Shown in pieces: positions 1-64,000 of a stretch of DNA of 64,000 bases. Both the position numbers and the translations under genes were made by a program. The stretch is from an uncultured Caldilineaceae bacterium. GTDB lineage: Bacteria > Chloroflexota > Anaerolineae > Caldilineales > Caldilineaceae. The stretch's first letter is position 1, and every line of letters begins with the position of its first letter. The notes beneath the pieces were generated by a model. That model was not told the DNA's origin and made no database searches. It saw nothing but the letters and a program-made list of their open reading frames with translations. The stretch spans positions 3,348,001-3,412,000 of the forward strand of contig OX638330.1 of NCBI GenBank assembly GCA_951812725.1. The letters run 5' to 3'.

Positions 1-1
1 T

Positions 2-88
2 CAGATTCGAGGCGCACTTGGGCGATTACAGGAGGATACGCCGCCTGCAGAGGAAGGTGAGGATTCGGACCCGAAGGCGGAGGAGTAA
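2..88 (+). CDS. C-terminal end of an unidentified protein (cut by window edge)
   Basis: An open frame enters from the left edge and stops with TAA at 86-88. The 28 visible residues run from a QIRGALGRLQ segment into a strongly acidic, Pro-containing tail (EEGEDSDPKAEE). Codon choice looks like the neighbouring genes and the tail style resembles the Glu-rich tail of the S1-like protein that follows. Too little is present to name a family. The opposing frame across this stretch is probably a shadow. Confidence 0.45.
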   Translation, partial: QIRGALGRLQEDTPPAEEGEDSDPKAEE

Positions 89-239
89 GCAGGTCTTACG
101 GGCATTGTTTTTGTAACCAGAGTGGGATCGTTGCTTGCGCTTCCTGGTAGCTGGCTGACGGATTCGAATTGTGAGGATGTCACATTCCTGGGTTTTCCAA
201 GGCGATAGATGTATGTCAGGAATAGATAACACTTGTTTG

Positions 240-530
240 GTAACTACTTAGCCATATACAGTACCTGTCTTGACCAGCCCTTTATCGCTGCCGCCATTCA
301 GGCAATCTGATTGCGTATTCGGTTGGCGGCGGCCAGGTTGGTGGAGCGTCACTGCTGGATTGAGCGGACACGGTCGGTGAGGCATGTTTTTGGAGGGGGG
401 CGTTGCGGGGGCGCAGCCCCTGCACAAGGGAGGGCCGAAAGCCCGACCGCCCATATCTAAGTAGAGAGTTGAGAGAGCACCTTCGTTCGCCCTGTTCAGG
501 ATCGCGAATTAGTTGTGGCGGCGCAGTTTC
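240..530. mobile_element. MITE-like repeat copy 1 (R1)
   Basis: First of six related intergenic repeats. It starts with GTAACTACTTAG, passes through the conserved GCCATATACAGTACCTGTC block and the GC-rich hairpin core around 397-452, and ends in a degraded right terminus near 530 that aligns with GTGGCTGAGTAGTTAC of the better copies. No matching 8-bp target duplication is visible at these ends, so this looks like an old copy. It fills most of the gap between the truncated first gene and the S1 promoter. Confidence 0.75.
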
Positions 531-637
531 CATAATTGTTCTTTTCCACGCAAGAATCTGGACAAGCAACTGCTCATACCCTGAATTCTCTCCTAATTTC
601 TACGGTTTTTGAGGCACCCTGTGTATTTTTCTTGTGT

Positions 638-666
638 TTGACTGCTCTGTAACTGGTTGTTATAAT
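638..666 (+). promoter_or_regulatory. Sigma-70-type promoter of the S1-like gene
   Basis: TTGACT (638-643), a 17-bp spacer and a consensus TATAAT (661-666). Transcription should begin near 673, giving a leader of about 110 nt before the ATG at 784. This is the strongest promoter match seen in the window and fits a highly expressed translation gene. Confidence 0.85.
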
Positions 667-783
667 GTAGGGACGCAAGTAGTCTGCACAGGGCGGTTAT
701 TGCGGCCTGCATTTTTTTGGGCTGCATCGTTGGCATACCCGCCGCCTTGCGAAAAACTGCGCAATCCATAGGTGGACAATTCG

Positions 784-2478
784 ATGATGTCAGAGTCAGA
801 GCAATCAGGCAACGTGGCCGAGAACACCGACGGTGAGCAATCCAGTATTGAGCGACTGATTGAAGAGCCGCGAAGCGAGACGCAATTGAGTGAAGAGCCC
901 CAGAGCGAAGCGCAAACGAGCGAAGAGCCCCAGAACGAAGCGCAATTGAGCGAAGAGCCCCAGCGCGAAGCGCAAACGAGCGAAGAGCCCCAGAGCGAAG
1001 CGCAATTGAGCGAAGAACCGGAGAGCGAAGCGCAACTGAGTGAAGCGCAGCAGGCCGATGAAATGCTCTTCGAACAATACCTCGCAGAAGAGGAGGATCT
1101 GAGTTTGCCGGAACGCGGCGACCTTCGTGAGGGTATTGTGGTGGAGGTGCGCTCGAATGAGTTGTTGGTAAACATTGGCGCCAAGCGAGACGGGATCGTG
1201 CCCCAGTCCGATCTGAATCGACTTGAGGATGATTATGCGGGCACGTTGCGAGAGGGCGAGACGGTTCCAGTCGTGGTGAGCAAGCTCACGACGAATGAAG
1301 GCATGCTGGTATTGAGCATCGCCGACGCCTTACAGAAGAAGGACTGGCTCGTTGCTGAGAAGATGTTAGAGAGCGGTGAGATCACGGTCCGGAAGGTTGT
1401 TGGCTATAACAAGGGTGGTCTTTTGGCCGATTTTGACCACTTGCGGGGTTTTATACCGGCTTCACATATTGTAGGGCTGCCGCGTAATATGAACGAGGAG
1501 CAGCGCAATGAACGGTTGCAACAGATTGTGGGTCAGGACTTGCCGGTCAAGGTAATCGAAGTGGAGCGGCAGCGGCGCCGACTTGTACTCTCCTATCGCC
1601 TGGCTGAGCGAGAGTACCGCGCGGGGCGCAAAGCGCAGTTGTTCGATGAGTTGACAGTGGGCGCGGTGGTAGATGGTGAAGTGCGCAGCTTGCGCCCGTT
1701 TGGAGCATTTGTCGATATCGGCGGCGCGGACGGGCTGCTGCACGTCAGCGAGATTGGGTGGACGCCGGTCAGTCACCCGCGCGATGTCTTGAAGGTGGGG
1801 GAGCAGATTCAGGTCGAGGTACTACGCCTGGATCCGGAGCGTAGCCGCATCGCGCTTAGCCGCAAACGGCTATTGTCGAATCCCTGGGAAAGCATTGAAG
1901 AGCGATATAAGGTCAATGACACGATTCTGGTCACGGTTACAAGAGTGATTGATTTTGGCGCATTCGCTCAACTTGAACCGGGTATCGAGGGACTGATCCA
2001 CATCAGTGAGTTAGCCGATATTACCGTAGCCGAGCCGCTGAAAATGGTCAGCAGCGGCGATCGTATTCCCGTAAAGATCCTGCGAATCCATCCGGACCGG
2101 CAGCGAATTGGTTTGAGCCGAAGGCAGGCTGACGAAATTGTCGGGCAGGCGCTGCTGGAGACGGAGGCAGATAAGCTAGAGAGTAACGCGGCAGAGGAGC
2201 AGGAAGAGCCGGCAAGTGAGCCTGAGGCGTCGGTTGCTGAGGATGCTGCGGCCGCTTCGAGTGAGCCGGAGGCGTCCGCGGCTGCGGCTGAAGAGCCGGC
2301 GAGTGAGCCGGAGGCATCGGTAGGAGAGCCAGAGGCGCCTGCACCCGCAGAAGGGATGGCCGGGGAAGCGGAGGTCGAAGGCGCGGTTGCAGATTCTGCC
2401 GAAGTCGCTGGGGAAGGGACCGCTGAGGAAGAGGCATCAGAGGAAGCTGTGCAGGACGGGACTGAGGAAAGTTCCTGA
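784..2478 (+). CDS. rpsA: S1 RNA-binding domain protein, ribosomal protein S1-like
   Basis: Predicted to bind mRNA at the ribosome through four S1 (OB-fold) domains, at about residues 114-180, 200-272, 292-362 and 378-448. The last two carry the classic signatures VRSLRPFGAFVDIGGADGLL and RVIDFGAFAQLEPGIEGLI. An acidic decapeptide repeat precedes the domains and a long Glu/Ala/Pro-rich tail (repeated ASEPEAS) follows, so both ends are probably disordered. The start is ATG 784, chosen because AGGTGG (770-775) lies 8 bases upstream; an in-frame GTG at 772 overlaps that site and is less likely. E. coli S1 has six S1 domains; four is common in other phyla. It has its own promoter and is followed by bS21 and IF-1, supporting a translation role. 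Confidence 0.88.
   Translation: MMSESEQSGNVAENTDGEQSSIERLIEEPRSETQLSEEPQSEAQTSEEPQNEAQLSEEPQREAQTSEEPQSEAQLSEEPESEAQLSEAQQADEMLFEQYLAEEEDLSLPERGDLREGIVVEVRSNELLVNIGAKRDGIVPQSDLNRLEDDYAGTLREGETVPVVVSKLTTNEGMLVLSIADALQKKDWLVAEKMLESGEITVRKVVGYNKGGLLADFDHLRGFIPASHIVGLPRNMNEEQRNERLQQIVGQDLPVKVIEVERQRRRLVLSYRLAEREYRAGRKAQLFDELTVGAVVDGEVRSLRPFGAFVDIGGADGLLHVSEIGWTPVSHPRDVLKVGEQIQVEVLRLDPERSRIALSRKRLLSNPWESIEERYKVNDTILVTVTRVIDFGAFAQLEPGIEGLIHISELADITVAEPLKMVSSGDRIPVKILRIHPDRQRIGLSRRQADEIVGQALLETEADKLESNAAEEQEEPASEPEASVAEDAAAASSEPEASAAAAEEPASEPEASVGEPEAPAPAEGMAGEAEVEGAVADSAEVAGEGTAEEEASEEAVQDGTEESS
862..1041 (+). repeat. Six in-frame 30-bp tandem repeats inside the S1-like gene
   Basis: Six consecutive 30-base units encode the decapeptide EEPxSExQxS with few changes (EEPQSEAQTS, EEPQNEAQLS and similar). 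Most differences between units are single bases, pointing to recent expansion by slippage or unequal exchange. They encode a purely acidic/polar N-terminal extension and are not spaced like a CRISPR array. Confidence 0.9.
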
Positions 2479-2523
2479 AGGCTGCATCCCTGAATTGGGC
2501 TAGAAGTGGTCATATACAGGCAT

Positions 2524-2553
2524 TTGCACTCTTTGCCTCTGGTCGTTTATACT
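2524..2553 (+). promoter_or_regulatory. Promoter for bS21-IF-1
   Basis: TTGCAC (2524-2529), an 18-bp spacer and TATACT (2548-2553) lie between the S1-like gene and bS21. The predicted start point, near 2560, coincides with the left arm of the hairpin at 2559-2597. Confidence 0.6.
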
Positions 2554-2558
2554 TGAGC

Positions 2559-2603
2559 AGCCTGCCAGTCTCTTGAAGCAGCATGGGCTGGCAGGCTTGT
2601 TTT
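2559..2603 (+). promoter_or_regulatory. Leader hairpin with T-rich tail before bS21
   Basis: AGCCTGCCAG (2559-2568) pairs perfectly with CTGGCAGGCT (2588-2597) across a 19-base loop and is followed by TGTTTTG. It could terminate the S1-like transcript, act as an attenuator or protein-binding leader for the bS21 mRNA, or protect its 5' end. Its position right after the predicted -10 box favours a leader role, but the sequence alone cannot decide. Confidence 0.55.
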
Positions 2604-2631
2604 GTCCATTTGCACAAGCTTCCAGAAGGGG

Positions 2632-2835
2632 GTGAGTTCGATTAGCGTTGAATTAAGGCCTGGAGAATCTCAGGAAAGCCTGATGCGCCGGTTCCGAAAG
2701 TCGGTAGCCGAGGCGCGCATCCTGCCGATTGTGCGGCAGAAGCGCTGGTTTACGTCCAAGAGCGAAGTGCGCCGCATAAACAAACAGAAGGCGATCCGGA
2801 AGGCACGAAGAAATGCGGCCCGTTCGTTCCGATAG
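2632..2835 (+). CDS. rpsU: 30S ribosomal protein bS21
   Basis: Small basic ribosomal protein of the 30S platform, involved in initiation. The family signature VELRPGESQESLMRRFRK is near the N-terminus, followed by a KRWFTSKSEVRR stretch and an Arg/Lys-rich C-terminus. The frame can be opened at TTG 2602, but alignment to the family begins only after it. GTG 2632, preceded by AGAAGG, gives 67 residues, close to the usual length; its Shine-Dalgarno spacing is short (2 bases), so the start is not certain. It probably shares a transcript with IF-1 59 bases downstream. Confidence 0.9.
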   Translation: MSSISVELRPGESQESLMRRFRKSVAEARILPIVRQKRWFTSKSEVRRINKQKAIRKARRNAARSFR

Positions 2836-2894
2836 CCCAATCTACACACACCAGGTAGCATAAATGCCGGCAAAGCGCCCATTGATGGAGATTT

Positions 2895-3110
2895 ATGGCT
2901 GAGGAAATACTCACACTGGAAGGCAAAGTCGTCGAAGCCCTGCCGAATGCTCAGTTTCGGGTGGAATTGGAGAACGGACACGTTGTTCTGGCCTATCTAT
3001 CCGGCAAGATGCGCAGAAACTACATTCGGGTGTTTCTCGGCGACAAGGTGAGAGTCGATATGAGTCCATACGATTTGACACGCGGACGCATAACGTATCG
3101 GCGAAAGTAG
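2895..3110 (+). CDS. infA: Translation initiation factor IF-1
   Basis: A 71-residue single OB-fold protein that binds the A site of the 30S subunit during initiation. The whole IF-1 pattern is present: [33 protein letters not shown], and the ending [17 protein letters not shown] lies just before the ATG. Length is normal. The genes before it (S1-like, bS21) are also translation genes, and a strong terminator follows at 3231-3264. Confidence 0.97.
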
Positions 3111-3230
3111 GGAGTTGAATGGCCGGGGCAGCCCGGCTGTGCGCGTCGCAAGGGGCGCGGCAGGCGATCCTGAATGCGGGGGCGTCGGCACTTCCTGCGA
3201 GAAATTGATTACAGTTGAAAATGAAACGAG

Positions 3231-3264
3231 CCGGGAATGTGCCCATTCCCGGTTTTTGTTTTTT
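3231..3264 (+). terminator. Intrinsic terminator after infA
   Basis: CCGGGAATG (3231-3239) and CATTCCCGG (3244-3252) form a perfect 9-bp stem with a 4-base loop, followed by TTTTTGTTTTTTC. It ends the S1/bS21/IF-1 region and lies just before the end of the convergent Nudix gene. Confidence 0.9.
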
Positions 3265-3275
3265 CTTGGCGCGGG

Positions 3276-3737
3276 TCAGGAGCGGGGAAGGTTTGCAAGT
3301 GCGGTGACGGCGTCCTCGACAAAGAGTCGCTCGGCTTCAAAGGTCAACCGTTCGCCGGCGGTTGGAAGCGGCGCCCACAGGACCTGAAACTGCTTAGCGT
3401 CTTTGGGGGGGCGGGCGGTCTGACGTGCAGACAGCAGCTGCATGAGAAAGTATCGTTCTTCGCGGATATAGTGGGCGCGCTTGTAGTCGAATTCGACGGT
3501 GCGCCAGCCCAGGTCTGCCAAAATGCGCAGGTCGCAGAAGCCTGTTTCTTCGCAGGTTTCGCGCAGCGCCGCTTCTTCAGCGTTCTCGCCGGGGTCTATA
3601 TGCCCTTTGGGCAGCCGCACTTCAGCGCGGCTGGGCCGGTCTAGGAGAAGGAGGTGGGTTTCTCCAGCTGGTAAATGGGACAGGATGTTTCTTTGGGTCA
3701 CGATGCCACCGGCGGAGCGGTATCGAATCGTCTTCAC
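3276..3737 (-). CDS. Nudix hydrolase
   Basis: Predicted to hydrolyse a nucleoside diphosphate linked to another group; substrate unknown. The Nudix box is complete: GHIDPGENAEEAALRETCEE followed by TGF, with the Gly, the REx2EE core and the metal-binding glutamates. The 153-residue length is usual for a single-domain Nudix protein. The GTG start at 3737 has AGGAG about 7 bases upstream. It is divergent from rsmG, with only 28 bases between start codons, so the two promoters must overlap. Confidence 0.93.
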   Translation of the reverse strand: MKTIRYRSAGGIVTQRNILSHLPAGETHLLLLDRPSRAEVRLPKGHIDPGENAEEAALRETCEETGFCDLRILADLGWRTVEFDYKRAHYIREERYFLMQLLSARQTARPPKDAKQFQVLWAPLPTAGERLTFEAERLFVEDAVTALANLPRS

Positions 3738-3753
3738 TGGTCAACTCCTGTGC

Positions 3754-3759
3754 TACAAT
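3754..3759 (+). promoter_or_regulatory. -10 box of rsmG, predicting a leaderless mRNA
   Basis: TACAAT at 3754-3759 lies 6 bases before the rsmG ATG at 3766, so transcription would begin at or very near the A of the start codon. A weak TTCACT (3733-3738) could be the -35 box with a short 15-base spacer. No Shine-Dalgarno sequence is visible before the ATG, in keeping with leaderless translation. Confidence 0.5.
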
Positions 3760-3765
3760 GGTCTC

Positions 3766-4497
3766 ATGCAGACTCTAATTTCGGGGGCAAACTCTATAGG
3801 TATCCCTCTTGCCAGCGAACAGATTGAGCAGTTTCGGGTCTTTGCGGCGCTGCTGGCAGAGTGGAACCAGAAGATGAATCTGACGGCGATCACGAAGAGT
3901 GAAGACGTGCAGAAGAAGCATTTTCTGGACTGTCTGGCCGGTCTGCCGCTTGTGGCAGAGGAGATCGGGTCATCATTGCCACCGAACAAGACTTTGGCTT
4001 GCGTTGATATTGGAACGGGCGCGGGTTTCCCTGGTATACCTCTCAAGATTGCATGGCCCAATCTGAAGCTGACGCTTGTGGATGGCACGGCCAAGAAGAT
4101 ACGCTTTCTGGACGAGGTTGTGGCCACTTTGGAGCTCGAGAATGTCACTCTGGTTCAGGGGAGAGCAGAAGAATTGGGCCGTCATCGTCGTTTCCGCGGC
4201 CAGTTCGATCTGGTGACGGCCAGAGCGGTGGCCCGGCTCAATACATTGACTGAGTATGTATTGCCGTTTGTGCGCCAGAGCGGATTGGCGGTCATATATA
4301 AGGGCCCGAACGCGGCTGAAGAGTTCATGGAAGCGCGCAACGCGATAGAAATGCTGGGCGGCGAAACGGTGCGGTTCTCGCCGGTGGGCGTGCCGACACT
4401 GGATGAAGAGCGACGTGTTCTGCTGATAAGAAAGACGCGCAAGACGCCAAAGCATTACCCCAGGCAGCAAGGATTACCTCGCAAAGAGCCACTCTGA
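3766..4497 (+). CDS. rsmG: 16S rRNA (guanine-N7) methyltransferase RsmG
   Basis: Methylates the conserved guanine in the 530 loop of 16S rRNA using S-adenosylmethionine. The SAM-binding motif VDIGTGAGFPGIPLKIAWP lies near residues 76-94, preceded by the family N-terminal pattern FAALLAEWNQKMNLTAIT and followed by KKIRFLDEV and GRAEELG. The 243-residue length is normal. The frame extends upstream to 3499, but that extension overlaps the Nudix gene in antisense and lacks family similarity; ATG 3766 is the natural start. Confidence 0.95.
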   Translation: MQTLISGANSIGIPLASEQIEQFRVFAALLAEWNQKMNLTAITKSEDVQKKHFLDCLAGLPLVAEEIGSSLPPNKTLACVDIGTGAGFPGIPLKIAWPNLKLTLVDGTAKKIRFLDEVVATLELENVTLVQGRAEELGRHRRFRGQFDLVTARAVARLNTLTEYVLPFVRQSGLAVIYKGPNAAEEFMEARNAIEMLGGETVRFSPVGVPTLDEERRVLLIRKTRKTPKHYPRQQGLPRKEPL

Positions 4498-4568
4498 CGG
4501 CGGGCAACCGTTCCGAAATACGCATGCGCGATTTGGGAGCGGCGGTGTGCTTCTGCACTCCACGTTTG

Positions 4569-5327
4569 TCAACGCAGATAGTAGGTCATATGCTGGAAGT
4601 GAACAACCGGATCGATGTATTCGACGCGGACGTGCGAGGGGACCGCCAGGGTGATGGGTGCGTAGCACAGTATGCTATTCAGCCCTGTGTCGATAAGCTG
4701 ACTGGCGACGCGCTGGGCGGCGTGCGCAGGGACAGCCATCACGGCAATCTGCACGTCTGACCCTTTGACAAGCTGGCTGAGATCGGCGAAATCCTCGATA
4801 AGCAGTCCGTGTCCGATAGGCTGCCCGATTTTTTGCGGGTCCTCATCGAGGACGGATACGATGCGAAAGCCGCTCGATTCAAACTCCTGATAGTTGGCGA
4901 TGGCTGTGCCGAGGGAGCCGGCGCCTACCAGGACAACGGGCCAGATCCTGTCGACGTTGAGGATCTTCTGAAGTTGCCGGCACAAGAAATCGATGTTGTA
5001 TCCTGTACCTTGCTTGCCAAATTCACCGAAGTGGCTGAGGTCTTTGCGAATTTGGGCTGAGCTGATGCCCAGGTGCTCCCCCAATTCCTGGCTTGAGGTG
5101 ACATCCCGTCCGTCATCCGCCAACAGGCGCAAGGTGCGCAGATAGACCGGCAGTCGTCCGATAACGATGTCGGGGATTGAAGGCTTCCCCGGCGCTTTTT
5201 CGTCCTTCACCGTTACGTTTTCGCTTTCCTCAGTTGTGGCCGAATTGACACTTTTTGCGGGAAACTGTTTGAGACAGCAGGTAAGACAGTTGCGTGGAAA
5301 CTTGGGTCGCGTTCCCAAATGTTCCAA
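4569..5327 (-). CDS. rex: Redox-sensing transcriptional repressor Rex
   Basis: Senses the NADH/NAD+ ratio and represses respiratory and fermentation genes when NAD+ is high. The N-terminal winged helix begins at [19 protein letters not shown] and includes [18 protein letters not shown]. The Rossmann domain follows, with [13 protein letters not shown] and [12 protein letters not shown]. The start is uncertain: the longest frame opens with TTG 5327, while GTG 5210 gives 214 residues, nearer the family norm. The extra 39 residues contain three cysteines and align with nothing recognised. A Rex-type operator and promoter lie at 5334-5357, so autoregulation is likely. Confidence 0.95.
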
Positions 5328-5333
5328 TTTGGG

Positions 5334-5357
5334 TTGCGAAACCGTTCACTAACGATA
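5334..5357 (-). promoter_or_regulatory. Candidate Rex operator overlapping the rex promoter
   Basis: TTGCGAAACCGTTCACTA (5334-5351) matches the published Rex pattern TTGTGAA-N4-TTCACAA at 12 of 14 fixed positions. On the minus strand a -10-like TATCGT (5357-5352) is 17 bases from TTGCTC, so the operator covers the predicted start point. This arrangement suits repression of rex by its own product. Confidence 0.65.
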
Positions 5358-5420
5358 GCACAGTCTGCTCTGGAGAGCAATCTGAGGGCAGTTTTTGGTT
5401 TTGAGTTTTCAGTTTTTTGG

Positions 5421-5713
5421 GTAACGACTAAGCCACATACAGTGCCTGCCTTGACCAGCCCCTTATCCCTGCCGCCATTCAGGCTATCTGATTGCGTATT
5501 CGGTTGGAGGCAGCCGCGTTGCTGGAGCGGCACTGCTGGAATGAGCACACACGGTCGGTGAGCGATGGTTTTGTAGGGGGGCGTTGCGGGGGCGCAGCCC
5601 CTGCACAAGGGAGGGCCGAAGGCCCGACCGCCCAAATGAAAACCATGAGGAGAGAGTAAACACCTTGACAGGCCTCATTCAGGTTCGCAAATCAGTTGTG
5701 GCTGAGAAGATAC
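5421..5713. mobile_element. MITE-like repeat copy 2 (R2)
   Basis: Runs from GTAACGACTAAG (5421) to GCTGAGAAGATAC (5713), with the GCCACATACAGTGCCTGCC block and the hairpin core near 5577-5632. GTTTTCAG occurs right after the right end (5714-5721) and again at 5405-5412, eight bases before the left end; in this T-rich setting that is ambiguous. It sits just upstream of the rex promoter and may separate rex from the SDR gene. Confidence 0.8.
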
Positions 5714-5830
5714 GTTTTCAGTTTCTAGTAAGGGCTCTTTTATGAGCAGTTGACTGAACCGAAATCATTGGGGTTTGGGGATAGGCGGGATTTGGGGGTG
5801 AAGTTGGCGCGGGGCGGGGCCGAGTCTCGC

Positions 5831-6607
5831 TCACATGCGCATCGTTTCGGTGTGACCGTCGACGGCAAGGGCCTGGCCCGAGATACGGGCGCCGTTGTCG
5901 GAACAGAGAAAGAGGACGGTTTCGGCGATATCGTCGGCAGCTATCAGTGTGCGCAGAGAGCTTTTCTGGCGAAACGCGGCCCGGATTTCCTCTGTGCTGA
6001 CGCCGCGCGCAGCGGCTTTGGCGGTGAATACGCCGTCGATGCGCGACCCTTCGACGGAACCGGGACAGACGGCATTAACTCGGATGCCGGAGGGTCCCAG
6101 TTCCATAGCCAGGGTCTTGGTCAGCCCGATCAGGGCCCACTTGGAGGCGGCGTAAGGTGTGCGGAGAGGGTAGCCATGCAGGCCGGCGGTGGAGGCGATG
6201 TTGACAATCGAGCCGCCGCCGCTCGCTTTGAGCATGGGAATGGCCAGGCGGGCGCAGTAGAATGCACCGTTCAGATTCACTTCTATTGTGCGCTGCCAGT
6301 CTTCAGGGGCGATGTTTTCGGCGTTTGCTGTTGGGCCTGAGATGCCGGCGTTGTTCACCAGCACATCCAGCCCGCCAAGTTCATTTGCGATCGCCTGAAA
6401 TACGGCTTCCATCTGCGACGGGTCGGCTACGTCGGCGGGGGTGCCTGAAAGGCGGGCTGCGGAACCCGGTAATTGGGCCAGCGCGGCATCATCTACGTCG
6501 CAAACATGCACGCGGGCGCCAGCCTGTATGAAGCGATCGGCTATGACACGCCCAATTCCTGCGGCCGCGGCGGAAATAAAGACCCGCTTGCCAGCGATTC
6601 CATCCAT
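5831..6607 (-). CDS. SDR-family NAD(P)-dependent oxidoreductase
   Basis: A classical short-chain dehydrogenase of 258 residues. The dinucleotide motif near residues 12-19 is SAAAAGIG instead of the usual TGxxxGIG. NNAG is intact, and the catalytic set is Ser in NIASTAG, then Tyr and Lys in YAASK. The acidic residue in HVCDVDD after strand two suggests NAD preference. GAGGA lies 8 bases before the ATG. The neighbouring dioxygenase on the same strand hints at catabolism of a hydroxylated compound, but the substrate cannot be read. Confidence 0.93.
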   Translation of the reverse strand: MDGIAGKRVFISAAAAGIGRVIADRFIQAGARVHVCDVDDAALAQLPGSAARLSGTPADVADPSQMEAVFQAIANELGGLDVLVNNAGISGPTANAENIAPEDWQRTIEVNLNGAFYCARLAIPMLKASGGGSIVNIASTAGLHGYPLRTPYAASKWALIGLTKTLAMELGPSGIRVNAVCPGSVEGSRIDGVFTAKAAARGVSTEEIRAAFRQKSSLRTLIAADDIAETVLFLCSDNGARISGQALAVDGHTETMRM

Positions 6608-6673
6608 TTTCAGGTCCTCATTTCCTGGACTTTTATGTCAAGGACGGTTTCTTGCTGCGCCGGCCGCCCGCGG

Positions 6674-7474
6674 TTACCCGTAGGCCCCGTGCGGCAGGAA
6701 TCCGAGAAGGCGCCGCAGCCTGTCGTCTGCACCGGCAAAGACGTGCTCGGGCATGGTGTAATTCATGAAAGGGTAGTACTTATGGCCGATGATCCGTCGA
6801 CCATAGGTGACTTGCGTTATGTAGCGCGTGCGCTGGCTGCGATTGGGGCCGCCCCTGTGCCAGACCTGGTTGTTGAAGAGGACCACACTGCCGGCGCGAC
6901 CGAGATTATACTGGATGCGCTCTTCCCACTCTGTGCCGTCCAGTTGGCGCGGCGGGCTGGCGCCGAGGAGGTGCGAACGGGGGATGACTTCAGTGCCGCC
7001 GTGCTCGATTTCGGTGACGTCGGTGAGGTAGTAGTTGGCGGTGAAGAAGAGGGTAGGCAGTTGTACATTGGCGGGGGCTTCGCCTTCGGTGACGATGAAA
7101 TGGGGCCGATCATCCTGGTGCCAGCCGTCGAGGCCGCCGCCAGGAGGAGAAATGAAGGAGTTGTTGTGGATTACGTGGCAGTCCGGCCCGATTATGGCTT
7201 CGGCCAAGGAGATCATCGGCTCCATGTCGAAGAGGCGCAGGTTGGCGGCGCTGGTCTCGAACATGCGGTGGGCCAGGTGGGCGCGATGGCTCTTGTTGTT
7301 GAGCCCATTGGGGTTGTCGCGCAATGACTTTTCCAGGTCGGCGCGCAGTTCGGCGGTCCAGTCGAGCGGAAGCACATTGCGCAGGAAGAGGCATCCATCG
7401 CGGTTGAACTGGTCCACCCAGGCGCAGAGTTGCTCTTCGCTGACTTTCTGATCTGCAAGATAGTGCGTGTCCAT
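6674..7474 (-). CDS. Phytanoyl-CoA dioxygenase (PhyH)-family protein
   Basis: Predicted Fe(II)/2-oxoglutarate-dependent oxygenase. The metal-binding HxD is WHQDD and the distal His is in VWHRGGPN; the Arg that would hold 2-oxoglutarate is probably in RSQRTRY. The 266-residue length fits. An AGGGGAG stretch precedes the ATG. In bacteria this family acts on diverse small molecules, so the human phytanic-acid role should not be assumed. It lies 66 bases upstream of the SDR gene on the same strand and the two may form a short operon. Confidence 0.9.
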   Translation of the reverse strand: MDTHYLADQKVSEEQLCAWVDQFNRDGCLFLRNVLPLDWTAELRADLEKSLRDNPNGLNNKSHRAHLAHRMFETSAANLRLFDMEPMISLAEAIIGPDCHVIHNNSFISPPGGGLDGWHQDDRPHFIVTEGEAPANVQLPTLFFTANYYLTDVTEIEHGGTEVIPRSHLLGASPPRQLDGTEWEERIQYNLGRAGSVVLFNNQVWHRGGPNRSQRTRYITQVTYGRRIIGHKYYPFMNYTMPEHVFAGADDRLRRLLGFLPHGAYG

Positions 7475-7593
7475 TGCTTTCTTCTCCCCTTCTTTTTCAA
7501 ATTTCGGTCAATTGCGGCGTGCGGCCAACGAAGGCATTAAAGCGAGTAGCAGTCACGGTCCATCTCTTGAATTCGGAAAAAGTATTCAGGCGA

Positions 7594-10500
7594 TCAGAAC
7601 CCTTGCAGGCGGCTTAGATCGGCGACGGAGGCGGGAATCAGGGCGATGCGTTGGACAAGCGCTTGGCGCGCCAGACGCACGTCATCCTCCTCAGCGTTCA
7701 CCAACACTGTGTCGAAGAAACTGTTGATGGGCGCGGACAGGTCGGCCAGCACTTGTCCCAGCGACTCGGCAGCATCGCTTGCGCCATTTAGTTTCACCGC
7801 CGCGCTTTCGTATGCGGTATGCAATTCGTGCTCTACTTTCTCCTGGTAGGATGCCGGTTGCAGGGGCAGGTCGCGTTCGATGCCGCGGACGATGCGGGCG
7901 CAGCGGGCATAGGCGGTGAAGGTCTCTTCCCAGTTTGGGGAGCCAACTGCGGCGGCAAGATGGTGGACAGTGCCGACGGCAGAGTAGGGATCGTCCCCGC
8001 GCGCGGCCAGGACGGCGTCCACGACATCGGGCGCATGGCCCAGATCGCGAAGTTTTCGCTCGAGACGGCGAATTATGAAATCCCTGGCGCTGGAAGTGGC
8101 ATCTTCTGCCAGAAGATTTCCGTAATGTGAGGCCGCGTGCTCAAGAGCAGTCGACAGATCGAACGAAGAACTGGTCAGTGTCAAGGCATTTACGATCCCA
8201 AGAGCGGCGCGGCGCAGGCCGAAGGGGTCGGCACTGCCGCTGGGCGACACACCAACACCGAAGAGACCGACCAGACTGTCCAGTTTGTCGGCAAGGCTGA
8301 GGGCAAGGCCGGCTGCACTCCTGGGCACTGAGTCACCGTCGAAACGGGGCAGGTAGTGCTCCCGGATAGCCTGTGCAACAGGAGCTTGAGCGCCGCTCCT
8401 GAGGGCGTAGATCTCGCCCATAACCCCTTGCAGACTGGTCATTTCGACCACCATGGAGGTAACCAGGTCGGTCTTGGAGAGCGCGGCAGCCCGGCGAGAA
8501 GTCTCGGTAGTCTGCTCGCCGGCCCCGAGCATCTGGGCGATCTGGGGGGCTAGCTTCTCTAAGCGGGCCGCCTTCTCGAGCATTGAGCCGAGTTTGGCGT
8601 GGAAGGTGAGGGTCTCCAGACGGCTGGTGAAAGTGTCGAGGGGCTTGGCCGTATCCTGCCGGTAGAAGAATTCGGCGTCGGCGTAACGGGCGCGAATGAC
8701 GCCCTCATTGCCCTGCCGCACTACGTCGGGATGGTCCAGATCATCGGCGTTGGCGATGGTAACAAAGCGAGGCGCCAGCGTTGCGCTTTCCCCGTCTGCG
8801 GACTTGGCCAGGACCGGAAAGTAGCGTTGGTGCTTTTTCATTACCGCTGTAAGAATCGGTTGCGGAAGGTCCAGGTAGCGTTCCTCGAAGGCGCCGATTA
8901 CGGCCTGCGGAGATTCGACCAGATCTGTGACCTCTTCCAGAAGGTCCTCATCCGGCTCCCACTCGTAGGCGCCGTGCGGCAGTGGGTCGGCGCCGCCTGA
9001 TTCGATGGAAGCGGCGCGGGAGGCCGCGTCCTGGACGGCTTCAGCGATCAGGCTGCGGCGATCCGGGCGGCGCAGGCGGATGCCTTGGGCGGCGATGTCG
9101 TCGAAGTAGCTGTCGGCGTCTGCGATGTCGAACGTTGTAAACTCGCCGGCGGGCAGGCGCGCCCGCGCATCGTGATAGCGGGGCCCGCGGCTGACCCTGC
9201 CGCTGGTGACGTGGGCCCACGATACGGGAATAACGTCAGAACCGTAGAGGGCGACGATCCAACGTAATGGGCGAGGATAGCTCTTGTTGCTGCTGTTCCA
9301 GCGCATCGTCCTGCCCCACTGCATTCCCTCGAGCAGATCTTCGATTAGCTGGGGCAACACGGCAGCGGTCGGCTCACCCTCCAGCCTGGTTACGGCGTAG
9401 ACATAGTTGCCGCGCACCTCCAGATTGGATGGCTGGACGCCCTGGCCGCGGGCGAAGCCGATGGCAGCCTTTGTAGGCTGGCCGTCGGAGTCGAAGGCGC
9501 GCTCAGCGGGGGGCCCTCTGCGTTCGACTATCTCGTCCTGCTGGCGCGGGGCCAGTTCCTGCACGTGCGCAACCAGGCGGCGAGTTGTTCCGGAGACGGT
9601 AAGATCGCCGCATGTGAGACGCGCCTGTTCCAGAAGGTCTCGCAGCCGTAACTCTATTTGCTGGATTCCCACAGGCACGTCGCCCGCGGGCAGCTCTTCG
9701 CTACCCAGTTCGATGAGCAGCGATTGGGGCTCGGACAGTTGAACAGCGGCGAGGTTTTGTCTGGGGACTGAATTGCCTTGGCTCTCCGGGCTCTCTTCGC
9801 CGACGGCCAGCCACGGATATTCCTCATGCTGCCGCTGCTCCACGTACAGTTCGGAGATGCGGCGGGCCTGGCTGCGCATGGCGGCGAAGAATTTGGCGCG
9901 TTCGGTGACGCCGATAGCGCCGCGTGTGTCCAGGATGTTAAAGGCCTGGCTCTGGCGAAGCACGTAGTCGTGGGCGGGGGCGACGAGGCCGCGTTCGATG
10001 CAGGCTTCGGCTTCGGCGTTGTAGAGATCGCACAGTGTGCGCTGGCGTTCGACGTCGGCCAGCTCGAAGTTATAGATACAGTGTTCGATCTCCTGCTGAC
10101 GGTAGATCTCGCCGTAGGTGTGGACACCGTCGAAGTCGATGGACCATACCTCAGTCCGCTGCTGGAGATACATGACGATGCGCTCGAGCCCGTAGGTTAT
10201 CTCTACGCTGACGGGGTCGAGGCTGACGCCGCCGGCCTGTTGGAAATAGGTGAACTGGGTGATCTCCTGACCGTCGAGCCAGACTTCCCAGCCGAGGCCC
10301 CAGGCGCCGAGGGCGGGCGATTCCCAGTTGTCCTCGACGAAGCGGATGTCGTGACGGTCGCGCTGCAGACCGATGGCCTCCAGGCTGCTCAGATAGAGTT
10401 CCTGCGGGTTTCCGGGGTCCGGTTTGAGCAGCACCTGATACTGGGTGTGCATCTGCATGCGGTTGGGGTTTTCGGCGTAGCGGCCGTCATCGGCGCGAAA

Positions 10501-10680
10501 AGAAGGCTCGACGTAGGCGACGTTCCAGGGCTCGGGACCGAGCACGCGCAACACGGTGGCGGGGTTCATGGTGCCGGCGCCAAGTTTTTCGCTGTGGGGC
10601 TGCCAGATCTGGCAACCGCGCGCGGCCCAGTAGTCGTGCAAACGGCGGATTGTTTCCTGCATTGAGGGGGTGTTACCCAT
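7594..10680 (-). CDS. glyQS: Glycyl-tRNA synthetase, fused alpha and beta subunits
   Basis: Charges tRNA-Gly. In most bacteria of this type the enzyme is an alpha2-beta2 complex from two genes; here one 1028-residue chain holds both. The alpha part (about 1-290) shows [20 protein letters not shown] and [18 protein letters not shown] linker of roughly 30 residues leads into the beta part (from about 318), starting [13 protein letters not shown] and containing VLAKSADG and the C-terminal anticodon-binding region. Fused forms are known in Chlamydia and some other lineages. No T-box leader is visible in the 90 bases upstream. Confidence 0.96.
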
Positions 10681-10770
10681 TATTCATCTCGTTGGTAGCG
10701 TATTGCAACCGGCGGTTCACGGTCACTGAAAGATGGTTTCCGATTCTGACTTTTTGGTATTTTGCCATGA

Positions 10771-11916
10771 CTAAGAGGCTTTTGCTACATAGCCGTTAGC
10801 GGCAACTGCTTGTTGGAAGAGGCTCTCTTCCAGGTTCAGCCCGAAGCCGGGGGCCTCTGGAATATGTACATGTCCATCGACCACCTTGTAGGCGGAGCTG
10901 TCCAGTCCGGGCGTGGAGAGCTCGTCCCACTCGACGAAGGCAAAGCCAGCGACCGCGGCGGCCAGGTGGCCGGAGACAAAGTTACCCAGGTGGGCGCCGT
11001 AGTGATGAGGCGCTGTGCGCACGTTCCAGGCATCCAGTTTGGGAGCGGTTTCGAGCCATTTTGTCATGCCGTAGGAGAAAATGTCGTATTGAATGACATC
11101 GACGATCCCTCTTTGTGCGTAGTCGAGCAGGTGAGGTGAGGCTGCGCCTTCGCCGTCGGCGATGAGGACCGCCAGCCCCTCGCGCTCGATCCAGGCATGC
11201 AGGTCTTCATACAGTTCGTCATCCTCGTGAAAGGCCTCTTCCAGCCAGAATACGTTGCAGTCGGCAGTTTCGGACAGGATATGTTTGGCGATGTTGAGTG
11301 TGTAGCCGTTGTTGGCATCGATCAGGATGACGGCGTCGGGGCCGACCGCGGCGCGCACAGCGCGGATCACGGCTATGTCGCGGCGGTGGCCTTCCAGAGG
11401 AGGCATGTGGCGGGCGCCGCGACCGACTTTGATCTTAAAGGCGCGGTGGCCGTGCTCGTAGCCGAAATTGGCCTCCGACGCGATAAGGGCGGCGCCTTCC
11501 TCGTCGGTGGGCAGGTGCAGGTCGTCGATCAGGAGCGTTGTGTCGTAGCAGGGCACACGCAGCGGGCCGGAGACATTTTTGCCGGCACGATCGGCGAGTA
11601 GCTGGTAGACGGGGCGGGCGCCGCGCTGGCCCAAGAGATCCCAGAGTGGGTACTCCAAAGCGAAAGCCGCCTGGTTGACACCGCTGTCCACGGTGATCAG
11701 CTCGTCCAGCTGCCGATCGAGAAGCAGTTGGGCCTGCTGGCGGGCGAGACGGCTGAAACCAAAACCTGAAACTCCATCCGAGGTTGTGACGCGCGCCAGT
11801 GGGATCTTCGACTCCCAGCCGTGGTCGCCTTTTTTGCGGGCGTTGAACCCGGCAAGGCGGGGCCGCCGGCCGACGAGTGTTCCCGATTCGATTGCGGCGA
11901 TACGCGCACTGCTCAT
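10771..11916 (-). CDS. Mandelate racemase/enolase-superfamily sugar-acid enzyme, copy 1
   Basis: Enolase-superfamily enzyme of 381 residues, likely a dehydratase or racemase of a sugar acid. Visible active-site elements in the barrel are FKIKVG (base K-x-K), LIDANNG and WLEEAFHE (metal ligands), and a late APHHYGAH that could supply the catalytic His. The ATG at 11916 has AGGAG 8 bases upstream. It is clearly a paralogue of the next gene (12066-13208), similar from end to end, so the pair arose by tandem duplication. Substrate not assignable; nearby epimerases and the KDG pathway point to hexonate or hexuronate use. Confidence 0.9.
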   Translation of the reverse strand: MSSARIAAIESGTLVGRRPRLAGFNARKKGDHGWESKIPLARVTTSDGVSGFGFSRLARQQAQLLLDRQLDELITVDSGVNQAAFALEYPLWDLLGQRGARPVYQLLADRAGKNVSGPLRVPCYDTTLLIDDLHLPTDEEGAALIASEANFGYEHGHRAFKIKVGRGARHMPPLEGHRRDIAVIRAVRAAVGPDAVILIDANNGYTLNIAKHILSETADCNVFWLEEAFHEDDELYEDLHAWIEREGLAVLIADGEGAASPHLLDYAQRGIVDVIQYDIFSYGMTKWLETAPKLDAWNVRTAPHHYGAHLGNFVSGHLAAAVAGFAFVEWDELSTPGLDSSAYKVVDGHVHIPEAPGFGLNLEESLFQQAVAANGYVAKAS

Positions 11917-12065
11917 TGCGTTACTCCTGGACCTTTCGTCAAGCTACGAGGAAATGTAGAAAAGCCGGCGCAGCAGCGCCAAAGTGATGCTGTGCCTGCG
12001 ATGAAGAAACAAGGGAATCGTCCTGAAGGCTTCGGCGACTTCTCCGGTCTTCCGGGTCGGTTTCG

Positions 12066-13208
12066 TTACAGCCGTACGCTAAAGCCGTTGGCTGTAACGG
12101 CTTGCTGGAAGAGATCTTCATCCAGTGTAAGGGCGAAGCCGGGCGCGTCGGGCATGCGAACATAACCCTCATCCACCTGATAGGCGGAGCCGTCGAGCCC
12201 GGGGGTGGAGACCTCGTCCCATTCGATAAAGAGAAAGCCGTCGACGGCCGCGGCGAGATGGCCGGAGACGTAGTTGCCTATGTGGCGCCCGTAGTGATGC
12301 GGCGCGGTGCCGACGTTCCAGCCGTCAAGTTGGGCGCCGGTCTGCAGCCAGTTGGTCATGCCGTGGCTGAAGATATCGTACTGGATGATATCGACGAAAC
12401 CGTCGCGGGCATAGTCGAGGAGCATAGGAGAGGCCTGACCCTCGCCGTCGGCGATGTTGGTCGACAGCCCTTCGCGCTCGATCCAGTCATGCAGGTCCTC
12501 GTAGAGTGCGCCGTCCTCGTGAAAGGCTTCTTCGAGCCAGAAGAGGTTACAGTCGGCGGTTTCGGCCAGGATCTGCTTGGCGATGTTGAGATTGTAGCCG
12601 TTATTGGCATCGATGAGTATGGCGGCGTCGGGGCCGACTTCTGCGCGTACGGCCCGGATAACGGCGACGTCGCGACTGTTGCCTTCCAGGAGGGGCATGT
12701 GCCGTGCGCCGCGGCCAACTTTGATCTTGAATGAGCGGTGACCGTGCTCATAGCCGAATCGTGCCTCGGAGGCGATAAGGGCGGCACCCGCTTCGTCGGT
12801 CGCGAGGTGCAGGTCGTCGATATAGAGCGAGGTGTCGTAGCAGCGAACGCGTAGGGGCTCAGAAACCGTTTTGCCGGCTGATTCCGCCAGGAGTTGGTAG
12901 ACCGGGCGGCCGGTGCGCTGGCCCTCCAGATCCCACAGCGGGAATTCAATGGAAGCGGCGCGCGGTGCGACGCCGCGGCCGGCGTCGATGAGGTCCTCGA
13001 CCCGCTCGCCGAGAAAGGCGTGGGCTTGCTGCTCGCTCAAGGGGCGGCAGGCGCCGAAGCCCGACGTTCCATCTGTCGTGGTGAAACGGGCCAGGGGCAC
13101 CTGGACCTCGTTGCCGTGAACGGGCCCCCGGGAGTTGCAACCTGCTTGTCGGGGGCGCTGGCCAACAAGGGTGCCCCACTCGATGGTGGAGATCTTAGCG
13201 TTGTTCAT
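12066..13208 (-). CDS. Mandelate racemase/enolase-superfamily sugar-acid enzyme, copy 2
   Basis: Tandem paralogue of the downstream gene, sharing GYEHGHRSFKIKVGRGARHM, LIDANNGYNLNIAK, WLEEAFHEDG and TAPHHYG. Differences cluster in the N-terminal capping domain, which usually sets substrate specificity, so the copies may act on different sugar acids. The frame can be opened at 13247, but ATG 13208 is preferred because AGGAG lies about 11 bases before it and the protein then aligns with copy 1 from MNNAKISTIEWGTLVG onward. It lies 149 bases upstream of copy 1 on the same strand. Confidence 0.9.
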   Translation of the reverse strand: MNNAKISTIEWGTLVGQRPRQAGCNSRGPVHGNEVQVPLARFTTTDGTSGFGACRPLSEQQAHAFLGERVEDLIDAGRGVAPRAASIEFPLWDLEGQRTGRPVYQLLAESAGKTVSEPLRVRCYDTSLYIDDLHLATDEAGAALIASEARFGYEHGHRSFKIKVGRGARHMPLLEGNSRDVAVIRAVRAEVGPDAAILIDANNGYNLNIAKQILAETADCNLFWLEEAFHEDGALYEDLHDWIEREGLSTNIADGEGQASPMLLDYARDGFVDIIQYDIFSHGMTNWLQTGAQLDGWNVGTAPHHYGRHIGNYVSGHLAAAVDGFLFIEWDEVSTPGLDGSAYQVDEGYVRMPDAPGFALTLDEDLFQQAVTANGFSVRL

Positions 13209-13274
13209 CGAAAGTCTTACTCCTTTTTTCAGGTCCGGCGCGCCCACTTCAGGACGTGGGCCGAGGGCAGAGCC

Positions 13275-14333
13275 TCAATTTTCTCCGTAGCGAATGCCGG
13301 TGGGGACGACATCGGTCGCCTCGCCGCGGCGGATGGCTTCGGCGGTCTCGACGATATTGACGAGATCATGCTTGGATTTGAAGCCGAGTCGTGTCTGAAT
13401 CTTGGTCAGGTCAAGGGTAAAGTAGTTCGCCTCGGGCGTGCGCGCGTCGGCGAAACTGAGATCGTAACGTTCGGCCAGCCATGGGACAGCCTCGCCCCAG
13501 TCGATGATTGCGTCGCCGCCCAGGGTAAACTCCTCGCCAACGGCCTCATCCTTTTCGATACCCAGGACCAGTCCGCGAGCGATGTCGCGCACATCGCAGA
13601 AGTGCTGTTTGTGGGGTACGCCATTGGGGTTGCGGTTGAGGAGGAGTTGATCTTCGCCAGTCCACTGGGCTCTGAGGTCATCAAGCATCGCCTGTGTGTC
13701 CGGATCACTGCTATTCATCGATTTGTAGCGGTCGTAAACCGAACTGAAGGCGAGTCGCGCCGGTACACCGTCCTCGTTGAAGAATTCACTCGGTTCGATA
13801 ATCGTGGAAAAGCGGAATGAGGTCGCGGGCACCTCATATTGGTAGTAGTAGGTCATGGCCAGCTCTTCACCGATCCACTTGGTGAGAAAGTAGGGCATGT
13901 GATGGTAGCGGGCGACCATGTCTTCGGTGATTGGCTCTTCGAAGTAGCGGCCGTAGTCCTCCAGACGCCAGTAGACGGCTTCGGTACAGGCGTATACGAA
14001 GCGGTGCAGGTTGGGACTTTCAGTGCGAACGCTCTCGAGAAGATTGAGGGTTCCCATGGCGTTGATGTCCAGGTATTGCCGGTTGTCGAAGGGACCGCCG
14101 AAGGCTGCGGCAAGATGGACGATGGCATCAACACCTTTGACAGCGCTGCGGACATCATCGAGGTTGCGGAGATCGCCTGTTACTGTTTCCACGCTGGCGA
14201 AGGCGTCCAGCTTATTTGCGCGACTGGCATCGCCTGGATAGACGAGGGTGCGAACGTCGTGTCCTTTGTTCAGCAGGCGTGTGACCAGATTGGCGCCGAC
14301 CCGGCCGGTGCCGCCGGTTACCAGAATCTTCAT
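13275..14333 (-). CDS. NAD-dependent epimerase/dehydratase, copy 1
   Basis: Extended SDR of the sugar-nucleotide epimerase type, 352 residues from ATG 14333. The Rossmann motif MKILVTGGTGRVGANLV opens the protein. The usual catalytic YxxxK is not in its standard form: the region reads TEAVYWRLEDYGRYFEEPI, followed by YHHMPYFLTKWIGEEL, where Tyr and Lys are four apart in YFLTK. AAAGG lies ahead of the ATG, and this leader is nearly identical to that of the paralogue at 14679-15737. Probably works with the adjacent enolase-family enzymes on a sugar or sugar acid. Confidence 0.88.
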   Translation of the reverse strand: MKILVTGGTGRVGANLVTRLLNKGHDVRTLVYPGDASRANKLDAFASVETVTGDLRNLDDVRSAVKGVDAIVHLAAAFGGPFDNRQYLDINAMGTLNLLESVRTESPNLHRFVYACTEAVYWRLEDYGRYFEEPITEDMVARYHHMPYFLTKWIGEELAMTYYYQYEVPATSFRFSTIIEPSEFFNEDGVPARLAFSSVYDRYKSMNSSDPDTQAMLDDLRAQWTGEDQLLLNRNPNGVPHKQHFCDVRDIARGLVLGIEKDEAVGEEFTLGGDAIIDWGEAVPWLAERYDLSFADARTPEANYFTLDLTKIQTRLGFKSKHDLVNIVETAEAIRRGEATDVVPTGIRYGEN

Positions 14334-14678
14334 TGCGGGACCTTTCAATTTCTTTGGTTCAGGGTTTCAGTTCTTGCAGCATGTAGGAAACGAAAGGTTT
14401 TCGGCGAATTCTCGAATCATGTTTCCTGACAAAGTTACCATGCGGCCAGTTGCTAATTATCCGGCACCTGAATCTTCCTGCCAAACGGAGGAGACAGCAA
14501 GGTAGCTTGGGTCGTTGTCTGGATCAGGATTTGCAGGATTTGCGGGAGTCTTCAGGATAGTAGACGACGGAGTTTTGTAGGGCGGTCCTTTGGCGGGGAC
14601 AGATGGAGCGCTTGGCGGGCCGGATTCCGGGATACATCCCCGCTGTTCGGGGGAAGGGCCGGCCGGGAGGACGCGGCA
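14334..14678. other. Intergenic gap between the two epimerase genes
   Basis: About 345 bases with no convincing gene, hairpin terminator or copy of the dispersed repeat. The open frame that crosses it from the right is a shadow of the second epimerase gene. Confidence 0.6.
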
Positions 14679-15737
14679 TCAGCCCTCTCCGTAGCGGATG
14701 CCGGTGGGGACTACGTCCGTTTTTTCGCCGCGGCGGATGGCTTCTGCGGTCTCTATGACGCTGTCCAGATCGTGTTGCGGTACGAAGCCGAGTTTGGACT
14801 GGATTTTGGTCAGATCGAGCGTATAGCGGACCGGGGTCGGCAGGCGCGCGTCGATGTAGGTGACACCGAAGCGTTCGGCGAGGCGCGGGACAGCCTCTTC
14901 CCAATCGATGATCACGTTGCCGGCCAAGTTGAACTCCTCGCCGACGGATTCCTCCTTTTCGAGGCCCAACAGCAGGCCGCGGGCGATGTCGCGCACATCG
15001 CTGAAGTGCTCTTTGTAGGGGACGCCGTTGGGGTTGCGGCTGAGAAGGAGTCGATCTTCGCCGGTCCACTGTGAAATGAGGTTGTCGATCATCGTCCTTG
15101 TATCCGGATCACTGCTCTCTATGCTTTTGCAGTGGTCGACCGCGCTGCTGAAGGCCAGGAGTTGGGGCAGGCCGGCCTCGTTCAAGAACTCGCCAGGCTC
15201 GATAATTGTGGAGAAGCGAAAGGAGGTCGCCGGCAGCTCGTACTGGTAGTGGTACGCCATGGTCAGCTCTTCGCCGATCCATTTGGTGAGAAAGTAGGGC
15301 ATGTGGTGATAGCGGGCGGCCATGTCCTCTCGAAGGGGCTCCTCGAAGTAGCGACCATAGTTTTCCAGCCGCAGATAGACGGCGACGGTGCTGGCATATA
15401 CGAAGCGGTGGAGATTGGGGCATTGGGCGCGCACGCTTTCCAGCAGGTTGAGCGTGCCCATCGCGTTTATGTCCAGATACTGGCGATTGTCGAAGGGGCC
15501 GCCGAAGGCCGCGGCCAGGTGATAGACGGCGTCCATGCCCTGGACGGCACGGCTAACGTCGTCCAGGTTGCGCAGATCGCCGGTCACGGTTTCCACTCCG
15601 GTGAAGGCGTCGAGCTTGTGCGCGCGGCTGGCGTCGCCGGGGTAGAGGAAAGCGCGGATTTCATGTCCTTCAGCCAGAAGACGCTGGACAAGATTGGCGC
15701 CAACGCGGCCTGTGCCGCCGGTTACCAGGATTTTCAC
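14679..15737 (-). CDS. NAD-dependent epimerase/dehydratase, copy 2
   Basis: Paralogue of the gene at 13275-14333, with the same MKILVTGGTGRVGANLV opening and the same order of blocks (GDLRNLDDV, FGGPFDNRQYLDINAMGTLN, YHHMPYFLTKWIGEEL, SFRFSTIIEP). The start is GTG 15737, with the AAAGGTCCCGCA leader it shares with copy 1, so promoter-proximal sequence was duplicated with the gene. With the two enolase-family genes downstream this makes an epimerase-epimerase-dehydratase-dehydratase run on the minus strand. Confidence 0.88.
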   Translation of the reverse strand: MKILVTGGTGRVGANLVQRLLAEGHEIRAFLYPGDASRAHKLDAFTGVETVTGDLRNLDDVSRAVQGMDAVYHLAAAFGGPFDNRQYLDINAMGTLNLLESVRAQCPNLHRFVYASTVAVYLRLENYGRYFEEPLREDMAARYHHMPYFLTKWIGEELTMAYHYQYELPATSFRFSTIIEPGEFLNEAGLPQLLAFSSAVDHCKSIESSDPDTRTMIDNLISQWTGEDRLLLSRNPNGVPYKEHFSDVRDIARGLLLGLEKEESVGEEFNLAGNVIIDWEEAVPRLAERFGVTYIDARLPTPVRYTLDLTKIQSKLGFVPQHDLDSVIETAEAIRRGEKTDVVPTGIRYGEG

Positions 15738-15818
15738 TGCGGGACCTTTCTGTGAGCAGATTCTGGCGGTGTGGGGATGGGCTTAAGTTTATCAAAGGGG
15801 TAGGGGCGTGTCTAGGCA

Positions 15819-15988
15819 CTGCAGTGGTCGGTGGTCAGTGGTCAGTGGTCAGTGGCTTGAGACAGAAGAGGAGGGAGGAGACACCGTTGGCTAGACACTT
15901 TGCTGGGGGAAGAGTGAACACGGTGGCTAGCTAGAGTGGGGCGTTGCGGAGGCGCAGCGAAATGCAGTTCTTAGTAGTCAGTTGTTAC
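15819..15988. repeat. Fragments of the dispersed repeat left of the IS element
   Basis: Contains a CACTGCAGTGGTC start, a GAAGAGTGAACACGG block and a short GGGGCGTTGCGGAGGCGCAGC piece related to the core of the dispersed repeat. CAGTTCTTAGTAGTCAGTT (15965-15983) recurs exactly at 30690-30708 inside R5. This is probably a decayed or rearranged copy of the family that was later split by IS982. Confidence 0.55.
15824..15851 (+). repeat. Four-unit GTGGTCA heptamer tandem repeat
   Basis: Four 7-base units (GTGGTCG, then three GTGGTCA) lie end to end, and a shorter version occurs at about 17222. Likely slippage product inside repeat-derived DNA. Confidence 0.8.
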
Positions 15989-17004
15989 TAGGGCCTTATG
16001 CTAGTTGGGAAAGGCCAATTGCTTGATTTGCAGATAGTCAGGTACGCCCAAGAGGCGGTTGATATAAATGCAGAGGGTATGTGCGGTCAATTTTGTGTAT
16101 AAGCGTGCACAAAGGCCTCTGAGCGTGTGAGCGTGGTTGGTTTCAATCGAGAACTGTGCGTTGAGTTGACTGGTGACTGTTTCGATGATTTGGCGGACCG
16201 AGTCGTAGAGGCGAGAGAGGTGTGCCGGGATCTGTTTTTTCTGGTTTTTGCGCTTCTTGGTGAGAAGACGGATGCGATTGTATTGCCAGAGTTCCTCAGC
16301 TGCCGGTGCACTGACGTAGGCCTTGTCGCCGATGACGATGCGGTTGTCGTGTTCTGCAAGGAGTTCGCGACCGACAGCCAAGTCGCGTTCGTTAGCCGGA
16401 GCTAACTCGAAGTCGATAATAAGGCCACCCATCGTGATCAGCATATGCAGCTTGAAACCGAAGATCATCATCTTCTTGGAGGGAACGGGCCCATAATCGG
16501 CCCCCCAATCGGACCATTTGGCGCGCGCTTGTGGCGCCAGATGGAATTGAACCACAGGAATAGGCAGGCTATCGATTACACAATGCACGTCCCTGTAGAG
16601 TTCCGTCCTGGCCAACATCATGCGTCGCATTTCATTGATGACCCCCATCAAGTTACATCGCCGCCGATTGAAACGGCTCTGCTCCGGCAAAATCGGAAAC
16701 TTATCCCGATGTGCCTGCATATGATTGAGTAACTCTGTTTCCACATCCCATCCCACACATTCGCCGATGAGACAAATCGCGATCAATTCACTGTCGCTAC
16801 ACTCAGGCTCCGGCCCCGGTCGTCTCAGCTGTCCTTCCAGTTCCTTGTACATGTCGTCAACGAGCACATACACGCATAGACAGAAGTCGTCAAAGTGGGC
16901 TATCATTCGCTTGGTCCCCCTGGTGAGCTACCTTGGTTGGTCGAGACTTCCAAAGTTATCTCACCAGGGGACTTTTTTCAACCGCTAACTAGCATAAGGC
17001 CCTA
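15989..17004 (-). mobile_element. IS982-family insertion sequence, complete
   Basis: About 1016 bp bounded by perfect 18-bp inverted repeats, TAGGGCCTTATGCTAGTT at the left (15989-16006) and its complement at the right (16987-17004). One full-length transposase gene fills it, and the transposase stop codon lies inside the left repeat. A clear target duplication is not visible; if the outermost T is left out, a 3-base ACT flanks both sides. It is inserted next to the outer end of repeat R3, within or just before the ACTAAGCC terminus. Confidence 0.9.
16001..16906 (-). CDS. IS982-family transposase
   Basis: DDE transposase of 301 residues that cuts and joins the element ends. The likely catalytic residues are Asp in VIDSLPIPV, Asp in VIGDKAYVS and Glu in RQIIETVTSQLN, set in the family pattern KMMIFGFKLHMLIT and LLTKKRKNQKKQIP. 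Length is normal and no frameshift or internal stop is present, so it could be active. The stop codon sits in the left inverted repeat. Confidence 0.93.
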   Translation of the reverse strand: MIAHFDDFCLCVYVLVDDMYKELEGQLRRPGPEPECSDSELIAICLIGECVGWDVETELLNHMQAHRDKFPILPEQSRFNRRRCNLMGVINEMRRMMLARTELYRDVHCVIDSLPIPVVQFHLAPQARAKWSDWGADYGPVPSKKMMIFGFKLHMLITMGGLIIDFELAPANERDLAVGRELLAEHDNRIVIGDKAYVSAPAAEELWQYNRIRLLTKKRKNQKKQIPAHLSRLYDSVRQIIETVTSQLNAQFSIETNHAHTLRGLCARLYTKLTAHTLCIYINRLLGVPDYLQIKQLAFPN

Positions 17005-17215
17005 CTACTAAGCCATTTGAAGTGCCTGTCTTGACCAGCCCTTTATTCCTGCCGCCATTCAGGCTATCGGATGGCGTGTTCGGCTGGCGGCAGCCGCGTT
17101 GCTGGAGCCGCACGGCTGGAATGAGCACACAAGGTCGGTGAGCGATGGTTTTGGAGGGGGGCGTTGCGGGGGCGCAGCCCCTGCACAAGGGAGGGCCGAA
17201 GGCCCGACCGCCCAG
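17005..17215. mobile_element. MITE-like repeat copy 3 (R3), interrupted and truncated
   Basis: Starts with CTACTAAGCC directly after the IS982 right end, continues with the CCTGTCTTGACCAGCCC block and ends at the hairpin core (to CCGACCGCCC, about 17213). The right arm seen in R2, R4 and R6 is missing and is replaced by CTGCAGTGGTCAGTGG. The IS insertion therefore happened in the terminal inverted repeat of an existing copy. The remaining bases to 17353 hold no recognised feature. Confidence 0.75.
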
Positions 17216-17353
17216 AACTGCAGTGGTCAGTGGTCGGTTTGGGGCGTTTTGTGTTGTTGAAGTTTGTGGTGGGCCGGAAATGGACGTATAACGGGGAAGG
17301 AGTTATCGATCCATGTCCGGACAGGACAATCCAGGCACGAAAGGGAACGGGAA

Positions 17354-18460
17354 ATGAAGATCACGGATATGACGGTTGAACGGTACGCCTGGCCGCGGCC
17401 GAAGCCGATCAGCAATGGGAAATACACGTACGTGGATGTCAGCCTGAACCTGGTCCACATTTACACCGACGAAGGGGTCACGGGTGTGGGCTGGGGTGGC
17501 GGCACGGCGTCGGGCCAGGGCAGCGATCTGACGACGACGCTGATCGACTACTTTAAGCCGGTCGTCATTGGCGAGGACCCGTTCAACTACCGGCGCATCT
17601 GGGAAGATATGTGGCTGCCGAAGCTGGTGGGTCGCCGCGGGCTGTCGACGCGGGTGATCAGCGCCATCGACATTGCGCTGTGGGATCTGATTGGCAAGGC
17701 TGTAAATCGGCCGGTATATCAGTTGCTGGGCGGGTACAGGGACAGCATTCCAGCCTATATCGCCGGCGGCTATTATGAGGAGGGCAAGGGTCTGCGGGAG
17801 CTGGCGCAGGAGATGGAGGAGAACCTGACGCTGGGCGCGAAGGCGATCAAAATGAAGGTCGGCGGGGTGCCGATCAATGAGGATGTGGAGCGGGTGCGGG
17901 TGGTGCGGGAGACGATCGGACCGGAGATCAAGCTCCTGGTTGATGCAAACAACGCGTACACTGCGCACGAGGCGATCGAGATGGCGCGCAAGATGGAGAA
18001 GTACGAGCCGTTCTGGTTTGAGGAGCCGGTCGCGCCGGACGATTACAGGGGGCACGGACGTGTTGCACGTTCGACTTGGATTCCGATCGCCAGCGGTGAG
18101 AATGAGTACACTCGCTATGGCTTTCGGGATTTGATTGAAAAGGAAGGGGCGGCCATTATCAATGCTGACGCCCAGATATTGGGGGGCATCACGGAGTTTA
18201 TGCAGGTCGCCGCGCTGACGGCGGCGGAGGACCTGGTCATCGCTCCGCACGGTGCGCAGGAGGTGCATATCCATGTGGTTTGCGCGATCGCAAACGGCCT
18301 TATTCTGGAGTTTTATCGGGAGACGGTGGACCCGCTGCGGATGCAGATTTTCGAAGAGACGATGAAGCTGGACGCGGACGGCAATGTCGATGCGCCTAAT
18401 CGCCCGGGATTGGGGATTACGCCGAATTATGAGCTGCTGAAGAAGTACAGAGTAGGGTGA
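17354..18460 (+). CDS. Mandelate racemase/muconate lactonizing enzyme family protein
   Basis: Third enolase-superfamily enzyme of the window, 368 residues, distinct from the tandem pair at 10771-13208. It shows IKMKVGG (K-x-K base), LVDANNAY, FWFEEPVAPDD and IASGENEYTRYGF for the metal site, and APHGAQEVHIHVV supplying a late His. Overall it resembles the MR subgroup acting on hydroxy acids or sugar acids. The frame opens at 17264, but ATG 17354 with an AAGGGA-type site is preferred because the family start MKITDMTVERY is there. It stands alone on the plus strand. Confidence 0.92.
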   Translation: MKITDMTVERYAWPRPKPISNGKYTYVDVSLNLVHIYTDEGVTGVGWGGGTASGQGSDLTTTLIDYFKPVVIGEDPFNYRRIWEDMWLPKLVGRRGLSTRVISAIDIALWDLIGKAVNRPVYQLLGGYRDSIPAYIAGGYYEEGKGLRELAQEMEENLTLGAKAIKMKVGGVPINEDVERVRVVRETIGPEIKLLVDANNAYTAHEAIEMARKMEKYEPFWFEEPVAPDDYRGHGRVARSTWIPIASGENEYTRYGFRDLIEKEGAAIINADAQILGGITEFMQVAALTAAEDLVIAPHGAQEVHIHVVCAIANGLILEFYRETVDPLRMQIFEETMKLDADGNVDAPNRPGLGITPNYELLKKYRVG

Positions 18461-18491
18461 GCGGGTGAGGTTTGTTGGGGACCAGTCCCAG

Positions 18492-19901
18492 TCAGGAGCT
18501 ACGACTCGGCGCCGGGCCAAGTCTTATCAGACCGGCATGGTCCAGTTCAATCCCAGAAAAGTCCGCCCGATGGGCATAGAGCTTTACGGGATGATAGAGG
18601 TACAGCCAGTGGGGGTTCTGGTGCAGCCAGGACAGACAACGGTTGTAGGCTTCGCTCCGCTTGCGGTTGTCAAGCGTCAAGTGGGCAGCATCTATCAGCT
18701 GGTCGGCTTGGATATCGGTTACACCTTGCCACCAGAGACCCTGGGTTTGGCTGGATATTTTTTCTTGCAGCACTCGGTAGGTGCTCAATGGGCTGGAGTC
18801 GAATAGCGCCAGGTGGCCGATACGCTTTTGGCTCGTGTCCATCGCATATTTGGGGCGGTCCGATTCGCTTTCGATGCGGACGCGAATGCCGATGCGGGCG
18901 AGCTGCTCCTGGATCATCGCTGCAACTTGCGGGGCGCGATCGGGGATGACGAGAGGCGTGCGCAGGACCAGCTCCTGGGGCATGTCACAGGCGGCAAATA
19001 GGGCTCTGGCTCGCTCAGGATCATAGCCGTACGGGCGCAGAGCATCAGAAAATCCAGAGTGAAACGGGCTGACGACGGTCGCGGCAGGCTCGGCAAGTCC
19101 AGGCCAAACACTGTCGATGATGGCATCTACGTCAACAGCCAAATTGATCGCCAAACGGGCTTCCGGCTGCGAAAAAGGCTTCTCGTATCCGTTGAGGAAA
19201 CCGACCACGGACAGCGTGTTTGTAGACCTGCGCCACGTCAGTCCGTCCTTCTCAGGAAGCGGCTGCATCAGTTCAAGGCCGGTTGCCAGGTCTGCCTGGT
19301 CATTCAGCAGTGCACTGTACCGATCTGACGCGGACGGTACCTGCGAAATGGTCAGTTCAGAGAACTGTGAATCATGATCGGGTCTGGCCGCGCTTGACAG
19401 CCGGAGAAGTTCGCCCTCGACGTACTCTTCGAGCCGGAATGGTCCCGTGCCCAATGGAGGCTCAGCAGGGCCCGTCGGCTTCCCCACATACACTGCGGCG
19501 AAGATGTCGGCTAGGTCCCCTGTCGGGGTGGAACTCTTAACGAGCAGTTGCGTTTTGCCTACTGGCTCAAAGCTCAGTGGCTCAAGGTAGGGAGAGTACA
19601 CGCCCCCCATTCCAAACGCGCCGCCTGCTTCCCGCATCCGTTCCAGACTTTGCACGACGTCGTCAGTGGTGCAAAGGGAACCATCATGGAAGCGGACATC
19701 ATCGCGCAACGTAAGCAGCCATGATCGTCCGTCGTCTCGGACCTCCCAAGATGCGACCAACCCGGGCGCGACGCGTCCACTGCGCCATTGCATGAGCGGT
19801 TCATACACCAGCGCCAGGATGGACTGCAGGTCGGGTTGATCGGTTGTAAATTCCGGCTGAAGCAAATTCACTTGCGATTGGGCAATACGCAGTTCATTCA
19901 C
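18492..19901 (-). CDS. Family-5 solute-binding protein without a signal peptide
   Basis: Has the full fold of peptide/nickel-binding proteins (SBP_bac_5): LVYEPLMQWRSGRVAPGLVASWEVRDDGRSWLLTLRDDVRFHDG in short blocks, and a C-terminal lobe with KLYAHRADFSGIELD. The protein starts directly at what is normally the mature N-terminus (MNELRIAQSQVN), and an in-frame TGA sits immediately before the ATG, so no signal peptide can be restored upstream. It should stay in the cytoplasm unless exported by another route. It is the last gene of the TldDE-permease operon. A sensor role like the binding-protein domain of SgrR is one possibility. Confidence 0.85.
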   Translation of the reverse strand: MNELRIAQSQVNLLQPEFTTDQPDLQSILALVYEPLMQWRSGRVAPGLVASWEVRDDGRSWLLTLRDDVRFHDGSLCTTDDVVQSLERMREAGGAFGMGGVYSPYLEPLSFEPVGKTQLLVKSSTPTGDLADIFAAVYVGKPTGPAEPPLGTGPFRLEEYVEGELLRLSSAARPDHDSQFSELTISQVPSASDRYSALLNDQADLATGLELMQPLPEKDGLTWRRSTNTLSVVGFLNGYEKPFSQPEARLAINLAVDVDAIIDSVWPGLAEPAATVVSPFHSGFSDALRPYGYDPERARALFAACDMPQELVLRTPLVIPDRAPQVAAMIQEQLARIGIRVRIESESDRPKYAMDTSQKRIGHLALFDSSPLSTYRVLQEKISSQTQGLWWQGVTDIQADQLIDAAHLTLDNRKRSEAYNRCLSWLHQNPHWLYLYHPVKLYAHRADFSGIELDHAGLIRLGPAPSRSS

Positions 19902-19999
19902 CTTCGCGCCTCCCCTGCTTCTACATTTGCATGCACGGCGACAGTCCTCTTGTCAGTATTGCGATTTGGGAATTGGAATGCGCGGCGCCAACAGTGGAG

Positions 20000-20824
20000 T
20001 CAGGTCTGCAGTTTCGGATCGAGTCTGTCCCGCAGCCAATCACCGACGATGTTGATGGAGAGTACTGCTGTCATTATGGCAAGGCCCGGAATGGTTGCCA
20101 CCCACCAGGCGACGGCCAGGTAGTTCTTGCCTTCGGCCAGCATCAGACCCCAGGATGAATAGTCCAGCCCGCTAGGTCCCAACCCAAGAAAACTAAGCGC
20201 GGCTTCGGCGATAACCATTTTGGCGAATTCAAATGAGGTGAGGACGATCAGAGGCGCGGCAACATTGGGGAAGATGTGTCTGAGCATGATGCGCGCATCG
20301 CCGGCTCCAATCGCCTTGACAGCCTCTACATATTCCACCTCTTTCAGGACGAACACTTTCGAGCGAACAACCCTGACATAAGCGGGCCATCCTCCTATAG
20401 CTAAGACGATGATCATGTTTACGAGACTGGGGCCCAGTACGGCGATCACGGAGATAGCCAGCAGTATGAAGGGGAATGCAAGTTGTACATTGACAAACCA
20501 GTTTACGATATCGTCAAACATGCCGCCATAGTAACCACTCAAGATTCCAAGAACTGTGCCGAACAGTACAGATATGAATACGGCTATCGAGCCGACACTA
20601 AGGGAAATCCTTGTGCCGAAAATCAGGCGCGTTAAGATATCGCGTCCAAGGTGGTCAGTCCCCAGTGTGTGACCGGGCGTCAAGGGAGGCATGAACCTTT
20701 TGACCAGGTCCTGATCATCGGGGCTATAGGGCGCTACGATTGGCGCAAGAATGGCCAGACCGATCAGGACAATGAACACTGCCGCGAACGGGATCATGCC
20801 TCTGTCACCGGCTCTAACTTTCAT
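20000..20824 (-). CDS. Peptide ABC transporter permease, DppC/OppC type
   Basis: Inner-membrane permease of 274 residues, second half of a peptide channel. It shows the family N-terminal TM helix, the periplasmic PLTPGHTLGTDHLGRDILTR segment and the cytoplasmic EAA loop EYVEAVKAIGAGDARIMLRH that docks to the ATPase. It begins 11 bases after the DppB-type gene. No peptide-transport ATPase gene is found in the window. Confidence 0.95.
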   Translation of the reverse strand: MKVRAGDRGMIPFAAVFIVLIGLAILAPIVAPYSPDDQDLVKRFMPPLTPGHTLGTDHLGRDILTRLIFGTRISLSVGSIAVFISVLFGTVLGILSGYYGGMFDDIVNWFVNVQLAFPFILLAISVIAVLGPSLVNMIIVLAIGGWPAYVRVVRSKVFVLKEVEYVEAVKAIGAGDARIMLRHIFPNVAAPLIVLTSFEFAKMVIAEAALSFLGLGPSGLDYSSWGLMLAEGKNYLAVAWWVATIPGLAIMTAVLSINIVGDWLRDRLDPKLQT

Positions 20825-20835
20825 CGTCTAGCCAC

Positions 20836-21765
20836 TCAGTACAGTCGTACTCTGGGGTTAAGGAAAGCGTAGGACAGGTCCACCAAAAAGTTGATTATCA
20901 CATAGATCGAGGCGACGACGAGGACGGTAGCCTGAACGACCGGATAGTCGCGACCGTAAATGGCATTCACGGCAAGGCGGCCAATACCCGGCCACGCAAA
21001 GATTGTCTCGGTGATGACCGAACCGGCCAAGAGTGCGCCCAAGTCCAAGCCGATCAGGGTCACAAGCGGGATGACTGCATTGCGAAAGGCGTGTCGCCAG
21101 AGAACGACTCGCGCTGACATGCCTTTCGCCCTGGCGGTCATGATGTACTCGGCTTGCAGGATTTCCAATAGCTCAGATCGAAGCAGACGAGCGGTGCGGG
21201 CCATATTGAACATGCCCAATGTAATGCCGGGCAGAATCAGGCTGCGCCACCCGGCTCGCGTGCCGGTGGCCGGCAGAACGCCAAGATTCACGGCAAATAC
21301 GAGAATCAGCAAGATGCCAAGCCAAAACACAGGCATACTCTGACCAATGAGCGCGGCGCCCATCACTGTCCGATCTATCCAGGTGTTGCGTTTTACAGCT
21401 GCCAGAACACCGAACGGTAGCGCGACAATGAGGGAAAGGAGGAGAGCGGTAAATGCCAGTCTTGCGGTTGCCGGTACCCGTTCCAATGCAAGATGCAGTG
21501 CGTTCTCACCGCTGCGGAGCGACTTTCCAAAATCGCCGCGCAGAACGCCCGTAAGGAAGTTCCAGTACTGCACAGGCACCGGGCGGTCCAGGCCGTGCAA
21601 CTTGCGTATCGCTTCAAGTTCCTCTGCGGTCGTGTCGATGGGTGCGAGCAGGCGAATCGGATCGCCGCTCAGGTGCATGAGGCCGAAAACGACGATAGAG
21701 ACGCCCAGAAGAATGGTCAGGGACTGCCATGCCCGTCGAATGACATAGGACCAGAAATTGCTCAA
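20836..21765 (-). CDS. Peptide ABC transporter permease, DppB/OppB type
   Basis: Membrane permease of 309 residues. The N-terminal TM helix and LDRPVPVQYWNFLTGVLRGDFG are typical, and the EAA loop is EYIMTARAKGMSARVVLWRHAF. Its ATG overlaps the stop of the TldE gene by 4 bases (ATGA), which implies translational coupling between a peptidase-like protein and the transporter. Confidence 0.95.
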   Translation of the reverse strand: MSNFWSYVIRRAWQSLTILLGVSIVVFGLMHLSGDPIRLLAPIDTTAEELEAIRKLHGLDRPVPVQYWNFLTGVLRGDFGKSLRSGENALHLALERVPATARLAFTALLLSLIVALPFGVLAAVKRNTWIDRTVMGAALIGQSMPVFWLGILLILVFAVNLGVLPATGTRAGWRSLILPGITLGMFNMARTARLLRSELLEILQAEYIMTARAKGMSARVVLWRHAFRNAVIPLVTLIGLDLGALLAGSVITETIFAWPGIGRLAVNAIYGRDYPVVQATVLVVASIYVIINFLVDLSYAFLNPRVRLY

Positions 21766-23192
21766 GGGCTGCGTTCCTCAGTCCAGCGTTGCACATCAAT
21801 GAAATTGAACCGTCCAAGTTTGATCGTCGGCGCGACGACACAGGTCGGAAACCACAACTCATCCGTGAACTGGATTTTCCGCTCTCTCGATATGCCCTCG
21901 ACCGTCTCGAAGGCGGAGAACATACGATCCATCCAGCGAAAATTGCGAATAGGGCCGGTTATGCGGCCGTTTTCGACCAGGAACAGGCCGTCGCGAGTCG
22001 TGCCGGCAATGTACCCCTCCTTGCCCGACAGGGGCGAGACGAAACCATGAATTCGGCTCACCAGCACGCCGTATTCGGTGGATTCGATCAGGTCGGAGAC
22101 GGAACTGTCGCCGCCCTCTATCACGAGGTGCTGCGGCGAAGGACCGAACTCATTTCCGGGCATCTGCGCGTGGCCGGTGGGCGCGTGGCCAAACCTGGCG
22201 GCGCTGGTGAGGTCGTGCGCGATGCCTTTTGCCACCCCATTGACTATCAAGTCGAGGCGCTGCTTGGCAACGCCTTCGTAGTCGAATGGCATCGGCGCCA
22301 GCCCATCGGTCATCATCTCATCGTAGACGGTTATATCGTCTGCGGTTATGCGTTCGCCCAAGTTGTCATAGACGATGTTATCACGATTGCCGGCAGATTG
22401 CGCGCCCCAGACGCCCAGGCTCCTGAAATTCAGGTGGAAGAAAAGCTGCGCGACCGCAGGCGGTTCAAGGATGGCGGTCATAGGTCGGGCTTCGATAAGC
22501 TTGGGGCTTCGGCCCATCAGACACTTGACGGCAGCCTCACGGGCCGAACTTTCGGCATCCATCGCCTCGATGTCGCGGCCTATCCAGGTGTTGTAGCCTG
22601 AGGCGTTGTCGGCCGCGTCAAGCGCTACGGCCACCAGCGCGATGATCGAAAAGGGCGCGTAGCGGAGCAGTCCAGCCGAGTTGCCTACGGCCATTTCCAG
22701 CCGCCGCACCCTGACGTTGCCGGCGCCGCTCACGCCGCAGCTACGGAAGACGTTGCATATTCGATCCACGATGTGGGCCCGCTCTTCCGCTCCGCAGTTC
22801 GCGGTAGCGGGATTGAATGTAACCACGTCCTGGCGTCCATCGTTCGCGGCCGATTCCACGGGGTAGGCGAAGTCCGGCAAGGCGGCGCTTGGGGAAACGG
22901 AAGCGGCCAGCTCCTCGCTGCGAAGAAACGCTTTCTTCACTGCCTCTTGAGAGAGATCGTTACCCTTTACAACTACCAGCCGATCATTCCAGACGGTGCG
23001 GAAGAAGATCTGGTACTGGGACTCCGTAACGTTCTGGTGGATGGCGAGATTGGCGAAACGCGTCAGGTCTGTGTTTTCCGCCAGAACCAGAACTTCGGTC
23101 GCGTCGGCAGGACTTGCTTGCAAGCCGAAGTTGACTGCCTCCAGAGCTTGGTCTTCGCCGAGGGGCATGTCAGGCCTTTTGTCGGTGCTCAT
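21762..23192 (-). CDS. tldE: TldE/PmbA-type metallopeptidase partner protein
   Basis: Member of the TldD/PmbA family, 476 residues. In E. coli TldE pairs with TldD in a heterodimeric protease that degrades unfolded peptides and processes microcin B17 and CcdA. It lacks the HExxxH metal motif of its neighbour, as expected for the TldE partner, and keeps family blocks such as VEGGDSSVSDLIESTEYGVLV and GLFLVENGRITGPIRNFRW. Its start overlaps the stop of tldD by 4 bases and its stop overlaps the DppB start. The N-terminal 30 residues are poorly conserved. Confidence 0.9.
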   Translation of the reverse strand: MSTDKRPDMPLGEDQALEAVNFGLQASPADATEVLVLAENTDLTRFANLAIHQNVTESQYQIFFRTVWNDRLVVVKGNDLSQEAVKKAFLRSEELAASVSPSAALPDFAYPVESAANDGRQDVVTFNPATANCGAEERAHIVDRICNVFRSCGVSGAGNVRVRRLEMAVGNSAGLLRYAPFSIIALVAVALDAADNASGYNTWIGRDIEAMDAESSAREAAVKCLMGRSPKLIEARPMTAILEPPAVAQLFFHLNFRSLGVWGAQSAGNRDNIVYDNLGERITADDITVYDEMMTDGLAPMPFDYEGVAKQRLDLIVNGVAKGIAHDLTSAARFGHAPTGHAQMPGNEFGPSPQHLVIEGGDSSVSDLIESTEYGVLVSRIHGFVSPLSGKEGYIAGTTRDGLFLVENGRITGPIRNFRWMDRMFSAFETVEGISRERKIQFTDELWFPTCVVAPTIKLGRFNFIDVQRWTEERSP

Positions 23193-24625
23193 CCGATGCC
23201 TCCTCCAACCTTAACATGATCAAACCGGGCCGGCGGTCCACCTTGTCCGGTGGGGATGAACTGCCACGGAAGGCCCTTACCGCAACTGGAGATGCCCAAA
23301 ACCCGGTCCTCGTCGGGACCGGCGATTCCACTGCAATTGCGCCAGAAGATGGGGGCCTCCCCGTAGATGACAGGGTTCTTTACCAGACCGACGATTTTGC
23401 CGCCGCGTATTTTCCACGCTCGTTCGCCCATGAAACTGAACGTGAGACGCTTGTCATCAATATCTCCGCCCTTGAACGTCTCGATGTAGAGTCCATCATC
23501 GGTTTCAGAGATGAGCTGCTCGCTTGTCGATTCCCCTGGCACGAGAGACAGGTTTGTGATGCGCACCATCGGGATGCGATTCCAGCTGCTTGCGCGGGCG
23601 GTTCCGTTGCTTGGCTGATCCAATTCGGTCGCACATTCGCGCGACATCAGATAGTTAGAGAAAACGCCGTCCTTGATGATGGGAATGCTTTGGGCCTTGA
23701 CCCCCTCATGATCATATCCGTAGGTCGCGACCGCCTTGGGCCGGGTTGCGTCAGCGACCATATTCACCAACTCTGATGCGTACTGGAAATCGCCGAGGTG
23801 GTGGACTTGCAGGAAACTCGGCCCGAAATTGTCCGATTCGTCGCCCAGAGCACGGTCCATTTCGATGGGATGGCCCATGGTTTCGTGAAGCACCATGCCA
23901 ACAAGTGTCGGATCCAATATGACCGTTGAGACAACATCGCCGCAAGGGGGGGCCTCCAGCAGTTCAATCGCTTCATGAACAATCGCGGCAGCCGCCTCGG
24001 TCGGTTTGAGAGCGTGGACCAACTCGAATCCTCCCGTTCCAAAATCGGTATGACTATAAGGATAGGTTCTGCGGAAAACCTGGCCACGGTCGGCGACCGT
24101 GACGGCCATACCTGCGCCGGTCAAGGTAATAGTCTGCCCGATCTCGGTACCTTCCGAGGTTACAAGCTGCGATTCCTCGCGCCTGAAGTCGAGCTTGGCC
24201 TGGGTCTTGGATACTTTGTCGCTCGCGCCCGCCATGGCCTGCATGATGGCCTGGACCATCTCGACTTTTTCAGGGACAGGCATGTTGAACGGGTCCTGTT
24301 CGCAGGGCGTTTCGTAGATGGCTTGGACGGGCGGTACATCAGCCAGCCTGACGGTTCGCGTGCGCCGGGGCATAGCCCGTGCGAGCGAGATTGCTTTCCT
24401 GACTGTCTCAGATGGCTGCTGTTGGGAAAGGTTGTCGCTGGCGAATCCCCACTGTCCGTCCACGAGGACGCGGATTCCGAATCCGCAGGTCGCATATTCG
24501 GATACGCTGGCAGCACCGTCTGTACCGACTATCTCCTGTTGGGATTGATCTGCGACGCGCCCTTCAGCATACTGTGCTCCCATGGACAAAGCCATCGATA
24601 CCAAGTCGCGTGCGAGGTTTATCAT
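23189..24625 (-). CDS. tldD: TldD-type metallopeptidase, catalytic partner
   Basis: Catalytic half of a TldD/TldE protease, 478 residues. The HExxxH zinc motif is HETMGH at residues 247-252, and the C-terminal SSCGKGLPWQFIPTGQGG carries the conserved Cys that completes the metal site. The TldD core GYDHEGVKAQSIPIIKDG is also present. It follows the lipoprotein binding-protein gene after 124 bases that contain a strong hairpin, and is translationally coupled to tldE. The setting suggests digestion of imported peptides or maturation of a peptide handled by this transporter. Confidence 0.93.
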   Translation of the reverse strand: MINLARDLVSMALSMGAQYAEGRVADQSQQEIVGTDGAASVSEYATCGFGIRVLVDGQWGFASDNLSQQQPSETVRKAISLARAMPRRTRTVRLADVPPVQAIYETPCEQDPFNMPVPEKVEMVQAIMQAMAGASDKVSKTQAKLDFRREESQLVTSEGTEIGQTITLTGAGMAVTVADRGQVFRRTYPYSHTDFGTGGFELVHALKPTEAAAAIVHEAIELLEAPPCGDVVSTVILDPTLVGMVLHETMGHPIEMDRALGDESDNFGPSFLQVHHLGDFQYASELVNMVADATRPKAVATYGYDHEGVKAQSIPIIKDGVFSNYLMSRECATELDQPSNGTARASSWNRIPMVRITNLSLVPGESTSEQLISETDDGLYIETFKGGDIDDKRLTFSFMGERAWKIRGGKIVGLVKNPVIYGEAPIFWRNCSGIAGPDEDRVLGISSCGKGLPWQFIPTGQGGPPARFDHVKVGGGIG

Positions 24626-24673
24626 TCGGTTGGCTCCGTTCTAAACATGCTGAAACATTGTTCAGTTGGGACA

Positions 24674-24711
24674 AAGGCCTCCTCCTCTATGGTCACAGGG
24701 GAGGAGGCCTT
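24674..24711 (-). promoter_or_regulatory. Intercistronic hairpin between the binding-protein gene and tldD
   Basis: AAGGCCTCCTCC (24674-24685) pairs perfectly with GGAGGAGGCCTT (24700-24711) over a 14-base loop. On the minus strand the stem is followed only by TTTG, so it is a poor terminator. Such hairpins after binding-protein genes often stabilise the upstream message and lower downstream expression, giving more binding protein than permease. Confidence 0.75.
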
Positions 24712-24749
24712 CTCTACCGGCGCCTTTCAACGACCGAGGCGCCAAGGGA

Positions 24750-26324
24750 TCAACGATCTCCGGCAACGTCTATGGACGCGTCAATTTTGAGGCGGCCATC
24801 CGGGAACGGTGCGAAGTTCTGGACGCGGTCGTGAACGCCCCACAGGATGTATTGCTGATGCAGGAATACGACCGGCGCATCCTCACGGAAGTACTCTACG
24901 GCTTCCTTCACTATTTCGCGACGTGCGTCAACGTCGGTCTCATTGATAGCGGCGTCGGACAGTTCATCAAATTTGGCATCGGGGTGCTGATCGTTCGGGT
25001 GGGTCGAATGCCAGATTGACAACATGCGGGCGGCGTCGGGGACGGTCATGTAACCGAGCAGGAAGACCGGGCCGCCTTCGTGGCTGTACTGCTCCTCGCT
25101 GAACACGCCCCATTCCAGGGTGTCGACTGTGGCATTGATGCCGACGTCCTTCAACTGTCCAGCTACAGCCTGCGAGATTTCGGCATCCATCATATAGCGA
25201 CCACGCGGGCTGACGATACGCAAGTCAAAACCATCGGGATAGCCGGCCTCAGCCAGTAGCTCTTTGGCCTTGGCAGGGTCGTAAGGATAGGCCTCAAGAG
25301 CAGCCTGGTATCCCCAGTATTCCTCGGACAGCACCTGGCCTTCAAGCTTCTTGCCGAAGCCGTCGAGGATGTTCGCGATAATCGCATCCTTATCGACTGC
25401 GTAGTTGATTGCCTGGCGAACGAGCCGATCTGTGACGGGGGAATCGATCTTGGTATTGAATAACAGGAACACGGAGCGCATTCCAGGCCGGCTCACGACA
25501 CTAAGACCGTCTCGGTCTTCGACTTCCTGAACAGTTGCAGGCTGGAGGTCGGTCGCAATGTCCGCCTCGCCTGCAAGCAGAGTGGCCACTCTGGATGAAA
25601 TGTCAGGTACGGTAAGGAAGGTGAGTACATCGATGTTGGGCTCTTCACCCCAGTAGGTTGGATTCTTGCGAAGCGTGATGTGGTCATCCTTGACCCACTC
25701 TTCCAGAACGTAAGGACCAGTGCCGATCGGATTGTTGGCAAAGTGCTCGGCGCCATTCTCGGTGATGTAGCCTTCAGGCACGATGGGGAACTTCGCCGTA
25801 ACGTACAGGTCGAACAGGGGAATGATGCCATCGGTGTGGAAATTGACAGTGTAGTCGTCCACGATTTCTACGCTCGAGACATAGCGTGTTTCGCCCTTGC
25901 GCATCGAGTCGCTGTCAGGCGCCATTACGCGATCGAAGCTAAACTTAACCTGATCGGCGTTGAACGGTTCGCCATTGGAGAACTCAACCCCTTCTCGCAG
26001 TTTGTACTGCCACACAGTAGGCTCGATCTGCTCCCATGAGACCGCCAGATTGGGCTGCAGGGTCATGCTGTGGTCGTAGTCAAGCAGGGTCTGCTGAATG
26101 TGGTTGCCGACGTTCACGATCACCTGGGCGGTAACCCACTGCATGTCCATCGTCCACGGTTCTGTTCCTTGAACGATAACAAGCTCCTTCTCCGCTTCCA
26201 TTGCTTGCTCACCATCTGCCTGTTGTCCTGTTGCAGACGGTGCAGGTTGCGCGACACACCCAACCAGGACCATCGCTGCGATCAAGACGTAGGCCAGCGG
26301 GAACATCCTCAGTTTCTTTAGCAT
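24750..26324 (-). CDS. Peptide/nickel ABC transporter substrate-binding lipoprotein
   Basis: Family-5 binding protein of 524 residues, exported and lipid-anchored: MLKKLRMFPLAYVLIAAMVL leads to lipobox VLVGC, then a short polar linker. Family blocks include LAVSWEQIEPTVWQYKLREG, FSNGEPFNADQVKFSFDRV and NPIGTGPYVLEEWVKDDH. ATG 26324 is chosen over the longer frame (26411) because AAGGAGG lies about 10 bases upstream and the signal peptide begins there. First gene of the minus-strand operon that continues with tldD, tldE, two permeases and a signal-less binding protein. Confidence 0.95.
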   Translation of the reverse strand: MLKKLRMFPLAYVLIAAMVLVGCVAQPAPSATGQQADGEQAMEAEKELVIVQGTEPWTMDMQWVTAQVIVNVGNHIQQTLLDYDHSMTLQPNLAVSWEQIEPTVWQYKLREGVEFSNGEPFNADQVKFSFDRVMAPDSDSMRKGETRYVSSVEIVDDYTVNFHTDGIIPLFDLYVTAKFPIVPEGYITENGAEHFANNPIGTGPYVLEEWVKDDHITLRKNPTYWGEEPNIDVLTFLTVPDISSRVATLLAGEADIATDLQPATVQEVEDRDGLSVVSRPGMRSVFLLFNTKIDSPVTDRLVRQAINYAVDKDAIIANILDGFGKKLEGQVLSEEYWGYQAALEAYPYDPAKAKELLAEAGYPDGFDLRIVSPRGRYMMDAEISQAVAGQLKDVGINATVDTLEWGVFSEEQYSHEGGPVFLLGYMTVPDAARMLSIWHSTHPNDQHPDAKFDELSDAAINETDVDARREIVKEAVEYFREDAPVVFLHQQYILWGVHDRVQNFAPFPDGRLKIDASIDVAGDR

Positions 26325-26441
26325 CACTCTCTTGCCTCCTTGTGGCTGAATGTGATGAAGTACACTTTGTCGAAAACTATCGAGGATACACACGGAACTC
26401 GTTCTTCTCACTTCGGCAGTTTTGGCAGGTCTATTGCATTC

Positions 26442-26748
26442 GAAACTACTAAGTCACAACTAAATTGCGATCCTGAATGAGGCGAGCGAAGGTGGTTGCT
26501 CTCTCCTCACTCCTTTATACTCTCCTTTTGCATTTGGGCGGTCGGGCCTTCGGCCCTCCCTTGTGCAGGGGCTGCGCCCCCGCAACGCCCCCCTACAAAA
26601 CCATGCCTCACCGACCGTGTGTGCTCATTCCGGCCGGGCGGCTCCAGCAACCTGGCTGCCGCCAACCGAATACGCAATCAGATTGCCTGAATGGCGGCAG
26701 CGATAAGGGGTTGGTCAAGACAGGCACTGTATATGGCTTAGTAGTTAC
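26442..26748 (-). mobile_element. MITE-like repeat copy 4 (R4) with exact 8-bp target duplication
   Basis: A 307-bp copy in opposite orientation to the others. Ends are GAAACTACTAAG and CTTAGTAGTTAC, forming terminal inverted repeats of about 12 bp with one mismatch. It is flanked on both sides by TTGCATTC (26434-26441 and 26749-26756), an exact 8-bp target duplication. This copy best defines the element ends. It lies about 120 bases upstream of the peptide-binding lipoprotein gene and may carry or displace its promoter. Confidence 0.9.
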
Positions 26749-27011
26749 TTGCATTCTTCCTTTATCTGATCCTTGTGAGGCGGCTGTCAGAGTGATCAAG
26801 ACTGGGGCTTGGATTTCGGACATTGCTCTGCGGGAAATTGCTTCTTGAAAACAGTTTCTACACGCACCGAGTTACAGTTGGCCTCAAGCGTTTACGTGCG
26901 ACTTCCAGCCACGCAAGTCGCAATTTGTCTGCAGATAGCAGGTCAAGGGCACGTCTTCGAGACATTACTCTACTTAAGCGAAGGTCGTTCGTGTCAAACA
27001 GAGTGGGATGG

Positions 27012-27218
27012 TCAAGTGGCAGGTATGGGTCGGGCGTTGTTGACTTTTCGTTCAAGCCAGATCAGAGTAGCGGCAGAAATCAAGAATTGGATGAAACGTC
27101 TTGCCAGATTCCCTTTGCGAGTGTAAAAGCGTCGATTCCAGCCGACTCTGTTGGAATAGATTTCGACGATGTTGCGTTCTCGGTAACTGTCATACTGCCG
27201 GAATCGAATCGTTCGCAA
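27012..27218 (-). pseudogene. Remnant of an IS5-type transposase (C-terminal end only)
   Basis: The frame reads RQYDSYRERNIVEIYSNRVG, then RRFYTRKGNLARRFIQFLIS and AATLIWLE. This follows the C-terminal pattern of IS5/IS427-group transposases, including the YRERNxVE segment holding the catalytic Glu. The rest of the gene and the IS ends were not found, so this is a dead fragment. The region from 26757 to 27554 otherwise holds no gene I can support. Confidence 0.6.
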
Positions 27219-27554
27219 CGGGGTTCAGGCCACTATCAACGGCTCTAGGAACCTATAACTCGATCGTACTCGCCTACAGTTTGATGACCAGGCCACAAAT
27301 AGAGAACGGCAAATTGGGTGTGTGCATATGTAATATAATTGCCGGGCAGTCTGCTGTCAAGGAGGTTTTCTCAACAGCCGGGGTCCTGTCGAATTCGCTC
27401 CCGGTGTTGGACATGCGGAACATTGCGCGGTTGCCTCGAGGCGTCCGCCTTTCAGAGGCGCATGGGCCCCGGTGGTTTTGAAAAATACTCACTTGATCAG
27501 GCACAATCATAGCCCGGGATCCAGATTGCTTCACCTGCCTCTTCGCCAACCCGT

Positions 27555-27584
27555 TTGCCAATGTCCAGCACTGTACGATACAGT
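27555..27584 (+). promoter_or_regulatory. Candidate promoter for the KDPG aldolase-KDG kinase pair
   Basis: TTGCCA (27555-27560), 18-base spacer, TACAGT (27579-27584). The predicted start is about 37 bases before the chosen GTG start codon. Confidence 0.45.
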
Positions 27585-27627
27585 AAAGGACGTTTTTCGG
27601 ACTGGTCATTTGTACAGGTTTACGCGC

Positions 27628-28293
27628 GTGGATGAAGCCCAAAGAACGTTACAGGTAATCGAAAAGGGCGGGGTGGTGCCGGTTGTACGGCTGCCGGATC
27701 TGGCCGGGGCGGTCGATTTGGCCGAAGCGCTGCTGGACGGCGGGGTGACGGCCGTCGAGTTGACGATGACCAGCCCGGGCGCGCTGGACGCGCTGTCGCT
27801 GCTGCGGGAGCGGGTGGCTGGTTTCGCACGAGGTACAGCCGCATTGGGGATGGGTTCGGTGCTGAATCAGGATATGGCGGCCGCTGCCATTGACAGCGGC
27901 GCACAGTTTGTGGTCGCGCCGACGCTGGATCTGCCGACGGTATCCTGCTGCGTCGAACGCAAGATTCCTGTCATGCCCGGCGCGTTTACGCCAACGGAGA
28001 TCCAGACGGCATGGTTGGCAGGGGCGGCTGTGGTGAAGGTCTTTCCAGCAACCAGACTTGGGCCAGGCTATTTCAGTGACGTGTTGGCGCCGCTGCCCCA
28101 TCTGAGGTTGATGCCCACAGGCGGAGTTGGACTGGAGAACGCAGGTGAATTCATAGGCGCCGGCGCGGTGGCGGTGGGCGTGGGAAGCGCGCTTGTACGC
28201 AAGGAGTGGGTGGCGGACGGCAATTGGCCGGCACTGACGGCGCTGGCTCGCAGATTTGTGGCGGCAGTACAGGAGGCGCGGGCGAAAGAATGA
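27628..28293 (+). CDS. eda: 2-keto-3-deoxy-6-phosphogluconate aldolase
   Basis: Class I aldolase that splits KDPG into pyruvate and glyceraldehyde 3-phosphate. The 221-residue product from GTG 27628 has the short TIM-barrel pattern: GGVVPVVRL, TAVELTMTSPGA with the catalytic Glu, GSVLNQDMAAAAIDSGAQF, PVMPGAFTPTE, and the Schiff-base Lys in VVKVFPA, then RLMPTGGVGLEN. A longer frame reaches 27472 but its extra 52 residues match nothing. The stop overlaps the start of the kinase gene by 4 bases (ATGA), so both are made together. Confidence 0.93.
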   Translation: MDEAQRTLQVIEKGGVVPVVRLPDLAGAVDLAEALLDGGVTAVELTMTSPGALDALSLLRERVAGFARGTAALGMGSVLNQDMAAAAIDSGAQFVVAPTLDLPTVSCCVERKIPVMPGAFTPTEIQTAWLAGAAVVKVFPATRLGPGYFSDVLAPLPHLRLMPTGGVGLENAGEFIGAGAVAVGVGSALVRKEWVADGNWPALTALARRFVAAVQEARAKE

Positions 28294-29285
28294 GCAATTA
28301 CGATGTGGTAACTTTGGGCGAGACGCTGCTGCGCATGGCGCCGCCCGGCCAACTACGAATTGAACAGGCCGCTCATTTTGAGTTGGAAGCGGGCGGAACT
28401 GAATCGAACACTGCGGTAGCGTTGGCCCGGCTCGGTGTGCGCACAACCTGGATTTCGCGCATGCCGGAAAACCCACTGGGGCGACGGATCGCGCGCACCT
28501 TGATGGGGCACGGTGTAGACATTTCACACATTGTGTGGGTAGAGGGCGAGCGGATGGGTCTGTTTTTTGTCGAATTCGGCGACGGCGCGCGCGCTACCTC
28601 GATCATTTACGACCGCGCAGGGTCGGCTGCCAGCCGCATGACGCCCGATGAACTGCCGGCCGACGTTTTCAGTGCATCTGGCGGGCGGCATCTCCACTTA
28701 ACCGGAATCACGCTTGCCATCAGCGAAAGCGCCGCGGCGACGGCCAAACGTGCTTTGCAGCTTGCGCAGGCGGCAGGCTGGAGCGTCAGTTTCGATTTCA
28801 ATTACCGTTCCAAACTGTGGACGCCTGAGGAATCGCGCCGGGGTTGCCATCCCTTTGCGGCGGCCGCGGACATCGTTTTCGCGCCGATTCGGGATGCCCA
28901 GACGCATTATGGCCTGGCTGAAGAGGTCTCGCCGGAGGATGCGCTGGCCGCGCTCCAGCGTGAGTTTCCCGGGGCGACGGTCATTCTCACTTTGGGCGGA
29001 GACGGCTCGATTGCGGCTGAGCCGGGGCGAGCGCCGCGGCGCCAGCCAATTTTTCCGGGAGGGGGGACGGTAGGCCGAATTGGCGCGGGGGATGCGTTTA
29101 CCGCAGGCGTGCTGTACCGCTATCTTTATCCAGACGGCGAAGATTGGCTGGGCGATGCTCTGAGATGGGGCGCGGCGGCGGCGGCAATGAAATATACGAT
29201 TCCCGGAGACATGGGGCTTTTTGAGAAGGAGGAGGTGGCTGCGCTGTTGGAAAGCGGCGGTTATTCAGACGATGTCAGCCGGTAG
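28290..29285 (+). CDS. kdgK: 2-keto-3-deoxygluconate kinase (PfkB family)
   Basis: Sugar kinase of 331 residues, predicted to phosphorylate KDG to KDPG, the substrate of the enzyme encoded just upstream. It opens with VVTLGETLLRMAPPG, has the substrate-lid region GGTESNTAVALARLG and the PfkB signature RIGAGDAFTAG with the catalytic Asp near the C-terminus. AGGAGG lies about 12 bases before the ATG. Family membership is certain; KDG as substrate is inferred from the aldolase partner. The pair would feed sugar acids from the mandelate racemase-type dehydratases into glycolysis. Confidence 0.9.
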   Translation: MSNYDVVTLGETLLRMAPPGQLRIEQAAHFELEAGGTESNTAVALARLGVRTTWISRMPENPLGRRIARTLMGHGVDISHIVWVEGERMGLFFVEFGDGARATSIIYDRAGSAASRMTPDELPADVFSASGGRHLHLTGITLAISESAAATAKRALQLAQAAGWSVSFDFNYRSKLWTPEESRRGCHPFAAAADIVFAPIRDAQTHYGLAEEVSPEDALAALQREFPGATVILTLGGDGSIAAEPGRAPRRQPIFPGGGTVGRIGAGDAFTAGVLYRYLYPDGEDWLGDALRWGAAAAAMKYTIPGDMGLFEKEEVAALLESGGYSDDVSR

Positions 29286-29430
29286 TATGTCCGAACGAGA
29301 GGTGGGGGAAGAAAGGGCGATGGGTGACGTTCATTCACTTATTGCAGTCCTCCATTAGTGCCGAAGCCGGCAACAGGCAGATAAATTCAGCGGTTTCCGA
29401 ACCCTTCATACCTCGAACGAGCCACGGGTA

Positions 29431-30492
29431 GTGGAAAGCAAATCCCTGGAGAACTACTATCAGATATTGGGTGTTCAGCCCAATGCTACGCAGGAAGTGC
29501 TCGATGCTGCATACCGGCGCCAAGTACGCCTGCACACCGGCGAATTTCTGGACGATTCTGCACTGGTGGCGGGGCCGGTACGGTCGGACCCATTCCTGGC
29601 ACGCGTAGATGAGGCATACCGGCAGCTCTCGAGTCCATTGAAGCGCTGGACGCACGACGAGGAGTTGAAGGGGGCGCGGCTGGTTCCTCTCAGCGAAGAG
29701 GAATTGGAGTTGGCCCGCAAGCGAATCGAGCCTACGGACGCATGGCTGTCGTACCAGCGGTTGGAGAATGGTTCCATCTACATTCGGGTGGGCTGGGCGG
29801 TGGATTTCACCGCTGTACACGATGCGGTCATGTCGGGCATTCCGGAGTCGGGGCGTATTTACAATGACCGCCTGAATGAGTGGCGCGTAGATCCCAGATA
29901 CGAAGCAAAGCTGGCCGAGATTTTCGCCAATTTCAAGCGGGCGGACGTGCAGGCGCCGCCAAGGCGAGTCGGCCCAACGTACCAGGGTGTAGGGAACATA
30001 GCGACCACAAAGCGTCCGCACCAGTCGTGGAAGGGCTGGCCGTTCCTGATCATTGGTGGTCTGATTTTGGCAATAGTCGGCGCGGTTCTGTTTCCTGCCA
30101 ACCGAGTCGTACCGGTCACAGTGCAGGCAACAGCGACTGCCCTCGCTCTGGCCGGTTCGTATGAGCCTCTGGAGAGCAGTTTTCTGACCAGGACTCCTGC
30201 CGCCACGCCTTCATTGACTGGGACGCTCCTGCATCCTTCTGTCAATTTGCGCGAACGGCCAGAGGCGGTTGGGCCCGTATTGAAGCTATTGGGTAACGAC
30301 CAGACGTACCAGGTCGTTGGCCGGTCGGAGGATAGCAGCTGGTATGTGGTCACGGACGATGATGTAACCGGTTGGATTGCGGCGTGGACCATTTCCATAG
30401 AAGGGGAACCTGAGATACTGCCAGTCTCCACTGAGGTTTTCTTTTTGTCGGAGAGCGGTGACGAAGAGCAGGTTGACGGCGACGCAGAATGA
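29431..30492 (+). CDS. Degenerate J-domain membrane protein with extracytoplasmic SH3 domain
   Basis: 353 residues from GTG 29431. Residues 8-77 follow a DnaJ J-domain (YYQILGVQPNATQEVLDAAYRR ... FLARVDEAYRQLSSPLKRW in separate blocks), but the HPD motif needed to stimulate DnaK is absent; RLHTGEF stands there. One TM helix at 203-222 (WPFLIIGGLILAIVGAVLF), a Thr/Pro linker, then a bacterial SH3 domain at about 264-325 (VNLRERPEAVGPVLKLLG, GWIAAW). The J-like part would be cytosolic and the SH3 part outside. No good ribosome-binding site was found, so the start is less sure. Function unknown. Confidence 0.82.
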   Translation: MESKSLENYYQILGVQPNATQEVLDAAYRRQVRLHTGEFLDDSALVAGPVRSDPFLARVDEAYRQLSSPLKRWTHDEELKGARLVPLSEEELELARKRIEPTDAWLSYQRLENGSIYIRVGWAVDFTAVHDAVMSGIPESGRIYNDRLNEWRVDPRYEAKLAEIFANFKRADVQAPPRRVGPTYQGVGNIATTKRPHQSWKGWPFLIIGGLILAIVGAVLFPANRVVPVTVQATATALALAGSYEPLESSFLTRTPAATPSLTGTLLHPSVNLRERPEAVGPVLKLLGNDQTYQVVGRSEDSSWYVVTDDDVTGWIAAWTISIEGEPEILPVSTEVFFLSESGDEEQVDGDAE

Positions 30493-30546
30493 GCTTCAAT
30501 CCAGATTTCCTGGCCCGGCTACTTGCAATTCGTTCTTAAGTATCGG

Positions 30547-30950
30547 GTAGCTAATAAGCCATATACAGTGCCTGTCTTGACCAGCCCTTTATCCCTGCCG
30601 CCATTCAGGCAATTTGCTTGCGTATTCGGTTGGCGGGAGCCACGCTGCTGGAGCGGCACTGCTGGAATGCGCAGACACGGTCGGAACTGCAGTTCTTAGT
30701 AGTCAGTTTTTTGGTTTTCAGTGGAACACCAGTCGTCAGGGGAACACCGGAGATTAGCGGTCGATGGTCGGTGGGTTGAGGCGGCAAGTGGGGGAGTAGA
30801 CTCCGTTCGCCGGACACGACGCTGGGGAAGAGTAAACACGGTCGGTGAGCGATGGTTTTGGAGGGGGGCGTTGCGGGGGCGCAGCCCCTGCACAAGGGAG
30901 GGCCGAAGGCCCGACCGCCCATATGCAAAGAGAGAGTATAAAGGAGTGAG
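30547..30950. mobile_element. MITE-like repeat copy 5 (R5), composite
   Basis: Left terminus GTAGCTAATAAG (30547) and the usual ATACAGTGCCTGTCTTGACC block. At 30685 the copy is broken by extra DNA, and the repeat resumes at 30846 with TGAGCGATGG and the hairpin core (to 30920). ACACGGTCGG is present on both sides of the break (30675-30684 and 30836-30845). The right arm is lost after about 30950. The gap 30493-31095 is otherwise empty apart from a weak AGAGAGGA/TCCTCTCT stem before the next gene. Confidence 0.75.
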
Positions 30951-31095
30951 GAGGATCGCTTCTTTCTTTTTCCTGGCGTTGTGGATAGAATAGAATTTGA
31001 TTGGTAGTTTTAGAGAGAGGAGCTTGTAGAGAGGAGGAGCCTCTTCATCCTCTCTTCTTTTTGTCTCTTCAACACGGACATATATGTAAGAAAAG

Positions 31096-32454
31096 ATGAA
31101 GAAACCTGAGCGTAGACCTGGATGGCGCGCTCGCCTTTTGCGAGGCAGCAGGCGCCCGAGTATGTTGACGCGCGTTTTGCTGCTCGCCGCGATGTTTATT
31201 GCTGCGTTCACGGCCTATCAAGTCTCACGCGATAGTTCGGTGGCAGACCCGGCTGTGGCGCTCGCGCAACAAGAGGAAGAACAGGACGCTGTCACCGCCA
31301 CGCCGGAAGCGACGCCAGCCGACGCTCTCCAAGCCGTGAGGAGGACCCCCCAACCGAAAGGACATGTGCGCAGTGACGTACGCAGCGACTCTGCGCTGCC
31401 TGCCGCGGACGCAGACCATGCGCAGAGGTATATTGTCGATGATGCAGACGCCTACGTTTACACGGTGCGAATGGGCGAATACTGGTCTCTGGTTGCAAAC
31501 AGGTTTGATCTGACGGCTGAGGTTCTGAAAGAGGCCAATAGCGAATTGTGGCAATTGCGGGGCGAGGTAATTCGGCCCGGCGACCAGTTAGCAGTTCCGG
31601 GTCTCACCGCGCAAGCCACGGTGCCGCCTATATTGTATAAGGTTCAAGCAGACGAATCCTGGGAAGTTATCGCTGATAAGTTTGCTGTTTCGTATCTGGA
31701 CCTGCTCCTGGACAATTTCAATCTGTGGGCCCAGCGGGGTGTTGACATCCAGGCCGGCGATCAGATAATAGTCAGGTACTTGCCATCTGTGCCGATCGAG
31801 TTGGGCGCCATGCGCGGCTGGGCCGGCGGCCCGCCTGTTTTGGCGCCCTCATACGTTGAGGCGCGCGAACAGAAGGCAGCGACGGAAGACGGTCTCGATG
31901 CCGCCGGCACCTATACGGTGCAGCTTGGTGACACTTGGGAAACCGTTGCTGAAGCGACAGGTATCGACGTATCGGCACTGAAAGGAGTGAACCAGAAGAT
32001 TAGCGAGCGAGCCCTACAAGCAGGCGATGTGCTTCGGGTCTCCTGGATTCTGCGTGTCGCATTGATGATTCGCCAGTCCGAGCAGCGCGGGGTGAGGAGT
32101 GCAACTGATCTGGGCAACCTTCCGGAGGAGGAGTTGGCCGCCCTGGCTGCACGGGGGATGTCCGTCTATAAGGAGCAGTATTGCGGCATCTGTCACGTGC
32201 TCGATAGTGCGGGTACAAGAGGTATTTTCGGGCCGTCGCACAACGATATGCGTGAATTGGCCACTGCCCGGCTCGAAGATCCTGCCTATGGCGGCGCGGC
32301 GACCGATGTATATGCCTATCTCTACGAGAGTATCATTGAACCGGACGTTTTCTATGTTGAGGGACATGTGTTGAGTACCCATCCGATGCCGTCCTATCAA
32401 CATATCCCCGAAGAAGATTTGGAAGCACTGATCGTATTCTTGGCGGATCAGTAA
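31096..32454 (+). CDS. Membrane-anchored triple-LysM cytochrome c
   Basis: 452 residues. An N-terminal basic stretch and TM helix (24-41) anchor the protein; the remainder should be outside. A Thr/Pro/Glu linker leads to three LysM-type domains at about 121-169 (YTVRMGEYWSLVANRF), 181-228 (YKVQADESWEVIADKF) and 272-315 (YTVQLGDTWETVAEAT). The C-terminal 100 residues form a class I cytochrome c: heme motif CGICH at 363-367 and probable axial Met431 in HPMPSY. LysM domains bind glycans such as peptidoglycan, so this would be a wall-held electron carrier. The next gene encodes an exported HbpS-domain protein. Confidence 0.88.
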   Translation: MKKPERRPGWRARLLRGSRRPSMLTRVLLLAAMFIAAFTAYQVSRDSSVADPAVALAQQEEEQDAVTATPEATPADALQAVRRTPQPKGHVRSDVRSDSALPAADADHAQRYIVDDADAYVYTVRMGEYWSLVANRFDLTAEVLKEANSELWQLRGEVIRPGDQLAVPGLTAQATVPPILYKVQADESWEVIADKFAVSYLDLLLDNFNLWAQRGVDIQAGDQIIVRYLPSVPIELGAMRGWAGGPPVLAPSYVEAREQKAATEDGLDAAGTYTVQLGDTWETVAEATGIDVSALKGVNQKISERALQAGDVLRVSWILRVALMIRQSEQRGVRSATDLGNLPEEELAALAARGMSVYKEQYCGICHVLDSAGTRGIFGPSHNDMRELATARLEDPAYGGAATDVYAYLYESIIEPDVFYVEGHVLSTHPMPSYQHIPEEDLEALIVFLADQ

Positions 32455-32573
32455 TCGCCTGTCGGCGCAGACTTTGTGCTTGCGGTGTTCGACGACTTTA
32501 CTGTAAGAGTTGCCGCCGAGTGGGCCGCATTCGGCTGTGCCTATGCGGCGCGAAGCGGGAGAAGAGGAGTCAA

Positions 32574-34478
32574 TTGAAAGCTATTAAGATTTCCATCAAC
32601 AGTATAGTTGCGCTTGCAATAGTGTCGGCCCTGTGGATTTCGACCGACAGCGCGATGGCGCAGGAGAAGGAAAGCGGCGGCACGGTAATCGTGGACGGCC
32701 TCAATGGACCGCAGGGTGTGCTGGCGATAGATGACGGCAGCGTCTGGGTGATAGACGTTGGGCTGGGCGGCGATCAGGAAGTGGAGATTGGGGGCCTTGA
32801 TCCGAATACTAACGAAGTTATCAAGGCGTCCTTCGGCAATACGGCGCGTGTGATGCGCGTGACGCCGGGGGGCCAACCTCAGCTTGTGGCGACATTGCCT
32901 TCGATCTTTCTTGGCAGCGACATAGTTGGGGGTGCCCGGCTGGCTCTGCTGAACAATGAAATGTATGCCACAGCCGGCCTCTGGCAAGGCGTGGCCAGCG
33001 AAGAGGCGCTGCCGGATACGGCCGCGGTACTGCGAGTGTTACAAGGCTCGGTGCTGGAGGTCGTACCCTTGTGGAAGGTGGAAAAGGAGCTGAACCCGGA
33101 TGGCCACGTTCTTGAGTCACATCCATACGGGCTGACCACGGGGCCGGACGGTCTGTTGTACGTGGCAGAGGCTGGCGCCAATACACTGATGCAGGTAGAC
33201 GTAGTTAACCAGACTGCAAAGGTAATTGCCGTATTTGAGGGCATTCCCGGCCCACTGCCCAATCCCTATCGAGGGGGCGCACTGGAGACGGATCCGGTAC
33301 CGACCGGTGTCACCTTCGGAGCGGACGGGCGGATATATGTTTCCCTACTCCCCGGGTTTCCCTTTCTGCCAGGTTCGGCGAAAGTCGTTGTGGTTGACCC
33401 GGTGACAGGAAACGTGGAAGACTACGCCACTGACCTGACGATGTTGACGGACTTGCGCACCGGTCCGGACGGCGAGTTGTATGCCGTGCGGTTCGGCATT
33501 TTCACTGACGAAGGCCCGATTCCCAACAGCGGCGCGGTGATCCGGGTAGGCGCAGGCGAAACTTCACAGGATGTGATCACGGGATTGCCTTTTCCTACGT
33601 CGGTCGATTTTGACGTAAACGGGAGTGCGTATGTAACGATCAACGGCGCCAGCGTGGGTGAGCCTGGTCGCGGCGCGGTGATCCGTTTTGAACAGGTTGC
33701 TGTGCCCGGGGCACCCACGATTCGCTTTGTGGAGAGCGCTACCAGAAGCCAACAGGAACCGGAATTCATAACCGGGTGCGGGAGCCTGCCCAGCCATGAC
33801 GCGGTAACACAGGCGTTGGCGGCAACTGTAGCGGCCGGCAAGAATGGCGGACTCGGAAACCATATGTGGGCGACAATTGTTGACCGCGACGGGGTGGTGT
33901 GCGCGGTTACGTTCTCAGGCGCGAACCGAGGCTCCCAGTGGCCGGGCGGGCGCGTGCTTTCCGTCCAGAGGGCGAATACGGCCAATGCCTTCAGCCTGCC
34001 GCGTGTGGCCTTTTCGACGAGCAATCTCTATGCGGCGACGCAGCCTGGCGGCAACCTGTTCGGCTTGCATGAGAGCAGTCCCCTGGACACATCGACTGCT
34101 TATGCTGGGCCTGCCACCGATTTCGGACAGGCAGGGGACCCATTGGTGGGGCAGCGTCCCGGCGGGTGGAGTCGGTCCGGGGGTGGTCTTCCTCTTTACA
34201 ATGCCAGCGGCAGTCTACTGGGGGCATTGGGGGTCAGTGGCGATACACCTTGCGCAGATCACATCGTTGCCTGGAAGCTGCGCGATGCTCTGCAGATGGA
34301 TTACATCCCGGCGGGGGTGAGCGCAAGCGCGGACGACAACATCATTTTCGACCTGCAGTCGGATGGCAAGAGTATCAGCGGATTCGGCCACCCACGTTGC
34401 GGCTTTGACGAGGAACGGTTGACAGAGACGCTGCCCGCTGATTTCCCGATTGGGTTGGCGGCGGAGGCTGGACAGTAA
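32574..34478 (+). CDS. Secreted ScyD/ScyE-type beta-propeller fused to an HbpS/GlcG domain
   Basis: 634 residues from TTG 32574, chosen because AGAGGAG lies just upstream and a clean signal peptide (MKAIKISINSIVALAIVSAL, cleavage after AMA) begins there; the longer frame from 32520 has no site. Residues about 37-378 are a ScyD/ScyE-like propeller (GLNGPQGVLAIDDGSVWVID, PYGLTTGPDGLLYVAEAG, TGVTFGADGRIYVS). Residues about 405-575 form an HbpS/GlcG (DUF336) domain (HDAVTQALAATVAAG, GSLLGALGVSGDTPCADH), a fold known to bind heme in HbpS. Four cysteines, C402, C443, C560 and C609, could form disulfides outside the cell. Located 119 bases after the LysM-cytochrome c gene. Confidence 0.85.
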   Translation: MKAIKISINSIVALAIVSALWISTDSAMAQEKESGGTVIVDGLNGPQGVLAIDDGSVWVIDVGLGGDQEVEIGGLDPNTNEVIKASFGNTARVMRVTPGGQPQLVATLPSIFLGSDIVGGARLALLNNEMYATAGLWQGVASEEALPDTAAVLRVLQGSVLEVVPLWKVEKELNPDGHVLESHPYGLTTGPDGLLYVAEAGANTLMQVDVVNQTAKVIAVFEGIPGPLPNPYRGGALETDPVPTGVTFGADGRIYVSLLPGFPFLPGSAKVVVVDPVTGNVEDYATDLTMLTDLRTGPDGELYAVRFGIFTDEGPIPNSGAVIRVGAGETSQDVITGLPFPTSVDFDVNGSAYVTINGASVGEPGRGAVIRFEQVAVPGAPTIRFVESATRSQQEPEFITGCGSLPSHDAVTQALAATVAAGKNGGLGNHMWATIVDRDGVVCAVTFSGANRGSQWPGGRVLSVQRANTANAFSLPRVAFSTSNLYAATQPGGNLFGLHESSPLDTSTAYAGPATDFGQAGDPLVGQRPGGWSRSGGGLPLYNASGSLLGALGVSGDTPCADHIVAWKLRDALQMDYIPAGVSASADDNIIFDLQSDGKSISGFGHPRCGFDEERLTETLPADFPIGLAAEAGQ

Positions 34479-34576
34479 CGCGCAGAGCAGGATAATGGGG
34501 GACAGTAGAGGGCTCGACGGCACCGATCAAGTCGGCTCGCGTCGTACAGATTCTATAGGCTCTTTTGTCTTTAGCT

Positions 34577-35473
34577 CTATGGCAGGTCGGCGATATGGTC
34601 TTTCAGACTGGCAAATGTTTGGCGCGTGCTGGCGGCCTTGTCCTGCCCGTTGGCCTGCCAGTGCGTTTCAACTGTATAGGTATCGACCGGCTCGTTTTGC
34701 AGCAGAGTTAGATGGGCATGCCAGTCGGTTCCGCCGGCGCCGATGCGCGCCCAAGCGGTCAGGCCAGTGCCCTCGTCGAGCACAACTGCATCCTTGCAGT
34801 GAATATCGACAATGCGGCCTTTCACCTGCTGATAACCGACTGCCGGGTCTTCTCCGGCGACGAAGGCGTTGGCCGGATCCCAGATAATTTTGAGATTCGG
34901 CATCTGCACGGCGTCCAGCACAAGCCGCATGTTGCCACCGGTATTGGCGTAAAGAGAGCGGGCATTTTCCAAGGCCAACACCAGTCCTTCGTCCTGTAGC
35001 CGGTGGCAGGCGATGCGGATGCCTTTGGCGATCTTAGCCAGCGTTTCCTCATCGATACCGCCACCGTCCGGGGAGCGGGGCGAAGGGTTGTCACCGCCTA
35101 CGTCCCGGGTAAAGCCGAACGTGCGAATGTTGGGCGCCTTGAATTTGTGGGCAATGGTGATGAAGCGCTCCAGCCGATCCATATGCTCTTGAAAGCGAGG
35201 ATGGCTCTCCATCTCGTCCAGGGAGAGATCGGCCAGAGAAAATGGCCGGAAAAACATCCCACAGACCAGATGGGTGCGGAGGCCGTTCTCTTCGGTGAGC
35301 CGCAGTGCCCGGTCCAACTCTGTGTCGGTCAGCTCGTGGACCTGTTTTCCCCATAGGTTGTGCAACTCCACGTAGGACATACCTTCCTCGCGGGCGATCG
35401 AACAGGCACGCGCAAAGTCCTGATCGATCTCATCGGTAACGACTCCGAATTCGTACTGTCTCATAGCGGACAT
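34577..35473 (-). CDS. Sugar phosphate isomerase/epimerase-like TIM-barrel protein
   Basis: 298 residues of the AP-endonuclease-2-like TIM-barrel superfamily. Metal-site residues are expected in LALENARS, IIWDPANAF, IVDIHCKD and TVETHWQ, and these blocks are in the right order. Within this family, members are xylose isomerase-like epimerases of sugars or inositol derivatives; the substrate cannot be told. It is the last gene of the sugar ABC operon and follows the amidohydrolase gene by 24 bases. Confidence 0.9.
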   Translation of the reverse strand: MSAMRQYEFGVVTDEIDQDFARACSIAREEGMSYVELHNLWGKQVHELTDTELDRALRLTEENGLRTHLVCGMFFRPFSLADLSLDEMESHPRFQEHMDRLERFITIAHKFKAPNIRTFGFTRDVGGDNPSPRSPDGGGIDEETLAKIAKGIRIACHRLQDEGLVLALENARSLYANTGGNMRLVLDAVQMPNLKIIWDPANAFVAGEDPAVGYQQVKGRIVDIHCKDAVVLDEGTGLTAWARIGAGGTDWHAHLTLLQNEPVDTYTVETHWQANGQDKAASTRQTFASLKDHIADLP

Positions 35474-35497
35474 TTCACTCTCTCAATTGGGGATCTT

Positions 35498-36505
35498 CTA
35501 TAGATGGTTCGTCAACCCAAAGAGCGTCGCCGCGGTCTTGCCGCAGACCTGCTCTTTCTCCTCATCTGACAGATGGGGATTGGCCTGCACCTCCGCCACA
35601 GGGCCGCCGATAGGCCCCATATCGAAGGGATAATCGCTGCCGATCAACACATGATCGGCGCCGACCATATCCACCAAATAGCGCAAGGCCAAAGGGTGAA
35701 AAGACATGCAGTCGAAGTAGACCTGTCTCAAATAGTGACTTGGTGGATGCGGAATGGCGCTGGCACATTCTTGGGTGCGCACCTTGTAGCCGTGATCCAT
35801 ACGCCCTACAATATATGGAAAGACGCCGCCAGCGTGGGCAAAAATAATATTAAGATCTGGCCATCGTTCCAGGATGCCGCCGTAAATTACCGATGCAATG
35901 GCCAGGCCGGTCTCGGCCACCATGCCCAGCAAATTGTGCAAGTAGTAGTCCTGCATTCGCTCCTCCCCCGCAGGGATATACGGGTGGATGAATACGGGCG
36001 CGTTTAGTTCGGCAAACGTCTCGAAAAGAGGGAAATAGTCAGGATGATTCAGATTTTTTCCACCTACATTGGAGCCGATCTGAAAGCCATGCAACCCGAG
36101 TTCATTGACCGCTCGTTTTGCTTCAGCAACCGACGCCGCAATGTCCTGCAGCGGAACCGTTGCCAGCCCCAGGAACCGCTCGGGATATTCGGCCACACGT
36201 TCAGCGATGCTCTCATTCAAGCGCGATGCCAGTTCCCTGGCCGCGTCGACCTCTGCCCAGTAAGAAAGCGTGGGGGGCGCGGAGGAGATGGCCGCCATTG
36301 AGATTTGCGCGCTGTCCATATCAGCCAACATCTGTTCGGCCGCGTAGAAATCGGGCGTCAGCGGGTGATCGAAGTTGCCGGGGCAGACCAGATGCTCCTG
36401 GCCATCAGCTCGCTGTTCAATTTTGGATTGGAGCGTGTTCGGACCACGGGCCGCGTCTAAAAAGGCTTTGGGAAAGAAGTGGCAATGGACATCGAGGGAG
36501 AACAT
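35498..36505 (-). CDS. Amidohydrolase 2 family protein (ACMSD-like)
   Basis: Metal-dependent hydrolase or decarboxylase of 335 residues from ATG 36505. Metal ligands are in DVHCHFFP (HxH), FIHPYIPAGEE, FAHAGGVFPY and IGSDYPFD. This pattern is shared by ACMSD and gamma-resorcylate decarboxylase, which are non-oxidative decarboxylases, as well as lactone hydrolases. In a sugar operon a lactonase role is possible. TTG 36523 upstream is a weaker start. Confidence 0.9.
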   Translation of the reverse strand: MFSLDVHCHFFPKAFLDAARGPNTLQSKIEQRADGQEHLVCPGNFDHPLTPDFYAAEQMLADMDSAQISMAAISSAPPTLSYWAEVDAARELASRLNESIAERVAEYPERFLGLATVPLQDIAASVAEAKRAVNELGLHGFQIGSNVGGKNLNHPDYFPLFETFAELNAPVFIHPYIPAGEERMQDYYLHNLLGMVAETGLAIASVIYGGILERWPDLNIIFAHAGGVFPYIVGRMDHGYKVRTQECASAIPHPPSHYLRQVYFDCMSFHPLALRYLVDMVGADHVLIGSDYPFDMGPIGGPVAEVQANPHLSDEEKEQVCGKTAATLFGLTNHL

Positions 36506-36572
36506 TCTATCAGATCTCGGCAATGAAACTGTTGACCGTTAAACGTGAGATGCGCTTGTTGCACATTACGTT

Positions 36573-37418
36573 TCAAGCATTATTTCTGTTGTTGAGGAAA
36601 GACAGGCTGTCCTTCGCCAGCGCGTAAGGGCTTTCGGCCAAGGGACGCCAAATACATGTCGCGCCCGCCAGCTCCGGAATGACCGCGTTGAAGGACTCCA
36701 CCACCAGCCAACCACTGTATTGGACATCTGCCAACGCCTGAAATGTCCCGGTCCAATCCACCTGTCCGCTGCCGACAGTACCGCGATCGTTTTCGCTGCA
36801 ATGGAAGTGTTTAATATGCGTTCCGGCCTGGCGGATGGCGTCGGGGGTAGATTTTTCCTCAATGTGCATGTGGAAGGTATCCAGCAGTAAGCCCACGGAG
36901 GGTTGATCCACCGCATTCATCAGGCGGACGCCATCCTGAACAGTATTGAGCATGAACGTCTCGAAGCGGTTTAGCGGCTCCAGCGCAAGTGTCACGCCCT
37001 CAACAGAGGCAACAGCGCCGACCTCCTGTAGAGATCGGACACAGGTGTCAAATTCCTGATCGGTAAATCCCCGTCCCCGCAATTCCCCGACAGGCACGGC
37101 CATCGGTCCGCACAGGAGATCCGCGCCCAGGGCAGACGCGGCCCGCACAACGTTTTGCAAAAAAGCCACCCCTTGTGCCCGGCGCTCGTCATCGATAAGG
37201 CTGAGTCCCGGGGGCATCGCTGTGGACGCGGTGCAGGCCAGACCACTGTTCTCGCAAGCCTGGCGGACAGCGGTCGTGTCAAGGGCTGCTGGATCGAAGA
37301 TGGGAAGTTCAACACCGTTGTAGCCCATTTCGCTGATGAGCGGGAAAAGGGCCATCTCGTCCGCGCTGATGTTACCACTCCACACCATCAGATGAACACC
37401 GAGCTGGTGGCTGTTCAC
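36573..37418 (-). CDS. TIM-barrel sugar epimerase, D-tagatose/D-psicose 3-epimerase type
   Basis: 281 residues. The barrel metal site of ketose 3-epimerases can be followed: Glu in LALEPLNRFET, Asp and His in LLLDTFHMHIEE, His in KHFHCSEN and a C-terminal Glu in VVESF. It starts with GTG 37418, nine bases after the permease gene, behind an AAGGA site. It would interconvert a ketose brought in by the transporter encoded upstream; the exact sugar is unknown. Confidence 0.9.
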   Translation of the reverse strand: MNSHQLGVHLMVWSGNISADEMALFPLISEMGYNGVELPIFDPAALDTTAVRQACENSGLACTASTAMPPGLSLIDDERRAQGVAFLQNVVRAASALGADLLCGPMAVPVGELRGRGFTDQEFDTCVRSLQEVGAVASVEGVTLALEPLNRFETFMLNTVQDGVRLMNAVDQPSVGLLLDTFHMHIEEKSTPDAIRQAGTHIKHFHCSENDRGTVGSGQVDWTGTFQALADVQYSGWLVVESFNAVIPELAGATCIWRPLAESPYALAKDSLSFLNNRNNA

Positions 37419-37427
37419 AGATCGTCC

Positions 37428-38273
37428 TTATCCTTTCAGCCCGGTAAGGACGATCCCTTCGACGAAGGCCCGTTGCGCGAGAAAATAGAGAATAACGACC
37501 GGCAGCACCATCAGAGTGGCCAGCGCCATCACGTAGTGGGTCCAATCGAGGCCGCCCTCAAAGTATTGGAGTGCGTTTAGTCCTAAGGCCAGGGTAAATA
37601 GATCTCGTTTATGCAGATAAATGAGCGGCGTCAGAAAGTCGTTCCAATTGTGGAGCAGGGACAACACGAGAACGACCGTCAGCGCAGACCGGGACAAAGG
37701 AAGAATGATCTGGGCAAAAATTCGAGGACGACTGGCTCCGTCAATGCGGGCCGCGTCTTCCAACTCCAAAGGAATCGTGCGGAAGAACTGGCGCAACAGA
37801 AAGATCGTAATCGGCCCACCAAACCAATCCGGCACAATCAGGGGTAGAAAAGTCCCGATCCAGCCCAGGCGTGTGAACAGAATGTAGACGGGAATCATCG
37901 TCACGACGTACGGCAGCATCACGGTCGAGAGGATCAGGGCAAACACTATATCCCGCCCCTTGAAACGCAGCCGGGCAAAACTATAGGCAGCCATAGAGGA
38001 GCTGACTATAACGCCCAACGTAGAAAAGAACGTGATGGTCATTGTGTTGGCTGCATAGCGCATGACCGACACGACCTCGAACACTTCCAGATAGTTAGAC
38101 CAGCGGATCGGATCGGGTATCCACCTAGGCGGAAAGACGAAGATCTCGTGGGGCGCTTTCAAGGAAGAAGAAAGTAGCCAAAAGAACGGAACCAGCATCA
38201 ATGCGCCACCACCGGCCAGCGTCAGATGAATCAGAAAACGACTGGCGTTGTGCCTGATACGGAAAGCGGTCAC
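37428..38273 (-). CDS. Sugar ABC transporter permease, MalG/UgpE type
   Basis: 281 residues from GTG 38273, which overlaps the stop of the upstream permease by 4 bases (GTGA); an ATG at 38306 would overlap by 37. Six TM helices are expected. The EAA loop DAARIDGASRPRIFAQIILP docks to the ATPase. Its periplasmic opening segment SSSLKAPHEIFVFPPRWIPD is characteristic of this carbohydrate-uptake family. Confidence 0.95.
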   Translation of the reverse strand: MTAFRIRHNASRFLIHLTLAGGGALMLVPFFWLLSSSLKAPHEIFVFPPRWIPDPIRWSNYLEVFEVVSVMRYAANTMTITFFSTLGVIVSSSMAAYSFARLRFKGRDIVFALILSTVMLPYVVTMIPVYILFTRLGWIGTFLPLIVPDWFGGPITIFLLRQFFRTIPLELEDAARIDGASRPRIFAQIILPLSRSALTVVLVLSLLHNWNDFLTPLIYLHKRDLFTLALGLNALQYFEGGLDWTHYVMALATLMVLPVVILYFLAQRAFVEGIVLTGLKG

Positions 38274-39244
38274 GAGCCGCCCCCTTCTGTTTCGTAATAG
38301 ACCCAACGCCGCTGACTGTAGAAAAGGATAGCCGTCAGCAGCATTATCACGAGGAAGAGAATCCAGGCCATTGCAGATGCGTAGCCGTTGCGAAAGTATC
38401 CGAAGGCGTTGCGAAACATGTACAGCACATAAAAGAGCGCGGCGTTGTTCGGTCCGGCCGAGGAGGCAGACGGATTCGATACAAACAGGATATAGGCCAC
38501 ACCGAAGACCTGAAAGCTATTGATGACCGTCACAATCAACTGGTAGAAGATAATCGAAGAGGTGAGGGGCAAGGTCACATGGCGGAACCTGGCCCAGCTG
38601 TTGGCCCCATCCACTTCGGCGGCTTCGTAGAACGTGCGGGGCACACTGATAAGCGAAGCCAGAAAAATGAGCACAGAGTTGCCCAGCCCCCACAGACCGA
38701 TAAAGACAATGGATGGCACGATCCAATCAGGATCGGTCAGCCAACGGGGCGCGGGCAGGCCCAGCACCTTGAGTGGATAGTTGATCGGCCCAAACTCCGG
38801 ATTTAGGCCCCAACGCCAGATGGTCGCGCTGGCGACCACCGGCACAACTGATGGCAGATACCAGAGAGTGCGATAGGTTGTGATCCCCCGCACATTGCGG
38901 CTCATCAGCAGAGCAACGGCGTAGGCAAATGTGAGGGACAGAGGCACAAAAAGAGTCACATACCACAAGGTCACCTCAATGGATCGCAGCCATAGGGCAT
39001 CCTTGACCAGTTTTGTGTAGTTGGCGAATCCGATCCACTGGGGCGCGGTGATGATTTCGTATTTCGTTAAGCTCAGGTAGAAGCTGGCGAACACCGGGCC
39101 GAGGCGGAAAAACAGCAGCCCCAACACAGCTGGAATGATAAACATCCAGCCAAAAAGTGTCTCTTCGAAGCTGAGACGTTGGAAAAAGCGCAGACCTCGA
39201 TCGGTCTGCGCTGCGGGTGTAGATTGAGAAGGTGAAGATTGCAT
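38270..39244 (-). CDS. Sugar ABC transporter permease, MalF/UgpA type
   Basis: 324 residues, partner of the MalG-type permease. The first TM helix starts in FGWMFIIPAVLGLLFFRLGP, and the EAA loop is EAAEVDGANSWARFRHVTLP. The ATG (39244) follows directly after the TAA of the binding-protein gene. The ATPase for this importer is not in the window; a shared MsmK-type ATPase elsewhere is the usual solution. Confidence 0.95.
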   Translation of the reverse strand: MQSSPSQSTPAAQTDRGLRFFQRLSFEETLFGWMFIIPAVLGLLFFRLGPVFASFYLSLTKYEIITAPQWIGFANYTKLVKDALWLRSIEVTLWYVTLFVPLSLTFAYAVALLMSRNVRGITTYRTLWYLPSVVPVVASATIWRWGLNPEFGPINYPLKVLGLPAPRWLTDPDWIVPSIVFIGLWGLGNSVLIFLASLISVPRTFYEAAEVDGANSWARFRHVTLPLTSSIIFYQLIVTVINSFQVFGVAYILFVSNPSASSAGPNNAALFYVLYMFRNAFGYFRNGYASAMAWILFLVIMLLTAILFYSQRRWVYYETEGGGS

Positions 39245-40615
39245 TTAGGAAATTTCACCCGTTTGCAGGATCTGTTCAGAGCCTTGGCGCACCTCTGTGG
39301 CGACATCTTCCCAGCGTACGTCACCGATCCAATGTTGGTCCAAGTACGGTCCCCAGAAATCCAGCATGGTCTGATACCAGCCACCGTAGTAAGAGCCGAT
39401 CGTGTCGCCGGGCCAGCGGAACGTAGCCTGATCCTCGAACGCGTCGTAGAATGCCTGGCGGTACTCCGTCGCCGGCGGTGCCGAATTGTTCAGGAACTGT
39501 TCCCGCAAATCTTTACGGGTCGGCTGCTGCATACCCAAATCGACAAGAATCTGCTGCCCGGCGTTGCTGAGGCAGGCCCAGGAGATGAAATCGTAGGATT
39601 CCTGGGGATAGTCTGTCTGGGAGAAAACGCACAAGGGCGAGTAGTGGCCGTAGGATGTCTTCGTCTTATTATACGGTACCGGGAATGTGCCCCAGTTGGT
39701 TCCAGCCTGGTTGATGCGGCCCAATGACCAGACGCCGATGTGCTGCATGGCTACGGTGCCGGCTTGAATGCTGATCTCGCCAGCGGCTTCGTATGCCGGC
39801 GATGGACTCACAAAGTGTTTCAAACCCAAATCCGCCAACCAGTTCATCGCCTCAATGAATTCATCCGAATCCATAGGCATCGTGCCGTCGTCGGCGATAA
39901 CCTCGGCGTCGTTGGCCCAAATATACGTCGGCCGACCGTGACCCTTGCCAGCAATAAGTCCGTACTGACGCACACGGGCCGGATTGAAATCAGAATCGTT
40001 GACTGAATTGTCGTCCAAGTCGAAGGTGAGAACCTTGGCGAGTTCGACAACTTCGTCCCATGTCATCCATTCATTCGGCTCTGGATACGGAACGCCAACC
40101 TCATCGAACAAGTCGAGATTGAACGCCATGAGCATCGCGCCACTGTCCCAGGGGATGCCCCAGCGAGCGCCGTCGTAGGTTTGGGCGATCCAAACGTTTT
40201 CGACATAATCGTCTTCATTGAAGTCAGGATCCGCCTCAAAGTACGGCTCAAGATTGGTCGTCACACCTTTGCGTGTGAGGGGGCCGGTGGTGCGGTTGGC
40301 GTCAAACCACATGTCCGGTCCGGTGCCGGCGGAAATCATGATCAGCAGGGCTTCCTGATGGGAGGCGCCGGCCACCGCGTTAATCTCGAACTCGACACCG
40401 GGGTTGGACTCCCTATAGAGAGACATCTGCTGGTCCATAACGTTCTCAATGAACTGACCGCCTCGGTTAAAGAAGTTTAGGGTAATTGGCTCAGCGGATG
40501 CGCCTGAACCGTCGCTGACCGCCATCGGCGCTGCGCACGCGGCTAAGGCTGCGACTGCCGAGCTGCCCGCGGCCAACTGTAAGAAGCTTCTTCGACTCAT
40601 TGCTGTTCGCTGCAC
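39245..40615 (-). CDS. Sugar ABC transporter substrate-binding lipoprotein (Tat-type signal)
   Basis: Family-1 extracellular binding protein of 456 residues. The N-terminus MQRTAMSRRSFLQLAAG has a twin-arginine motif (SRRSFLQ) followed by lipobox LAAC, so it is probably exported folded by Tat and lipid-anchored. GTG 40615 has AGGAGGA 5 bases upstream; ATG 40600 would also retain the signal. Typical family blocks are PDMWFDANRTTGPL, WGIPWDSGAMLMAFNLDLFD and SPAYEAAGEISIQAGTVAM. First gene of a six-gene operon running to 34577. Confidence 0.95.
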   Translation of the reverse strand: MQRTAMSRRSFLQLAAGSSAVAALAACAAPMAVSDGSGASAEPITLNFFNRGGQFIENVMDQQMSLYRESNPGVEFEINAVAGASHQEALLIMISAGTGPDMWFDANRTTGPLTRKGVTTNLEPYFEADPDFNEDDYVENVWIAQTYDGARWGIPWDSGAMLMAFNLDLFDEVGVPYPEPNEWMTWDEVVELAKVLTFDLDDNSVNDSDFNPARVRQYGLIAGKGHGRPTYIWANDAEVIADDGTMPMDSDEFIEAMNWLADLGLKHFVSPSPAYEAAGEISIQAGTVAMQHIGVWSLGRINQAGTNWGTFPVPYNKTKTSYGHYSPLCVFSQTDYPQESYDFISWACLSNAGQQILVDLGMQQPTRKDLREQFLNNSAPPATEYRQAFYDAFEDQATFRWPGDTIGSYYGGWYQTMLDFWGPYLDQHWIGDVRWEDVATEVRQGSEQILQTGEIS

Positions 40616-41374
40616 TGTATTCCTCCTGGGAATGTGATGGATTGAACAAATAGGGATGAAACGCGTTCAATTCGTTAGAAAAATGAACACGAAAGGGTTG
40701 TCTTGCAAAGGTTTGCTGCCATGATATGCTGAACGACAGGGATAAGCGGCGAATCAATAACTCATGTTACGCAGGTGCGGCGTCAATACGCACTGGGTAC
40801 AACTGAAACAAGGCAACGACTGTGTAACATCAGTTGATAAATGGAATTACTGGCAGAACGAAACAGGGGTATGGACTAGATTGCTGGCAACGTTTTCTTG
40901 ACAGAATCGGATTATAACAGACCGACCGATCCATGCCAACAATTAGATGGTCTGTAGGGGTGCATTCCGCGCAGGTTGTTGGGAAAATATGATTGACCAG
41001 AAGGGGATTCAGTCTGGCCGATAGACTGGCCCCACTTGACGGACAATAAATTGGGATACGCCTAAACCTTGGGTGCCTGTTGTCTGAACAGTAGTTCATG
41101 TGAAGAGGGGATGGACTGTGGTTCGGGCACAGGCGCGGTGGCTGGCATGTTGGAATGCACACTGGCGCAAAAGAATTTGGGATACACCCGCAATTTGGGC
41201 TACATCCGCCGCTACAGGGTGCGCCCGTTGGGATAGGAGACCAAGGGGAGCCGCATTCTCGAATCAGTTGTATAATGCTCAGGAGAGGTGAGCGCGCAAA
41301 GGCGCCAAGACCCTCTGCGCGCCTTGTAATCTTCGCGCGTTTTCATTAACATATACGTGATGAGAGGGTGAAAC
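40616..41374. other. Long intergenic region between the sugar operon and moaB
   Basis: About 760 bases without a supported gene. It should contain the divergent promoters of the sugar operon and moaB. A TATAAT occurs at 41271-41276 before moaB, but its -35 region is poor. Short direct repeats of an AATTTGGGATACACCC-type motif are present near 41046 and 41174-41209. Weak open frames here show no family resemblance. Confidence 0.6.
41174..41209 (+). repeat. Two adjacent 18-bp direct repeats upstream of moaB
   Basis: AATTTGGGATACACCCGC (41174-41191) is followed directly by AATTTGGGCTACATCCGC (41192-41209), two differences in 18. A partial third copy, AATTGGGATACGCC, starts near 41047. They could be operator sites or chance duplication. 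Confidence 0.7.
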
Positions 41375-41896
41375 ATGAAGAATGGAAAAAGCTCCGAAGA
41401 GCATCGGCGGCAGGCGGAAGAAGAAAAAGGCAGCATCGCCTTTGCTATCGTGACGGTCTCCGATACACGCACGCCGGAAACGGACCGCAGCGGCCAGGCT
41501 ATTCGCCAGATGGCTGAGGCTGCGGGTCACCAGGTGATCGCTTCCCGGATTGTGCCGGATGAGCCGGAAGACGTTGCGGCGGCGCTGGACGATTTCAGTG
41601 GGAGCGGCGCGCAGGTCATTATTTTCAATGGGGGGACGGGCGTCAGTAAGCGAGATCGCACCTACGACGTGCTTTCCGGGTCGCTAGAGAAGGAATTGCC
41701 AGGATTTGGCGAGATTTTCCGCATGCTCAGCTATGCAGAGGTGGGGGCAGCCGCGATGCTTAGTCGCGCTACGGCGGGCACCTACCGAGGCTGCGCGATT
41801 ATCAGTGTGCCGGGATCGACAAATGCGGTCAAGTTGGCGATGGAGAAACTGATATTGCCTGAGATCCAGCATCTGGCATGGGAGATTACGCGTTAA
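41375..41896 (+). CDS. moaB: Molybdenum cofactor biosynthesis protein MoaB/MogA
   Basis: 173 residues; predicted to adenylate molybdopterin before metal insertion. Molybdopterin-binding blocks are [32 protein letters not shown] and [24 protein letters not shown] site precedes the ATG. The first 19 residues (Lys/Glu-rich) are an extension relative to the family core. It stands alone here, so the molybdoenzyme it serves is elsewhere. Confidence 0.94.
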
Positions 41897-42246
41897 GCAG
41901 GTCAGACGGCACCGTTTGGCCCATCTACCATGAAAGAACCGTGTTGCGGACCGAAGTTGATATGCATTGCAGTCGGGACACGCGACGGATTTCATGGTAT
42001 CTCTATTGAGGACAGAAGTTTTCCGATTATCTCAGGTTTCACTTACAATAAGACGGCTTCCCCTGGCATGTAGAGTTGTGAAAGCAATGGACCAACGCGT
42101 CCGGCGCTGTCAGATTTACCCTCTTGCGCTCCTGGAGTTGGACGGCTTCTTTAGCGGAGTTCCCCTTCTGCGGCAGGCCTGGATTGCTGCGCAATTACGG
42201 TGGATATTGAATCGAATTCAGCCCCATTTTTTCTAAAGGCTTGACA
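41897..42246. other. Intergenic region between moaB and the glycosidase-like gene
   Basis: About 350 bases. An open frame from 41967 to 42236 exists but has no recognisable similarity, no ribosome-binding site and atypical composition, so I do not call it. No terminator or repeat copy was found. Confidence 0.55.
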
Positions 42247-43668
42247 ATGACCTTGCAACGCCGCTTGCTTATCGGAATCATCCTACTCACTTTGTTATCT
42301 TTGGCAGCCTGCAACAGGTCTGACGAAGGGCCTACAACCACGCCGACCAAGACGTCAACGCCGGAAGGTGAAACGAGCCAAGCGGCGACGGATACGCCGG
42401 TCCCACCCGCAGCGACGGCAACCAGCGAACCGGCGACGCCCACACCGGAGCCGCCGGCAACGGCTACACCGGCAGTTGAAGAGGAGCAGCCAACCACGGC
42501 GCCTCCAACCCAGGGAACGGAGCAGACTACTGAAAGCGGCTTTTTGCCAGCGACGATGGAAAGCCCGGATTTCGGCACCCAGGCGTTTCTGTGGTGGCGG
42601 CCAGAGGTGGCAGAACGGGACTTAGACCTGATCCGAGAGGGCGGCTTTCATTGGGTGAAGCAGATTTTCGCGTGGGAGAATATTGAGGGGGCAGGCAAAG
42701 GGCACCTCGACTGGTCATTTTCCGATAGAGTTGTACAGCAGGTGAACGCCAGTGATCTGAAGCTTCTGGCACGGATATCGATTGATCCGCAGAAGAGAGA
42801 TTTTTGGGCCGGGCTGCCGCCTGATAGCGCCGATCATTTCGCCGACTACGTATTTGCTCTGGCCAGCCGCTACAGTTGTAAGCCGGAGGCGGTTGGCTGT
42901 ATTCAGGCCTATCAGATATGGAATGAGCCGAATCTGAGTCGCGAATGGGGCCATAAACGTCCGAACGCGGCCGAATATGTATTTTTCCTGGGCAGGGCAT
43001 ACGAGGCGATCAAGCTAGCCAACCCGAACGCGCTTGTAGTCAGTGCCGGAATGGCGCCGACCGGGGACAATAACGAATTGGCGATGCCGGACGACCTGTT
43101 TTATGAGCAGATGTACGAGGCGATGGGGGGCAGCAGCGAAGGTTACTTCGACGCCTTGGGCGTGCATGGCGTAGGGTTTGCGGCGCCCCCGGAACTGGAC
43201 CCCAACACCGCGGCCGCGGAGTCCCGATACGGCGGGCACCGGTTCTTCAGTTTCCGCCATGTAGAGGACATCAGGGCGATTATGGAAAGGCATGGCGACG
43301 CCGACAAACAGATTGTGCTGCTGGAGTTCGGCTGGACATCCGATCCTGTAAATCCGGACTACCGCTGGCACGGTAGGGAAGCCGGTATTGACATGGCGGT
43401 TCAGGCGGAATATCTGAAGCGAGCATACGAATGGGCCGAGGCCAACTGGCGTCCGTGGATAGGCTTGATGAGTTTGATCACGATGCCCAATCTGGAGTGG
43501 CTGAGCGACGGAAATCCCGAAGATGAAGAGCAGTTCTGGTGGGGGATTATGGAGCCAAGCCCTTGTTGCGACCCGCCTACGTTCCGGCCCGCCTACATTG
43601 AACTGTGCCGGTATTTGAATGCCCAAGACGAGCAAGTTTGCGTCCACGCGCCCGAAGGGCAGGAATAG
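42247..43668 (+). CDS. Secreted glycoside hydrolase-like lipoprotein (clan GH-A fold)
   Basis: 473 residues. Signal peptide with lipobox LAAC, then about 75 residues of Thr/Pro/Glu linker that would hold the enzyme away from the membrane. The catalytic part resembles (beta/alpha)8 glycosidases of clan GH-A: IWNEPN near residue 226 supplies the expected acid/base Glu, and LLEFGWTS near 360 the expected nucleophile Glu. ATG 42247 has AAAGG 7 bases upstream and is preferred to TTG 42241. Family number and substrate cannot be given; GH39- or GH5-like proteins are the closest by motif. Confidence 0.85.
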
Positions 43669-43702
43669 TAGGATTCTGTTGTAAGTTTGGGCGGGGCGAA
43701 GA

Positions 43703-43921
43703 CTAGCCGGTGATTTCCTGGAAAATCTGGATGGCGTCCTCGATCAGACCGGCGACGATATCGATCCAGTCGGCGCCGCCGGTAAGCGAATCCAGTTCCA
43801 GTGCGGACGGGTCCGGCTGCCAGTTGCTCGCAGCGTAAGACCAACCGACGAGGCCGGCGCCGATAACCAGCACGAAGAATGTGCGATACAGCAGTCGGTT
43901 GCGGCGATAGAAGCGGGGCAT
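43703..43921 (-). CDS. Small single-TM protein of unknown function
   Basis: 72 residues: a basic N-terminus (MPRFYRRNRLLYR), one hydrophobic helix (TFFVLVIGAGLVGWSYA) and a short acidic external part ending DAIQIFQEITG. The composition is that of a real membrane or exported peptide. No clear Shine-Dalgarno site precedes the ATG. It converges on the glycosidase-like gene. No family recognised. Confidence 0.5.
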   Translation of the reverse strand: MPRFYRRNRLLYRTFFVLVIGAGLVGWSYAASNWQPDPSALELDSLTGGADWIDIVAGLIEDAIQIFQEITG

Positions 43922-44014
43922 GGGTAGATTGGCGCAAGTTTTGAGCGGTTAGCCTTCAAGGACGCGGCAGAGCATTCTTGTCACGTGACGTAATTTTGCG
44001 GTATTGGCTCGAAT

Positions 44015-44042
44015 TTGCAAAATATAGGGTCGATGCTATACT
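44015..44042 (+). promoter_or_regulatory. Promoter of the tRNA-Val gene
   Basis: TTGCAA (44015-44020), 16-base spacer, TATACT (44037-44042). Start expected near 44049, leaving a 5' leader of about 40 bases to be removed by RNase P. Confidence 0.65.
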
Positions 44043-44088
44043 CGGCGGTGCTTTGGCAGCCGCCATCTCTTCACAGTACACCCCTCCA

Positions 44089-44163
<75 letters not shown>

Positions 44164-44164
44164 C

Positions 44165-44501
44165 TCAGAATTGACGAAATAGACACGTGCAGAGCATAGG
44201 AAGTGCCGGTATCTTTGGACGGTACGGCCGACGTATTTTGCCTATCCACGCCGCGAAAGAAGCGGGCTCTACTCCTTTGGCATAACGCTAAAGACAGTGC
44301 TGATCCCCGAAGTAACTATTGTGAACTCGCTCCCCGAAATATATCAGGTAATCAAGACTGCCTATTCAAGGTCCCGAAAGGGATTGAGTGTTTGGCCGTA
44401 TCGGTAGGGCGGTCGAGAAGCCCTCGATCTGATTATCAAGCCCGTGCGGAAGATCCTGATGGCAATGTTCATATGCGTTCCCATTCCCACTTTGAATTGA
44501 G
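44165..44501. other. Intergenic region between tRNA-Val and the potassium channel gene
   Basis: About 335 bases. A 100-codon open frame (44203-44505) shows no family pattern and would overlap the channel start; I regard it as non-coding. No repeat copy or strong hairpin seen. Confidence 0.55.
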
Positions 44502-45308
44502 ATGAAATCATTAAAGAAGACAGTCTACGAAATAATCGAAGAGGCTGCGCCCGGCAATCGCGTCAGCGAGATCTTTGATGTCTTCCTGATCACGCTGATA
44601 GCTCTCAATGTCGTCGCTCTAATTGTGGGGACTGTGGAGGAGACTTACCAGATAGCTCCGCGTGCTTTCGACCTTTTTGAGGTAATTTCGGTCGTAATCT
44701 TCACGGTAGAGTATCTGCTGCGGGTCTGGTCGTGCACGGAGAATCCGAAATATGCCCATCCTGTAAAGGGCCGGCTGCAGTTTGTTGCCTCTCCCCTGGC
44801 GCTGATTGACTTGCTGGCAGTATTGCCGGTATACGGTGTGTTCTTTTTCAATCTGCACGGGCTGGACCTGCGCTTCCTGCGGGTTGTGCGTCTGCTTGCC
44901 CGCATGGTTCGGCTGGGCCGTTACTTTTCCAGTCTTCGCACCTTGGGCCGAGTGCTGTATACGAGCCGGAGCGAGCTTGTTGCGGTGGTGTCGGTACTCT
45001 TTTTGCTGCTTGTTATGACTTCTTCGATGATGTTTTTTGCTGAACATCAGGCGCAACCGGAGGAGTTCGCCAGCATACCCAAGGCAATGTGGTGGAGCAT
45101 CATTACGCTGACGACCGTTGGCTACGGCGACGTGTTTCCAGTGACGGCGGCGGGGCGACTGCTGGCCGGGATTATCGCGATCGTTGGCATTGGGTTGTTC
45201 GCGCTGCCGGCGGGCATCCTGGGATCGGGATTCATGGAGGAGTTGGGCAAGGCCGGGAACGGCCGGACAGTGTGCCCTCATTGCGGCGAGGTGATTGAGG
45301 AGGAGTAA
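44502..45308 (+). CDS. Voltage-gated potassium channel (Kv type)
   Basis: 268 residues with six TM helices. Sensor helix S4 carries regularly spaced Arg residues (LRFLRVVRLLARMVRLGRY, residues 123-141), and the pore has the K+ filter TVGYGD at 205-210 between S5 and S6. In bacteria such channels set membrane potential. After S6 there is no RCK or cyclic-nucleotide domain, only a short tail with CPHCG at 258-262, a single Cys pair that could bind metal only if subunits share it in the tetramer. Confidence 0.95.
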   Translation: MKSLKKTVYEIIEEAAPGNRVSEIFDVFLITLIALNVVALIVGTVEETYQIAPRAFDLFEVISVVIFTVEYLLRVWSCTENPKYAHPVKGRLQFVASPLALIDLLAVLPVYGVFFFNLHGLDLRFLRVVRLLARMVRLGRYFSSLRTLGRVLYTSRSELVAVVSVLFLLLVMTSSMMFFAEHQAQPEEFASIPKAMWWSIITLTTVGYGDVFPVTAAGRLLAGIIAIVGIGLFALPAGILGSGFMEELGKAGNGRTVCPHCGEVIEEE

Positions 45309-45357
45309 CGCGGTCGAGGCGTTGCTTAGGTCCTTCTGAGTGACATACCTTTCTTAT

Positions 45358-46140
45358 CTAGCGCCCGCTGAACTGCGGCTGGCGGCGCTGGCGGAAGGCG
45401 GAGACGCCTTCCTGCGCGTCGGCGGTGTAGGAGGCGAGGCTGCCGGCGAGGGTCTCGAGGACGACGCCGCTGTCGCCACTGGCCGGGAAGGCTGCGTCGA
45501 TCAGTTGCTTGGTCAGCTGGACGGCGACCGGGCCGTTGGCCGCTATCGTTCTGGCGAGCTCGAGGGCTTGCTCGGCAAGTTTTTCTGGCGGCACAACTTC
45601 GTTCACCAGTCCCCAGGTCTCCGCCTGCTCCGCGGCCACGCGTTCGCCGCTGAAAATCATTTGCTTGGCCCGGCTCGGCCCTATTAGCTGTGCCAGGCGT
45701 TGGGTACCGCCCCAGCCGGGAATGATGCCCAGCTTGACCTCCGGGAACGAGAGCTGTACCCCTTCAGCGGCCAGACGCAGGTCTGCAGCCAACGCCAGTT
45801 CCAGTCCACCGCCGAACGTGTAGCCGTTGAGGACGGCTATGACCGGTTGGGGCAGCCTTGCATAGCGGGCGAAGATGCGGTGACCATCGCGGATCCAGCG
45901 CCGGCCCATTTCGAGGGGCGACAGGTCGCTCCATTCGTAAATGTCGGCACCTACGCAGAATGCCTTGCCCGTCCCGGCAAGGAGCACGACCCGCACTTCC
46001 TGGTTGCGGTCCAGTTCATCGGCATAGGTTTCTAGCGCGGCGAGCATCTCAGCGTTGAGAGCGTTGAGTTTGGCGGCGCGGTTGAGAACGATTGTTGCGA
46101 TTGGACCGTTGAACGAGAGTTGGACGAGTTCGGTGGCCAT
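45358..46140 (-). CDS. Enoyl-CoA hydratase/isomerase family protein
   Basis: Crotonase-fold enzyme of 260 residues acting on CoA thioesters. The oxyanion-hole segments are GTGKAFCVGADI and FGGGLELALAADLRLA, and FPEVKLGIIPGWGGTQRLAQ is the usual following block, including the Glu of hydratases. AAGGAG lies 5 bases before the ATG. Neighbours give no clear pathway; hydratase in fatty-acid or amino-acid breakdown is likely, but other crotonase reactions cannot be ruled out. Confidence 0.94.
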   Translation of the reverse strand: MATELVQLSFNGPIATIVLNRAAKLNALNAEMLAALETYADELDRNQEVRVVLLAGTGKAFCVGADIYEWSDLSPLEMGRRWIRDGHRIFARYARLPQPVIAVLNGYTFGGGLELALAADLRLAAEGVQLSFPEVKLGIIPGWGGTQRLAQLIGPSRAKQMIFSGERVAAEQAETWGLVNEVVPPEKLAEQALELARTIAANGPVAVQLTKQLIDAAFPASGDSGVVLETLAGSLASYTADAQEGVSAFRQRRQPQFSGR

Positions 46141-46302
46141 GGAGTCTCCTTCCAGCTACCTGATGTAGTTGCTTCCAGACCCGCCTCATGCCTTCGGCGA
46201 CTGTGAATGAATACAGTTTGCATCTGTTGCTTTTCTCTGACTACTACAGTTGCAGAAGCCGGAGACGGGGAGCAACAAGCTCGCGGCTTTATCGTTTGTG
46301 CA

Positions 46303-47382
46303 TCATCCCAGTAGTTCCACATCAGGTTCGGCCCGGTCGCTGCCTGCCAACGCGCCTATAAAGACAGCATCGGGCAGCGCGCTCTGGGCGGCGCTCGCCT
46401 GCTCGGCGGCGATGACGACCACCATGCCGATCCCCATGTTGAAAACACGGTAGGCTTCGTCGCGTTCCATACCGCTCCAGATCAGCAGGCGGCGAAAGAG
46501 TAACGGTAGGTCCCAGCTGTTGCGGTCTATGCGAGCGCGCAGTCCAGACGGCAGTATGCGGGGCAGATTATCCACCAAGCCGCCGCCGGTAATGTGGGCC
46601 AGCCCCTTGATTATGATGCCGGACTCCTCAAGGGCGTGCACGGCAGGCAGATAGGAGCGATGGGGCGCGAGCAGCGCGTCGATCAACACTTCGCCATGCT
46701 CCAGAGTCTGTTGCGGATCGCGGCTGGAGACGATGCGGCGAATGAGCGAATAACCGTTGGTGTGAGGGCCGCTGCTGGGCAGACCCAAGAGCAGATCTCC
46801 CGGTTGCATGGCTTGCGGGCGGGGAAGGAGGGTGTCCCGGTCAACCAAGCCGACGATGGTTCCGGCGACGTCGCATGAGCCGGGTGTGTAGACGCCGGGC
46901 ATTTCGGCGGTTTCGCCGCCGAGGAGGGCACAGCCGGCGGCGCGGCAGGCCTCGGCCATACCTAGCACGATGGATGCCACGTCTTCAGGCACGAGTTTGT
47001 CGGCGGCGATATAGTCGAGGAAAAACAGAGGGCGCGCGCCCTGAACGAGGATGTCGTTGAGGCAGTGGTTGACAATGTCCTGTCCGATTGCCTGCCAGCG
47101 GCCGTGCTGCGCGGCGAGTTTGACCTTGGTGCCGACGCCGTCGGTGGAGGCGACGAGTAGGGGCCGCGAGGGCAGTTCGGTAAGGGCGAAGAGGCCGCCG
47201 AAGCTGCCGACGTCGGCAAGTACGTTGGGCGTGAAGGTCGAGCGGACGGCGGCCTTCATGAGGTCGACGGCGCGGTTGCCGGCTTCGATGTCGACGCCGG
47301 CGGCGGCATATGCGCTGGGCGGCTGGCCGGTGTTGTCTAGCGATTTTTGAGGTCGATCAGCACTTTCGCGAGGATGAGGCAT
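46303..47382 (-). CDS. purM: Phosphoribosylformylglycinamidine cyclo-ligase
   Basis: Purine pathway enzyme (AIR synthetase) closing the imidazole ring with ATP. 359 residues, including a short extra N-terminal stretch. Characteristic blocks: YAAAGVDIEAGNRAVDLMK, LVASTDGVGTKVKLA, DIVNHCLNDILVQGARPLFF, GGETAEMPGVY, PSSGPHTNGYSLIR and AHITGGGLVDNLPR. No other purine genes are nearby. The flanking gap to 47556 holds no recognised gene. Confidence 0.97.
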   Translation of the reverse strand: MPHPRESADRPQKSLDNTGQPPSAYAAAGVDIEAGNRAVDLMKAAVRSTFTPNVLADVGSFGGLFALTELPSRPLLVASTDGVGTKVKLAAQHGRWQAIGQDIVNHCLNDILVQGARPLFFLDYIAADKLVPEDVASIVLGMAEACRAAGCALLGGETAEMPGVYTPGSCDVAGTIVGLVDRDTLLPRPQAMQPGDLLLGLPSSGPHTNGYSLIRRIVSSRDPQQTLEHGEVLIDALLAPHRSYLPAVHALEESGIIIKGLAHITGGGLVDNLPRILPSGLRARIDRNSWDLPLLFRRLLIWSGMERDEAYRVFNMGIGMVVVIAAEQASAAQSALPDAVFIGALAGSDRAEPDVELLG

Positions 47383-47556
47383 GGTGGAGTAGAGCGCGTA
47401 AATGAGGAACTTTAGCTACTTATGGGCAGCAGTTCGTAGGATGAAGTCTCACTGAAAGAGCGTTTTTGCAGAGTTGACAAGGGCGTGTCAGCCCTAGTCA
47501 ATGTCACAGTCCACTAGATAACCCTAAGGAGCACCAAGAGAGAAAAGCAACACCAC

Positions 47557-47898
47557 TTATGATGCACGCCGTTTTGCTCGAATCAACTCGCCGTCCAATG
47601 TTTCGTACTCTTCTATGGTCTCATGGACTCGTCTTGCCTGCCTTTCAAAATCCGGATCAAAGGTGCAAGTGACAATGCCGAAGTGACTTGATTATTCCAA
47701 ATGTAACCGAACGAAATGCCTATGATTCATGGTTAATACCGCCCGCCTATCAGCAATCGCAACTGAGAAGACGTCTTCATCAGGAACACGGCGATTGGCC
47801 TTGCCATCTTCTTGAATTGTCAAAACGTCATGCCCCAATGTTCGCAGTCCTTCAACGACTGGCAAGGGAAAGTTCTCGTCGGCGTACAAGCGAGCCAC
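47557..47898 (-). pseudogene. DUF5615 (PIN-like) toxin gene broken by an in-frame stop
   Basis: The first 68 codons read MARLYADENFPLPVVEGL and then LGHDVLTIQEDG and VLTMNHRHFVRLHLE, as in DUF5615 PIN-like proteins. TAA at 47694-47692 then interrupts, but the same frame continues with HFGIVTCTFDPDFERQARRV and HETIEEYETLDGELI to a stop at 47559-47557, which is exactly the missing C-terminal half. A single C-to-T change (CAA to TAA) would explain it. The product is probably a truncated, inactive toxin unless the stop is read through. Partner gene just upstream. Confidence 0.85.
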
Positions 47899-47900
47899 TC

Positions 47901-48230
47901 CTATGCCGCCTCATTTTCTTCGATCTGCCGTTCGATTTCATCTCTATTGGCTCGATAGTATGCCCAGGCATTGGTCAAGTCCTCGGCACGAAGGGTTGGG
48001 TATGCCCTGAGTATATCCGCTTCACTACTGCCAAGAATTCGGGCTTGCGCCAAAAGCCACACAGGGATACGCGTGCGGACAATACATGGATCTCCCCCCA
48101 TGACTCCCGGATTACTTTCTATGCCAGGAAACGCGCTACCGATGTCCCGAACAATCCACTGAAGCAATTCAGCTTTCTCTGCTGCTGTTATATCTGGAAT
48201 CAATTCTCTGATTCTCTCTAATGTCGTCAT
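47901..48230 (-). CDS. DUF433 domain protein, partner of the DUF5615 gene
   Basis: 109 residues. The DUF433 core is SNPGVMGGDPCIVRTRIPVW followed by LGSSEADILRAYPTLRAEDLTNAWAYY, a short helix-turn-helix-like module. DUF433 and DUF5615 genes commonly occur as a pair proposed to be a toxin-antitoxin system, with DUF433 as antitoxin. Here the antitoxin is whole and its partner, 2 bases away, is broken. A 40-residue N-terminal segment (TLERIRELIPDITAAEKAEL) precedes the core. Confidence 0.85.
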   Translation of the reverse strand: MTTLERIRELIPDITAAEKAELLQWIVRDIGSAFPGIESNPGVMGGDPCIVRTRIPVWLLAQARILGSSEADILRAYPTLRAEDLTNAWAYYRANRDEIERQIEENEAA

Positions 48231-48456
48231 TTACTTTTGCTCCCTACCTAAACGGTTGCGAAAGAGAGGTTAACGCAATGATAGCAGAGAAACAGAAATT
48301 CGTCGCACCAGAACCCACTCCCGCTGCTTCTTTCCTCTGTGCTTGTCGCTGACAGGAATGTAAAGCCAGTTCCAGTCTTCAGGCCTGTCGGCGCGTTCGA
48401 CGATCGGACCCTTACAATCTCATCTTTCTTCCAGAACTACGGGGATATTTGGAGGG

Positions 48457-49728
48457 TCACTCGTACTTGAAGCTGCGAATGCCGAAGATGAACAGCACGG
48501 CTGATGCGGCCAGGAGGACACCTATTTCCGGCAGAACGTCGCCGAAGCCGCCGTTGAACCAGATGAGATCCTGGAAGGCGCCCATGGCCCAGGCGACGGG
48601 TGAGAGGTGGCCGAGCGTCCGCATGAATTCGGGCACGATTTCGAGCGGCCACCAGGCGCCGCCGAGGGGGGCGAGCGACAGCGAAAGGAGGAGGACAAGC
48701 CCCCTGGCCTGGCCTTCGCTCTTCATCCAGGGAGCCAGGGCAAAGGTAAGGGCGGTGATGCAGAGTACGAAGGCGGCCATGACCGCGAGCAGGGCAGGGG
48801 GATTGCTGCCGAAGTCCATGCCGGCAGCTGCGCCGACGGCGAAAACGATGAAGTACTGAATCATGCCGAGGGTAAAGTAGACGCCGATTTTGGCGGCGAG
48901 GATCTGGGCACGGGAGAGAGGGAGGGCCATCAGGCGCTGGAGTGTCCACTGGCGGCGCTCGCGCAGGAGGACGGCCATGCCGCCCAGGACTGTGAACATG
49001 ACGTAAAGGGAACCCATCCCTGGCCCGGACTGGTTGAAGCCGTTAGAGGAGCCGTCTTCACTGTCGCCGGGGGCATCGGCGACTCGGAAGCGGACGGGGG
49101 CCGGCTGCTCTGTCAACATCTCTTTCGACCGCAGATAAATGGAGCGGAGGAAGCCGTCGCGCATCTCTTTGTCGAGAGGCGGCAGATCAATGGCCGCGGT
49201 CAGGTTGTCCAGCAGGGCGCCGGCGACGCCGGTTGTCATTGAGGCGCTGCCGGCGCGCTGCAGGACCGCATTCAAGCTTTGCAGAACAGGGCTTGGCTGG
49301 AGAGGGTCGGACAGAGAATAGTAGTCGATGTTTATTCGCTCGAATCCCTCCAGGGCGGCGGCATAGCCGGCGGGGATGACGATGAGCGCGCTGGTTCTGC
49401 CTGACCGGGCGCGTTCGATTGCGCTCTCCAGTTGCAGAGGTTCCTCTCCGAGCCTGCAGAAGTCGTCGGTGTCATTGTCCAGCGGACACAGCACGAGGGC
49501 GTCGTTTGCGGCGCGCAGCTGATCGATCAGTTCGGCGGACAGTTCGGTCTGGTCATGATCGATCAGATCGACTCGAAGCTGGGTCGGACCACCGCCGCCT
49601 ATCTGGCCGATACTCCAACCGACTACAAGCGTGAGGAGTACGGGGATGACGAGCAGGCCGACAAGGTTGCCCCGTTGCGAGAAGAAGATGTTCAGATCGT
49701 TGAGGACAATGGTCAAGATTGATCGCAT
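48457..49728 (-). CDS. ABC-2 type transporter permease (exporter), second subunit
   Basis: 423 residues. One TM helix near the N-terminus, a large external domain (about residues 50-245), then five TM helices in the pattern of ABC-2 exporters (YVMFTVLGGMAVLLRERRQWTLQRLMALPLS in blocks; LGGAWWPLEIVPEFMRTLGHL before the final helices). It lies 63 bases after a larger homologue and downstream of the ATPase, forming a three-gene exporter. Drug, lipid or polysaccharide export are all possible. Confidence 0.92.
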   Translation of the reverse strand: MRSILTIVLNDLNIFFSQRGNLVGLLVIPVLLTLVVGWSIGQIGGGGPTQLRVDLIDHDQTELSAELIDQLRAANDALVLCPLDNDTDDFCRLGEEPLQLESAIERARSGRTSALIVIPAGYAAALEGFERINIDYYSLSDPLQPSPVLQSLNAVLQRAGSASMTTGVAGALLDNLTAAIDLPPLDKEMRDGFLRSIYLRSKEMLTEQPAPVRFRVADAPGDSEDGSSNGFNQSGPGMGSLYVMFTVLGGMAVLLRERRQWTLQRLMALPLSRAQILAAKIGVYFTLGMIQYFIVFAVGAAAGMDFGSNPPALLAVMAAFVLCITALTFALAPWMKSEGQARGLVLLLSLSLAPLGGAWWPLEIVPEFMRTLGHLSPVAWAMGAFQDLIWFNGGFGDVLPEIGVLLAASAVLFIFGIRSFKYE

Positions 49729-49791
49729 TGCTAAAGGCTGATTGCCGCAGTGGTTTGTTTGGTTAGCATCAGTCGTGTTTCATGCAGAAAG

Positions 49792-51381
49792 TCATAGGTC
49801 TATACGGCGCTTGAAGAGCCATGCTCCCAGCAGGAAGAGCACGATGCCCTGAGCAAAGAGCGCAAGCAGGTTGACCGTGATGTCGGTCTGGGCATTGGCC
49901 AGTTGCGTGAATGCGTCCACGCCCCAGTAGATGAGCGAGAATCTGGCGGCCTGCTCGGGCAGGGCGAAACCGAAGGAACCGCCCACAACTGCCAGAGAAA
50001 TGTTTATCATCGGTCCGAACAGATTTACCTGCTCTGGCGTCTTTGCCAGACCGACGACAAATACGCCCAGGCCCGATACGCACAGTGCCAGCGCCAGGGT
50101 CACAACGACGATGGCAGCAATGTTGGCTCCCCAAATAAATGTGGGTTCGCCGATGACGACGGAGGCGATCAAGGTCAGGGCGGCCAGGAGAATCAGTATC
50201 TGCAGAAAGACTGTGACCAGGTTTCCCAGGAGTTTGCCTATCAGCAGGAAAACTTTCGGAGTGGGTGAAACGATCAGGCGTTGAAGGGTCCAGTACTTGC
50301 GCTCTTCATAGAGGGATTGGATGCCAAAGACGCCGGTGAAGAGAGCAAAGAAGACCGCCTGCGATGCGCCGATCGGGACGATAGTGCGGGCAAAGCGGGG
50401 CGCCTCCTGAATGGCCTCCAGCGGCGGGTGGGCGACGGTGATGTTGTTGGCGCCGGGCGTGATCAGACAGCCGAGGGGCTCGAGTGCGGTTGCATCCATG
50501 TTTTGCAGGGCAGCCGCGGGCCCCGACAGGTCAACTGCGACCAGATTGATTTCTCCGCGGCCGATACTTGCGGCCAGCGAATTTACAGATGTTTCCAGGG
50601 TTGCGCCAAGGGCAACGCTGACGCGCACAAACTGATTCACGATACCGGCGACGACGCTGTGAAGAATGCGGACTGATATCGGTTGACCATTGTTGGCGTA
50701 CACCTCGACGGCTCCGTCTTCGTCTGGGACCTGGGTGCGGATTCTGAGGTCTTCGTCGAAGGCATATTGGGGCATTATTCTGCGGCTGAAGCCGGGCGGG
50801 ATGATGACCGCGGCGGCGAATTCGCCGTTGTCGACGGCGGCGCGCGCCTGGTCGGCATTGTCAAGCGCGGTGGCATCCAGCAGATCGTCCAAGTTCCCTC
50901 CCACCGCGAGAGAGGCGGCGCCGGCTGCCTCCGATTCCTCGAGCAGGCTGCATCCAATCTCGGTCAGATCGAAGCCTTGGGTCGCGGTTGTACCGGTGCC
51001 TTCGACCGGTTGAGACAACAGAATGGCGGCCAGTTGATCGCCGAAGTTGAGAGGGGCGCCGTCCTGCACGAGTTGGTCGGGGCCGATACCGGCCTGGTTG
51101 AAGACTCGGGCGAGATCATCGGGATCGAAGGGTAGCGCGTCCAGGTTGGCAAACTGGTCCGGCAGACTGATGACCTCCTGCAGGTCGACGCCTTCGTCGA
51201 GATTGACTACAGCGACCGGGATGTCTGCGAAGTCAGGGAGTTCGGAGTCGCCGATGCCGCCGAAGGCCAGCCCGATAATGGTGGACAGCACCAGCGGCGT
51301 CGCGAACATGAGAAGCATCAGGTTGCGATCGCGAAAGGTTGTGTATAGTTCTTTGGAGGCGAAGGCGAGAATTTTTCGCAT
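49792..51381 (-). CDS. ABC-2 type transporter permease (exporter), first subunit
   Basis: 529 residues with the same plan as its neighbour: N-terminal TM helix, a longer external domain of about 300 residues, then the ERKYWTLQRLIVSPTP segment and a bundle of TM helices. The two permeases likely form a heterodimer. The external domain carries several acidic stretches and no recognised catalytic motif. It begins 105 bases downstream of the ATPase gene. Confidence 0.92.
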   Translation of the reverse strand: MRKILAFASKELYTTFRDRNLMLLMFATPLVLSTIIGLAFGGIGDSELPDFADIPVAVVNLDEGVDLQEVISLPDQFANLDALPFDPDDLARVFNQAGIGPDQLVQDGAPLNFGDQLAAILLSQPVEGTGTTATQGFDLTEIGCSLLEESEAAGAASLAVGGNLDDLLDATALDNADQARAAVDNGEFAAAVIIPPGFSRRIMPQYAFDEDLRIRTQVPDEDGAVEVYANNGQPISVRILHSVVAGIVNQFVRVSVALGATLETSVNSLAASIGRGEINLVAVDLSGPAAALQNMDATALEPLGCLITPGANNITVAHPPLEAIQEAPRFARTIVPIGASQAVFFALFTGVFGIQSLYEERKYWTLQRLIVSPTPKVFLLIGKLLGNLVTVFLQILILLAALTLIASVVIGEPTFIWGANIAAIVVVTLALALCVSGLGVFVVGLAKTPEQVNLFGPMINISLAVVGGSFGFALPEQAARFSLIYWGVDAFTQLANAQTDITVNLLALFAQGIVLFLLGAWLFKRRIDL

Positions 51382-51486
51382 CGTTCAGGGCGGTCCGGGG
51401 AAGATCGAGAGTGTGGTGTTAACAGGCGGTCATTACGCGGACGTCAGTCGGCCGCGGTTGGTATCTGAGAGAGACGGACCCGGGAG

Positions 51487-52491
51487 TCAGTCACGCAAGG
51501 CGCGGCCTGTCAGCGCCAGGAATACCGCTTCAAGGTCGGGCTCAAGCACTTCAACAGATTGGATGTCGATGCCAGCGGCGTCAAGCGTTTGGATAATTTG
51601 CGGGAGCGCGGTGCGGCCCCGTTTGGCAAATACTGTCAGGCGGGCGGGCGTGGATTCGCTGCCGTTGTCACCGATCTGCTCTGGCGGATTGTAGAGAACA
51701 CGCGTTACGCCGGCAATTTCCTGTTGCATGCGCTCGATCAGCGCTTCGCCAACGTTCTGTGCGCCTGTCGTTATTTCCAGCCTGTCTTCTTCACCTACTT
51801 GCTGCGTCAGTTCATCCTGAGTCCCCATGGCGATGATCTCGCCGTGATCCATGATGCCGACGCGGTCGCTCAGCTCCTCGGCCTCTTCCATCAGGTGGGT
51901 AGTATAGAGGACGGTCATGCCCTGTTCGTCGCGCAGCGTTTTGACGGTGTCAAGGATGCGGCGCCGGCTCTGGGGATCGATGCCGACGGTAGGCTCGTCC
52001 ATGTAGATGAGCGGGGGGCTGTTCAGGAGACCGGCTGCGAGGTTGATGCGGCGCTTCATGCCGCCGGAAAAGGTGTCGATGCGATCTTTCTGGCGGTGGG
52101 CCAGGTCTACGAATTCGAGCAGTTCATCGACGCGACGGCTGAGCGATTTTCCACCCAGGCCGTACATTCTTCCGAAAAAGGCGAGATTCTGCCGTGCGCT
52201 GAGCTCGGGATAGAGGGCGATCTCCTGGGGAACGAATCCCATCAGGCGCTTGGCCTCCATCGCCTGCCTGGTGATTGAAAACCCGCCGATTGTTGCGTCC
52301 CCCTCGGTTGGCGTCACCAGGCCGCTGATCATGGAGATCGTGGTAGTTTTGCCGGCGCCGTTGGGGCCGAGCAGGCTGAAGATTTCGCCCTGGCGAATTT
52401 CGAGGTCCACGCCTTTGACGGCTTCTATAGTGGAGCCGTCTGCACGGTTATAGGTTTTTCGCAGATTCCGAGTCTCGACCATTGTTTGCAT
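51487..52491 (-). CDS. ABC exporter ATP-binding protein
   Basis: 334 residues. All ATPase elements are present: Walker A GPNGAGKTT, Q-loop GFVPQEIALYP, signature FSGGMKRR, Walker B LIYMDEPTVGID and switch His in LYTTHLMEEAEELSD. The C-terminal 100 residues (EDRLEITTGAQNV onward) are the extra domain common in DrrA/NatA-like exporters. GAGGTG lies 6 bases before the ATG. It heads the exporter operon with the two ABC-2 permeases. Confidence 0.96.
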   Translation of the reverse strand: MQTMVETRNLRKTYNRADGSTIEAVKGVDLEIRQGEIFSLLGPNGAGKTTTISMISGLVTPTEGDATIGGFSITRQAMEAKRLMGFVPQEIALYPELSARQNLAFFGRMYGLGGKSLSRRVDELLEFVDLAHRQKDRIDTFSGGMKRRINLAAGLLNSPPLIYMDEPTVGIDPQSRRRILDTVKTLRDEQGMTVLYTTHLMEEAEELSDRVGIMDHGEIIAMGTQDELTQQVGEEDRLEITTGAQNVGEALIERMQQEIAGVTRVLYNPPEQIGDNGSESTPARLTVFAKRGRTALPQIIQTLDAAGIDIQSVEVLEPDLEAVFLALTGRALRD

Positions 52492-52691
52492 TATTTCACC
52501 TCAACAGTTCATACGGTTGCGCGTGGGGAAAGTTGCAACAAAGGGATTCTCTCGAAATCAGGCTCCTCCCACAGAGCAAATTTTGTCTACTGAAGTGAGA
52601 ATGTCAAATCTCTTCAACCGCAGTTCAACAGGACTTGAACTTTTGGGCGTGGAATCCCGTCTTTGACTTAAGAATTGTACTTACACGAACT

Positions 52692-52985
52692 GCAACTGCT
52701 AAGCCATATACAGTGCCTTTGTCGACCACGCCTTCAGTCACGCCGCCACTCGGACTATCTCATCGTGTATTCGTTGGCAGCCGCCAACCTGGATGAGACG
52801 CACTGCTGGAATAACGCCGATCGGTGGGTGAGGGATGGTTTTGGACGGGGGCGTTGCGGGGGCGGAGCCCCTGCACAAGGGAGGGCCGAAGGCCCGACCG
52901 CCAGAAAAACTAGAGAGTGAATGGAGAGTAAACACCTTCGCTCGCCTCATTCAGGGTCGCATTCTGATTGTGGCTGAGTAGTTAC
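52692..52985. mobile_element. MITE-like repeat copy 6 (R6) with near-exact 8-bp target duplication
   Basis: 294 bp from GCAACTGCTAAG to GCTGAGTAGTTAC. The flanks are CACGAACT (52684-52691) and CACGAACA (52986-52993), 7 of 8 identical. Together with R4 this supports 8-bp duplications on insertion. It carries the full CCATATACAGTGCC block and a slightly divergent hairpin core (52848-52903). It separates the exporter operon from the thrC promoter; 52986-53133 shows nothing else. Confidence 0.88.
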
Positions 52986-53133
52986 CACGAACATTGATTC
53001 TGTTCGCATTCGCAGGTGGTGTGGTGCCCTTCCAATTTTGGCGGCACGTAACCACTGTGTCCATTGCTGTGAGTTCTCGCTCATTCATACTTCTTCAGTG
53101 TCATCGAATGAACAGAATGATTGGTGGTAAATT

Positions 53134-53162
53134 TTGCCAACCAGGTGGAAGAGAAGTACAAT
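53134..53162 (+). promoter_or_regulatory. Promoter for threonine synthase-chaperonin-propeller genes
   Basis: TTGCCA (53134-53139), 17-base spacer, TACAAT (53157-53162). Predicted start near 53169, about 100 bases before the thrC start codon. Confidence 0.55.
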
Positions 53163-53270
53163 TGAGCAGGCAGTTGGCTCCCCTCTGCCTCTTTCCATAT
53201 GTCAAAAAGCGACAGCGTGCGATGCTCTCCGTTCTGGCGCCGGACAGAATCCATTAACCGGACAAAGCGT

Positions 53271-54449
53271 ATGACAACAACCAGTTCGAAGCTCACCCAT
53301 CTTTCCTGCAGCAGATGTGGTGAGGAGTACGATGCAGATCAGTTGATAAACCTGTGCCGGGCCTGCGAAAAGCCGTTGCTGGCGCGATACGATCTCGCCA
53401 AAGCGGCGAGAACATTGACGCGTGCGTCGATGCAGGAGCGAGAACCGTCTCTGTGGCGATACGAGGAAGTGCTTCCGGTCCGGACAAGGAAGGCGCAACT
53501 GAAGTTGGGAGAAGGTTGGACGCCCCTGATCTGCGCGAAGGATTTGGGCAGCGAAATCGGTTGCCCGCATACGCTGATAAAGGATGAGTCACTGAACCCC
53601 ACCGGCAGCTTCAAGGCCAGAGGGCTGGTGATGGCAGTTGGCCGCGCATTTGAGTTGGGCGCGGCGGAGCTGGCGATACCAAGCGCTGGGAATGCGGCGG
53701 GAGCAATGAGCGCTTATGCCGCAAAGGCAGGCCTGCCGGCCCACGTTTATATGCCGGAGGACGTACCTGACGCATTCCGGGTGGAATGCAGCAATCTAGG
53801 TGCAGAGGTCACGCTTGTTGATGGTCTGATCACCGACTGCGGAGCCAGGGTGCGGGAGAAGGTCGAAGAGTTCGGCTGGTTCGATGTAAGCACGCTCAAG
53901 GAGCCTTACCGGATTGAGGGCAAGAAGACTTTGGGCTACGAGGTCGTTGAGCAGCTCGGCTGGCGAATGCCCGATGTGATCATCTACCCGACCGGCGGGG
54001 GCACCGGGTTGGTGGGGATGTGGAAGGCGTTTGACGAGATGGAAGAGATGGGCCTGGTCGGTAGTGAACGGCCGCGCATGGTCAGTGTTCAGAGTAGCGG
54101 CTGTGCGCCGATGGTGCGCGCATTCGAGCAGGGCGAAGAGTTTGCCGAAGCGTGGCAGGGCGCGAAGACGGTGGCCGATGGCCTGCGCGTCCCTGCAGCG
54201 GTCGGTGATTTTCTGATTCTGGAGGCAGTGCGGGAGAGCGACGGCGCCGCGATTGCGGTAACAGACGACGAGATGCTGCGCTGCGCCAGCCAGATGGGGA
54301 AACATACCGGTGTCTTTCCTGCCCCTGAGGGCGCGGCAACGCTTGCGGGTCAGGTCCGGCTGCTAGAGTCGGGCTGGCTGCAAGGGGATGAAACGGTGGT
54401 ATTGTTCAACACGGGTACCGGGCTGAAATACGCCCATTTGTGGTCATAA
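53271..54449 (+). CDS. thrC: Threonine synthase
   Basis: PLP enzyme converting O-phosphohomoserine to threonine, 392 residues from ATG 53271. An N-terminal zinc-ribbon-like part (CSRCGEEYD ... CRACEKPLL) is followed by the fold-II PLP core: LKLGEGWTPLI, DESLNPTGSFKARG with the PLP Lys, IPSAGNAAGAMSAYAAKAG, and the phosphate loop YPTGGGTGLVGMWKAF. The longer frame from 53199 is not supported. Related threonine dehydratase- or cysteate synthase-like activities are possible. The chaperonin-like gene begins 60 bases after its stop. Confidence 0.92.
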   Translation: MTTTSSKLTHLSCSRCGEEYDADQLINLCRACEKPLLARYDLAKAARTLTRASMQEREPSLWRYEEVLPVRTRKAQLKLGEGWTPLICAKDLGSEIGCPHTLIKDESLNPTGSFKARGLVMAVGRAFELGAAELAIPSAGNAAGAMSAYAAKAGLPAHVYMPEDVPDAFRVECSNLGAEVTLVDGLITDCGARVREKVEEFGWFDVSTLKEPYRIEGKKTLGYEVVEQLGWRMPDVIIYPTGGGTGLVGMWKAFDEMEEMGLVGSERPRMVSVQSSGCAPMVRAFEQGEEFAEAWQGAKTVADGLRVPAAVGDFLILEAVRESDGAAIAVTDDEMLRCASQMGKHTGVFPAPEGAATLAGQVRLLESGWLQGDETVVLFNTGTGLKYAHLWS

Positions 54450-54509
54450 ATTCGATATCGATGGACGCAGGTGAAATAGAGAGACAAGCCGAACAATCAG
54501 CCAAACCAG

Positions 54510-56162
54510 ATGGCAGATAATCGAGGTGTAAAGTTGGAACGCATAAAAAATTACAGGGCCGCGGTCGCCGGCCCGGAAGAGACCCACGAGAGTCTGAGCA
54601 GTGGCATCAATAGTATCGCCGATTTGCTGGCGCCGACCCTCGGCCCGGTCGGCGGGCATGTGGTGCATGAACGAGACGGCACGCGTGGTCCGGAACTGCT
54701 GGATGACGCGGCAACGGCTGTCCGTCGCATTCTCAGCCTGGGGGATCCCAAGGTGGATGTCGGCGCGATGCTGATGCGTCACATTGTCTGGCGAATCGCC
54801 GGGCAGGTCGGGGACGGCGGTACCGCTACAGCTCTTCTGACCCGAGAGATTTACCTCCAGGCGCTGAAGATGTTGACGGCAGGCATCAATTTCCGTGACC
54901 TTGAGATCGGCCTGCAGGCCGCCACTGCAGCGGTACGCCAGGGCCTGAAGGATACGGCGTACCCCGTTGAAACTGAGGACGACCTTGCCCTGGTTGCCAT
55001 GACGGTAGTGAAAGACCGCAATCTAGCCGCTACAATTGGTGAATTGAGCTATCTGCTCGGCCCGGACGCACGCGTCTCGGTGGAGAAGTTTGTGGCTCCC
55101 TACCTGGCACGCGAGTACCACGCCGGCGCCAATTACAAGGCCGAAATTGCGAGCTTCCATCTCTACACTGACCCGATTCGCAAATGGGCCATTTATGGGG
55201 ATTCCACAATTGCGCTGGTTGACGACACGCTGTCGGAGGCGGCAGAGACGGTGGCGTTGATTGAGGCGGCGATAAAGATGGGCAAGAAGTCACTCGTGAT
55301 AATCGCCTCCCATTTCAAGGAAGAGGCGCTCCATGTAATCGTGCGCAACCAGACGGAAGAAAAGAAGAAGATTTCGATTCTCGGAATCCAGTTGAAAGAG
55401 ATAGGCGATCCGCGGAGGATGGCCTTCCACGATTTGACGACGCTCACGGGGGCGACCATTCTTGGGCGTAACTATTACGCCTACGCCGCCAAGGCCAAAG
55501 AGGATGATTTGGGCGAAGCGATGCGGGTGCAGGTTGACCGCAAGACGATGCAGTTGCAGCCCTATCAGAGTCGCTCGGCAGCGGTACAGGAGACAGTCGA
55601 ACAGCTTCGGAACCGGCTTGAAGGGCTGCGGGTGGATGATGAGGAACGCACGGACATCATCAACCGGCTGGCAGCGCTCACCGGCGGTATGGGTGTGCTG
55701 AAAGTAGGCACCAACCTCAAGCAAGAGCGCGAGATTCTGTCTAATCTGTCGGAGCGGGCGCTTACCGCAGTTTCTCAAGCCCACAGGACCGGCGTTGTAC
55801 CAGGCGGCGGCGCGGCCTTTATCCACGCGCGCAAGGCGCTGGACGAACTGGAGTTGGAGGGTGAGGAGAAGTTTGGCGTCAAGGTTTTGAACGATGCCCT
55901 GGATGCGCCTTTCCTGCAGATCGTCAAGAACGCGGGCATCGAATCTCCCTCGGTAGCTGCTCTTCGCCTGGAAGAGGCCGGGCCGGCCTATGCCTATGAT
56001 GTCGTCCGTAAAGAGATTGTCAATGCACGCGAAACAGGCTTGGTGGATGTTACCGGCGTGCAGACCGCGGTACTGGAAACAGCAGTCAGCGGCGCGCTGA
56101 TGGCCCTGGGCACAAACACAATCGTTTTCCACCGCGATCCCACACAGAGTATGGAACCGTAA
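54510..56162 (+). CDS. Divergent Cpn60/GroEL-family chaperonin paralogue
   Basis: 550 residues aligning with GroEL from end to end, but far from canonical. The ATP P-loop region is LAPTLGPVGGHVVHERDG (GroEL TLGPKGRNVVLDKS), so the position of Asp52 is Glu54. GDGGTATALL (101-110) keeps the Asp87 equivalent (D102) but changes the Thr run. In SERALTAVSQAHRTGVVPGGG the position of Asp398 is Arg416. LVDVTGV keeps the Asp495 equivalent (D513). The C-terminal GGM tail is missing. ATP binding may remain while hydrolysis is probably impaired. No groES is adjacent. TTG 54534 with GAGGTG upstream is an alternative start. A cytosolic propeller gene begins 3 bases after the stop. Confidence 0.88.
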   Translation: MADNRGVKLERIKNYRAAVAGPEETHESLSSGINSIADLLAPTLGPVGGHVVHERDGTRGPELLDDAATAVRRILSLGDPKVDVGAMLMRHIVWRIAGQVGDGGTATALLTREIYLQALKMLTAGINFRDLEIGLQAATAAVRQGLKDTAYPVETEDDLALVAMTVVKDRNLAATIGELSYLLGPDARVSVEKFVAPYLAREYHAGANYKAEIASFHLYTDPIRKWAIYGDSTIALVDDTLSEAAETVALIEAAIKMGKKSLVIIASHFKEEALHVIVRNQTEEKKKISILGIQLKEIGDPRRMAFHDLTTLTGATILGRNYYAYAAKAKEDDLGEAMRVQVDRKTMQLQPYQSRSAAVQETVEQLRNRLEGLRVDDEERTDIINRLAALTGGMGVLKVGTNLKQEREILSNLSERALTAVSQAHRTGVVPGGGAAFIHARKALDELELEGEEKFGVKVLNDALDAPFLQIVKNAGIESPSVAALRLEEAGPAYAYDVVRKEIVNARETGLVDVTGVQTAVLETAVSGALMALGTNTIVFHRDPTQSMEP

Positions 56163-56165
56163 ACG

Positions 56166-57086
56166 ATGTCGATAATTCTTTCCCTTTCTGAATATGAAGG
56201 CAGCATTTGGGCTGCCGGCCCCTATGGACTTTTCGCCGTTGGCGAGGAAGAACTGACGCCTACGCCCCAACCGCAAGAAAGGCTGACGACGGCCTGCTCT
56301 CTTGGAGACCGCATCTTTACCGGCGGCGCGCCGTTTGGCGTGGCCTATCTTCTGGAGACCGCTGAGCAGTGGCAGGCGGCCTGGCAAGAGGGCACTGATT
56401 CGGCTGTGCTGACGTTTGCTTCGGCACCCGACTACGACGATACCGGCTTGATACTGGCAGGCAGCGAAGGGGACGGCGTGCTTCGCAGCCGCGATCGAGG
56501 ATTGCGCTGGATGCCCAGCAACTTCGGACTGCGTAACCTGACGGTTCTGACGCTGGCGTGGGCGGCTCCAATGGACGAAAACGCGTGGCCGCGCTGGCAG
56601 GTAGTCTTTGCCGGAACGGAGGAAGGCATCTATCGTTCACCCAATGCGGGGCTGGGGTGGAAGCGCAGTGAATCCGCTGACGCCGCCTACCAGACTGTGG
56701 CGATCGCGCCAGACGTGCATTGCAGCGGTCTTGTGCTGGCAGGCACAGAGACCGACGGCCTCTGGCGATCGACAGACGGCGGCCGCACGTTCTCAGCGGT
56801 GGAAGGCGCGCCCGAGCAGGTGAACTCGCTGATCGCGCTGACAGATGGTTCGAAGAGTTCGTCACCGGCTGCAGGCGACCTTCAGGTCAGCTGGTTGTTG
56901 AGCGATGACACGCAGTTGTGGTGTTCGCATGACGGCGCGGCCTGGTCTCCGGTGGATGGCAGCAGCGCCGCCCTCTGTTTGCTGGAGGTGGACGGCCGTA
57001 TCTACGCTGGCGGTGAGGACGGTGTCATCGTAGTGGACCGCGCCAGCTTGAACGTCGAACGGCAGCTGCAGATTCCGGCCATGTAA
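56166..57086 (+). CDS. Cytosolic BNR/sialidase-type beta-propeller protein
   Basis: 306 residues with no signal peptide or TM helix. Repeats carry the Asp-box/BNR style motif: SRDRGLRW (108-115), SPNAGLGW (158-165), STDGGRTF (202-209) and CSHDGAAW, each preceded by a LAGTExDGLWR-type strand. This suggests a 5- to 7-bladed propeller, a binding scaffold with no sialidase active-site arginines recognised. The ATG is 3 bases after the chaperonin stop, so it is surely cotranscribed and likely coupled. It could be a client or adaptor of the chaperonin-like protein. Confidence 0.8.
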   Translation: MSIILSLSEYEGSIWAAGPYGLFAVGEEELTPTPQPQERLTTACSLGDRIFTGGAPFGVAYLLETAEQWQAAWQEGTDSAVLTFASAPDYDDTGLILAGSEGDGVLRSRDRGLRWMPSNFGLRNLTVLTLAWAAPMDENAWPRWQVVFAGTEEGIYRSPNAGLGWKRSESADAAYQTVAIAPDVHCSGLVLAGTETDGLWRSTDGGRTFSAVEGAPEQVNSLIALTDGSKSSSPAAGDLQVSWLLSDDTQLWCSHDGAAWSPVDGSSAALCLLEVDGRIYAGGEDGVIVVDRASLNVERQLQIPAM

Positions 57087-57338
57087 CGAAGTTGCAGCAC
57101 AACTAGCAATGTCCCGCCGAAATGTGTGGCGAGGCCGTCAGAGACGGCTCTGTCATGCGTGCCGGCGGCGGCTTTCCTTCCTTCAAACGCCTTTGCGCGC
57201 CCCGACCGAGCGCATTCGGACGCCCTCGAAGCAGGAGTGCGACCGCGTCAGTCAAGGCATGCAGCCACATGAATGGTCCTCACTCCTTTTCTGAATCATC
57301 AGCATTCGTTCAGACAACCGCACAGTCTGGAGTACTCC

Positions 57339-58409
57339 ATGCTTCTCATCGACGCCCACCTAGATCTGGCAATGAACGCGCTGCAGGGCAACCGGGATCT
57401 GACGCGTTCGGTCTATACGATTCGCGCGACTGAGCAGAAGAACAGCGGCAAGGGACAGGGCTACGGCACGGTCGCGTTTCCGGAGATGCGCAAGGGCCGG
57501 GTGGCTCTTAGCTTCGCGACTGCTATCGCCCGTTCGACGGGACGCCCGACGCCAAATATCGACTACGATCACCCGACCCAGGCCAGCGCGATGGCGCAGG
57601 GCCATCTTGCCTATTACAGAGGGCTGGAGGACCTGGGGCTCGTGCGCATCATCACTTCCGGAACCCAGCTGGATGATCACTGGGGTGAATGGACGGCCTG
57701 GGAGGATACGGGCGGCGAGGAGCCACCATTGGGCTTTGTGCTGTCGATGGAGGGCGCGGACCCGATCCTGACTCCGGAGCATGTTGAGTTCTGGTATGAT
57801 GCGGGGCTGCGGGCGATCGGTCCGTCCCACTATGGCCCCAACCGCTATGCTGGCGGCACGGGTACTGAACTCGGACTGGGGGAGATGGGGCCGGCGCTGC
57901 TGCAGGAGATGGAGCGCCTGGGAATCATGCTGGACCTGACGCATTTATCAGATGAATCGTTCTGGCAGGCGCTGGAGATCTACAATGGCCCGGTGCTGGC
58001 CAGCCACAACAATTGCCGGGCGATCGTCCCGCACCAGCGACAGTTCAGCGACGAGCAGCTGCGTGCGATCATCGAACGCGGCGGGGTCGTCGGCATGGCG
58101 ATGGACGTTTGGATGATGTCGACAAAGTGGCGGGCCGGCCAGGAGTGGAACTACGATATTATGCTGGCAGATATGGTGCCCCACATCGATCACATATGCG
58201 AGTTGGCAGGCAATGCCAACAACATCGCCATTGGGACCGATCTTGACGGCGGTTTTGGTCGCGAGCAGTCGCCGGCAGACCTGGACACGATCGCGGATCT
58301 GCAGCGGATCCCGGAGTTGCTGCGCGGCAACGGTTACGCGGAAGACGATATCGCGGCGATCTGTCATGGGAACTGGCTGCGGCTCTTGCGGGAGTCGCTA
58401 AAGGACTAG
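57339..58409 (+). CDS. Membrane dipeptidase family (peptidase M19) protein
   Basis: 356 residues from ATG 57339, which has GGAG 6 bases upstream; the frame from 57273 is not supported. Binuclear zinc ligands are in LLIDAHLDL (HxD), FVLSMEGADP, DLTHLSDES and LASHNNCRAI, and IGTDLDGGFG closes the site. The family removes dipeptides or D-amino-acid dipeptides; in this cytosolic form without a signal peptide, turnover of imported dipeptides is plausible. Coupled to the cytochrome gene 3 bases downstream. The preceding 57087-57338 holds no gene. Confidence 0.93.
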   Translation: MLLIDAHLDLAMNALQGNRDLTRSVYTIRATEQKNSGKGQGYGTVAFPEMRKGRVALSFATAIARSTGRPTPNIDYDHPTQASAMAQGHLAYYRGLEDLGLVRIITSGTQLDDHWGEWTAWEDTGGEEPPLGFVLSMEGADPILTPEHVEFWYDAGLRAIGPSHYGPNRYAGGTGTELGLGEMGPALLQEMERLGIMLDLTHLSDESFWQALEIYNGPVLASHNNCRAIVPHQRQFSDEQLRAIIERGGVVGMAMDVWMMSTKWRAGQEWNYDIMLADMVPHIDHICELAGNANNIAIGTDLDGGFGREQSPADLDTIADLQRIPELLRGNGYAEDDIAAICHGNWLRLLRESLKD

Positions 58410-58412
58410 AGA

Positions 58413-58937
58413 ATGAAACACGGAATCTTGTTGTTCCTGATCCTGGCGGCGGCGTTTTCCCTTTTGAGCTGCGGGCCGGCTGAGAATGAAGGGGGCGGCC
58501 AATCGTTGCCGAGCGAAGCTGCCACCGAGGAGGCTACAGTAGCGCCGACCGAAGTCAGTCTTCCTGAGGTCGAGGGGCCAGTTGAGGGGGCGGACGCTTC
58601 CAACACGCAATTGGTGGCGCTGGGAGAGATTCTCTATCAGCAGTATTGCGCCTCCTGCCACGGCGCGGAGCTTGAGGGGCAGGCCAATTGGAAGGCACGG
58701 GATGAGAACGGATATCTCCCGGCCCCTCCGCACGATGAGACTGGTCACACGTGGCATCACCCCGACGAGCAGCTATTTGAGATTACCAAGATAGGGACGG
58801 AAGCTTTTGTTGGCATGGGATACAAGAGCAACATGATCGGTTTCGAAGAGCAGCTTGACGATACTGAAATCTGGGCGGTGTTGGCCTATATCAAGAGCCA
58901 GTGGTCGCCGAGAATTCTGAAGGCGCAACCCAAGTAG
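58413..58937 (+). CDS. Lipoprotein cytochrome c
   Basis: 174 residues. Signal peptide with lipobox LLSC (MKHGILLFLILAAAFSLLSC), an acidic/Thr-rich linker, then a single cytochrome c domain with CASCH heme motif and a Met in FVGMGYKSNMIGF that may be the sixth ligand. Anchored outside the membrane as a small electron carrier. AAAGGA lies before the ATG, 3 bases after the dipeptidase stop; the tie to a peptidase gene is unexpected. Confidence 0.92.
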   Translation: MKHGILLFLILAAAFSLLSCGPAENEGGGQSLPSEAATEEATVAPTEVSLPEVEGPVEGADASNTQLVALGEILYQQYCASCHGAELEGQANWKARDENGYLPAPPHDETGHTWHHPDEQLFEITKIGTEAFVGMGYKSNMIGFEEQLDDTEIWAVLAYIKSQWSPRILKAQPK

Positions 58938-59035
58938 AATAGTTCTGGACTGTAACGATGGTACACTTTCGAACAAGAGAGAGCTATGTATTTTCAAAGA
59001 ATAATCGGGAAGCGCTTCTGTTCAAGGGCGAGAAA

Positions 59036-59242
59036 TTGAACACCAGAACTGTTAAGGAACTTCAAACAGCCGTTTCCCGACTCTCGTCGCAGGAATTAGC
59101 TCGTTTCAGAGAATGGTTTGAGGAGTTTGAAGCGAAAATGTGGGTTGAGCAGTTCGAGAATGATGTTAAGTCCGGGAAACTTGACCACCTTGCCGAACAG
59201 GCGATTGCCGATTTGCGGGCAGGGAATTGCAAAGAACTCTAA
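59036..59242 (+). CDS. Antitoxin of a RelE/ParE-type pair
   Basis: 68 residues from TTG 59036, with an AGGGCGAG stretch upstream. The sequence TVKELQTAVSRLSSQELARF, FREWFEEFEAKMW and LAEQAIADLRAG matches the short helical antitoxins usually placed before RelE-like toxins. A longer frame from 58958 adds 26 residues that lack this pattern. It overlaps the toxin start by 16 bases. Confidence 0.75.
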   Translation: MNTRTVKELQTAVSRLSSQELARFREWFEEFEAKMWVEQFENDVKSGKLDHLAEQAIADLRAGNCKEL

Positions 59243-59493
59243 GACACTTCGCAAACCCTTCCTTCTGGCAAAATTACCGAAAACTGCCACAAGATGTTCA
59301 GAGGTTGGCAGACCGAGATTTCGAACTGCTGAAGCGGAATTCGAGACATCCTTCTTTGAGATTGAAGAAGGTCGGTCGGTTCTGGTCCGCGCGAGTTGGC
59401 CTCAAGTATCGCGCCGTAGCAGTCGAGAGTGAGGAAGGGCTTGTCCGGTTCTGGATTGGTACTCACGCCGAATATAATAGGTTAATTCGGTAG
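59227..59493 (+). CDS. RelE/ParE-superfamily toxin
   Basis: 88 residues, TTG start overlapping the antitoxin end. The fold pattern FWQNYRKLPQDVQRLADRDF, HPSLRLKKVGRFWSARVGLK and YRAVAVESEEGLVRFWIGTH with final EYNRLI is that of RelE-like mRNA endonucleases. The C-terminal Arg, Trp and His residues are kept, so the toxin looks intact, unlike the broken pair at 47.6 kb. Confidence 0.85.
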   Translation: MQRTLRHFANPSFWQNYRKLPQDVQRLADRDFELLKRNSRHPSLRLKKVGRFWSARVGLKYRAVAVESEEGLVRFWIGTHAEYNRLIR

Positions 59494-59577
59494 TAGTTTT
59501 TCAAGATACATTGGCAGACACAGACATTAGACTCATTCGCTATTCCCTTACCAAGGAAGCAACGGGAGACAGTACAA

Positions 59578-59958
59578 ATGCGGAAAGAAGTGTACACGGA
59601 GAAGGGTGCGCCGCCGGCGGGAATCTATTCGCAAGGCATCGTTGCCGACGGGCCGGTTGCTTACATCGCCGGGCAGGGGCCGCTGGATCCGGCCACGGGG
59701 CAACGCGTTGAGGGCGGGTTCCGCGAGCAGGCGACGCGTGTATTCGATAATCTGACAATTCTGCTGGAGGCCGCCGGCACTTCGTGGGAACACGTTACCA
59801 AGGTCGGTGTCTTTCTTGCCGACTTGAGCGATTTTGCCGAAATGAACGAAGTTTACCAGCAGTATGTTACCAAACCTTATCCTGCCCGCACGACGGTCGG
59901 CTGCCAGTTGCCAAACATCCTGATTGAAGTCGATTGCATCGCAGTCGTGCCGGAGTAG
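59578..59958 (+). CDS. ridA: RidA-family enamine/imine deaminase
   Basis: 126 residues, the family's normal size. Hydrolyses reactive enamines or imines made by PLP enzymes such as threonine dehydratase. Key blocks are YSQGIVADG, ATRVFDNLTILLEAAG and the Arg in YPARTTVGCQLP that holds the substrate carboxylate, followed by IEVDCIAVVPE. A GGGAGA site precedes the ATG. Two PLP enzymes (thrC, the aminotransferase) are nearby. Confidence 0.95.
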   Translation: MRKEVYTEKGAPPAGIYSQGIVADGPVAYIAGQGPLDPATGQRVEGGFREQATRVFDNLTILLEAAGTSWEHVTKVGVFLADLSDFAEMNEVYQQYVTKPYPARTTVGCQLPNILIEVDCIAVVPE

Positions 59959-60008
59959 AGGCTGCGCACTCTGTTTAGACAAGCAGAAGTCCAGGAGAGG
60001 AGCGAACA

Positions 60009-60302
60009 ATGACGTTTGATGAATTCAGAGCCAGTCTGACTGACGACGCACCGCCCGCCAAGATGAGCGCGCCGCTGCGGGCCTTGTGGTTAGAGGCCGG
60101 CAACGACTGGGACGGGGCGCACGACGCACTGCAGGGGCAGCCGGACCTGAACGGTTCCGCTTGGGTGCATGCCTATCTGCACCGAGTTGAGGGCGATCTG
60201 CCTAACGCCAACCACTGGTATGGCCGCGCCCAGAAGCCGGCCAGCAGCGCTTCCCTGCCGCAGGAGTGGGGAGAGATCGCGCGCGCCCTTTTGCAGGAAT
60301 GA
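60009..60302 (+). CDS. Small conserved protein of unknown function
   Basis: 97 residues, no signal or TM helix. The pattern WLEAGNDWDGAHDALQGQP and WVHAYLHRVEGDLPNANHWY recalls a conserved short protein found in various bacteria, rich in Trp and His, with a helical look like a single TPR unit. AGGAGAGGAG lies upstream of the ATG. It sits between ridA and an aminotransferase, probably in one transcript. Function not known to me. Confidence 0.8.
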   Translation: MTFDEFRASLTDDAPPAKMSAPLRALWLEAGNDWDGAHDALQGQPDLNGSAWVHAYLHRVEGDLPNANHWYGRAQKPASSASLPQEWGEIARALLQE

Positions 60303-60379
60303 GCGTTTCGAACTGACCTGCAGTTCGACGATAGATCATCGCAGTTTCCGCAGATGCGGAAAGGAATTCTTCGCCGTCC

Positions 60380-61600
60380 ATGCCTTCCCCTTCCTTCGCG
60401 CCCTCCGCCAAGCGCGTCCCAGCCTCCCGGATTCGGGCGCTGGCGGACGCGGCTTTCGGCATGGAGGATGTGTTGTTCTTGCAGTTCGGCGAATCAACCT
60501 TGCCGACACCTCCTTATGTAATTGAAGCGGTGAACCAGGCGGCGCAGGAGGGCTGGACATTTTACAGCGCCAACCAGGGACTGCCGTCGCTGCGCGCCGC
60601 CATAATCCAACAGATAGCAAAGCTGCATCAGGTCGACATCGATCCATCCGAGATTCAGGTCAATTCGGGTGGTGTGCAGGCGCTCAACCTGGCCATCAAG
60701 TGTGTCATAGATCCAGGCGATGAGGCGATCGTGCTCAGCCCCAACTGGCCTAACGGCTCGGCGATGGTGGAGATGTTCGGCGGCCGCGCGGTGGAAGTGC
60801 CCATGGCCCGTGCGGGGCAGCGCTTTACGCCGGACCGGGAAGCCCTCGAGGCAGCGCTGACGCCGCGTACGCGTCTGCTGCTGTATGCTTCGCCCTCCAA
60901 TCCGCTTGGCTGGACAGCGACGGTCGCGGAACAGAAGATGCTTTTGGAATTCGCCCGCCAACACGGGCTGTGGCTGCTGACGGACGAGGTTTACGAACGC
61001 ATCTTCTACGGCTCACATGGTACTGGGGATGGCGAGCAGAGCGGACCTGCAGGTGTGGGCCGGCTGGCGCCGTCGATCCTGCAGCTGTGTTCACGCGAGG
61101 ACGCGGTAATCGTCGTCAACTCTTTCTCCAAAACCTATCGCATGACGGGCTGGCGGCTTGGCTGGATGGTGGCTAGGGCGGATTTCATCCAGAAGGCGGC
61201 GCAGCTCAACGAGTTCATCGTCTCACACGCTCCCACCATGATACAGCGGGGGGGCGAGGCGGCGATCGCCCACGGTGAGGATGACATCGCGGCCATGGTT
61301 GAGGAGTTTCAGGAGCGGCGCGATTTCAGTGCCGAGATGCTGCGCGGCGTCTCCGGCGTCAATCTGCCGGAGCCGGAGGGGGCCTTCTATCTCTTTCCAC
61401 AACTTGATGGCATTGAAGACTCGTTTCAATTCGCGATGGAACTGCTGCGCGAGACGCATGTGGCCGTTGCCCCGGGCAATGCATTCGGCAACGGCGGCGA
61501 AGGGTCGATCCGCATCTGTTACGCGCCCGGAATGGATGTATTGAAGCCGGCAATGGAACGAATCTGCGAATTCATACACGTTCATAATTCCAATCAGTAG
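60380..61600 (+). CDS. Class I/II pyridoxal phosphate aminotransferase
   Basis: 406 residues, fold-type I. Motifs: GWTFYSANQGLPSLRAAI, the PLP-contacting NPLG region LLLYASPSNPLGW (normally NPTG), DEVYERIFY and the PLP Lys in NSFSKTYRMTGWRLGWM. The Arg that binds the substrate carboxylate is probably in RICYAPG. Similar to aspartate/branched-chain-type transaminases; donor and acceptor unknown. It follows the small conserved gene by 77 bases and precedes the RraA-like gene. Confidence 0.95.
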   Translation: MPSPSFAPSAKRVPASRIRALADAAFGMEDVLFLQFGESTLPTPPYVIEAVNQAAQEGWTFYSANQGLPSLRAAIIQQIAKLHQVDIDPSEIQVNSGGVQALNLAIKCVIDPGDEAIVLSPNWPNGSAMVEMFGGRAVEVPMARAGQRFTPDREALEAALTPRTRLLLYASPSNPLGWTATVAEQKMLLEFARQHGLWLLTDEVYERIFYGSHGTGDGEQSGPAGVGRLAPSILQLCSREDAVIVVNSFSKTYRMTGWRLGWMVARADFIQKAAQLNEFIVSHAPTMIQRGGEAAIAHGEDDIAAMVEEFQERRDFSAEMLRGVSGVNLPEPEGAFYLFPQLDGIEDSFQFAMELLRETHVAVAPGNAFGNGGEGSIRICYAPGMDVLKPAMERICEFIHVHNSNQ

Positions 61601-61637
61601 CCCATCAGAACCCATCCCACTACGCAAGGAAGGCAGA

Positions 61638-62360
61638 ATGAATCCACAAGCGATTCTGGAAGAGTTGAAGACCGTCGATACGCCGTCGATTACCAACGTA
61701 GTCGCCACCTATCCTGAAGATCCCCTCTGTCTGGGGCTGTATAACCCCTGGACGGAAAACTGGTACACAGACGAGACCATCCGCTGCATGTATCCGGAAT
61801 TGGGGGCGCTCGCCGGGTATGCGGTGACTTGCGTCTTCGGCTTGCCGGACCCGAACTTTTCGCGGCTCACTTTCATGGATGTGCTGGAGGCGCTGGACGC
61901 TTCGCCCAAGCCGACGATTCTGGTGTTGGAGCAGAAGTTCCCGCCCGAGATTGCGGGGAAGGTGGGACTGGCAGGGGGCAATATGACAGCTATGATGCAG
62001 GCGCTTGGCTGTGTCGGCTGCATCTCCAACGGACCATCGAGGGACATAGACGAGATCCGGCCGATGGGTTTTCAGTATCTGCTGAGCGGCGTCACGCCTG
62101 GGCATGGCGCGATGGCTGTGCAGGCGGTAAATGTGCCGGTGCATGTACGGGGGATGGACGTTTCTCCGGGTGAAATTGTGCATATGGATGAGAACGGCGC
62201 CTGCAAGTTCCCGGCCGACAAGATGGAGAGTGTCCTGAGCAATGTCAAGCAGCTACTGGCGAATGAGGGCGACCGCATCGGCCAGATGCAGAAGGCTTCA
62301 AGCGCGGCGGAGTTGCGGGCGATAATGGCCGGCCATAGCTACGGGGATGACGAGGAGTAA
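61638..62360 (+). CDS. RraA-like (HMG/CHA aldolase-type) family protein
   Basis: 240 residues of the RraA/dimethylmenaquinone methyltransferase-like fold. The metal/pyruvate site is GGNMTAMMQALGCVGCISNG followed by SRDIDEI, with the conserved Arg-Asp. Many family members are aldolases of 4-hydroxy-4-methyl-2-oxoglutarate or relatives rather than methyltransferases or RNase E inhibitors. A C-terminal helix (residues about 205-240) is longer than in RraA proper. Strong terminator follows. Confidence 0.88.
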   Translation: MNPQAILEELKTVDTPSITNVVATYPEDPLCLGLYNPWTENWYTDETIRCMYPELGALAGYAVTCVFGLPDPNFSRLTFMDVLEALDASPKPTILVLEQKFPPEIAGKVGLAGGNMTAMMQALGCVGCISNGPSRDIDEIRPMGFQYLLSGVTPGHGAMAVQAVNVPVHVRGMDVSPGEIVHMDENGACKFPADKMESVLSNVKQLLANEGDRIGQMQKASSAAELRAIMAGHSYGDDEE

Positions 62361-62394
62361 GACGCGACAAGCTAGCAGTAGAAGGTTAGGAGTG

Positions 62395-62430
62395 GAGGAG
62401 TGAGAGCGAATCTCACTCCTCTTTTTGTTT
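62395..62430 (+). terminator. Intrinsic terminator after the RraA-like gene
   Basis: GAGGAGTGAGA (62395-62405) and TCTCACTCCTC (62411-62421) form a perfect 11-bp stem with loop GCGAA and are followed by TTTTTGTTT. Also sits just beyond the end of the convergent lectin-like gene. Confidence 0.93.
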
Positions 62431-62451
62431 CTACACGGGACGAACATTATT

Positions 62452-62919
62452 TCAGGGCAGTGAGTCTTCGGTTTCAGTTACATCGATGTGGACGGCGACC
62501 CAGCCATCGTTGTCGCTGAGTATATCGTCGTTGATGCGGAGGTAGAGGATGCCGTGTTCGCGTGCTTGCGTGTTCAAGCCGGCGCCGACGACGAAACGGG
62601 GCCCTTTTTCGCCGATGCGGCCGATGAGCGCGCCGCCGGACCCATCGGAAATCGGGTAGAAGCTGGGCGCGGGAAAAACAGGGTGTCCCTTCGGCCCGTG
62701 GTATTCTCCTGGCGTGTAGAGCCATTCCCCGTGGGCTTCGATCGCGACCAGGTCTCCCTGATTGATTCGCACACCGGTACTCTGCCAGTCGCGGTAGGCG
62801 TAGATGCGTTTGGCGAGGAGTTCGCTATGGGAGTGCGAGACGGTCAGAGCCCGCTGAACTGTGCTGGGCAGCATCAGGAGCAGCACAACTGCGCCTGCCA
62901 GGAACAGGATTCTTCGCAT
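62452..62919 (-). CDS. Secreted PA-IL-like lectin-domain protein
   Basis: 155 residues. A signal peptide or TM anchor (MRRILFLAGAVVLLLMLPS) leads to a domain matching the PA-IL (LecA) galactose-lectin type: WQSTGVRINQGDLVAIEAHG, then GHPVFPAPSFYPISDGSGG and ALIGRIGEKGPRFVVGAG, ending LRINDDILSDNDGWVAV with the Asp/Asn cluster that could bind Ca2+ and sugar. Similar modules occur as generic carbohydrate-binding domains. It starts 3 bases after the SPFH gene stop on the same strand. Confidence 0.8.
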   Translation of the reverse strand: MRRILFLAGAVVLLLMLPSTVQRALTVSHSHSELLAKRIYAYRDWQSTGVRINQGDLVAIEAHGEWLYTPGEYHGPKGHPVFPAPSFYPISDGSGGALIGRIGEKGPRFVVGAGLNTQAREHGILYLRINDDILSDNDGWVAVHIDVTETEDSLP

Positions 62920-62922
62920 GGG

Positions 62923-63867
62923 CTACTCCTCTAGAGGTGTGCGCAGTTCGAGGATGGGTTCCGCGCCGGCGCCCAGAATCCACTTGCTGTTTTCCTTCAG
63001 TTCCACGGCGATAAGGTAGTCGATGTACTTTTCGGCCAATGCGCCTTTGCCCTCGAGTTCGCTGAGGATGGCACGGACGGCCAGCTGCTGCGCCTCGGTG
63101 GTGAGCTGAATCTGCTCAGCCTCGGCCGCGGCGGTGGTGGTAATGCGGTAGGCGTCGGCCTCGGCCTCCTTTTGCGCGGCGTAGAACAGAGCGTCGGCGG
63201 CCGTGCGTTGCTGGGCGGCTTCGGCCTCGGCCTGCTCCTGGCGCTGCGACGCCACCATGCGATCCTTGATGGCGGCTAACACTTCGGCGGGGGGCGATGC
63301 GTTCTGGATCTGGACGGTTATGAACTCGACACCGTATTGATCGCCCATTTCTTTCAACTCCTGCATGATTTCAAGGTTCATTTCGGTGCGCTGGTTGATT
63401 ACACCTGCCATGGCCTTGGTATTGATCACATCCCGCAGCCTGCCTTGCACGAACTCGAAGACGATGCGCTCCGGGTCGTCCACTGCCAGGGCAAAACGTT
63501 CCGGATCGGTCACGCGGTAGGTGTACTGGAGTGAGACGTCCATGGTCACATTGTCAGAGGTCATGGCGGGGATGCTCTCGACGTAGCCGAGACGCTCGTT
63601 TACCTTGACGATGATGACTGTATCGACCAGTGGAATCTGGGCGTGCCAGCCGGGCATCTGTACGCCGAGGAAACGGCCGCCGCGCAGGTGGAGGCCGCGT
63701 TCGAATTCGTGGATTTTGTAGACGGCGGCCCTGCCCACATAAAGCGCGAGGATGATTACGGCCAAGGCTGCCAGTACCACGACTGATAGTTTGTAGAAAC
63801 GATCCAGGTCGGTCGCTGCTCGCGGTCTCGTCTCGGGAACCACCGGCGCGGATGTCTCTTCACTCAT
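62923..63867 (-). CDS. SPFH/Band-7 (prohibitin/stomatin-like) membrane protein
   Basis: 314 residues from ATG 63867, with AAGGAG 9 bases upstream; a longer frame to 63957 is not supported. One TM helix at about 26-42 (VVVLAALAVIILALYVG), an SPFH domain (FERGLHLRGGRFLGVQMPGW, DNVTMDVSLQYTYRVTDPE, INQRTEMNLEIMQELKEMG), then an Ala/Glu/Gln-rich coiled coil (about 205-270) for oligomer formation. Such proteins order membrane microdomains and often hold proteases (HflK/HflC). Paired with a secreted lectin-like gene. Confidence 0.93.
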   Translation of the reverse strand: MSEETSAPVVPETRPRAATDLDRFYKLSVVVLAALAVIILALYVGRAAVYKIHEFERGLHLRGGRFLGVQMPGWHAQIPLVDTVIIVKVNERLGYVESIPAMTSDNVTMDVSLQYTYRVTDPERFALAVDDPERIVFEFVQGRLRDVINTKAMAGVINQRTEMNLEIMQELKEMGDQYGVEFITVQIQNASPPAEVLAAIKDRMVASQRQEQAEAEAAQQRTAADALFYAAQKEAEADAYRITTTAAAEAEQIQLTTEAQQLAVRAILSELEGKGALAEKYIDYLIAVELKENSKWILGAGAEPILELRTPLEE

Positions 63868-64000
63868 TGGGGTTTCTCCTTTGGGGGAACGTTCTCCGTC
63901 CTTCACAGGATTTGGGAAATTTCCGGTGTCACTTGCCCGTCTTGAGAGTAAGGACAAGCTGGGAAAGATGCTCCGGGACTTTTGCCAGAGGGAATCGATT

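Follow-up and report, generated by a model that had tools for sequence, protein, structure and literature searches.

Two adjacent genes of an uncultured Caldilineaceae bacterium encode exported proteins of a new architecture assembled from known parts, one a cytochrome c carrying three LysM domains and the other a ScyD/ScyE-type propeller ending in an HbpS/DUF336 domain. They are interpreted here as the local form of a conserved extracytoplasmic redox pair, made up of a monoheme cytochrome c and a ScyE-type propeller, an explanation that as a whole is held at somewhat better than even confidence. Both genes lie in the analysed stretch of 64,000 nucleotides, referred to as the window, and the genomes and loci used for comparison are given by G numbers.

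The LysM-cytochrome c protein

The first gene and its features, all on the forward strand, are as follows.

31096..32454, + strand, LysM-cytochrome c gene (452 aa; three PF01476 domains and a CxxCH/Met cytochrome; kept in 17/17 genus genomes)
31162..31224, + strand, N-terminal hydrophobic segment (residues 23-43), a probable signal anchor, from sequence
31456..31599, + strand, LysM domain 1 (about residues 121-168), one of three Pfam LysM stretches, limits from sequence reading
31636..31779, + strand, LysM domain 2 (about residues 181-228), one of three Pfam LysM stretches, limits from sequence reading
31909..32040, + strand, LysM domain 3 (residues 272-315), best Pfam stretch 273-315; PDB LysM chains match 272-315
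32131..32451, + strand, monoheme cytochrome c domain (about residues 346-452), from 1w2l and the invariant CxxCH and Met, with PF13442 and PF00034 below cut-off
32182..32196, + strand, haem attachment motif CGICH (residues 363-367), from sequence; CxxCH invariant in homologues
32386..32388, + strand, Met431, presumed distal haem ligand, invariant in 25/25 homologues

LysM was detected in the ORF at 31096-32454 by PF01476 (E 1.6e-23, 82.8 bits against a cut-off of 20.9) in three stretches, and the CxxCH motif, the Met and about a dozen other cytochrome residues are invariant in all 25 homologues aligned, confirming the three LysM domains and the c-type cytochrome (CGICH, Met431) named in the first-pass annotation. 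Judged by these domains, the LysM part would serve as a peptidoglycan-holding anchor of the cytochrome. No small-x-small site occurs within seven residues after the hydrophobic segment 23-43; a conserved AxA-Q is found about 15 residues further on, where cleavage is possible, and the linker between the hydrophobic segment and the LysM domains is variable. A helix spanning residues 23-47 was predicted in a low-confidence AlphaFold model. Models of both proteins were made with five sequences, and that of the LysM-cytochrome is poor (pLDDT 45.7, with the cytochrome part at about 30-50).

The cytochrome domain matched PF13442 with E 6e-4 and 20.4 bits, under the curated cut-off of 27, and PF00034 with E 0.03 and 16.1 bits, under the curated cut-off of 21.3; because both fall below cut-off, the domain is classed on its sequence as class I-type and is not filed under either Pfam family. 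Its nearest solved chain is 1w2l (E 2.4e-5), titled cytochrome oxidase subunit II, whose 99 matched residues we take to be the cytochrome c domain of that subunit. The CxxCH motif and the downstream Met are shared with 1w2l and the class I cytochromes c, whereas no oxidase subunit II is fused or adjacent here and a LysM or lipid anchor is present instead. Searches of open-access papers returned no fusion of LysM with cytochrome c.

The propeller-HbpS protein

The second gene follows on the same strand, with the features listed below.

32574..34478, + strand, propeller-HbpS gene (mechanical ORF from GTG 32520; likely start TTG 32574)
32574..32660, + strand, signal peptide, likely cleaved after SAMA and before QE, from sequence and alignment
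32664..33707, + strand, six-bladed ScyD/ScyE-type propeller, residues 49-396 counted from GTG 32520 (NF033206; fold match 49-396)
33774..34475, + strand, HbpS/DUF336 domain with conserved Cys420, 461, 578 and 627 (PF03928; cysteines aligned)

The ORF coordinates given at first were right for the cytochrome gene and need revision for the second, whose true start is more likely TTG 32574 than GTG 32520, since a Shine-Dalgarno-like AGAGGAG at 32563-32569 precedes this TTG and conservation in the homologue alignment begins there. That the product is a secreted ScyD/ScyE propeller with an HbpS domain was borne out by NCBIfam NF033206 (229.6 bits, cut-off 80) and by PF03928 over residues 426-584 (35.6 bits, cut-off 25), so that the domain-architecture searches returned both the LysM and the HbpS signal above cut-off. 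In the AlphaFold model the propeller part is usable and the HbpS part lies below 50.

In the fold search, residues 49-396 of the propeller model align with six-bladed propellers at Z of about 26, and lactonases, NHL domains, virginiamycin lyase, designed propellers and a Deinococcus propeller linked to superoxide dismutase (SOD) tie with one another. As many unrelated propellers tie, an enzymatic function deduced from the fold match was dropped, and sequence and fold comparison revealed neither a catalytic site nor a cofactor in the propeller. The likeness to the ScyD/ScyE family, to which ScyE of scytonemin synthesis belongs, lies in export and in a propeller score far above cut-off. The propellers described here differ in their added modules, which are HbpS, DUF7282 or carbonic anhydrase, and in having a cytochrome c next to them, and the neighbours read include no recognisable scytonemin (scy) genes. 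What ScyE does biochemically in scytonemin synthesis is itself unresolved (PMC4870267).

Four cysteines of the HbpS domain (Cys420, 461, 578 and 627) are kept in all homologues covering these positions and plausibly form disulfides of an exported domain. The nearest solved relative is the formaldehyde sensor EfgA (6bws/6c0z; 29.9 bits), of the same PF03928 fold family, whose formaldehyde-binding residues K57, S114 and D121 correspond to R484, S573 and D580, position 484 being Lys in all relatives examined. EfgA differs in being cytoplasmic, whereas the domain described here is secreted, contains cysteines and is fused to a propeller. The K57, S114 and D121 positions are largely conserved across DUF336 homologues generally (PMC8153426, S14 legend), and therefore they do not identify the ligand of the HbpS domain. 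For the DUF336 fold, Streptomyces HbpS and PduO have been described as binding haem and EfgA as binding formaldehyde (PMC8153426), and haem and formaldehyde are both possible ligands here.

The first-pass annotation had suggested a wall-associated haem or electron-transfer function and noted that the HbpS fold can bind haem. In the haem case the domain could bind environmental haem as Streptomyces HbpS does, and the cytochrome would carry haem or sense redox state at the wall. PF03928 is indeed named for the haem-degrading HbpS, and Streptomyces HbpS is extracellular and haem-binding (PMC8153426); however, HbpS is found in only part of the family and the cytochrome-propeller pair persists where this domain is absent, the nearest solved relative senses formaldehyde, and the regions read around the pair contained no recognisable haem transporter or two-component system. 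The nearest stand-alone HbpS homologues whose neighbours are annotated sit with a PQQ alcohol dehydrogenase. Support for haem handling by this domain goes no further than the family name, and haem capture or sensing is considered unlikely as the function of the pair.

The role of Streptomyces HbpS in an oxidative-stress pathway (PMC8153426) and the fold match to a propeller-bearing Deinococcus Cu/Zn-SOD (9m58/9m59) would fit a protective module, in which the propeller carries protective surface domains and the cytochrome is an electron sink for peroxide or superoxide. Such a module is judged very unlikely: the SOD match is one of fold only, at the level of many unrelated propellers, the genes read beside the pair include no recognisable SOD, catalase or peroxidase, and the His/Met ligation residues of the cytochrome are untypical of peroxidases.

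Conservation of the pair

All 46 family genomes were searched for the propeller, and 35 of them have it. The host genome of the window measures 5.95 Mb in a single contig. Both ORFs are conserved over their full length in the genus, at about 52-95% identity for the LysM-cytochrome and about 78-98% for the propeller-HbpS protein, and on account of this whole-length conservation they are taken to be real genes, not chance ORFs.

The cytochrome and propeller genes are adjacent, on the same strand and in the same order in 17/17 genus genomes, and the cytochrome gene lies directly upstream of the propeller at 18 of the 21 assessable family loci outside the genus, namely loci with enough flank, those cut by contig ends being left out of the count. 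The adjacency noted in the first-pass annotation was thus found to extend to relatives, with the core pair kept across the family. It is missing at G030, G462b and G032b, and no recognisable cytochrome was found beside the distant propeller of G051, which belongs to another family of the class. Were the cytochrome and the propeller to act separately, their adjacency would reflect a shared surface location or operon inertia, and the variation of the surrounding genes between genera, together with the unlinked members of the pair in G030 and G462, could be read in this way. This is nevertheless rather unlikely, as order and strand are kept at 18/21 varied loci while the neighbours change, the two paralogous pairs within G022 and within G034 each keep the arrangement, and the anchors described below are complementary within pairs.

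The two unusual fusions singled out at first are real, but they are peculiar to lineages: from the genomes compared, the conserved unit is best understood as a cytochrome c followed by a propeller, with LysM and HbpS as lineage-specific additions to this older pair. The LysM-cytochrome fusion was found in 0/44 genomes searched outside the genus. Over its first domains the LysM part is about 44-53% identical to stand-alone LysM proteins of G022, G030, G034 and G035, of which no close stand-alone counterpart was found in the genus genomes searched, and its sequence is consistent with an origin of the LysM-cytochrome by fusion to such a stand-alone protein. A single origin of all HbpS fusions is not supported, since the propellers of G027 and G462b group apart from the g1+g7 clade; the HbpS tree leaves the place of G027 and G462b open.

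Surface anchors and sortase

Cytochromes outside the genus are short and exported, in most cases with a lipobox; the lipobox is missing only from the cytochromes of G019, G021, G025 and the LysM genus; the propellers of G019, G021 and G025 all carry LPxTG. Of the 15 family loci whose propeller lacks HbpS, 14 show a terminal [LM]PxTG followed by a hydrophobic stretch and a basic tail, whereas LPxTG occurs on 0/12 HbpS propellers examined, the two features never being found together (14 vs 12). The HbpS-ending propellers without LPxTG are those of the genus, g7, G027 and G462b. Compared with sortase-anchored surface proteins, the propeller of the window has no LPxTG in its last 55 residues, while 14 homologues of the family carry this signal. 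Various modules are placed between the last blade and LPxTG, including DUF7282 in G018, G029 and G462a, fasciclin with DUF7282 in G019, and alpha-carbonic anhydrase in G022b and G459b.

Every pair bears at least one recognisable anchor and no pair is unanchored, a pattern that would be expected if, as we infer, the cytochrome and the propeller hold each other. LPxTG on homologous propellers provides independent evidence for the wall-associated role suggested in the first-pass annotation, and from these signals the wall association of the pair appears well supported.

A sortase (PF04203) was matched in 18/18 genomes outside the genus with the pair or its parts, the hit of G019 being truncated; the copy is usually strong, at about 80-95 bits, and reaches only 63 in G456. 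Sortase is missing in 16/17 genus genomes, and the one remaining, G004, the deepest genus branch in the propeller tree, has a single 54-bit match. In the same tree the sister group of the genus is g7 (support 100/99), in which HbpS propellers without LPxTG are accompanied by a sortase and a lipoprotein cytochrome. As read from these sequences, the genus-specific step is the exchange of the cytochrome lipid anchor for LysM and a membrane segment. LysM anchoring occurs in a lineage without a strong sortase, as a single evolutionary event of no statistical weight.

Sortase loss as the direct cause of LysM gain was weakened, in that g7 propellers lost LPxTG while keeping sortase, and loss of lipoprotein processing was rejected with the recognition of lipobox proteins in the window (ORFs 24750-26411 and 58413-58937). 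PF00746 proved too weak for a genome-wide count of sorting signals, three of its four matches being the propellers themselves.

Neighbouring genes and redox context

Three genes upstream of the pair are listed below.

27472..28293, + strand, KDPG/KHG aldolase (PF01081, E 1.1e-41), ORF start probably too early
28206..29285, + strand, PfkB-family sugar kinase, probable KDG kinase (PF00294, E 2.8e-39)
29431..30492, + strand, protein with a J-like domain, TM and SH3_3, the conserved upstream neighbour of the cytochrome gene

The order PfkB kinase, J/SH3 membrane protein, cytochrome recurs in G022, G457, G460 and G030 as well as in those genus members that were read; in the window and these four genomes, the kinase is itself preceded by the KDPG aldolase. 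The J/SH3 and KDG genes are common to only part of the family, and the surrounding genes differ between genera. Genes for [2Fe-2S] and molybdopterin hydroxylase components are convergent with the second (paralogous) pair of G022 and with the pair of G027, and a molybdopterin domain occupies the same place beside the pair of G034. In Mesorhizobium, the gene of a stand-alone HbpS homologue (52%) is the first of an operon that also contains PQQ methanol/ethanol dehydrogenase, cytochrome c and cox genes. In Deinococcus a propeller with 44% identity follows a cytochrome c gene, and TIGR02604 matches the Deinococcus neighbour weakly. The "glucose dehydrogenase" annotated beside the Deinococcus pair scored under the GSDH cut-off and was dropped as evidence for sugar oxidation.

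No redox enzyme adjoins the pair in this genus, the molybdo-hydroxylase and GSDH genes of which lie elsewhere. The predicted functions of the neighbours speak for oxidation of sugars or small aldehydes/alcohols rather than haem uptake, and taken together they point to extracytoplasmic small-carbon oxidation with cytochrome c as the electron acceptor. The substrate class itself, sugar, aldehyde or alcohol, is a doubtful assignment.

Proposed function and comparison with known systems

From the gene order, domain content and anchor signals directly observed for the pair, we infer binding and function as follows. The cytochrome and the propeller would form a complex that a single surface anchor can hold, and the two proteins probably work as an anchored redox pair; their cooperation is moderately supported. 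Most relatives would anchor the complex through a lipidated cytochrome, through a sortase-type LPxTG on the propeller, or through the two together. In the genus of the window HbpS stands in place of LPxTG and the strong sortase is gone, and the cytochrome, with its membrane-spanning segment and three LysM domains, would provide the hold on peptidoglycan. The wall-held cytochrome would take up electrons from the oxidation of a small extracellular substrate and hand them to the respiratory chain of the membrane, with the propeller as the catalytic or docking body and HbpS binding the small substrate or product. It is tentatively proposed that, after loss of the main sortase in the genus, the complex became wall-held by LysM on the cytochrome, the anchor having moved between interacting partners.

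In the PVC-type haem-binding CxxCH proteins (TIGR02604/TIGR02603), propeller and cytochrome c are joined. The pair described here differs in consisting of two separate proteins with a propeller of a different family, and its cytochrome scored only 13.7 bits with TIGR02603, far under the cut-off of 68.15.

Chloroflexota are mostly single-membrane bacteria, and the host is presumably likewise. If the proposal is true, an exchange of a covalent for a noncovalent anchor across partners would be visible in genomes, together with a monoheme, LysM-tethered electron carrier in the bacterial cell wall. It would show how presumably single-membrane Chloroflexota retain a c-type cytochrome in the wall despite diffusion loss. 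The name ScyD/ScyE would gain testable content, namely a propeller whose cytochrome partner is conserved, and the exchange of anchors between partners would offer a general way to infer a complex of two exported proteins.

Gene neighborhood of the cytochrome gene

The gene immediately 5' of the LysM-cytochrome c gene encodes a single protein combining a J-like domain, a membrane segment and a bacterial SH3_3 domain, and this position is kept in the genus, its sister group g7 and genome G030.

29431-30492 (window), J-like/SH3_3 protein gene

In G018, G032 and G033, the cytochrome gene is immediately preceded by a URO-D/MtaA-type methyltransferase gene, an assignment confirmed by profile only in G018 among these three genomes.

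Locus L129, 6524-7516, methyltransferase gene
Locus L134, 11018-12061, methyltransferase gene
Locus L135, 8377-9375, methyltransferase gene

Paralogous propellers and sortase

The paralogous propellers in G022 and G459 carry a eukaryotic-type alpha-carbonic anhydrase domain (PF00194) together with an LPxTG signal; their near orthologues in G034 and G456 are devoid of the anhydrase domain.

L143 (G022:C38), 7780-9855, minus strand, anhydrase-bearing propeller, E 9e-45
L156 (G459:C93), 3022-5154, minus strand, anhydrase-bearing propeller, E 8e-44

The family-wide search found neither sortase (PF04203) nor propeller in the four genomes of genus g16.

Other cytochrome c and dehydrogenase genes

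A second cytochrome c encoded in the window is of the lipoprotein type, with the lipobox LLSC.

58413-58937 (window), cytochrome c gene, PF00034, 49 bits

The whole genome containing the window (G000) gave 13 matches to glucose/sorbosone dehydrogenase (GSDH), six of which lie in a tandem cluster at 2.59-2.60 Mb, and GSDH is fused to cytochrome c in two open frames.

C1:770844-774620, GSDH example
C1:2594764-2604621, GSDH example
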